From positions 1 to 43,631 of the forward strand of contig JAUZQM010000029.1 in NCBI GenBank assembly GCA_030950985.1: DNA of 43,631 bases, in the 5' to 3' direction. Positions within the stretch are counted from its first letter, which is position 1; the number at the start of each line of letters is the position of its first letter. Positions 1 to 43,631 of this stretch are shown here, piece by piece. The position numbers and the translations under genes were made by a program. The stretch comes from Mariprofundaceae bacterium. Lineage in GTDB: Bacteria; Pseudomonadota; Zetaproteobacteria; Mariprofundales; Mariprofundaceae. The notes beneath the pieces were generated by a model. It ran no database searches. It was not told the DNA's origin and was given only the letters and a program-made list of their open reading frames with translations.

Positions 1-49
1 AATCCAGAATATTGCCTATTGGCAGTAGAGTGCGCATTATTTCGTTCAT
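1..49 (-). CDS. Possible 5' end of an unidentified gene running off the left edge (MNEIMRTLLPIGNILD...)
   Basis: Open minus-strand frame from an ATG (complement of 47-49) to the window edge, downstream of pilT on the same strand. Too short to identify. Confidence 0.25.
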   Translation of the reverse strand, partial: MNEIMRTLLPIGNILD

Positions 50-206
50 GGGTAGCTTCTTTTGTTTGGTTATTTTTTTTGAAAAAAATCATGCTATGGC
101 AAAGAGGCTACCCTATCAATTTTTGGCGAAGGTATTGATCAATCAATAAACTTGAAAGTACAGCGTCCAAATACTGCTAAATCGTTTCAATGATGATTGA
201 AGCATC

Positions 207-1262
207 TTAGCCCGTACCGCCAAATAATTTTTTATTATTACATTTCGCTAAGGCTTCTTCTTGCGTAATTTTACGTGTTTTAAGCAATCCTTGTAAATTA
301 GAATCTAATGTTTGCATACCTTCTCGCGAACCAATTTGCATGACTGAAACCATTTGAGGAACTTTATTCTCACGAATTAAGTTTCGTACGGCAGGTGTGC
401 CTAACATAATTTCATGCGCAGCAATGCGACCTTTTCCATCCGCAGTTTTTAACAATGCTTGTGAAATTACAGCTTTCAACGATTCCGATAACATCGCTCG
501 CACCATATCTTTTTCAGCCGCAGGAAAAACATCAATCAAACGGTCAATCGTTTTAGGTGCTGAGGATGTATGCAATGTTCCAAATACCATATGTCCTGTT
601 TCCGCCGCCGTTAATGCCAAACTAATGGTTTCTAAATCACGCATTTCACCCACCAAAATGACATCAGGATCTTCACGCAAAGCCGCTTTCAAGGCATTGG
701 CAAACGATTTGGTATTAGGCCCAAGTTCACGTTGAGAAACCAAACAACCTTTGGATTGATGTACAAATTCAATCGGGTCTTCAATGGTTAAAATATGCCC
801 TTTTTCATTTTCATTACGGTAATTCATCATGGCTGCCAAAGTGGTCGATTTACCCGAACCCGTTGGACCTGTGACCAGACAAATTCCCCTTGGCAACATC
901 GCAAGTTTCTTAAATATTTCAGGACATTTCAGTTGATCCATTGTTAGTATTTCAGTCGGAATCACACGAAATACAGCACTCATACCGCGATATTGTTTGA
1001 AACAGTTGACACGAAAACGAGCAATATCTCCGAGTGCAAATGAGAAATCAAGCTCCAAATTCTCTTCAAACACTTTGCGTTGTTGGTCATTCATGATGTC
1101 ATACACCATGGTTTGAACATCACGGGCTTCAATTTTTGGCATTTTAATTTTAGTCATATCACCATGGATACGAATCATCGGCGGCTCACCTGATGAAAGG
1201 TGTAAATCCGACGCACCATTTTTGACTGTAAATACAAGTAACTCTGAAACATCCATTGTCAT
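207..1262 (-). CDS. pilT: Type IV pilus retraction ATPase PilT
   Basis: 351 aa with Walker A GPTGSGKSTT, AALREDPDVILVGEMRD, TAAETGHMVFGTLHT and the N-terminal ASDLHLSSG typical of PilT. Confidence 0.93.
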   Translation of the reverse strand: MTMDVSELLVFTVKNGASDLHLSSGEPPMIRIHGDMTKIKMPKIEARDVQTMVYDIMNDQQRKVFEENLELDFSFALGDIARFRVNCFKQYRGMSAVFRVIPTEILTMDQLKCPEIFKKLAMLPRGICLVTGPTGSGKSTTLAAMMNYRNENEKGHILTIEDPIEFVHQSKGCLVSQRELGPNTKSFANALKAALREDPDVILVGEMRDLETISLALTAAETGHMVFGTLHTSSAPKTIDRLIDVFPAAEKDMVRAMLSESLKAVISQALLKTADGKGRIAAHEIMLGTPAVRNLIRENKVPQMVSVMQIGSREGMQTLDSNLQGLLKTRKITQEEALAKCNNKKLFGGTG

Positions 1263-1324
1263 AAAGCATCCCCTACATTCTTAAAAAACCTTACATCACC
1301 CTTGCCAACATAAACACGCTACGT

Positions 1325-2302
1325 CTATTGAACAAGCATGTGCCAACCATCACTTTGTTCACGTTCGCCTTTTTTACCCACCCATAATACTTGAAAAGGC
1401 TTCTTATGAACGATTTTCATCGCATCTTTGCCCAACACAAAAACCGCTGTACTCCAAGCATCTGTAAGCATTGCACGCTTGCCAACCACGGTGACACTTT
1501 GACTTCGCTGACTGGAATAGCCTGTTTGAGGATCAAGAATATGGTGATAACGCTGACCTTTATCAATAAAAAAGCGTTCATAATCACCTGACGTTACCAC
1601 ACTGACATCACCTTTCAAATGCAATACACCCAGCAATTTTTTTGCATCACGTGGGTGTCGAATACCGATGCGCCATGCGTGTTCTCCATGTTGCCCCATC
1701 ACACGCAAATCACCACCCGCATCAATCAAAGCATGTTCTACACCATGCTTTTTCAATAAATGGATACCTCTATCAATGGCATAACCCTTGGCAATACCAC
1801 CAAAATCAAGCTGACACTGTGCTGAATCACGCCACCAGCCTTGTTGATCTTCATGCAAACAATGACTTAAATCTTGACGTTTTTCTTCAATGATTGCTTG
1901 ATCTGGTGGATGTTTTGGCGGCGGTGTTTTTGAAAAACCCCAAAGCTGATTCAATGCACCTAAAGCAGGGTTGAATGCGCCATGACTTTGATTTTGAATA
2001 CGCATGGCGGTATGCAAGACCACATTAATTTCATCACTCAATCGCACACGTTGACCCAAAGGAGCATGATTAAAACGTTTAATCTCATTGTCCACCGTGC
2101 CATAAATGGTGAAGACATCTTCAACCCGTTGCATTTCATCTGCCGCAGCATGAATGGCTTCTTCTGCTGCTGACTTTGGCATACCTACAATGGTAAAAGA
2201 TACCAATGTTCCCATCATAAAACGTGTTTCATGCACGTCTTCGGGTGTCCATGAGCATGCTGAACATAAACACAGCAAACAAGTGCTCAGATATTTAATC
2301 AC
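1325..2302 (-). CDS. apbE: FAD:protein FMN transferase (ApbE family), lipoprotein-like N-terminus
   Basis: Lipobox-like LLCLCSACS, FMMGTLVSFT, DFGGIAKGYAIDRG, IDAGGDLRVMG, HHILDPQTGYSS, VVGKRAMLTDAWSTAVFVLG. Confidence 0.9.
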   Translation of the reverse strand: MIKYLSTCLLCLCSACSWTPEDVHETRFMMGTLVSFTIVGMPKSAAEEAIHAAADEMQRVEDVFTIYGTVDNEIKRFNHAPLGQRVRLSDEINVVLHTAMRIQNQSHGAFNPALGALNQLWGFSKTPPPKHPPDQAIIEEKRQDLSHCLHEDQQGWWRDSAQCQLDFGGIAKGYAIDRGIHLLKKHGVEHALIDAGGDLRVMGQHGEHAWRIGIRHPRDAKKLLGVLHLKGDVSVVTSGDYERFFIDKGQRYHHILDPQTGYSSQRSQSVTVVGKRAMLTDAWSTAVFVLGKDAMKIVHKKPFQVLWVGKKGEREQSDGWHMLVQ

Positions 2303-3227
2303 AGCCAGCCAAAGCCATCGCGGCTGCGCCCAAAATACCCGCCTGATCGTTTAATGTTGAGGGAAATACGTTTATTTTTCCTTTTAGCGGTGAAATGACG
2401 TGTTGATTCAATGCTTTCATCAACGGTGGATGCAATATATCCCAAGCCCCTATCAATCCTCCACTGATTGTTATCGTATGAATATCTAAAAGTTTGACGG
2501 CTTCAGCAATCGCTTGTCCTAAATATCCACCTGCACGTTCAAATACACCTCTTGCCACCGCATCACCTTCACAAGCACGTTGGTAAATCACCTTTGTCAT
2601 CAGTGTTTTACCCGTCAACTCAGCATAGATTGTTTGAATGGCGGTCGATGAAGCATACGCCTCAACACAGCCCGAACCACCACAACCACAACATCGTGCC
2701 GTTGCTTGTGTTTGAACACGAACATGCCCAAATTCCATCGCCATGCCTGATTCACCTGTATAGGCTTGCTGTTGTAAAATGAGACCACCACCGACCCCTG
2801 TACCCAAGGTAATATGCAATAAATTATCAGTGTTTTTCCCTGCGCCAAAACGATGTTCACCCAAAGCAGCACAAAGCGCATCATTTTGCACGAATACAGA
2901 AAGTGATAATTCTTCAGATAGTTTTTTTGCTAAAGGCATGTTTTTCAATCGGGGTAAGTTTGGGGAAGCCAATAAAACACCTGTGTCACCTAAGAAAAAG
3001 CCTGGAAATCCCAAGCCAACGGCTTGAATATCAGGATAATCACTTAAATAAGCATGCAGAAAATCCGTCAAAATATGTATGACATCATCTTCGCAGACAT
3101 CGTCACGGCTTAAATCAGCTTGAATGCGTCGTTCATCTCCCAGATTGCCCAAACCATCGACCCAGGCTGCGCGAATATTAGTGCCGCCAACATCTGCTGC
3201 CAACACATGTGTTTTATGCATCATCAA
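2295..3227 (-). CDS. ROK family protein / glucokinase-like sugar kinase
   Basis: AADVGGTNIRAAWVD, GTGVGGGLI, GHVRVQ and zinc-type CCGCGGSGCVEAYAS motif of ROK kinases. Overlaps glgA and apbE ends. Confidence 0.88.
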   Translation of the reverse strand: MMMHKTHVLAADVGGTNIRAAWVDGLGNLGDERRIQADLSRDDVCEDDVIHILTDFLHAYLSDYPDIQAVGLGFPGFFLGDTGVLLASPNLPRLKNMPLAKKLSEELSLSVFVQNDALCAALGEHRFGAGKNTDNLLHITLGTGVGGGLILQQQAYTGESGMAMEFGHVRVQTQATARCCGCGGSGCVEAYASSTAIQTIYAELTGKTLMTKVIYQRACEGDAVARGVFERAGGYLGQAIAEAVKLLDIHTITISGGLIGAWDILHPPLMKALNQHVISPLKGKINVFPSTLNDQAGILGAAAMALAGCD

Positions 3228-4671
3228 GCAATGTTTTATATAATTCTACATAGGCAGCAGCAGATACATCCCATGATGAGTCTCTTTTCAATGCGCGCGT
3301 ACGAATGATGGACCACTTTCTCGGCTGATGAAAGACTTCAATGGCTTCTTCCACAGCTTGATCAAAGGCTTCAGGATTAGCATCTTTGAAATGGAAGCCT
3401 GTCGCACCTTTTTCTGGATATGGGGTGACGGTATCGGATAAACCACCCGTTGCTCGAACCACAGGAATATTGCCATAACGCATGGCCATCAATTGCCCCA
3501 AACCACACGGTTCAAAACGGGAAGGCATCAAGAAAATATCACCGCCTGCATAAATTTGACGTGCCAAGGTTTCATTAAAACCACGCCAAAAGTACATTTT
3601 ATTTGGATGAGCTTTGGCTAAATCACGCAATAAATGTTCGCTGTCTACATCGCCTGACCCCAACACAACCAATTGATAACCACGATAAAGCCATGTGGAT
3701 GCTCTGGCTAAAAATAAATCGATGCCTTTTTGATCAGCTAATCGCGAAATCAACGTCATCACAGGTGTTTTCTCATTGATGGTTAGACCGCAACTTTGTT
3801 GCAATGCTTTTTTGCATTTTTTCTTACCTGCAATTTTACCCGCACCATACGTCGCTTCTAAAGCCGTATCCGTTGCAGGGTTCCATTGCGCCAAATCCAA
3901 ACCGTTCACGATACCTTGAAGTTTGTGCGCATGATTGCCTAAAAACCCTTCCAATTGGCAACCATATTCAGCCGTTAGAATTTCTTTGGCATAGTTTGGA
4001 CTGACTGTTGTAATCGCATCTGCCTTATAAATACCCGCTTTCATACAGTTGATTTGACCATGAAACTCAAAACCATTGGGGTGAAAATGATGGCTAGGCA
4101 AACCCAAACGACCTAACCATTCAGCAGGGAAAACACCTTGATATGCCAAGTTATGAATCGTAAAGACAGTCTTGGCTTGAGCAATCTTAGGGTAATGTTG
4201 ATATTGTGTTTTCAATAACAATGGAATCATGCCTGTCTGCCAATCATGACAATGAATAATATCTGTTTTTTGAGGCAGGCGTGCAGCGGCTTCCAGTGCT
4301 ACGCGGTCAAAGAGAACATAACGAAGTAAATTATCTTCATAAGCACCGCCAGCAGGGCCATAAATACCTTTGCGACCATAAAGATCATCTTGCTCGATTA
4401 AAATGAAATTCAAACCATCCACGACAACACGATGCAAGGGACAAAAACGTTGTCGCCCATCACCCCACATCTCGACACTTTCTCCCAAGTCTTCAACTTG
4501 AACATCAAGCGCATCAATATGTGTGCGGTAATACGGCATAATCACGGTTACATGATGGTCAAGAGCTAGTAAAGCTTGAGGCAATGCCCCTGCGACATCT
4601 GCAAGCCCGCCTGTTTTAGCCAAGGGTGTGGCTTCCGAAACAATAAATACGACATGAAGTTGGGACATCAA
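3214..4671 (-). CDS. glgA: Glycogen synthase GlgA (ADP-glucose type)
   Basis: 485 aa; VSEATPLAKTGGLADVAGALP, HCHDWQTGMIP, SRFEPCGLGQLMAMRYGNIPVVRATGGLSDTV. Confidence 0.95.
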   Translation of the reverse strand: MMSQLHVVFIVSEATPLAKTGGLADVAGALPQALLALDHHVTVIMPYYRTHIDALDVQVEDLGESVEMWGDGRQRFCPLHRVVVDGLNFILIEQDDLYGRKGIYGPAGGAYEDNLLRYVLFDRVALEAAARLPQKTDIIHCHDWQTGMIPLLLKTQYQHYPKIAQAKTVFTIHNLAYQGVFPAEWLGRLGLPSHHFHPNGFEFHGQINCMKAGIYKADAITTVSPNYAKEILTAEYGCQLEGFLGNHAHKLQGIVNGLDLAQWNPATDTALEATYGAGKIAGKKKCKKALQQSCGLTINEKTPVMTLISRLADQKGIDLFLARASTWLYRGYQLVVLGSGDVDSEHLLRDLAKAHPNKMYFWRGFNETLARQIYAGGDIFLMPSRFEPCGLGQLMAMRYGNIPVVRATGGLSDTVTPYPEKGATGFHFKDANPEAFDQAVEEAIEVFHQPRKWSIIRTRALKRDSSWDVSAAAYVELYKTLLDDA

Positions 4672-4989
4672 GCCTCCAAAAAAGATAAAAAAAGTCAGCG
4701 CAACATAGTCTTTCTATAATAAAAATCGATATTCAACAACATGATTAGTAAATCAGGACAACATTTTAAAATAGGTAATTTCAAAACTCACCAAGTGTGT
4801 TGGATTAACAGCAATTAAAATTCTAAGAAAATGAGCCGCTTTATCAACGTTATGCTAGAGTATGCTTTAAAATTAGGAGATCACATTAAAGCAATGATCA
4901 CAATCTATATTTCATATGAAAATAATAATCATTTATAATAAGGAGTCTTTTTGCATTAAATCATCTCGGATGCCCTATTTTTTGATGAT

Positions 4990-5619
4990 TTATTCATGCC
5001 GCCACTGTTGAATTTTTTCTAATACTTCTTCTTTTTCATTGAGCTTTTCAACATCAGGAACAAATATCGACATATTGGATGTCTTTAAATGTTCCAACCA
5101 AGCTTCTAAAAATTGACGATACGTCACATCCATCAAACGCTCATTTTGACTGGCTACAACACCGATATACCCTTCACTGGAAGCAATCTCACCACGCACA
5201 GCAATGTTCAAATTACCGATAATTTTCTGAGTATTACTGTCCAATGCTGTAAATTGACCTGCTGTATTCACATAGACCAACCATGCCGTACCCACGGTTA
5301 ATGTTGAAATGAGCTCAATCATTTGTGATTGTTGCGGAATCGGAGCATCGGATAAACGATGCAAGACTGCATGGGCATAAATAGCTCGACTTAAAAAATC
5401 AAACATGCCCATTTTTTCTTTGGCAATTAGCCCTCTATCCTTATCGTTTTGCATACGCCGAGTTACCCAGCTTTCTGCCACGTTTATCTTTTCAATGTGA
5501 GCATCGTCTTTTTGCAAAGCTTCTGCATACTGAATGGCTCGCCATGTATCATTGTTTTGTAAACGCCACGCTTTATCACCAGCAGGCGAAAGCGCATCCA
5601 CAGAAAAACAAAGTTTCAT
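4990..5619 (-). CDS. Hypothetical protein, start overlaps rnd stop
   Basis: 209-aa ORF, 4-nt overlap with the upstream rnd ORF; no family recognised. Confidence 0.65.
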   Translation of the reverse strand: MKLCFSVDALSPAGDKAWRLQNNDTWRAIQYAEALQKDDAHIEKINVAESWVTRRMQNDKDRGLIAKEKMGMFDFLSRAIYAHAVLHRLSDAPIPQQSQMIELISTLTVGTAWLVYVNTAGQFTALDSNTQKIIGNLNIAVRGEIASSEGYIGVVASQNERLMDVTYRQFLEAWLEHLKTSNMSIFVPDVEKLNEKEEVLEKIQQWRHE

Positions 5620-6809
5620 GAAACACTCCGTACTTCGACCACGGGTTCACCTGTTTTAGGATTGATTCCCAAAGAAATTTCTCCTCGCAATAATCGAAGC
5701 AACTGCTCGCCTACCAATTCACGTCGCCAGCCATGCAGGCAAGGCACATCAGGCTCAGGTTGCTTACATTGCCGACCCCATGAAGCAAGTTCAGATAAAT
5801 CACTTTTATGACATAAAATAGCTGCCGAAATATCACCATCTTCAGCTTTAAGACGAAGCAAACTGCCCAATAATTCCAAACGTAAATCGGTGCCTTCGGC
5901 TGGGTGTTTGCGTTTACTGTTGCTTGGCCATTCAGATTCTGGCGTATTACGACACGCTTCACACAAGGCTATAATATCTTGACCAAAACGCCGTGCGAAA
6001 CCTTGGCTTGAGCCCCGAATAGAAAAAAGCACATCCATTGTTACTGTATCACGGCGCGCTATTTCTAATAACGGTTCATCAGCAATCATTCGACGACGTG
6101 GAATATTACGTTTTTGTGATTGTTCTTCACGCCACACCGCCAACGTACGCAAACGAACCAAAGCCAAACCTTTCAATTTATTCGAGCCTTTTACACGCCA
6201 CATCAATTTATCAGGCGTTTCTTGATAGGTTTCAAGGCTACAAAGTTTCGCTTGCTCCTCTTGCAACCATGTTAAACGCCCTCTAGCCTCCAAGGAATCA
6301 TATAACGATTGATAAATAGGCATCAACCAAATCACATCATCAGCCGCATATTCAATTTGTTTCTCTCGAAGCGGACGTGATACCCAATCACTAAATGATT
6401 CTTGTTTGGGCAATACTTTTTTCAAAAGCCGTTGCACAAGATTACCAAAGCCAATTTGCTGCCCTAAACCCAAGAGTGCCGCTGCAATCTGGGTATCAAA
6501 TATCGGCGAAGGTAGGTGACCTGATTCTTTTAAAATAATTTCTAAATCTTGTCGGCCCGCATGAAATACTTTTAAAATCTGTTGATCACAAAAAATATCC
6601 CAAACCAATGACAAATCTTTCAATACAATCGGATCAATAATCCAACATTGTCCCTGACCATAAATTTGTAACAAGGCAAACTCAGGGTAATATGTAGTTT
6701 CTCGATGGAATTCGGTATCCACCGCCAAGACCTTGCATTGTTTCATGTTTGGATGAGCTTTTTCAAGTTGTTCAAGTGTATCAATATAAATAGGCTGTGT
6801 TTTTTGCAT
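5616..6809 (-). CDS. rnd: Ribonuclease D
   Basis: DTEFHRETTYYPEFALLQIYG, FHAGRQDLEI, FDTQIAAALLG, YAADDVIWLMPIY (DEDD exonuclease) plus HRDC-like C-terminus. Confidence 0.92.
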   Translation of the reverse strand: MQKTQPIYIDTLEQLEKAHPNMKQCKVLAVDTEFHRETTYYPEFALLQIYGQGQCWIIDPIVLKDLSLVWDIFCDQQILKVFHAGRQDLEIILKESGHLPSPIFDTQIAAALLGLGQQIGFGNLVQRLLKKVLPKQESFSDWVSRPLREKQIEYAADDVIWLMPIYQSLYDSLEARGRLTWLQEEQAKLCSLETYQETPDKLMWRVKGSNKLKGLALVRLRTLAVWREEQSQKRNIPRRRMIADEPLLEIARRDTVTMDVLFSIRGSSQGFARRFGQDIIALCEACRNTPESEWPSNSKRKHPAEGTDLRLELLGSLLRLKAEDGDISAAILCHKSDLSELASWGRQCKQPEPDVPCLHGWRRELVGEQLLRLLRGEISLGINPKTGEPVVEVRSVS

Positions 6810-6912
6810 ATCCCAAAGCTAAAAGTTAGCATGCTTAAGGGCAAGGAAAGCTATATTCTCTATACTTGATTTTTTACCGTAACACATCTTTTTTGGTTTT
6901 CAAATTGTATCA

Positions 6913-7063
6913 CTAATGTTACGCACACGCTCATTTCCGTGACTTTTAAACTGTATTGTCACCCTCGAGTGCTTGTGTCGAGGGTCTTTTGTTTCAAACA
7001 GTAGATCCCCGATAAAAGATTTTGGGGATGACGCGTTTTTTTCATCAATTCATGTTCCATTAG
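6913..7063. repeat. Degraded relative of the 200-bp MITE-like element
   Basis: Left end CTAATGTTACGCAC has 1 mismatch to the TIR CTGATGTTACGCAC. Right part GATCCCCGATAAAAGATTTTGGGGATGACGC matches the right hairpin of intact copies. Right TIR is poorly preserved and no TSD is visible. Confidence 0.6.
6961..6990 (+). terminator. Perfect 8-bp hairpin followed by CTTTT
   Basis: ACCCTCGA-(gtgcttgtg)-TCGAGGGT then CTTTT. Confidence 0.5.
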
Positions 7064-7140
7064 CTCTACAACATGGATAATTACACCTTGAATACTCAAA
7101 GCTTATCCATACTCTTGGCTCACTAATTTTAGGGGGGGTC

Positions 7141-8811
7141 ATGGCAGATTATCAATACATCTATTCGATGGAAGGTGTCGGCAAAATTGTCGATGGTAAA
7201 AAGGAAATTTTAAAAGATATTTATCTTTCTTTTTACCCAGGGGCAAAAATTGGTGTCTTGGGGCTGAATGGTTCAGGAAAATCAACCCTACTTAAAATTA
7301 TGGCAGGTATTGATACTGATATTTTAGGCGAAGCACGACCAGCACCTCGTATTAACATTGGTTATTTATCTCAAGAGCCTGAATTGGATGAAAGCAAAGA
7401 TGTTCGTGGCAACATTGAAGAAGCTGTTCAACCCATGAAAGATGCTTTGACGGCATTGGATGAAGTCTATGCTGCTTATGCCGAACCAGATGCGGACTTT
7501 GATGAAATCGCCAAAAAACAAGCGTATTTAGAAGCCTTTATTGAAGCGGGTGACGGTCATAATTTAGATCGCAAACTGGGTATTGCTGCCGATGCCTTGC
7601 GTTTACCCGATTGGGATGCGGATGTAAGTAAACTCTCAGGTGGTGAACGTCGTCGTGTCGCTTTGTGCCGTTTATTACTTTCTAGCCCCGACATGCTTTT
7701 ATTGGATGAGCCGACCAACCATTTGGATGCTGAATCGGTGGCGTGGTTGGAACATTTTTTACATGATTTCACAGGTACTGTTGTTGCCGTCACGCATGAT
7801 CGTTACTTCTTGGATAATGTAGCAGGTTGGATTTTAGAATTAGATCGCGGTCGTGGCATACCTTTTGAAGGTAACTATTCATCATGGTTAGAACAAAAAG
7901 ACAAACGTCTATCCACAGAAGAAAAACAAGAATCGTCACGTCAAAAAGCCATCAAACAAGAATTAGAATGGGTGAGAGCAGGCAGTAAAGGGCGACATAG
8001 TAAATCAAAAGCACGCTTAAAAGCATTTGATGAACTTGCCAATGTCGATATACAAACACGCAATGCTACCAAGCAAATTTTCATCCCTGTTGCCGAACGT
8101 TTGGGCGATATTGTTATTCAAGCCGACCATGTAAAAAAATCATACGGTGATCGCATTTTATATGATGATTTGAATTTCAACTTACCGCGTGGTGGCATTG
8201 TCGGCGTGATTGGTGCCAATGGGGCAGGTAAAACAACCCTGTTTCGCATGTTAACAGGGGAAGAAAAACCCGATTCAGGCACACTCACTATTGGGGAAAC
8301 TGTTCAACTGGCTTATGTGAATCAATCTCGTGATGCTTTGGATGATAAAAAAACAGTCTGGGAAACTATTTCAGATGGGCTAGAGACCATCATGCTTGGC
8401 AATCAAGACATTGCTTCACGCGCTTATTGTGGTCGTTTCAACTTTAAAGGTGCCGACCAGCAAAAAACGATTGGCAATTTATCGGGGGGTGAGCGAAATC
8501 GCGTCCATTTGGCAAAAATGCTCAAAGAAGGTGGCAATGTATTGTTACTCGATGAGCCGACCAATGATTTGGATGTCGAAACATTACGCGCACTGGAAGA
8601 AGCTTTGCTTGATTTTGCAGGGTGTGCCGTCGTCATTTCTCATGACCGTTGGTTTTTGGATCGTATTGCCACACATATACTTGCATATGAAGATGAAGGA
8701 CATGTGGAATGGTTTGAAGGTAACTTTGCTGATTATGAAAAAGATAAAGAGCGCAGGCTTGGCAAGACTGCCAGTCAACCTCACCGCATGAAATACAAAA
8801 AAATTGTATAA
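7141..8811 (+). CDS. ettA: Energy-dependent translational throttle protein EttA (ABC-F)
   Basis: Two ABC domains, [64 protein letters not shown]; near-colinear with E. coli EttA from memory. Confidence 0.95.
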
Positions 8812-8815
8812 CTAT

Positions 8816-9015
8816 CTGATGTTACGCACGCCGTCATTCCCGTGGTCTTTTAATCGGGAATCTAGAAATTGAGAGCAATGAATGATTTAGGTTATAAATA
8901 TTGGCTTTTAAAATAGCCTTTTCACTAAATTTTAGAGCATTTATATTTTTCCATAGATCCCCGATAGAAGATTTCGGGGATGACGCTTCTTTTTCATTAA
9001 AGTGCGTAATATCAG
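8816..9015. mobile_element. MITE-like element, copy 1 (200 bp)
   Basis: TIR CTGATGTTACGCAC / GTGCGTAATATCAG (1 mismatch). Flanked by perfect 7-bp direct repeats TAACTAT (8809-8815 and 9016-9022). Internal hairpins ATTCCCG..CGGGAAT (8836-8861) and ATCCCCGA..TCGGGGAT (8957-8981). No coding capacity. Confidence 0.9.
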
Positions 9016-9069
9016 TAACTATTTTAAATATGCGTAAATTTAATACCTCAAAAGGGGAAGTATATTAAC

Positions 9070-9726
9070 ATGAGGGTTCTAACATTAATGAATCAGAAGG
9101 GCGGCGTTGGTAAAACAACCTTAGCCTTATCGTTGGCTGCTCGTTGGCATTTAGCAGGGTTTTCTGTGGCTGTTATCGATTGTGACCCACAAGGTTCTTC
9201 AGTATTTTGGAAAAAACAACAAGTTGAAAACAGCCTACTTCGCGGCATTAAAGTGTATGCAGTCACCTTGCCATCTGAAATTCGTTCCTGTCGAAATTTA
9301 GATGTCGACTATGTTGTATTGGATACACCGGGTACTGATAAATCTACGGTTCGCGCTGCTATTCATGCATCCGATGGGCTCATTATTCCTGTTCAACCTT
9401 CGGCTGTTGATGTTGATGCTTCCTACGCATCATTAGAAGCAGGATTGGATGCTAGCAAACCCATTGCCTATATTCTTAACCGCTATATTCGACAAAGTAT
9501 CCTAGGTGAAGATACAAAAAAGGCATTGAAAACAGCGCCTGTAACAGTCATTGATAAAGTCATGCATCAGTATCAAGATTTTCCACGCTCTATTGGTTCA
9601 GGAGAAACACCGACTACCATGTTTCCTGGGCAAAAATCAGCACGCAACATTGAAGCGATTGGTCAAGCCATTGATCAATGGTTAATAAAGTGTGATCAAA
9701 AAAGCGAAACACATAGCACTGTATAA
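9070..9726 (+). CDS. ParA/MinD-family ATPase (orphan ParA)
   Basis: Deviant Walker [36 protein letters not shown]; no parB-like gene adjacent. Confidence 0.88.
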
Positions 9727-9742
9727 AAAAGGAGTTTATTTT

Positions 9743-10294
9743 ATGGCACTTGTTGCATCCATTCATGTTGATTTAGGTTGGGATTTACCTCACATTCAAC
9801 TGCAAGATACATCACTAAAAACTGTTCAGTTACAAGATTTTATGGGCGAAAAAGGTTTGCTTGTCGTATTTACTTGCAACCACTGTCCTTATGCACTTGC
9901 CATTTGGCCACGTCTTATCAAACACGCTCAATACTTACGCGAGCAAGGTATTCATACCGTGGCTATCAATCCCAATATTCATCCTGATTTCCCAGAAGAT
10001 TCGATTTCAGCGATGCAAGAAAAAATACAGGAATGGGGTATCGATTTTCCCTATTTAGCCGATGAATCACAAACAGTTGCGAAGGCATTTGATGCCCAAT
10101 GCACCCCTGACTTATATTTATTCAACGATGATTCAAAACTCTATTATCATGGTCGAATCGATGATTATTGGAAAGATGCAAGCAAAGTAAGCCAAGAAGA
10201 ATTGTTACCTGCCGCACAGGCAATGGTAGCAGGCAAGGAATCGCCAAAAGTTCAACACCCAACCATTGGTTGTTCGATTAAATGGAAAGAATAA
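9743..10294 (+). CDS. Thioredoxin-fold redoxin (AhpC/TSA-like)
   Basis: GLLVVFTCNHCPYALAIWPRL active-site-like motif. The ORF starts at 9692, but ATG at 9743 follows AAAAAGGAG and is the likelier start. Confidence 0.85.
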   Translation: MALVASIHVDLGWDLPHIQLQDTSLKTVQLQDFMGEKGLLVVFTCNHCPYALAIWPRLIKHAQYLREQGIHTVAINPNIHPDFPEDSISAMQEKIQEWGIDFPYLADESQTVAKAFDAQCTPDLYLFNDDSKLYYHGRIDDYWKDASKVSQEELLPAAQAMVAGKESPKVQHPTIGCSIKWKE

Positions 10295-10315
10295 TCATAG
10301 CTTGAGAATGTCAGG

Positions 10316-10356
10316 CGTGGCGCATCATATTAAAAAAGGATGCGTCACGATTTTTT
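10316..10356. terminator. Terminator between convergent genes
   Basis: CGTGGCGCATC-(12 nt)-GATGCGTCACG, 11-bp stem with one G.U, then A and T6. Overlaps the stop of the minus-strand DedA gene. Confidence 0.8.
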
Positions 10357-10938
10357 ATCAGCACCGTCATCCCATTGAGCTTTAAGCTTTTGATGTCCAT
10401 AATGCCAATAGATCCAGCCTACGACACAGGCAAGTAAGATCACAACAATCCCCAATCCCCAAAGACCAAACTGATGAAGAACGTGTATGGCAGCCAAGCC
10501 TAAAAAATGACCTGCGCTATAAATGACGCATGCCCAAATGATGCAATTCACCACTTGGAGTAAAAAAAAACGTTTAAAGCTGATCGATGACGTGCCAAAA
10601 AGAATGGCAGCAGCCAAACGTGTTCCATATAAGTATTGAAAAATAAAAATGGACCAATGTGCATATTTATCAAGAATCATATTGGCTTTGGGTGCATGAC
10701 GTTTCAGAGAAGGCATGGCATTGATAATTTGCTCACCACGCCAACGCCCTAAAGCAAAAAAGAACAAGTGACCAAGAAAAGCACCGCATGCAGCCACAGC
10801 AATGACCTTCCAAGTGGTAAGAATGCCCGCAGCAGCAAAAGCGGCAGCAATAATAAGCGCCGATTCGCCTTCAATAAACGTCCAAAACAACACTGCCCAA
10901 TAGCCGTATTGTTCAACAATATTTTGAATCCATTCCAT
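10345..10938 (-). CDS. DedA family membrane protein
   Basis: YGYWAVLFWTFIEGESALIIAAAFAAAG, GHLFFFALGRWRGE, YGTRLAAAILFGTSSISFKRF. Confidence 0.88.
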   Translation of the reverse strand: MEWIQNIVEQYGYWAVLFWTFIEGESALIIAAAFAAAGILTTWKVIAVAACGAFLGHLFFFALGRWRGEQIINAMPSLKRHAPKANMILDKYAHWSIFIFQYLYGTRLAAAILFGTSSISFKRFFLLQVVNCIIWACVIYSAGHFLGLAAIHVLHQFGLWGLGIVVILLACVVGWIYWHYGHQKLKAQWDDGADKKS

Positions 10939-11218
10939 GCAACGATTGTATCAAATATGGTACTAACTGAAACATAAAAATAGATTATTAGAGGATATTT
11001 TTCTATAACATACTGATATATAAATCATATGGTGGTTTTTTAAATCTGAGTGAGTAACAATGATAGTTTCGACATTTTATTTTCATTAATCGCAACGGTT
11101 TCATTATCTGTTTTTGCCAAATAATCAGCAGATAACGTAAAGCTGGTGCTATCAAGACTATTCAAACGCGGACCAATCTTCTCCTGATGGCAAACATACA
11201 AAGAAATTTCACTCAACT

Positions 11219-11281
11219 TGGAAGTACGAATTTAGCAGTCCCCTTATGTGCTAATTTAGCGAGGCTAAGGTCGCACTTCCA
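11219..11281. repeat. 63-bp imperfect inverted repeat
   Basis: Arms TGGAAGTACGAATTTAGC and GCTAAGGTCGCACTTCCA pair at 15 of 18 positions. Confidence 0.6.
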
Positions 11282-11345
11282 GAGTGATTCATTACTTATG
11301 TCATTTTTTCCAAATGTTTGTATCAAGGCTCTATGAGTATATTTT

Positions 11346-12239
11346 TTATCTTTTTACTACAGTGGATTTGTTTTTTAGAATAATGAAAATACCACTTAAA
11401 ATCATCAATGCGGCAAGGGAAAAGTGTAAACTTATATGTTCATCCAGCCATAAAAAACCTCCAACTGTCGCAATAAAAGGAACTAAAAGTTGTAATGAAG
11501 CAGCAAGGCTGGTGGGTATTTTCTTGAGTACAGTGTACCAGAGGGCATAACCGATACCTGATGCCAAAGCGCCAGATACAATGGCAAGTAAAACACCTTT
11601 GTTGGATAGGTGGTTTTGATCGATAAACCAAAAACTAAGCGCGATAGTGAACGGTAAGGCATACAAAAAGTTATGCTGAGTATGCCATAAAGGTGCGTGA
11701 GATGTTTGACCTAACATACTGTAAATACCCCAAGCGATGCCTGCAATCGTCATCAAGAAAAAACCTTGAAGCGAGGGCATACTCGCACTGGGTAACATCA
11801 AATAAACAAAGCCAGAAAAGGCAATGAGCATGCCCAACCATGCTTTGAAAGGTGGACGGTTGCCAGCAAAAATACTTACCGACATCATGGTCATATGAAC
11901 TGCACCATAAAGAATGATGGCACCTGTGCCTGTATTTAAATTGACGTATGCAAAAGAGAATGTACTGGCATAAATAAACAACATGATTGGTGCATAGGTG
12001 CGTGAAGATAAGGTGCTTTGGATGGGTGTAGCGGAAGGTCGCTTGAATTGAATCAGAATATACAAAGCGATAGCACCTGATAAAAGTCGAATACTTGTAA
12101 AACTAGCGGGATCAAGATGACTTTCGCCTAAAGCCATGCGACAAAAAATAGAGTTGGCGGCAAAGCCAATAAGGGCAAGAGCAGTGAGTAATGATGTGGA
12201 CATGGCGATAAGTCTTATGATTTTTATATTTCTTACCAT
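11346..12239 (-). CDS. EamA/DMT family transporter
   Basis: Multiple hydrophobic segments, FAANSIFCRMALGESHLDPASFTSIRLLSGAIAL, second EamA repeat GIAWGIYSMLGQ...SGIGYALWYTVLKKIPTSLAASLQLLVPFIA. Confidence 0.88.
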   Translation of the reverse strand: MVRNIKIIRLIAMSTSLLTALALIGFAANSIFCRMALGESHLDPASFTSIRLLSGAIALYILIQFKRPSATPIQSTLSSRTYAPIMLFIYASTFSFAYVNLNTGTGAIILYGAVHMTMMSVSIFAGNRPPFKAWLGMLIAFSGFVYLMLPSASMPSLQGFFLMTIAGIAWGIYSMLGQTSHAPLWHTQHNFLYALPFTIALSFWFIDQNHLSNKGVLLAIVSGALASGIGYALWYTVLKKIPTSLAASLQLLVPFIATVGGFLWLDEHISLHFSLAALMILSGIFIILKNKSTVVKR

Positions 12240-12319
12240 AAAGATAGCATTGGCAAGCTATTTGCTTTATTATGTTTAACGATTGAAATAACGTGCAGAG
12301 ACATCTACCATCGTTTATC

Positions 12320-12379
12320 AGTTCGGTGAGTGCGCCTCCCCTCCTTCCCTTTTAGTGGCCTCCCGAGCTGGTATTTTTT
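12320..12379 (+). ncRNA. Candidate sRNA 3' hairpin or mutS leader structure with C-rich loop
   Basis: Stem AGTTCGG(T)GAG(TGC)GCC ... GGC CTC CCGAGCT, 20-nt loop TCCCCTCCTTCCCTTTTAGT, followed by GGTA and T6. Confidence 0.4.
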
Positions 12380-12414
12380 ATCTCCATTCATTCTAAAAAT
12401 GTTAATCTTCGCAC

Positions 12415-15030
12415 ATGACAACCGAAACACCTGAATCTACAAAACCAAGTAAGCAAACACCCATGATGCAGCAATACCTCGCCATTAAATCGGATTATAG
12501 CGATTGTTTGCTGTTTTATCGTATGGGTGATTTTTATGAGATGTTTTTTGATGATGCCATTGATGCGTCAAAAATTCTTGATATCACCTTAACCAAGCGA
12601 GGGAAAGCTGACGGCGCAGATATTCCCATGGCAGGTGTTCCTTGGCATCAAGCGGATAATTATTTAGCCAAATTGGTAGCAGCAGGTAAACGTGTGGCGA
12701 TTTGTGATCAAATGGAAGCGCCAACGGCAGGAAAAGGTCCCGTACGTCGTGAAGTGGTGCGTGTGGTGACACCAGGTACGATTACTGAATCATCCTTATT
12801 GGAGCAGGAAACAAGCGCACCCTTATTGGCGATTGCGCAACAAGGTGAGGCTTGGGGCTTGGCATCATTGGATATGGCTTCAGGAGCTTGGCGTTTACAA
12901 GAAGGTGTCGGCGAGCAAGGTTTAGATGAATGTTTGGCAGTCTTAAAGCCTGCTGAAGTATTGCTGCCTTCCAAAGCGACACTCGCGAATGATTGGCAAG
13001 TCTATCGTTTGGGTGATTGGAGTTTTTCAGCATCGGTCGCACAAGAACAATTACAACAGCGTTTTGGTTTGAAAGATTTTACATCCTTAAATTTAGATAG
13101 ACATCCACAAGTAGCGGCGGCAATTGGTGCGGTGTTGGTTTATTTAGAACAAACACAAAAATGTAATGTTGGCCATTTGCAATTACCAGTCTTTAAAGAA
13201 CAAGCCATGGGTATGCAAATTGATGCTCGTTCGCGTCGCAATCTTGAAGTGTACGCTGCACTCAATGGTGATCGGAAATCAGGCATGATGCATATCCTTG
13301 ATCAAAGTTGTACACCCATGGGCGCACGTTTGTTACGCGAATGGATTGATCATCCGCTATTGGATGTAGACATGATTGAAGCGCGACAAGATGCGGTTCA
13401 ACAGCTGCTTGAATGTCGGGATACAAACGATGATTTAAGGCAATCATTGGCAAATATTCGAGATATGGAACGGATGCTAACACGCATTGTTTTGCATCGT
13501 GCTGCACCCAGAGATTTGCGAGGTCTGACTGATTCCTTGCTGATGTTACCCGATATTCAACAGATTTTAGAAGGATGTACAGGCTTGTTAGCAGCGGTCA
13601 AACCTGCTTTATTGGGCTTGGAAGCTTTGGCGCAGACATTGAACCAAGCATTGGAAAGCACCATGCCTGCCGTATTTCATGCAGGTGGCGTGATTCAATG
13701 CGGTTTTGATGTAGAATTGGATCGTTTGCGGGCTTTGGCAGACGATGCCGATGATTGGTTGCGAGCTTATGAAGCGAAAGAGCGTGAACGCACAGGCTTG
13801 CAAAACCTGCGTGTGAAATACAACAAAGTATTTGGTTATTTTATTGAAATATCCAAAGCACAATCAGCGGATGCACCACACGATTATGTACGCAAACAAA
13901 CCCTAGTGAATGCGGAACGCTTTATCACCGATGAATTACACAGTTTTGAAACAGAAATTCTAGGGGCAAAAGATGCAGCGATGACCCGTGAATCAGCATT
14001 GTTAGAACAATTGCATCACATGATTACCCAAGCAGCAAGCAGTATTCAACAAGCAGCGGCAGCTGTGGCATCTATCGATGTATTGGCATGTTTTGCATAC
14101 TTGGCAGCAAGCCATGATTACCATCGACCAGAAGTGCATCATGGTCGGGTATTAAGTATTGAATCAGGGCGACATGCGGTGGTCGAACAATGTCTCAAGG
14201 ACGACAGTTTTGTTGCCAATGATACCCATATGGATGCTAAATCACGTCGGTTTATGTTGCTCACAGGGCCCAATATGGGTGGTAAATCTACCTATATGCG
14301 GCAAGTAGCATGGGTTGTTTGGTTGGCTCATACAGGTTGTTTTGTACCTGCCGATTCGGCTCGTATTCCGCTCACAAGTCGTTTGTTTACGCGTGTGGGT
14401 GCTGGTGATGAATTGGCAAGTGGACGTTCCACATTTATGGTAGAAATGATGGAAACCGCAGCGATTTTGAATCAATTAGAACCGCGTTCTTTGGTGATTG
14501 TCGATGAAATTGGGCGTGGTACAAGCACTTGGGATGGTTTGGCGATTGCTTGGGCAGTCGCAGAACAATTGATTGATGCTGATGATGTTTTTACCTTATT
14601 TGCGACGCATTATCACGAATTAACCGCCTTGCCTGAAAATCATCAAGAAGCTTTCAATGCCTCCGTGACGGTGCGTGAATGGAATGGGCAAGTCATTTTC
14701 ATGCACAAAATTATCGAAGATGCAGCGGATCAATCGTATGGTATTGCAGTGGCACAATTGGCAGGTTTACCGCCTCAAGTGGTCAAACGCGCGCGTGAAC
14801 ATTTGCATCGTTTGGAACATGGCGCACCTTTGGTCAACGAACAAGACGTTGCTCAGTTGGGTTTGTTTGCCGAAGCTGAAAAACGCAAGCAAGCCAAGCA
14901 TTTGAAACATTTACAAGATTTAGAATCGCGTTTGCAAGCCGTGGATGTGAATCAAATGCGACCTGTTGAAGCCTTATTATATTTGGAAGAACTCAAAGTG
15001 ACACTGGAGTCTGATGATGGCGAAAAATAA
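12415..15030 (+). CDS. mutS: DNA mismatch repair protein MutS
   Basis: [88 protein letters not shown]. Confidence 0.97.
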
Positions 15031-17602
15031 GAAAAATATAGCTGTTATGCAGCCAATGTATGACATCATTACCGAACAATTGGAGCAGGGTGAATCGGGT
15101 GACGTCTTGATGAAAAGCATGTGTCAGCAAGTGGATGTTTTTCTCATTCAACTTTGGCAAGAAAAAGCACCGTATGCAGCCAAGTGTGTTGATTTGGTGG
15201 CAGTGGGTGGTTATGGACGTGGAGAACTCGCACCTCAATCTGATTGGGATTTGTGGTTTTTAACCGATGACCATCTGGATGAAGCATGTCAAAAGGATAT
15301 TGAAGTGTTTTTGTATGCCTTATGGGATGTGGGTGCAAAAATTGGTTATGCCGTGCGAACCAACGCACAAACATTGGAGCATATCAAAGAAGATTGGACC
15401 TCTGCAACAGCAGCTTTGGAAACTCGTCTATTGTTTGGAAAGGGTCATCTATTTGAGCGTATGCATGAAAAAACCACCAAGTTCTTTAAGAAAAAACGCA
15501 AAGCCTTTGTGGAAGCTAAGTTAAATGAATTTGAAAGTCGCCACAAAAATACAGGTGGCACAGCGTTTTTGATGGAACCCGACATCAAGGAGTACAAAGG
15601 TGGTTTGCGTGATGTGCAAAGTATTTTTTGGATGGCAAAAGCTTGGTATGGCAGTCAATGTTGTGGAGATTTAGTGCATCAAGGCGCATTATCTTTGCGT
15701 GAATATGAACATTTATCGACAGCCCAAGATTTTTTATGGCGGTGTCGTGCTGCGTTACATTTAGAAGTTCAACGCCCCAATAATCGTTTGGGTTATGAGC
15801 AACAAGCTATTTTAGCCGAACAACTGGGTTATGAAGATCATGATGATCATTTTGCAGTCGAATGGTTTATGAAGGATTATTTTCGACATGCAGGACGTAT
15901 TGCTCGGGTATCGCGTTTGCTGGTCATCTATTTTCAAGAATGCTTACATCCCCAATTATTTGCCTTTGAACGTAATATTGAAGATGGATTTACCTTGGAA
16001 GGGCAGCTTGTTGGTATACAACATGCCCGTGTTTTTCAAGATAATCCTTTACGATTATTGAAGATTTTTCATGTAGCACAACAAGATAAACGTCTTTTAT
16101 CCAGTGTTGCATTGCGTCAAATCCGAGCCGATGTCTTGTTGATTGATGATGATTTTCGTGCGAACCCTGAAGCTCATCGTATGTTTTTGCGGATTTTGCG
16201 TGATCGGCGAAATGTCGCCCATGCTTTGAAAGCCATGCATAATACAGGTGTATTGGGACGATTTATTGTCGCTTTTCGTGATATTGTCGGTTTAGGGCAA
16301 TTCAATCGTTATCATGCGTATACAGTCGATGAACATACTTTGCGAGCAGTCGGCGAAGCGCGTAATTTTTATCATGATGAATATGCCACCCGCTTACCTT
16401 TAGCCAAAGAAGTATGGCATAAAATAAGCCGCCCTGAACTGCTTTATTTGGCATTGATTTTTCATGATATTGCCAAGGGTATGAAAGGGGATCATTCCAT
16501 CAATGGTGAAGGTCTGGCACGTGATTTCTGCCAAAGTATTGGTTTGTCGACAGATGCCAGTGAATTGGTCGCGTGGTTGGTGCTGAAGCATTTAAGCATG
16601 GCTATGACATCACAGCGTTTTGATTTATCCGATCCAGAAGTGATTAAAGATTTTGCAAGCCAAGTCGGTGATTTAGAATGCCTTCATTATTTATTTTTAT
16701 TAACGATTGCAGATATTTCAGCTGTTGGGCCGAATGTTTGGAATGATTGGAAAGGCAGCTTATTGAGTGAATTGTATCGAAGTACAGTGCGTTGTTTGAT
16801 GCAAGGTGGTGAAAAAAATGAAGTATTACAACAAGAGCGTAAGGAACGTTTGGATACACGCATTTCAAGTGCTTTACGGAATGATCGAGGTGAAACTTTA
16901 CGTCAGTTAAGTGATGCTTTATATCGTTTGCCTTGGCGTTGTGTGATGCACTTTCCACCTCGGCAGTTGAATCCGTTGGCAAAGTTATTGGTTGAAGGAA
17001 ACGAAGGTATACGATTTTATTCGGATAAAGTGGCAGGTGAAACCTTGGTCATGATATGGGTCAAGGATCAAGATCATTTGTTTGCCACATTAACCAGTGC
17101 GATTGCTATGGGACACATCAATGTATTGGCTGCACAAGCGTTTGATTTGAAGGATGGGCGCGTCTTGGATGTGTTTCATGTGCAGGATATGGAAGGAAAA
17201 ATATTAAATCATGATGCTGATTTGGAACGTGTACAAAAACGTTTGGAAAAAGCATTGAAGCATTCAACTGAACGAACCCCAATAACTCCGATAAAACAGG
17301 ATAAAATTACCCTATTGATGCGCAATGTCCCTTTAAGGGTTAAGGAACTGGCTGTAAGCTCGGAACACCAAACAACCATTGAAGTTGCCGCCAGTGAACA
17401 GCCTGCATTATTGTCTCGTTTAGCTTGGGTCATCAGTGATATGGGCTTTGCTTTGAAAGGTGCAGCCATTAGCACCTTTGGTGAGCAAGTGGTGGATGTG
17501 TTTTTTATAGAGGGAGAACAAGGCGGCTGTTTGACGGATGATGAAATCAATGGCTTGTGTGAGGCATTAAAAGAAGAAGCGAGTTTACCTGAAGATGCAT
17601 GA
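15014..17602 (+). CDS. glnD: Bifunctional uridylyltransferase/uridylyl-removing enzyme GlnD
   Basis: [22 protein letters not shown] nucleotidyltransferase motif, [17 protein letters not shown] motif, C-terminal ACT-like repeats. The start may be 15017. Confidence 0.95.
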
Positions 17603-17843
17603 ACTATTGGCATCGCCAGAGCAATGCCTTAGTTTATTTGGTTCTGTAGTGATTTTATTGGCTTATTTTCTCATGGTATCTAAACCTGATAAAAAAATAT
17701 TATCTTTTTATATGAGTATATTAGGTGGTATTTCCTTGCTCATCATGGCATTTCTATATGCCAATGTCGGATTGATTTTTTTAGAAGTTTCTTGGATTTC
17801 CATCAATGCTTGGGGTATTTGGCACGCTTATCAAAAAAAGTAA
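17595..17843 (+). CDS. Small membrane protein (CBU_0592-like)
   Basis: 82 aa, three hydrophobic segments, overlaps the glnD stop. Confidence 0.6.
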   Translation: MHELLASPEQCLSLFGSVVILLAYFLMVSKPDKKILSFYMSILGGISLLIMAFLYANVGLIFLEVSWISINAWGIWHAYQKK

Positions 17844-17888
17844 CGCTGAGCTCTTTATGCCAAATTAAATCAAAGGACATCACATCCG

Positions 17889-18557
17889 TTACTTAGATGT
17901 TAATAAAATTTCAATACGACGATTTTGAGCTCGCCCAGTTTTAGTTGCATTACTTGCTTTGGGTTCTGTATCTGCATGACCTTCTACGCGAAAAGAATTG
18001 GGTGCAATATGGTGTCTCCAAACCAACAATCGAACGACGGAAGCGGCACGTAACGATGATAAATCCCAGTTGTCTTGGAATGTATTATTGTGCTTGCTAA
18101 CATTTAAATTATCGGTATGACCAATGATACGAACAATACCACCTTGTTGAATATGTTTGTTCATCACATTGACCAGTTTTTCAATAGCAATAGCACCCTG
18201 TTTATTAAGTTTGTATTGTCCTGATGAAAAAAGAATAGAATTTAGCATGGTGACTTTGATGGATTGGTTTTTCAGCTGTTCCACCATGACCGTTTTTTCT
18301 TGAACTTCATTTTTTAAGGTGCGATTGAGTTCTTTTAAATTGGCCTCTTGTGCCAATAAACGATTGTTTTCAGCGGTTAATTTTATTTTTTCTGTTTTTA
18401 ATAACGAGGCTTGTAGATTTCTTTTATGGGTTTCTTGCATCACCGCATCAGTCTTTTTGGCGTTTGTTTGGCAGCCTGTGATGGCTAATATGAGTAACAA
18501 TAAGCTTACTATTCGCGTTGTTTTTATGGTTTGAATGTGCATGTGAATCATCTCCAT
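17889..18557 (-). CDS. OmpA-family lipoprotein with coiled-coil region
   Basis: Lipobox LLILAITGC; C-terminal ILFSSGQYKLNKQG...IIGHTDN...WDLSSLRAASVVRLL...GHADTEPKASN...AQNRRIEI. Confidence 0.88.
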   Translation of the reverse strand: MEMIHMHIQTIKTTRIVSLLLLILAITGCQTNAKKTDAVMQETHKRNLQASLLKTEKIKLTAENNRLLAQEANLKELNRTLKNEVQEKTVMVEQLKNQSIKVTMLNSILFSSGQYKLNKQGAIAIEKLVNVMNKHIQQGGIVRIIGHTDNLNVSKHNNTFQDNWDLSSLRAASVVRLLVWRHHIAPNSFRVEGHADTEPKASNATKTGRAQNRRIEILLTSK

Positions 18558-18644
18558 TAAAGGGATTTATTTTTGGAATCTTAAACTCTAACTTAAACTA
18601 TCATGTGTCAAAATAAATATTGCCAAGTTCAGTGTAAAAAAGAC

Positions 18645-19484
18645 TTATTCTTTCACCAACCACTGAATGCTCGATTTACCTTTTTCACCCAATAAATGGG
18701 CATGAATCCATGACAATGATGCTTGCATGGCTGCTTGGGCATGCCAAGGAGGGTTCACAATCAGTAAACCCGAACCTTGCATTTGCATATCTGGAAAATG
18801 ACCACGCATTTCAACCCGTAGAATATTACGAATGGCTGATTTTTTGAAGGCTCGAAACAATTCAATTTCACGCCCTGCGGGTAAAATAGGATACCAAATG
18901 ACATAAACACCCGCTCGAAAGTGTGCATAAATATCAGCAATGCTTTCGGCAATACCTTGGTATTCTGTTTTATCTTCAAACGATGGATCAAGAAAAATCA
19001 ATCCACGTTTTTCTTTGGGTGGCAAAAAAGCATGCAAGGCTTCATAGGCATCACGTTTATGCAAAGAAAAACGGCGATGGCTGCGAAAACCTTGGCGTAA
19101 AGCATTAAATTCTTGGGGGTGTAAATCACATGCTGCCAAGCGATCCATCGGGCGAAGCATATGGGCGAGCATCGCTGTTGAGCCAGGGAAACGTGAAAAA
19201 CCACCGTCAAGATTTTCCGCTTCAATCAGAGATTTCCAGCGTGCCACTCCTTCGGGAATATCGTCATCTTGAATCGGCCAAAGACGTGCAACACCTGTAT
19301 CAAATTCATGTGTTTTTTGTGCATCTTCAGCATGTAAATCATACATGCCACGTCCTGCAAAAGCATCCAACATGAACATGGGTGTGGCTTTTTTCTGCAT
19401 TCCCGCCACCACATCACCCAAGATGATGTGTTTGAGAATGTCGGCATGATTGCCTGCGTGGTAACTGTGTTGATAACTAAGCAT
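18645..19484 (-). CDS. rlmJ: 23S rRNA (adenine2030-N6)-methyltransferase RlmJ
   Basis: MLSYQHSYHAGNHADILKH start, GLIFLDPSFEDKTEY (DPPY-type region). The ORF extends to 19532 but the conserved start is the second Met. Confidence 0.9.
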   Translation of the reverse strand: MLSYQHSYHAGNHADILKHIILGDVVAGMQKKATPMFMLDAFAGRGMYDLHAEDAQKTHEFDTGVARLWPIQDDDIPEGVARWKSLIEAENLDGGFSRFPGSTAMLAHMLRPMDRLAACDLHPQEFNALRQGFRSHRRFSLHKRDAYEALHAFLPPKEKRGLIFLDPSFEDKTEYQGIAESIADIYAHFRAGVYVIWYPILPAGREIELFRAFKKSAIRNILRVEMRGHFPDMQMQGSGLLIVNPPWHAQAAMQASLSWIHAHLLGEKGKSSIQWLVKE

Positions 19485-19515
19485 GCTCGCATCCTGCAAA
19501 AAAGGGATAAAAGCG

Positions 19516-20013
19516 TCACCATTTTTTTCCATCGGGCAATGCTTCTTCTCCAGAGTTAAGAATATTGTTCAACAGTGTTTGCGCTGTTTGTTGACGGATG
19601 GGGTGCAAGTAATCAGGTGAAATATCACACATGGGGCGCAAAACAAATTGCCGCCAATGCATGTGTGGGTGCGGCAAGGTGAGTCGTTCTTCCGCTAAAA
19701 TAAGATCATCATAGGCAATGATATCCAAATCAAGGGTGCGTGCGCCCCAATGTTCGTGACGGATGCGTCCATGTTGTTGCTCCAAATCTTGCAAGTGATT
19801 CAAAAGCTCTATGGGCGTGAACGTCGTTTGAATCTGTAAGACGGCATTGAAATAATCATCTTGCCCTTCAGGTCCAATCGGTGGCGTTTGATACACTAAC
19901 GATGATGCGATGATGGTGCATGATGGATGTTTCTGTAACGCATGACGAACACTGCGAAAGGATTGCAAAACATCCCCGATATTGCCGCCCAAGGCGATCC
20001 ATGCTTTAGGCAT
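19516..20013 (-). CDS. folK: 2-amino-4-hydroxy-6-hydroxymethyldihydropteridine pyrophosphokinase
   Basis: AWIALGGNIGD, QTPPIGPEGQDDYFNAVLQI, HWGARTLDLDIIAYDD, LPHPHMHWRQFVLRPM. Confidence 0.94.
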   Translation of the reverse strand: MPKAWIALGGNIGDVLQSFRSVRHALQKHPSCTIIASSLVYQTPPIGPEGQDDYFNAVLQIQTTFTPIELLNHLQDLEQQHGRIRHEHWGARTLDLDIIAYDDLILAEERLTLPHPHMHWRQFVLRPMCDISPDYLHPIRQQTAQTLLNNILNSGEEALPDGKKW

Positions 20014-20183
20014 ACATCAACTCGTGTAGCGTGTTTTGTAAGGTGTTGTTCATCACTGCGACCAAATCGCAAGTTTGTGTGTGAATGTTAAAAGGTGTGA
20101 TAGGCATGTTGCTGATATTTACGAAGCATCTTGCTTTGGTCAATGCTTGCCCGCTTCATCCAACAGGCCCTAAGGAAGTAACT

Positions 20184-20882
20184 ATGTTCAAACGAGTTTT
20201 ACCAATTATTATTATTTTATCTGCAATTGCAGCCTTCTTTTTCTTCGATTTGGGGCATTATTTAAGTTTTGATGCACTGGCAGAGCATCGTCAGATGTTA
20301 ACTGCTCAAGTCGAGGCACATGCTGTCTTGGCATCATTGATTTACATGATGATTTATATTGCCGTTGTTGCGTTGTCATTACCGGGTGGTTTGATGATGA
20401 CATTAACAGGCGGTTTTCTTTTTGGGGCTGTTTGGGGTGCGATTCTAGCCGTCACAGGCGCAACATTGGGCGCAACGATTTTATTTCTCATTGCCAAAAC
20501 ATCGTTGGGTGATTTCTTGCTTGCCAAAGCCGGTGATACCATCAAAAAACTTCAAGCAGGTTTTGAAGAAGATGTGTGGAGTTATATGTTTATCTTGAGA
20601 GTTGTACCCATCTTTCCTTTTTTCTTGGTGAATTTAGCACCTGCCTTTTTGGGTGTACCTTTGCGTGTGTATATCGTGGCAACATTCTTTGGCATTATCC
20701 CTGGAACTTTCGTTTATGCCTTGGCTGGTAGTGGTTTGGGTCAAGTGTTTGATCAAGGTGACACGTTTTCCGCTGCGAATATCATGACTCCTAGCATGAT
20801 TGGTGCGCTGGTAGGTTTAGGGGTATTGGCACTCGTACCCGTCGTATATAAAAAATGGCAACAAAAAGAGGTAAAGGCATGA
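20184..20882 (+). CDS. TVP38/TMEM64 family membrane protein
   Basis: SLPGGLMMTLTGGFLFGAVWGAILAVTGATLGATILFLIA, RVVPIFPFFLVNLAPAFLGV, FFGIIPGTFVYALAGSGLG. ATG 20184 follows TAAGGAAG. Confidence 0.88.
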   Translation: MFKRVLPIIIILSAIAAFFFFDLGHYLSFDALAEHRQMLTAQVEAHAVLASLIYMMIYIAVVALSLPGGLMMTLTGGFLFGAVWGAILAVTGATLGATILFLIAKTSLGDFLLAKAGDTIKKLQAGFEEDVWSYMFILRVVPIFPFFLVNLAPAFLGVPLRVYIVATFFGIIPGTFVYALAGSGLGQVFDQGDTFSAANIMTPSMIGALVGLGVLALVPVVYKKWQQKEVKA

Positions 20883-22300
20883 AAACAATTCAAACAGATA
20901 TTTGTGTGATTGGTGGTGGTTCAGGTGGTTTATCGGTTGCTGCGGGTGCTTCGCAAATGGGTGCGGATGTGGTGTTGATTGAGAAATCTGCGATGGGTGG
21001 GGATTGCTTGAATACAGGTTGTGTTCCCTCCAAAGCCATTTTAGCAGCGGGACATGTCGCAGAAACCATGCGCCAAGGGGAAGCTTTTGGTATCAAAGCT
21101 GTTTGCCCTGAGGTGGATTGGGCAAAAGTGAACGATCATGTTCAAGGGGTGATTGCGGCGATTGCACCGAATGATTCGGTAGCTCGCTTTGAAAGCTTGG
21201 GTGTTAAGGTGATTCAAGCTGCCGCACGTTTTGTCGATGAAAAAACAGTACAAGCAGGGGATGTACAAATCCAAGCCAAATATTTTGTATTGGCAACAGG
21301 GTCTTCTGCTTTTGTACCACCCATTGAAGGTGTCGATACGGTGGATTACTTCACCAATGAAAATATCTTCAATAATAAAGATGCGATTGAGCATTTGATT
21401 GTGATTGGTGGTGGTCCTATTGGTATTGAAATGGCGCAAGCTCATCGTCGTTTGGGTGCTAAAGTGACGGTCATGGAAGTGGCAAAGTTATTGATGAAAG
21501 ATGATCGAGAATTGGCACAAATTGTCATTGACCGACTGACTTCAGAAGGCATGGACTTTTATGAAGGCGGCAGAAATTTACGCATTGAAAAAACAGCACA
21601 AGGCATCGCTGTTTATTGTGATATGTCAGGTAAACAAGCATGTATTCAAGGCTCTCATTTATTGATTGCCACAGGTCGGCGAGCCAATGTGAACGGTTTA
21701 AATTTAGAAGCGGCAGGTATTGACTATTCACCGCGCGGTGTTGCCGTTGATGCACGTTTGCGAAGTTCCAATAAACGTGTGTTTGCCATCGGTGATGTGG
21801 CAGGACCTTATCAGTTTACCCACATGGCTGCGTATCAGGCAGGTATTGTGATTCGCAATATCTTATTCAAATTACCCGCTAAAGTGGATTATTCAGCAGT
21901 GCCTTGGGTAACCTATACAGACCCTGAATTGGCACATGTGGGCATGACCGAAGAAGATGCCAATAAAGCTGGTAAAGACATTCGTATTTTGCGTTGGAAG
22001 TTTGATGAAAATGATCGGGCGCAAGCCGAACATCGTACGGAAGGCATGATCAAGATTGTGGTAGAAAAGAAAGGTAAAATTCTTGGCGCAACGATTGTCG
22101 GCTTACATGCGGGTGAATTATTACAACCGTGGGTATTGGCGATCACTCAGAAAATGAAAATCGGTGCGATGGCATCAATGATTGCACCCTATCCAACGCT
22201 TTCAGAAGCCAATAAACGTGTGGCAGGTAGTTTTTATACAGAAAAACTATTTTCCGCAGGGACGAAAAAATTGGTGCGTTTTTTGATGCGTTGGTTTTAG
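20879..22300 (+). CDS. FAD-dependent pyridine nucleotide-disulfide oxidoreductase (mercuric reductase/LPD-like)
   Basis: GGGSGGLSVAAGASQMGADVVLIEK, GDCLNTGCVPSKA redox motif, VIGGGPIGIEMAQAHRRLG. ATGA overlap with the TVP38 gene. Confidence 0.9.
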   Translation: MKTIQTDICVIGGGSGGLSVAAGASQMGADVVLIEKSAMGGDCLNTGCVPSKAILAAGHVAETMRQGEAFGIKAVCPEVDWAKVNDHVQGVIAAIAPNDSVARFESLGVKVIQAAARFVDEKTVQAGDVQIQAKYFVLATGSSAFVPPIEGVDTVDYFTNENIFNNKDAIEHLIVIGGGPIGIEMAQAHRRLGAKVTVMEVAKLLMKDDRELAQIVIDRLTSEGMDFYEGGRNLRIEKTAQGIAVYCDMSGKQACIQGSHLLIATGRRANVNGLNLEAAGIDYSPRGVAVDARLRSSNKRVFAIGDVAGPYQFTHMAAYQAGIVIRNILFKLPAKVDYSAVPWVTYTDPELAHVGMTEEDANKAGKDIRILRWKFDENDRAQAEHRTEGMIKIVVEKKGKILGATIVGLHAGELLQPWVLAITQKMKIGAMASMIAPYPTLSEANKRVAGSFYTEKLFSAGTKKLVRFLMRWF

Positions 22301-22309
22301 GTTAAGAAC

Positions 22310-23074
22310 ATGACAACGATTGAAAAACATCATTTTTCCAATGCCCACGGTGAACAACTGTCAGCACGTTTAGATATGCCAGATAATCCACCCCATGCCT
22401 ATGCTTTGTTGGTGCATTGTTTTACCTGCAACAAAAGTTTAAGAGCCGCAGCTTATATAACGAAAGCTTTGATTGCCCAAGACGTGGCTGTGTTTCGCTT
22501 TGATTTTACAGGTCTAGGTGATAGCGAGGGTGATTTTTCGGATACCAATTTCACCAGCAATGTTCAAGATATTATCAGTGCAGCAGGCTTTATGCGTGAG
22601 CAATCTTATGCACCTGATATATTGATTGGACACTCTTTGGGCGGTACGGCAGTGCTCAAAGCAGCAGGCTTGATTGAATCGGTGAAAGCAGTGGTTACGA
22701 TTGCCAGTCCTTCATCACCTGCGCATGTGGCAGCACAGTTTTCAGACGCTCAAGCGCGTATTCTTGAGCATGGTTCAGCTACAGTGGCATTGGCTGGGCG
22801 AGATTTCATCATCAAACAACAGTTTCTAGATGATTTACAAAAAACGTCCGTTTTGAACGATGTGGAAAACTTGAACAAGCCATTGTTAGTTCTGCATGCA
22901 CCTCGAGATAAAACGGTGGGGGTTGAACATGCCTCGATTATCTTTAAGGCAGCACAACATCCTAAAAGTTATATTTCCTTGGACGACTCAGATCATCTGT
23001 TAAGCCAAACTGCCGATGCCAGTTATGTAGGGAAAATCATTGCCGTGTGGGTGAGTCGTTATCTCGATGATTAA
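22310..23074 (+). CDS. Alpha/beta hydrolase
   Basis: LLVHCFTCNKSLRAAAYI, FDFTGLGDSEGDFSDTNF, ILIGHSLGGTAVLKAAG nucleophile elbow, LDDSDHLL. Confidence 0.88.
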   Translation: MTTIEKHHFSNAHGEQLSARLDMPDNPPHAYALLVHCFTCNKSLRAAAYITKALIAQDVAVFRFDFTGLGDSEGDFSDTNFTSNVQDIISAAGFMREQSYAPDILIGHSLGGTAVLKAAGLIESVKAVVTIASPSSPAHVAAQFSDAQARILEHGSATVALAGRDFIIKQQFLDDLQKTSVLNDVENLNKPLLVLHAPRDKTVGVEHASIIFKAAQHPKSYISLDDSDHLLSQTADASYVGKIIAVWVSRYLDD

Positions 23075-23274
23075 CTGATGTTACGCACGCAGTCATTCCC
23101 GTGATCTTTTAATCGGGAATCTAGAAAGTGAGAGAAATGAATGATTTATGTTATAAATGTTGGCTTTTTAAATAGCCTTTTGACTAAATTCTAGAGCATT
23201 CATCTTTTTTCAAAGATCCCCGATAGAAGATTGCGGGGATGACACTTCTTTTTCATTAAAGTGCGTAACATCAG
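23075..23274. mobile_element. MITE-like element, copy 2 (200 bp)
   Basis: Perfect 14-bp TIRs CTGATGTTACGCAC / GTGCGTAACATCAG, perfect 7-bp TSD TGATTAA (23068-23074 and 23275-23281). Same length as copy 1, about 16 substitutions by eye, no indels. Confidence 0.92.
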
Positions 23275-23302
23275 TGATTAAAAAATAGTTCAGGAGTATA
23301 CA

Positions 23303-24805
23303 ATGCAAGCATTATATCAAATATTTTCCGTGTTCGGTGTGTTCTTCATTGTTGTTATGGGTGTGTTGTTTTTATGGGGCATGCTGTTGTACATCATGGA
23401 TATTTCTCAACATAAACATGCCATTCGTCATAACTATCCTTTGATGGGTCGGTTTCGTAGCGGGTTTGAATATTTAGGCACGTTTTTTCGTCAATATTTC
23501 TTTGCTATGGATCGAGAAGAAATGCCCTTTAATCGCGCACAACGAGAGTGGATTTATAAAGCGGCGCAAAATGAAGATACGACATCTGCTTTTGGTTCAA
23601 CACGTGATTTAAGCCCTGTGGGCAGTATCTTTTTTGTAAACTGTCCTTTTCCTGCATTGGAATCCGATGCCGAAGACTTTCAAACTATTAGGCTTGGAGA
23701 GGGGTATTGTGAGCATCCTTTTGATGCAACAAGCCCATTTAATGTGTCAGGCATGAGCTATGGTGCGCTGTCTAAAGTCGCTGTACTTGCCTTATCCAAA
23801 GGTGCTAAAAAAGCAGGTTGTTGGATGAATACAGGTGAAGGCGGTTTATCACCTTACCACTTAGAGGGCGGAGCAAACCTCGTATTCCAAATAGGTACAG
23901 CTAAATATGGTGTGCGTGACAATGAAGGCAATTTAAGTGATGAAAAATTACGAGAAGTTGCAGCACATGAACACGTTAAAATGTTTGAAATTAAACTTAG
24001 TCAAGGTGCAAAACCCGGTAAAGGCGGCATGTTGCCTGCTGCAAAAGTGAGTGCTGATATTGCGAAAATTCGTGGTATTGAAGTCGGTCAAGATTCAATG
24101 AGCCCTAATCGCCATATTGATATTGATTCCGTCCATGACATTTTGGATATGATTGTTCGGATTCGACAAGTGACACAAAAACCTGTGGGCATCAAGTTGG
24201 TCTTGGGTGGTTGCAATGTGTTGGATGGTTTATGTGAAGCGATTCAACAACGTGGTTTAGATGCTGCACCTGATTTTATCACACTCGATAGTGCCGATGG
24301 TGGCACAGGCGCTGCGCCGCAAGCCTTGATGGACTATGTTGGCATGCCGTTATCAGAAAGTTTGCCCATGTTAATTGATCATTTGGTGGGTTATGGCTTA
24401 AGAGAACGGATTAAAGTGGTGTGTTCGGGTAAAATGATTATGCCTTCTGATGTGGCTTGGGCATTGGCAATGGGCAGTGATTTTGTGGTGTCGGCACGTG
24501 GGTTTTTGTTTTCTTTGGGCTGTATTCAAGCTTTGCAATGCAATAAAAATACCTGTCCAACAGGAATTACGACGCATAACCCTCGCTTACAAGCGGGCTT
24601 AGATCCCCAAGATAAATCGGTGCGTGTGGCACACTATGTAGATCATATTTTGCATGAAGTGGGTGTGATTGCACACTCATGTGGTGTGCGTGAACCGCGT
24701 TGTTTGAAACGTCATCATATGCGACGTGTGGATGCCAATGGACGTTCGATTAGCATGGCGAGTATTTTTCCTGATACAATGAAAGGTAAGCCTCATGGTT
24801 TGTAA
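23303..24805 (+). CDS. FMN-binding glutamate synthase-like family protein
   Basis: PFNVSGMSYGALSKVAVLALSKGAKKAGCWMNTGEGGLSPYH, SQGAKPGKGGMLP, SADGGTGAAPQALMDYVG, CNKNTCPTGITTHNPRLQAGLD; N-terminal TM. Confidence 0.92.
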   Translation: MQALYQIFSVFGVFFIVVMGVLFLWGMLLYIMDISQHKHAIRHNYPLMGRFRSGFEYLGTFFRQYFFAMDREEMPFNRAQREWIYKAAQNEDTTSAFGSTRDLSPVGSIFFVNCPFPALESDAEDFQTIRLGEGYCEHPFDATSPFNVSGMSYGALSKVAVLALSKGAKKAGCWMNTGEGGLSPYHLEGGANLVFQIGTAKYGVRDNEGNLSDEKLREVAAHEHVKMFEIKLSQGAKPGKGGMLPAAKVSADIAKIRGIEVGQDSMSPNRHIDIDSVHDILDMIVRIRQVTQKPVGIKLVLGGCNVLDGLCEAIQQRGLDAAPDFITLDSADGGTGAAPQALMDYVGMPLSESLPMLIDHLVGYGLRERIKVVCSGKMIMPSDVAWALAMGSDFVVSARGFLFSLGCIQALQCNKNTCPTGITTHNPRLQAGLDPQDKSVRVAHYVDHILHEVGVIAHSCGVREPRCLKRHHMRRVDANGRSISMASIFPDTMKGKPHGL

Positions 24806-25423
24806 TGCTGGTTTCCCATTTAAGACGGGGCAAATTGAATGACTAACTGCTCACAATTGCGTAGCAATTCCTGCTAGCTCCTGTAGACATTTAACGATAC
24901 CATTCTTGAAAATTATTTTCGCAAACTTTTTGCTAGAGAATATGCGATATGATTATAAAGACTAAAGTTTCGCTGTTTCTGATTTTACGCTATAATTTCT
25001 ACTATGCTGTATCTGTTGGAAAATAAAGGAATTTTTTCACTACGGAATGCCTGTGAAATAAAGTTGAGTTTAATAGGTGTTTGCTATTAACGATGCAAAT
25101 ATCGCCACCCTTGTGGAATATAAGCTTGCAGCTACGCAAAAACAGCGAAATTTCAATCAAGGCGTATATTGATAGGCAAATGAAACAGAATGATAATTTC
25201 AAGCTTAGCGACTTTAGCCGAACCGCTACTTACTTTTAGTAGGTGGTTATTGATTTAGAGATTCTGAAGGTCGTGTGATAGGATATGTTTTCAAGTGGGC
25301 GAGTGTGATGTTTCAAGGCAAACGGATGTGTCAGTTGCTATGATATAAAATCTATCGAATGCTTCCAATAAGGATCATTCGCTTTTGAATAACGACAGGA
25401 ATAAATGAGCATGATAAAATAAT

Positions 25424-26320
25424 ATGTGTGATGATTTATCAACGTTGATGCTACAGGCACGACAAAATAAAATAAAATATTCAAATAAATGCATGATTTT
25501 TCAAAGCTTATTATCAAAACTTAAAGACATGGGAAAATCATTTGTCATGTCGGAAGGTGATATCTTGTGCGAAGCTGGTGATCCATCGCATATGCTATGG
25601 TTATTGGAGTCAGGTAAACTGGGTGTACAACTTCCTGAATATTTGGAAGATGGTGAAGATGAATTATCTGCGACTGATGAATTATCGGTTCTTGTGGGTG
25701 AATTGGGTTTTTTTACACGCCAACGTCGCTCTGCGAAAGTGTGGGCAAAAGAAGTGTGTCAGATTTATCAAATAAGCTTTGAAATGATTGATAGCTGTGA
25801 TGATTTAGCTTTTCAACAAGCTATGCAAGCGCTTTTAAAACACTATTGGATGTACCCAATTCTTTCAAAACACGCTATTTTTGAAAGAATCAATGATGTG
25901 GATCGAAGAGCTTTGTGTGATTTATTTGTTCCTATCGATATGGCTCCGGGAGAATGCTTGATTCATCATGGTGAAGATCATGATGGGGCTTATTTATTAC
26001 AGCAAGGTTGTTTGTTTTTCATGTATGAATCTGAAACAGGGAAAGAGCATGTAAGCAGCATGGTTCCCGGTGATATCGTACATTTAGGTGGTTTATTGCA
26101 TGCTTATCATGCCAATTATGAGGTATGCACAGCAACAGCGGTGCGTTTGTTGCATATATCACGTCAACATATGGAACGTTTTCTTAAAACTCGCCCTTGG
26201 ATGGTCGATGTTTTATTGCGTTATTCTCGCCGCCCCGCTTGGCGGCAAATTATGCGACCCGATGATGCCTACTTATGGATGACCAATCGAGAAATTAAAC
26301 ATAGGGCAGTAAGTCCGTAG
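25424..26320 (+). CDS. Protein with two tandem cyclic-nucleotide-binding-like domains
   Basis: SEGDILCEAGDPSHMLWLLESGKLGV...VGELGFF and APGECLIHHGEDHDGAYLLQQGCLFF...MVPGDIVHLGGLL; no recognisable output domain. Confidence 0.7.
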   Translation: MCDDLSTLMLQARQNKIKYSNKCMIFQSLLSKLKDMGKSFVMSEGDILCEAGDPSHMLWLLESGKLGVQLPEYLEDGEDELSATDELSVLVGELGFFTRQRRSAKVWAKEVCQIYQISFEMIDSCDDLAFQQAMQALLKHYWMYPILSKHAIFERINDVDRRALCDLFVPIDMAPGECLIHHGEDHDGAYLLQQGCLFFMYESETGKEHVSSMVPGDIVHLGGLLHAYHANYEVCTATAVRLLHISRQHMERFLKTRPWMVDVLLRYSRRPAWRQIMRPDDAYLWMTNREIKHRAVSP

Positions 26321-26453
26321 CAAAGCTTACAGCAGGGTCATGAAGATAATTCATGCAATTGTTGTTCGCGTTGACAGTTGACCTTGCCGCCTTAGTTTGC
26401 AGCCGCTTACAATCCATTTCCTTGAAATATACCGATGTCGTAAAGGTGAGAAC

Positions 26454-27101
26454 GTGACTCAAAACAACTCAAAATTACCCGAAAAAGAAGACCCAATTTC
26501 CCAGTTTGATGAAGAAATGGCTGAACTGAAAAAAGATATGAAATCAGCCAAAATGGTAGATTGGATACAAAATAATCAGCAGATGCTCATGGTTGCCGTG
26601 GTGTTGGTATTGATTGCGATGTTTGCTGGCGGTTTATGGTCAGAACAGCAAAAAACGAAAAAAGAAGCCGCAGCGATGATGTATTACCAAGCCATATCCT
26701 TACGTGATGACGATAAGAAAAAAACATTGTTAAATCAGGTAAAACGTGATTATGCTGATACAGCTTATGCCGCATTAGCCAGCCTGCGTTTAGCAAACTT
26801 TTCAGATACAGAAAAAAATCTTCGCGACATGATTGAAAATAAAGATTTAAGCCTTGAATTTCGCTGGCAAGCAAGTTTGGATTTAGCTGAATATTTGATA
26901 CAACAGGGTAAAAAAGATGCTGCCAAATTGCTATTGAACAAGCGTGTGGGCAGTGAGTATGAACAATTACGTTATGCTTTGTTGGCTTCTATTTCTGAAG
27001 GTGATGCTAAAAAAGATGCCTTACAAAAATCATTGGATGCAGCCTCACATGATGATGTTCTGAAAGAAAAAGTAACATCGGAATTGGCTCAACTGCATTG
27101 A
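26454..27101 (+). CDS. YfgM-like tetratricopeptide/ancillary membrane protein
   Basis: Single TM LMVAVVLVLIAMFAGGLW followed by TPR-like helices, directly upstream of bamB and der (yfgM-bamB-der synteny). GTG start at 26454 follows AAAGGTGAG. Confidence 0.8.
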   Translation: MTQNNSKLPEKEDPISQFDEEMAELKKDMKSAKMVDWIQNNQQMLMVAVVLVLIAMFAGGLWSEQQKTKKEAAAMMYYQAISLRDDDKKKTLLNQVKRDYADTAYAALASLRLANFSDTEKNLRDMIENKDLSLEFRWQASLDLAEYLIQQGKKDAAKLLLNKRVGSEYEQLRYALLASISEGDAKKDALQKSLDAASHDDVLKEKVTSELAQLH

Positions 27102-28264
27102 TGCGTGTTTTTCTAAGAAAAAATAAATATTTTATGGCTGCATGCTTATTCAGCCAGATGCTTTTTTCTGGCGCTGCAATAGCAAGTGATTTACCCACTT
27201 CTTTAGCCAGTTTACAGATTATTTGGTCAACGGATGTCGATGGGCGAAAACCTGCCGATCAATTGAGCTTTTCAGCCCCTGTTGTGACAGGTCAAGGGCA
27301 ACATGCTCGCATTGTCATCGGTGGTGCTGACGCACGCATTCATGTTTATGATATGAGCGGTAAAGAAACATATCGTTTACCCATTCAACAAAATAGTGAT
27401 TCAGGTGCGGCTGTTTTGGCATCTGGGCTTGTTGTCTTGGGAGATAGTCAAGGCAAATTGTATGCCGTGAATGCACAACAAGGTAAGGTCGTTTGGCAAT
27501 TAGCCTTGGCCTCATTTATAACAGGTAGTCCCATCGCTGTAGATGACGATGTAGTGGTTCAAACCACTGGCAATAACTTGTATCGCATCAATCAACACGG
27601 TGAAAAAGTTTGGAGTTTTTCCAGTCAACAAGGTGGTTTAAGTCTGTATTTATCATCTTCACCGATGTTACATGATGGAAAAATATATGCGTTATTGAGC
27701 AATGGTGATGCTGTAGCAATGGATGCCAAAACAGGTGACTTATTGTGGCGAAAACAATTATTGTTGGATGCCGATGCTACCATGTTAAGCCAGCTTAAAG
27801 CACCCCTTACAACACCTTTATGGTTATCGCATGTGAGTTTTGATGGTCGTGTATTACACGATGTGGTGCTGTTTTCATTTTATCATGGAAAAACATTTGC
27901 TTTAAGTGTGGATGATGGGCAAACGATGCTTGCGCAAAATATATCGCTTAAATCATCACCCGTCTTATGGAATGATATATTATACATGGTGGATACCGAT
28001 GGTGTATTGCAAGCCTTGAATATCAATGATGGTCAACAACAATGGAAACAAAGGTCGTCACATCATGAATGGGTTGGACCCGTTGTTTGGCATGATGCTT
28101 TATGGTTGGCGAGTGAAAAAGGTCTTGTGTTAAAAGTATCCTTCACAGGTGAATTACTTGCTCTGTTGGATATACAAGGAAATATTGAACGGGCCCCCCT
28201 GATTACTTCAGATGGGCTATTGATACATAATACATTGGGTGGGTTATATCTTATTCATGAATAA
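27098..28264 (+). CDS. bamB: Outer membrane assembly factor BamB (PQQ-like beta-propeller)
   Basis: Repeated blades such as GKLYAVNAQQGKVVWQL, DAVAMDAKTGDLLWRK, GVLQALNINDGQQQWKQ; located before der. Confidence 0.85.
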   Translation: MMRVFLRKNKYFMAACLFSQMLFSGAAIASDLPTSLASLQIIWSTDVDGRKPADQLSFSAPVVTGQGQHARIVIGGADARIHVYDMSGKETYRLPIQQNSDSGAAVLASGLVVLGDSQGKLYAVNAQQGKVVWQLALASFITGSPIAVDDDVVVQTTGNNLYRINQHGEKVWSFSSQQGGLSLYLSSSPMLHDGKIYALLSNGDAVAMDAKTGDLLWRKQLLLDADATMLSQLKAPLTTPLWLSHVSFDGRVLHDVVLFSFYHGKTFALSVDDGQTMLAQNISLKSSPVLWNDILYMVDTDGVLQALNINDGQQQWKQRSSHHEWVGPVVWHDALWLASEKGLVLKVSFTGELLALLDIQGNIERAPLITSDGLLIHNTLGGLYLIHE

Positions 28265-28278
28265 ATGGAGAAAAAAAG

Positions 28279-29700
28279 ATGCGTAAAAGCATGCCTATTA
28301 TTGCTATTGTTGGTCGCCCCAATGTTGGTAAATCAACATTATTTAATCGTTTGGTGGGTAAACGAAAAGCCATTGTCGGTGATCGTCCTGGCGTCACCGT
28401 TGATCGCCTTGAAGCGACCTGCATGTTTCATGAAACAGCTGTTGTATTGGTCGATACAGGCGGTATTGGCGAAGATATTCATAATGTCATGCAACCTGCC
28501 ATTGATGCACAAGTGGAGATAGCTTTAGAGATTGCGGATATGGTATTGTTTGTGACCGATGCACAATCAGGGGCAACGCCTATTGATAGTATGATTGCTG
28601 AAAAACTGCGCCGTTCCTCTTTGACCATGCTGTTGGTGGTCAATAAAGCTGAAAATCCTAATGCAGAATTGGAGTTCTTTAAGCTTGGCTTGGGTGAGCC
28701 TATAGCGGTGTCTGCCATGCATGGTCAAGGTAGTCGTGAATTGATTGCGCAGGTTTTATCTCATTTACCTGAATCTGAAGCCTCGACTGCCGATGAAGTT
28801 GAACCGATTGCAAGTATTACGGTGATTGGTCGTCCCAATGTAGGTAAATCAACATTGATCAATGCTTGGTTGGGTTATGACCGTATGGTAGTGAGTCCCA
28901 TTGCTGGTACGACTCGTGATGCCATTGATATGGATATGCCTTACGGTGCATTTGATAGTGGAAATATAGTCCGCTTGGTAGATACCGCAGGGCAACGCAA
29001 ACATGGTCGTATCAAAGATGTGATTGAATTTGTCGCACGTGTGAAAGCGGTTCAAGCTTTTCGTCGTGCAGATACTGCGGTCATGGTGTTGGATGGTTCG
29101 GAAGGCATTGTTGAACAAGATATGCGTTTGATGACCTTGGCTCATGAAGAAGGTTGTGCTTTGGTGGTTGTGGTCAACAAATTGGATTTATTGACAGCGA
29201 GTGAATGGGATTATTACGCTGAACGTTTAAACTATCGGATGCGTGGTTTGGCAGATATACCTGTTTTTCGTATGAGTGCCAAAGAAGGGAAAGGTACGAA
29301 AGCCCTGTTGAAAGAAGCGGTTGCATCTTCCAAACGGAATGGAACGACCGTGAATACGGGAGAACTCAATCGTTGGTTAACACAAGCGCAGGATCAACAA
29401 CGTGCCCCCAGCGATCATGGAAAATCTGTGGTACGTCTAAAATATGTCTCACAAGTGGGTTCGACACCACCACGGTTAAAAATATTTTGTAACCGTCCTA
29501 GTTCTATTAAAGCATCCTATTTACGCTATTTGGAACAATCATTTCGTAAGCGTTTTAATTTACCCGGTGTGCCTGTTCGATTCATTTTTACGGCCAGTGA
29601 TAATCCTTATATGAATGAGGATGGAAGCAAAAAAGCATCCAGTAAACCAGCGCCTTTTGTACGTGGTCGTAAAGCACGTAAGAAACCTCAAAAACGCTGA
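28279..29700 (+). CDS. der: Ribosome-associated GTPase Der (EngA)
   Basis: Two G domains: AIVGRPNVGKSTLFNRLVGKRKAIVGDRPGVTVDR and TVIGRPNVGKSTLINAWLG; KH-like C-terminus. Confidence 0.97.
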   Translation: MRKSMPIIAIVGRPNVGKSTLFNRLVGKRKAIVGDRPGVTVDRLEATCMFHETAVVLVDTGGIGEDIHNVMQPAIDAQVEIALEIADMVLFVTDAQSGATPIDSMIAEKLRRSSLTMLLVVNKAENPNAELEFFKLGLGEPIAVSAMHGQGSRELIAQVLSHLPESEASTADEVEPIASITVIGRPNVGKSTLINAWLGYDRMVVSPIAGTTRDAIDMDMPYGAFDSGNIVRLVDTAGQRKHGRIKDVIEFVARVKAVQAFRRADTAVMVLDGSEGIVEQDMRLMTLAHEEGCALVVVVNKLDLLTASEWDYYAERLNYRMRGLADIPVFRMSAKEGKGTKALLKEAVASSKRNGTTVNTGELNRWLTQAQDQQRAPSDHGKSVVRLKYVSQVGSTPPRLKIFCNRPSSIKASYLRYLEQSFRKRFNLPGVPVRFIFTASDNPYMNEDGSKKASSKPAPFVRGRKARKKPQKR

Positions 29701-30131
29701 TGCATGGCTTTGAAGAAACGAAAATTTTATCCTGTTCTGCAGAAGCTATGTTTGATGTGGTGATGGATATTGAAGCCTATCCTGAATTTTTACCTTGGGT
29801 TTCAGATGCTAAAATTTTATCTAAAAAAAATACTGAGCTAACAGCTGAATTGATTGCCGATTTTGCGGGTTTGAAAAAAAGTTTTAGTACAACTGATCGG
29901 TTTGTAAAAAATGAATGTGTTGAGATTAAGTTGGTGGATGGACCTTTTCGTTTTTTGGAGAGTTTTTGGAGCTTTGAACAAATCAGTGATGTATCATGTA
30001 AAGTACATTTCTCCATTGAATTTAAATTTAAAAATCCGTTGTTGGCTGTGGTGGCAACGCCTATTTTCACCACGGCTTGTAAAACAATGGTGCATGCTTT
30101 TGAACGGCGTGCTTGTGCAATGAAATCATGA
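29700..30131 (+). CDS. ratA: RatA-like START/coenzyme Q-binding protein
   Basis: SAEAMFDVVMDIEAYPEFLPWVSDAKIL, FRFLESFWSFEQ; followed by rnfH. Confidence 0.88.
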   Translation: MHGFEETKILSCSAEAMFDVVMDIEAYPEFLPWVSDAKILSKKNTELTAELIADFAGLKKSFSTTDRFVKNECVEIKLVDGPFRFLESFWSFEQISDVSCKVHFSIEFKFKNPLLAVVATPIFTTACKTMVHAFERRACAMKS

Positions 30132-30442
30132 AAATTGACATTGTATATGCGTTACCACAACAGCAATACCTCGAAAGTATCGATGTAGGAGAAGATACCA
30201 CGCTTGAACAAGCATTGGAGGGAAGTCAATTGTTATCGCGTTTTCCAGCGTTAAATCTTGCCGATCATAAAGTGGGTATTTTTGGAAAACTGGGTAAAAT
30301 GACGCAAGTTTTGCATGATGGTGATCGCATTGAAATTTATCGCTCCTTACCTAAAAAAGCACGCAATGCACATGCTTCAGATGATAAAAAAGAACGTATT
30401 CGTGCAAAAAAGGCACGTCGAGTCAGTGAATCAACATCATAA
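30128..30442 (+). CDS. rnfH: RnfH family ubiquitin-like protein
   Basis: KIDIVYALPQQQYLESIDVGEDTTLEQALEGSQLL, KVGIFGKLGKMTQVLHDGDRIEIYRSL; ratA-rnfH pair. Confidence 0.9.
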   Translation: MKIDIVYALPQQQYLESIDVGEDTTLEQALEGSQLLSRFPALNLADHKVGIFGKLGKMTQVLHDGDRIEIYRSLPKKARNAHASDDKKERIRAKKARRVSESTS

Positions 30443-30483
30443 ATAAGTTTGTAGCTATTTAGTTACAACCATGTTTTCTCGCT

Positions 30484-30558
30484 GTCAGCGTTAAAAAATG
30501 CTCACTTACACTCGTAAGCTCCGCTTCAAGAGTGAGACAAGCTTATTTTGACGCTTAC
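30484..30558. repeat. Nested imperfect inverted repeat upstream of the DUF262 gene
   Basis: GTCAGCGTTAAAA...TTTTGACGCTTAC (11/13 complementary) enclosing CTCACT...AGTGAG. Confidence 0.6.
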
Positions 30559-30627
30559 AAAGTGGCTTGGCAAGAAAGTTTAGAAGCACTAGAAAAATTT
30601 AAAAATATTTTACAAAGGTTCTTATAA
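30532..30627 (+). pseudogene. Possible C-terminal remnant of a lost gene (VRQAYFDAYKVAWQESLEALEKFKNILQRFL*)
   Basis: 31 sense codons ending TAA, which overlaps the next start as TAATG. Composition looks like an amphipathic helix. Confidence 0.35.
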
Positions 30628-32426
30628 TGGCTTATCAAATTCCAATTACAATTAAAGCTGCGTTAGAGAATATAAGAAAACGTCATTATGTTCTGCCATC
30701 AATTCAGCGTGAGTTTGTATGGAATACAGGACAGATTGAAACCTTGTTTGATTCATTAATGTGTGATTATCCCATTAGCACATTCCTATTTTGGAAAGTA
30801 GATAAAAACAAAATTAAAGATTTCCAATTTTATGAATTTTTAAATAAATACCACCAGAAAAAATGCCGCCATAACCGTAAGGTGGACTTATCCAATAATG
30901 AAGATGTTATTGCTTTGCTAGATGGTCAGCAAAGAATGACATCTCTCTGTATAGGCTTAACTGGTAGCTATGCAAAAAAAAAGCCGTATTACCGTAAAGA
31001 CAGTTCACATGCTTATCCCGAAAAGAAGTTATACCTAAACTTGTTGAATCCCTCGGATGAACTAGAAAAAGATTACGATTTTAAATTCCTAACAGAAAAA
31101 GAAGCAGTAGAAGAAAAAGAAGGCTATTTCTGGTTCAAATGTAGCAATATTCTTGATTTTACTGATATGAGAAAGTCAACTATGTATCTGATGAAGAACA
31201 AACTCACAGATACTTCCATCTATACCGAACAAGAATCTGAATTTGCCATCAACACGCTCACTGATTTTTTTAACGTCATACATCAAAAAGGCACCATTAG
31301 TTATTACCAAGAGGAAAGCGAAGAGCTAGATAAAGTCTTACAGATTTTTATCCGAATCAATAGCGGTGGTACAAAGCTCAGCTACTCAGACCTTTTACTG
31401 TCAATCGCAACGGCGCAATGGCAAGAAAAAGATGCCAGAGAAGTGATTCATGAATACGTTGATGAAATCAGTAATATTGGTGACGGCTTTAATTTCAACA
31501 AAGATTTCGTGCTTAAATCATGTTTAGTTATGGCAGATTTTAAAGACGTTCAATTTAAAGTCGATAATTTTAACCGTGAAAATATGGTAACGATAGAAAA
31601 AAACTGGGATAAAACTTCATATGCAATACGGACAGCCATTGAGTTGATTGCAAAATTTGGTTACAGCAAAGATAATTTACTCGCAAACAATGCCTTAATT
31701 CCGATTGCCTATTTTTTATACAAAAATGATTTTGAAAGCACTATTTTGCATCACAGTGATAGAGAGCAAGATAGAAAACATATTAATGAATGGTTAGCAC
31801 GAGTATTATTAAAAGGAACATTTGGGGGTACACCTGATTCTGTATATCCAAAAATGCGCGACTTGGTCAATAATAATAAAGGATTCTTCCCCCTAGCAGA
31901 AATTATTGAGAATTATAAAGGTAGCCGTAAATCCATTAATTTCTCAGAAGATGATATCGATAGCTTACTAAAATTAGGTTATGGCAAGGCAAAAACACAT
32001 TGTGTGTTATCACTACTGTATGCCAGTTTGAATAACAGTTACAAATACCATCAAGACCATATTCACCCACAGTCTTTCTTTAAAAATAAAAATCTTCGTA
32101 AGAATGGGTATACGGAAGAACAGATTGCCGATTATATATCTCATCGTGATGCCTTGCCGAACCTCCAACTATTACAGGTTACTCAAAATCTCGAAAAGAG
32201 TGATCAACCGTTTGAGCAATGGTTAAACAAAATTTATATAACCAAAACAGAGCGTGATGGATTTTTAGTGCAGAACTATATTAGCCCTGAACAACCCTTA
32301 TCTTTTGAAAACTTTTTGAATTTTTATTCCAATCGCCGTCAAAGTTTAAAACACCGTCTCGCTACTATTTTAAATGTTAAACTCGCTATCCCAGTTCCAG
32401 AAGAAGTGGTTGAAGCAGAGGTATAA
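30627..32426 (+). CDS. DUF262 + HNH (DUF1524-like) protein, GmrSD-type restriction-like nuclease
   Basis: N-terminal VLPSIQREFVWNTGQIETLFDSLMCDYPISTFLFWKV and LLDGQQRMTSL; C-terminal YHQDHIHPQSFFKNKNLR...RDALPNLQLLQVTQNLEKSDQPFEQWL (HNH-type). Confidence 0.88.
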   Translation: MAYQIPITIKAALENIRKRHYVLPSIQREFVWNTGQIETLFDSLMCDYPISTFLFWKVDKNKIKDFQFYEFLNKYHQKKCRHNRKVDLSNNEDVIALLDGQQRMTSLCIGLTGSYAKKKPYYRKDSSHAYPEKKLYLNLLNPSDELEKDYDFKFLTEKEAVEEKEGYFWFKCSNILDFTDMRKSTMYLMKNKLTDTSIYTEQESEFAINTLTDFFNVIHQKGTISYYQEESEELDKVLQIFIRINSGGTKLSYSDLLLSIATAQWQEKDAREVIHEYVDEISNIGDGFNFNKDFVLKSCLVMADFKDVQFKVDNFNRENMVTIEKNWDKTSYAIRTAIELIAKFGYSKDNLLANNALIPIAYFLYKNDFESTILHHSDREQDRKHINEWLARVLLKGTFGGTPDSVYPKMRDLVNNNKGFFPLAEIIENYKGSRKSINFSEDDIDSLLKLGYGKAKTHCVLSLLYASLNNSYKYHQDHIHPQSFFKNKNLRKNGYTEEQIADYISHRDALPNLQLLQVTQNLEKSDQPFEQWLNKIYITKTERDGFLVQNYISPEQPLSFENFLNFYSNRRQSLKHRLATILNVKLAIPVPEEVVEAEV

Positions 32427-32509
32427 ATCAACAAGTGAAATTGGGATGCTTTTCATCATGATATAAGTTATTGAAATCATTGCTGTTCCGTCTCAAAAGG
32501 GAAGCCATA

Positions 32510-32577
32510 AAAAAGAAACGTCATCCCCGAAATCCTTTATCGGGGATCTATGAGAAAATATGCATGATCTATAACGG
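32510..32577 (-). repeat. Truncated, inverted copy of the right part of the MITE-like element
   Basis: aaaaagaaacgtcatccccgaaatcctttatcggggatctatgagaaaatat aligns to the reverse complement of the 3' half of copy 1; the TIR is absent. Confidence 0.7.
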
Positions 32578-32681
32578 GCATAACGATATTTTCATAATTT
32601 TCTCATGCAGTTATTTTTAATATACGCAAGGTGTTTGTCACGTTGGTCGTGTCTTTCAATATTCAACAAGGAGCTAGATTC

Positions 32682-34070
32682 ATGATTCAAAAAAACATAG
32701 GAATATTCATCATATTATTTTTCTCTTGGGCGAATGCGCAGGCGATGCCCGAGAGTTTTGCAGATTTGGTAGCGGCTCAAAAAGATACGGTTGTGAATAT
32801 TAGTACAACCGAAAAAGTACATATGCAGCCACGTATGATGCCGCAGCTACCCGGTGGGCAACATTCACCATTTGATCAATTCTTTAAAGATTTTTTTGGT
32901 CAAATGCCTGAACAAGAAAAACATGCCTTAGGCACGGGATTTATTGTTTCAAACAAAGGTTATATTGTTACCAATAACCATGTGATTAAAGGTGCTGATG
33001 AAATTGTTGTAAAAACAAGCAATGGTAAAGAATATAAAGCAAGCTTAGTCGGAAGCGATGAAAAATTAGATGTCGCATTGTTGAAAATTAAAGCCAAACA
33101 TTTACATGCCGCAAAGCTGGGTGATTCGGATGTGTTACGTGTGGGCGATTGGGTCATTGCTATTGGTAATCCCTTTGGTTTAGAGCAAACAGTGACAGCA
33201 GGCATTGTTTCTGCGCGTGGACGGGTGATTGGCTCTGGCCCTTACGATGATTATATTCAAACAGATGCTGCCATTAACCCTGGAAACTCAGGTGGCCCCT
33301 TGTTCAATAACAAAGGCGAAGTTGTCGGTATCAATACGGCTATTTACACTAAAAGTGGCGGTAGCAATGGGATTGGTTTCGCGATTCCTATCAATTTAGC
33401 GCACTCTGTTTTTGAGGAACTTCGCAAGACTGGGCATGTTCAGCGAGCCCGTTTGGGTGTCATGATTCGTGATGTCGATGAAGAAACCATGTTGGCTTTA
33501 GGTCTAAAAAATAAGCTTGGTGCGTTAGTGCCACAAGTACAATCGGGTTCAGCAGCTGATAAAGCAGGCATTCAAGCAGGTGATGTGATTGTTGGCGTAG
33601 ATCAAGTGAAGATTCATCATGCACATGATTTGCCGATTCGTATCGCACGTCATAGTGCAGGTGATAAAGTGATGATTCATCTTATTCGTGATGGTCATGT
33701 ACTTGATATTCCTGTGATTGTGGAAGCCATGCCAACATCAGCTAAAAATCATGCTGGTTTGAAACATAAAGCCATGCGCTTGGGTTTGGTTTTGACACGG
33801 TTGGATGCTTTGTCACGTCAAAAATTAAAAGTTCGTGTGGAAGATGGTTTGTTGGTTCAGGCGGTGCGCCGAGGCTCTCCAGCAGCACGTGCAGGTATTG
33901 AGAAAGGTGATGTCTTGTATAAAGTGAATGGTAAGTTGGTTCATGCACCTTCCGATTTAGTGAGCATTGTTGAAAAAATGAATGATGGTGGTGCATTGCG
34001 TGTGATGATGGATCGGCATGGTAATCAAGCATTTACCGTGATTCGCTTGCCTAAAAAAGAGCAAAAATAA
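32682..34070 (+). CDS. Periplasmic serine endoprotease, DegP/DegQ (Do) family
   Basis: GTGFIVSNKGYIVTNNHVI, LDVALLKI, TDAAINPGNSGGPLFN, two PDZ domains. ATG 32682 follows AAGGAG; precedes a signal-like sequence. Confidence 0.94.
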   Translation: MIQKNIGIFIILFFSWANAQAMPESFADLVAAQKDTVVNISTTEKVHMQPRMMPQLPGGQHSPFDQFFKDFFGQMPEQEKHALGTGFIVSNKGYIVTNNHVIKGADEIVVKTSNGKEYKASLVGSDEKLDVALLKIKAKHLHAAKLGDSDVLRVGDWVIAIGNPFGLEQTVTAGIVSARGRVIGSGPYDDYIQTDAAINPGNSGGPLFNNKGEVVGINTAIYTKSGGSNGIGFAIPINLAHSVFEELRKTGHVQRARLGVMIRDVDEETMLALGLKNKLGALVPQVQSGSAADKAGIQAGDVIVGVDQVKIHHAHDLPIRIARHSAGDKVMIHLIRDGHVLDIPVIVEAMPTSAKNHAGLKHKAMRLGLVLTRLDALSRQKLKVRVEDGLLVQAVRRGSPAARAGIEKGDVLYKVNGKLVHAPSDLVSIVEKMNDGGALRVMMDRHGNQAFTVIRLPKKEQK

Positions 34071-34318
34071 TGGCGATTCCTGTGCTGCAATTGATGAGTC
34101 GCCAAGGCTGTTGCTTGTGTGAAGATGCAGAAATTGTGATGGCTGATTTTGTGGCACAGGGACGTTGTACTTTAGATGTTGTCGATGTCGATCAACATCC
34201 AGCTTTAGCGATGCGTTTTGGTATGGATGTTCCCGTTGTTTTGATGAATGACGTTGTGTGTTTGATGCATCGTATCACACATGATGAGATTGAATCGTTA
34301 TTGGAGGCAGGATGTTAG
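34070..34318 (+). CDS. Glutaredoxin-like (DUF836-type) protein
   Basis: LMSRQGCCLCEDAEIVM, VDVDQHPALAMRFGMDVPVVLMND. Confidence 0.82.
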   Translation: MAIPVLQLMSRQGCCLCEDAEIVMADFVAQGRCTLDVVDVDQHPALAMRFGMDVPVVLMNDVVCLMHRITHDEIESLLEAGC

Positions 34319-34854
34319 AATCTTGGTTAGGACGTTGGTTAGCAGTGGGTGTTCTTATTTTAATGGTGGCGGGAGCTGCATGGTTTGGTTTGCCTGAATC
34401 TCATAAAAAAATAGTGGTGGGTAATCAGATTGTTGATTTTTCACTGCCTGATTTACAAGGCAACATGCAATCACTGCCCAAAGGACATGTGATGTTGGTG
34501 AATTTCTGGGCAACGTGGTGTCCACCGTGCCGCAAAGAAATGCCGAGTATGATTCAGCTGTATCAACAATATGAATCACAAGGCTTGAAAATTATCGCGG
34601 TGTCTGTGGATCGAGATAGCAAGCAGTTGCAGGATTTTGTACATGAATATCAAGTGCCTTTTGATGTACGCCATGATGTGGATTCGGCTATTTCAACCCA
34701 GTACAGTGTATTTCGTTATCCTGAAACCTTTTTAGTGGATAAACATGGTGTGATTCAAGCGCACTTGATTGGTGGGGTTGAATGGATGTCTCCGAATATC
34801 CGTGAAAAAATTGAAGCACTCTTGGCTGATAGAGCCTTAAATACGGAGTTATAA
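34312..34854 (+). CDS. TlpA/ResA-like thiol-disulfide oxidoreductase
   Basis: N-terminal TM, VNFWATWCPPCRKEMPSM, YPETFLVDKHGVI. Confidence 0.92.
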   Translation: MLESWLGRWLAVGVLILMVAGAAWFGLPESHKKIVVGNQIVDFSLPDLQGNMQSLPKGHVMLVNFWATWCPPCRKEMPSMIQLYQQYESQGLKIIAVSVDRDSKQLQDFVHEYQVPFDVRHDVDSAISTQYSVFRYPETFLVDKHGVIQAHLIGGVEWMSPNIREKIEALLADRALNTEL

Positions 34855-37464
<2,610 letters not shown>

Positions 37465-37483
<19 letters not shown>

Positions 37484-38178
37484 TGGATTGGAATATAAGC
37501 TTGTTTCACCTGATTAACGGCGCAAATACAGTGTTTTTGGATGCCATCATGGGTGTTGTATCGGGCTTGGGTGATGGGCTGATTATTGCTTTGTGTTGCG
37601 CCATCTTATGTATGTATCGTTTACGTTTGGGCGTAGCCGCTACCCTCGCTTTTATTGTTTCAGGTGTATTGGCGCAACTCATCAAACGCACATGGGATAT
37701 GCCTCGTCCACCTGCACTTTTGGAGCATGTACACGTCCTAGGTTCTGCACTGCAATCGCATTCGTTTCCTTCAGGTCATGCGACTTCAGATGGCGTGATG
37801 GTGTTATTGGCTTTTTTAGTTTGGCGATGTTCGGATTGGCGCGCTTATGCCGTAGCTTCGTTGTTTTTATTGGCGGCGATTGGGCGTATTTATGGTGGTG
37901 TCCATTTTCCTTTGGATGTTGTTGTCGGTTTGATGATTGGCATGTTGACCATGTATGCCTGTGAACGTTGGTCAACATCGTGGCATGTATCTCATTGGCA
38001 AAAATCAGCATGGTGGTGGCGCATTGTCGGTATGATTGTGGTGATTGAAGCTGCTGTTTTAGGTTTAGCTTATCCTATGCAACCGGCTACAGCTCAAAGC
38101 TTAAGCTTTGTTTTTTCTATCTTGGGATTGGTTTTAGTGGCGAATTTTTGGAAAAAAGTCGTGCATGATGGCAGCTGA
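37465..38178 (+). CDS. PAP2-family phosphatase
   Basis: KRTWDMPRPPAL, SHSFPSGHATSDGVMV, GRIYGGVHFPLDVVVG. Confidence 0.9.
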
Positions 38179-38608
38179 TATGCACGTTCATTTTGAACGC
38201 TTAAATCAAGCTAATCGAGTGGAAGGCATTGCTCGTTTATTGTTACGACGCAACCGTTTAAGCCCTACGGTATTGATTTTATGCCCCGATGATGGATTTG
38301 TTGCTCAATTGAATGATCGGCTTTGGACAATTCACCCAACATCTTTTTTAGCCCATGGCATTGCAGGTGATTCGGTTGAGGATAATGCCAAACAACCCAT
38401 CCTTTTATCCACGCATATTTGCCAAGATAATGGTGCAAAAGTCTTGATGAATGGCACCTTAGAAATTCCCCCTGAACTTTCAAAATTTTCGCATATTGTT
38501 GATTTTGTTGACGCATGGGATGAGGGCTTAATGCAAGCTGCCCGCGAGCGTTTTAAGACGTACCGCCAATTATCCTTAGAACCAACGTATTTGGCTGAGC
38601 CATCATAG
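38165..38608 (+). CDS. holC: DNA polymerase III subunit chi-like (HolC)
   Basis: ARLLLRRNRLSPTVLILCPDDGFVAQLNDRLWTIHPTSFLAHG; just upstream of valS as often seen for holC. Confidence 0.78.
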   Translation: MMAADMHVHFERLNQANRVEGIARLLLRRNRLSPTVLILCPDDGFVAQLNDRLWTIHPTSFLAHGIAGDSVEDNAKQPILLSTHICQDNGAKVLMNGTLEIPPELSKFSHIVDFVDAWDEGLMQAARERFKTYRQLSLEPTYLAEPS

Positions 38609-38651
38609 AATTTTTTTGCCCTTTGAGTGTGCATACTTATGATGTGCGCTT

Positions 38652-39314
38652 ATGAGTCAGGAATGGGATATCGATGAGATACTTGCCAGTTTGGATGAAC
38701 TGTTGGAAGAAGGTAAAGATGATGAAATAAAAGAGAAAGCAACTATTTCTCCGTTTCGGGCTATTGATAAACCTGAAGTACAGCATCTTCAAAAAATCAC
38801 AAAAACTAAAAATGAAGCCGCTAAGTTTAATAAGGCGGAAACCACTGTTGCTCCAAAAGCAGTGAAACCAATATCAAATACAATAAAGCATACAACACTT
38901 AAGCCGCCTAAGCGTTTAGATATTGATGTTCCCGATGCCAACTTTCGCCATGAACCCAGCGTTGATGTCCCTATTTTACCACGAGTGATGTTGACTGAAG
39001 ATATGATGGTGAAACCTACTGCAAAAAAAGCCTCGGCTTTTTCACCATTATTGGATGCGATGGATGAAGAAGACCTGTGTGAAAAATCAGAGGAAGATTC
39101 ACTACCTCAAAAAAAAGTAAAACCAAATCAAGGTATTGACTTGAATGACAAAGAACTTGAAGAAGTGTTGGAGTTGGTCTCTATTGATGTGTCCTATCAG
39201 TTTAATCAATTATTGCCGAATATCATTCGCGAGTCATTGGATAAGCACCTCACTATGAGGCAAGCTGAAAATTTAGAGCAAGAAAAAAATACACAACAGA
39301 ATGAGAAACCATGA
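38652..39314 (+). CDS. Uncharacterised protein: short N-terminal helix, low-complexity middle, helical C-terminus
   Basis: 220 aa: [18 protein letters not shown] ... [42 protein letters not shown] overlap with valS. Confidence 0.75.
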
Positions 39315-41950
39315 GCATATTGGAAAAGACATATAACCCACAAGAAATGGAACCAGCCGTTACCCAACAATGGTTGGATTCTGATGCTTTCAAACCCCGC
39401 AAAGGTGCGAAAGAACACTATAGTATTACTTTACCACCGCCTAATGTGACAGGTAGTTTGCATATGGGACATGCTTTTTCAGGTACCATTCAAGATATGT
39501 TGGTGCGTTGGCAGCGTATGCAAGGTAAAGAAGTGCTTTGGCAATTGGGATTGGATCATGCAGGTATTGCCACGCAAATGGTGGTCGAACGTCAACTCGA
39601 TGCCCAAGGCATTCATCGTCGTGATTTAGGGCGTGATGCGTTTATTGAGAAAGTTTGGCAGTGGAAAGCTGAATCAGGTGGAATCATTCTGGATCAAATG
39701 AAACACTTGGGTTTTTCCATTGATTGGTCGCGTGAACGTTTTACGATGGATGAAGGTGCTTCGGCGGCAGTACAAGATGTGTTTGTACGTTTGTTTGAAG
39801 AAGGCTTGATTTACCGTGGCAAACGCTTGGTGAACTGGGATCCTATCTTGGAAACGGCCGTCTCTGATTTGGAAGTCGTGCATGAAGAGGAAGAAGGACA
39901 TTTTTGGCATATTTAATATCCTTATGCAGATGATTCTAGCAAATATGTGGTCATCGCCACCACACGCCCTGAAACATTATTGGGTGATGGTGCAGTGGCT
40001 GTTCATCCCGATGATGAACGTTTTAAAGATTTAATTGGTAAAGAATTGGTATTACCACTTTGTGGTCGCACGATTCCAGTGATTGCGGATGCTTATGTTG
40101 ACCCTGAATTTGGTACAGGTTGTGTGAAAATTACACCTGCTCATGATTTCAACGATTATGAAGTCGGCAAACGTCATGATTTACCGATGCTTAATATTTT
40201 CACCCATACCGCCCACATCAACGATGAAGATTTTATTCCTAAACAATATGTGGGTTTGGATCGTTATGAAGCGCGTGAACGTATTGTTGCGGATTTAGAT
40301 GCCGAAGGTTTACTTTATAAAGTTGAACCACACACCCATCAAATTGGACGGGGTGACCGTTCGCATGCAGCTATTGAGCCTTATTTAACCGATCAATGGT
40401 ATGTGGCGATTCAAGATTTGGCAGATCCTGCCATCCAAGCGGTGGAAGATGGTGAGACATGTTTTGTACCGAAACATTGGGAAAAAACATATTTCGAATG
40501 GATGCGTAATATTCAAGATTGGTGTATTTCGCGTCAATTATGGTGGGGACATCGAATCCCTGCTTGGTATTGCGATGATTGTGATCATATTACTGTGGAT
40601 AAAAATACTCCCTCTTGCTGTGGTGGTTGCGGGTCAAGCCATATCAAACAAGATGAGGATGTCTTAGATACTTGGTTTTCTTCGGGATTATGGCCGTTTA
40701 CAACCTTGGGCTGGCCTGAAAAAACGGAAGATATGGATAAGTTCTATTCGACCAATGTGTTGGTCACAGGCTTTGATATTATCTTTTTCTGGGTTGCTCG
40801 CATGATCATGATGGGCAAAAAATTTACAGGTAAAGTGCCGTTTAAAGATGTCTATATTCATGCCTTGATTCGTGATAAAGATGGACAAAAAATGTCCAAA
40901 TCGAAGGGGAATGTGGTTGATCCTTTGGAAATGATTGAAGCGTATGGAGCCGACGCTTTGCGTTTTACCTTGGCACATATGGCAACCCCCGGTCGTGATG
41001 TGAAACTGGATATCACACGCATTGAATCCAATCGTAATTTCATGAATAAAATTTGGAATGCTGCGCGTTTTGTATTTATGAACCGTGGTGATGCCAAACC
41101 TGATGCATTGGTTCAGCCAAAGAACGATGTGAACCGTTGGATTCTTTCTGAATTCAATCAAACCGCAAACATTGTGGAAAAAGCTTTGAAAGATTACCGC
41201 TTTAATGAAGCAGCCACGGCATTATATGCATTTATTTGGGGAACATATTGCGATTGGTATGTGGAAGCAGCCAAAATTTCTTTATATAAGGATGAAGGTG
41301 AGGCGAAAGAAGAAACGCAAGTTGTCATGTTGACGGTATTGGATGGTTGGTTGCGTTTATTGCATCCTATTTGTCCTTTTATTACGGAAACTTTATTTCA
41401 AGAACTCCATAGCAAAGATGATCTTTTGGTCAGTGATCATTGGGTGGTATCGTATGTTGACGATGCAGCAGCGACAGCACGCATGCAACGAGTCATGGAT
41501 ATGGTGAGTGCAATTCGTTCTATTCGTGGTGAAATGAATGTTGCACCAAGTAAGAAAATTGATGCAGTGATTGCAGTGAGTGATGATATTCGTGTTGAAT
41601 TAGAGCCACAACAACGTATTTTGATGAGTTTAGCTAAATTGGAAACATTGCAATGGGCTAATGCTGATATGGAAGTGGAAAATGCCGCTGTAGCACCGCT
41701 TGAAGCAGTGAAAATTTTCTTACCTTTGGCTGGTTTGGTGAATGTGGAAGAAGAACTGAGCCGCGTGGAAAAAAATATAAGCAAGTTACAAGCGGATGTT
41801 GAGACCTTGAAAAAACGCTTGTCTAATGAGAAATTTGTTCATAGCGCACCTGAACAAGTGGTGAATAAAGTGCGTGCTGATTTACTAGGCAATGAGTCTA
41901 AATTGGCAGAGCTGTTGCTTTCACAAGATAAACTTAAAGGGTTGATATAA
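39311..41950 (+). pseudogene. valS: Valyl-tRNA synthetase interrupted by one in-frame TAA (39914-39916)
   Basis: Fragment 1 (39311-39916) carries [15 protein letters not shown]. Fragment 2, in the same frame from 39917 on, carries ATTRPETLLGD, WCISRQLWWGHRIPAWYC and KMSKSKGNVVDPL. The reading is GHFWHI*YPYADDSSKYVVIATTRPETLLGDG. Confidence 0.92.
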
Positions 41951-41978
41951 TTTTTTTTGTAAAGGGAGACATGAAATC

Positions 41979-43631
41979 ATGATGAACCATACTGTTTATG
42001 CACGGGTTAAACCTACTATTTTTCTAGCTAGTGTGGCATGCATGATCCCTTATACTGTTCAAGCGTTTAGTTTTGGTGCGCCTGTCATTCAAAGTCATTT
42101 AAATGAGCCTTTAAAGATTCATTTACCGATTACTTTGGATGAAGGGGAAGTGTTGAACCATATTTTTATTGATTTGGCGAAACCTGATGTTTATCAGCAA
42201 TGGGGCTTGCAAGTTGATATGAAGCTATCTCAATTGCATTTAGTGATTCATCAAGAAAAGAAAGCGTATCCTTATGTAGAAATTTTTTCATATGAGCCAA
42301 TGAATAGGGCTTTGATTTCGTTTATATTGCTTGCAAAAAAGAATCAACATCACTTTTATAAACAAGTGAAAGTGATGCTAGATCCAATTTCTTTATCGTC
42401 AAATCGGTATACTCAGCATGAAGATGTCATTCGTTTACAAGCTAAGAAACAGGTGAAAATTAGACAAGCATCGGTGAAGAAAAAAGAAAAAGGTTGGGCT
42501 AGAATATGGAATTATGGGCCAGTGCGTTTTGGTGATAATTTAAGCACCATTGCTTATCGTTTACGGAAAGATAGACGTTATTCGAATCATGCTGTGATGT
42601 TGGCTTTATATCGCCTGAATCCTGAAGCTTTTGAACAGGGAAATATTAATCATTTGAAAGCGGGGGTCTTTTTAAAAGTACCTCATGCCAAAGAATTACA
42701 TGTACTTTTATCTCAATCAGATCATTCGGATAAGCCAACACTGACAGCTACAGTTATTTCAAAAAATAAAAATAAGCAACCAGTATCGAGATTTGTTGGT
42801 CATATTTCAGCGAAAATTGATGCTAATCCAGTCGCTACTGTAAAGAATCTTAACTTAAAAAAAGATGTTAGCACTGTTCAGAATCGTTTGAATACCATGC
42901 ATAAAAAAAATATGGCTTCAGATATTCGTATGGATGGCATGGATGTGATGTTGAGCAAGGCTTATCAAAAAATAGATAGTCTGAAGAAGAAGTTAAAGCA
43001 AGTTGATCAAGATCAAATGGTCATAGAAATTCAAGTGGCCAAACTTTCTGAACAATATGATAATCCTTGGATGTGGCGTTGGGGATTATTGCTATTACTT
43101 TTTTTGAATGCTTTGGGGTTAGGTTTTTTATATCTTCATTTTAGAAAAAAAAATATGCCTTCCTCTGATAGTTCTGAAATTTTAAATAGATCAAAGACAA
43201 TGGATCCAATAGCAGATCCTTTGGTGATGGTGAGTCATCATAGTATCGATAATCATATTTATGATCTTGAACGTGCTATGGATCATCAAGATTATTCTTT
43301 GGCAGAAACAATCTTAAATAAGGTGAGTGACGAAGAAGCAAATAATATACGTCTATTAGTATTAAAGGTTCGATTATATCATGAGACAGGGCGAATAGAG
43401 GAACGTGATGCCTCTGTTCATCAGAGTCATACGGATTTAAATGAATCTAAATGGCGTATTTTTTGTGATTATCTACCCTCAAAGTTATGGCATATCTTGG
43501 TTGTCGCGAATGTGATAGAAGATTTAAATTCTGAAGATGATATAAAAGAACGGGTGCGAGATATAAATAATAGAGTGATTCATCCTATGGTCGAAAAAGA
43601 GGAATCAACTGGTCAACTTAAACATATAGAG
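41979..43631 (+). CDS. fimV: FimV-like LysM protein, truncated by window end
   Basis: 551 open codons. Signal-like N-terminus, SFGAPVIQSHLNEPLKIHLPI, LysM-adjacent YGPVRFGDNLSTIAYRLR...LKAGVFLKVP, TM WRWGLLLLLFLNALGLGFLYLHF, acidic cytoplasmic part. Absent from the ORF track because it is open at the edge. Confidence 0.82.
   Translation, partial: MMNHTVYARVKPTIFLASVACMIPYTVQAFSFGAPVIQSHLNEPLKIHLPITLDEGEVLNHIFIDLAKPDVYQQWGLQVDMKLSQLHLVIHQEKKAYPYVEIFSYEPMNRALISFILLAKKNQHHFYKQVKVMLDPISLSSNRYTQHEDVIRLQAKKQVKIRQASVKKKEKGWARIWNYGPVRFGDNLSTIAYRLRKDRRYSNHAVMLALYRLNPEAFEQGNINHLKAGVFLKVPHAKELHVLLSQSDHSDKPTLTATVISKNKNKQPVSRFVGHISAKIDANPVATVKNLNLKKDVSTVQNRLNTMHKKNMASDIRMDGMDVMLSKAYQKIDSLKKKLKQVDQDQMVIEIQVAKLSEQYDNPWMWRWGLLLLLFLNALGLGFLYLHFRKKNMPSSDSSEILNRSKTMDPIADPLVMVSHHSIDNHIYDLERAMDHQDYSLAETILNKVSDEEANNIRLLVLKVRLYHETGRIEERDASVHQSHTDLNESKWRIFCDYLPSKLWHILVVANVIEDLNSEDDIKERVRDINNRVIHPMVEKEESTGQLKHIE

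Follow-up and report, generated by a model that had tools for sequence, protein, structure and literature searches.

The second of two related 200-bp elements (copy 2) in the 43,631-nucleotide stretch of DNA analysed here (the window) is, with high probability, a miniature inverted-repeat transposable element (MITE) that was mobilised in trans by an IS701-type transposase into a TTANTAA target. The observations that carry this reading are the ends of the element, its target-site duplications (TSDs) and their consensus, a family of relatives, empty sites in other genomes, a parent insertion sequence (IS) that shares its ends and target, and transposase fossils within the genome that harbours the window. 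Features of the window are listed in Table 1.

Table 1. Positions of the element copies, their parts and associated features in the window.
Feature	Position	Strand	Remarks
MITE copy 2 (subfamily B)	23075..23274	+	200 bp, without coding capacity
Left TIR of copy 2	23075..23088	+	CTGATGTTACGCAC
Right TIR of copy 2	23261..23274	-	perfect inverted copy of left TIR
Left TSD of copy 2	23068..23074		TGATTAA, in which TAA serves as stop codon for ORF 22310-23074
Right TSD of copy 2	23275..23281		TGATTAA
Left palindromic module	23095..23120	+	ATTCCCG...CGGGAAT, 7-bp stem; pairs with right module in long hairpin
Right palindromic module	23216..23240	+	ATCCCCG...CGGGGAT, 7-bp stem
MITE copy 1	8816..9015	+	same subfamily as copy 2; TSD TAACTAT at 8809-8815 and 9016-9022
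Upstream gene, alpha/beta hydrolase	22310..23074	+	intact despite copy 2 insertion
Downstream gene, glutamate-synthase domain (PF01645)	23303..24805	+	
Decayed remnant of related element	6913..7047 (right edge approximate)	+	one mismatch in left TIR; palindromic module retained; right TIR lost
Solo right-hand palindromic module	32507..32574	-	without recognisable TIR

Copy 2 lies within the length range of MITEs (about 50-600 bp) and has no transposase gene, and it combines terminal inverted repeats (TIRs), a TSD of fixed length, dispersed copies and ends that match those of a parent IS. Its assignment as a non-autonomous cut-and-paste element is thus supported. The TIRs match at 14 of 14 bp, and the interior is far below the size needed for a transposase gene. 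The length of exactly 200 bp, the perfect TIRs and the 7-bp duplication TGATTAA given in the initial annotation were all confirmed. Copy 1 has one mismatch in its TIRs, at element position 195. The two copies are equal in length, with no indel, and differ by exactly 16 substitutions (7 transitions and 9 transversions), where about 16 had been counted before. Also present in the window is a gene with a GmrSD-type restriction endonuclease domain (PF03235; 30627-32426).

The proposal that the element is a MITE and that its two copies transposed independently is supported by the family census, the TSDs, the empty sites of relatives and a parent IS whose ends and target are shared with the element. 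It is hardly credible that a single insertion instead gave rise to both copies through segmental duplication or recombination, without transposition. The copies do lie on the same strand of one contig, 14 kb apart, but segmental duplication is refuted by their unrelated 100-bp flanks (24% and 27% identity) and by their distinct TSDs. By p-distance, the element nearest to copy 2 (0.045) belongs to a different contig, C2, and copy 1 is farther off (0.080), which also argues against a segmental duplication, as do the empty sites carried by relatives. The copy-1 site is unoccupied in a close relative (G008), where it reads GTATAACTGCTTCAAATATG, with 94% identity across the joined 300-bp flanks. 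For copy 2, an empty locus with a single TGATTAA had been expected, and this was found only approximately: in the more distant G002 and G010 the site is unoccupied and consists of a single CGATTAA (flank identity roughly 70-78%), and in G008, the closest relative, the region is deleted. Near position 6797 of contig C33 of G008 (L262), the window interval ~22312-22682 (hydrolase gene) is missing, and the match ends after 22789.

The own genome of the window (G000) is a 1.75-Mb draft in 139 contigs. The TIR occurs in it 158 times at up to one mismatch; the reversed control pattern does not occur. The contig stretches of this genome that were examined hold at least 58 non-overlapping TIR-bounded elements, mostly 115-227 bp in length. 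Exact TSDs of 7 bp (20 elements) or 8 bp (8 elements) flank 28 of the 58, compared with a mean of 0.8 and a maximum of 5 when right flanks were shuffled, and exact duplications of 4, 5, 6, 9 or 10 bp are absent from all 58. Flank identity of 3 bp (8 of the 58) is at the chance expectation for AT-rich sites. In about half of the elements the exact TSD is gone. The TSD consensus is the palindrome TTANTAA, with T at position 1 in 19 of 20, A at position 3 in 17 of 20 and A at position 7 in 18 of 20.

Interior sequence divides the 58 elements into subfamilies of 35, 8 (including copies 1 and 2) and 4 members (115-129 bp) plus 11 singletons, a grouping that follows a loose criterion and may include chance TIR pairs among a few of the singletons. 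Some elements share the same ends but have differing cores. The 35 elements of the largest subfamily (L046-L105 of the own genome) are 137-207 bp long and have GGAAGTGCGGCTTTAGCCGC-type core palindromes, with TIRs as in copy 2. Two TIR-bounded elements (L080:2390-2813 and L191:1501-1888) retain one end of the parent IS and contain an internal palindrome of the GTTCCCACGC...GCGTGGGAACG type, suggesting capture of foreign repeats. No MITE match to copy 2 was found in plasmid and phage collections. We regard the family as new and well supported, although ordinary in kind, with the type of its parent IS identified.

When one strand of copy 2 is folded to minimum energy, a single long hairpin is predicted (z = -11). 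In this hairpin the TIRs pair with each other, as do the left and right palindromic modules; either module can also fold by itself. The earlier description of two hairpins that stay essentially paired thus applies to the 7-bp local stems, both of which are intact in both copies, but not to the predicted fold. None of the 16 changes between copies 1 and 2 falls in the 28 stem positions (P = 0.08), and in an alignment of eight copies pairing in the two local stems reaches 99%, with 12 of 14 pairs invariant. The compensatory stem changes that the initial annotation had proposed to look for do not emerge: there are none between copies 1 and 2, and the one pair with a double change in the eight-copy alignment is not beyond what shuffles give. 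The conserved pairing is real, and it points weakly to selection on pairing.

The palindromic module is present in three copies in G002, a genome with no TIR match, and thus may be an older repeat that was taken into the element. These TIR-free GTCATYCCCG modules, together with the presence of Y1 transposase genes in these genomes, fit a palindrome of the REP/REPIN type mobilised by a Y1 (RAYT) transposase, the TIRs being incidental. However, Y1 transposases are not known to make TSDs or to require TIRs, whereas 7/8-bp TSDs and 14-bp TIRs are common to the MITEs and the DDE IS, and such an origin of the element is very improbable. The palindrome modules alone could be RAYT-derived.

ORFs of 100 codons or longer contain 79% of the target-like sites but not one of the 38 elements that bear a TSD. 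The TSD overlaps a stop codon in 9 of the 38 elements, compared with 7.8% of target-like sites outside ORFs (P = 0.002), an enrichment that is suggestive only, because ORF calling was mechanical and slightly different overlap rules applied to elements and control sites. This placement and the very stable fold could reflect function if selection had kept the element behind stop codons to terminate transcription in both directions or to form an RNA structure. We consider this unlikely: TAA is already part of the target consensus, surviving insertions are those that spare genes, the element contains no terminator-like match, covariation in the stems is not above shuffles, and no Rfam match was found in the window. 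The element, read as a MITE mobilised in trans, is explicable without any host function.

An intact copy of the parent IS was identified in G070, a genome from another genus of the same family that contains 62 TIRs. This IS (L183:1501-2610) is 1110 bp long, with perfect TIRs the same as those of the MITE, the TSD TTAAAAA and a single ORF encoding a 354-aa transposase. The protein matches NCBIfam NF049921 (transpos_IS701_2; E 3e-104, 348.7 bits, cut-off 250) and Pfam DDE_5, and its score against NF033540 (89.8 bits) is under the cut-off of 150. It has a complete Y(2)R(3)E(6)K motif, YKKRWKVEVFHKNIK at residue 272. The IS4 family sensu stricto was also considered; the YREK motif is complete, but the scores of 95.7 bits for NF049925 (cut-off 250) and 35.5 for NF033592 (cut-off 115) fall below the respective thresholds. 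A PDB search gave no sequence relative of the transposase. The left end of copy 2 is identical to that of the IS over about 18 bp with one mismatch (CTGATGTTACGCACGCAG vs CTGATGTTACGCACCCAG). Beyond the TIR, the interior of copy 2 has no resemblance to the intact IS; thus, copy 2 did not arise from that IS by simple internal deletion. Also encountered in G070 was a 1661-bp TIR-bounded stretch (C6:129139-130799) in which reading frames belong to a second transposase-like gene, unrelated to the first; it may represent an IS that inserted into a MITE or into an IS relic. DDE_Tnp_1 (PF01609) was rejected as the parent: it has no match in the own genome, and matches in relatives have no adjacent TIR.

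In the own genome, only decayed fragments of the transposase were detected, several with stop codons. Identity reaches 73% (over 85 residues) in the best of them; weak matches (e.g., on C126) are possibly only partly related. One fragment lies within a TIR-bounded deletion derivative of 477 bp (L061:4517-4993, contig C33 of the own genome). Neither the own genome nor ten congeners yielded an intact transposase, the congeners giving at most short fragments or distant relatives, and no intact IS was found between distant TIR pairs within the own genome. The genomes searched are drafts, mostly incomplete, and multi-copy ISs are often lost from such assemblies; thus, extinction of the transposase in the own genome is likely, not proven. 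Movement there has presumably ceased, or depends on a transposase missing from the assembly.

Relatives of the parent IS on named plasmids have CTNANNTTACGCA ends and a single ORF and are mostly ~1.1 kb in length; one Piscirickettsia relative is 1.4 kb, with an interrupted transposase reading frame. Five of eight such relatives (two from Polaromonas and one each from Acinetobacter schindleri, Moraxella osloensis and Piscirickettsia salmonis) have an exact 7-bp TTANTAA-type TSD, the sequences being TATTTAA, TTACTAA, TTATTTA and TTATTAA. For IS701_2 (NF049921), annotated relatives occur on plasmids of Polaromonas, Moraxella, Acinetobacter, Piscirickettsia and cyanobacteria. Unlike these ISs, the MITE lacks a transposase and has a different interior.

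The classical IS701 family is 1400-1550 bp in length and makes 4-bp duplications (PMC2266710), whereas the parent is 1110 bp with a TSD of 7 or 8 bp, and so departs from the family in both respects. ISAba11, an IS701-like element of Acinetobacter (1101 bp), is similar in length to the parent and has a transposase of the same superfamily, and one 60%-identical relative of the parent is annotated as 'group ISAba11'. However, annotated ISAba11 transposases share about 27% identity with that of the parent, and ISAba11 makes 5-bp duplications (PMC7885321), compared with 7 or 8 bp in this family. Given these published rules, the IS701 label derives solely from the transposase. Possibly, the parent lineage (~1.1 kb, CTNANNTTACGCA ends, 7-bp TTANTAA TSDs, complete YREK, filed as IS701_2) forms an IS group of its own, between IS701 and IS4, that spread through distant bacteria and left dozens of MITEs here, with interiors derived from unrelated palindromic repeats and not by IS deletion, a tentative proposal that we lean slightly against.

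Among known MITEs, QMITE2 of Coxiella burnetii (about 190 bp, with TIRs, 7-9 bp direct repeats, a strong fold and overlap with gene 3' ends; PMC5896051) resembles copy 2 in its described features. MITEAba12 of the Moraxellaceae was assigned to its parent ISAba12 through a common TIR and TSD length (PMC6382973); that pair differs from the present one in its 16-bp TIR, 9-bp TSD and parent.

We infer that an IS701-type transposase moved these copies. The DDE transposase of an IS of ~1.1 kb would recognise the 14-bp ends of copy 2 in trans and cut an AT-rich site of TTANTAA consensus with a 7-bp (sometimes 8-bp) stagger. The element would then be joined to the cut target, and gap repair would duplicate the target. 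At the copy-2 site, the target TGATTAA would have included the upstream gene's stop codon, and the insertion thereby left that gene whole.

In summary, these results describe an unannotated MITE family that is tied to a parent IS through its ends, target and fossils. ISs filed as IS701 that make 7-bp duplications clash with the published 4-bp rule of that family. A TTANTAA target that tends to fall onto stop codons helps to explain how many copies of the element persist without gene breakage.
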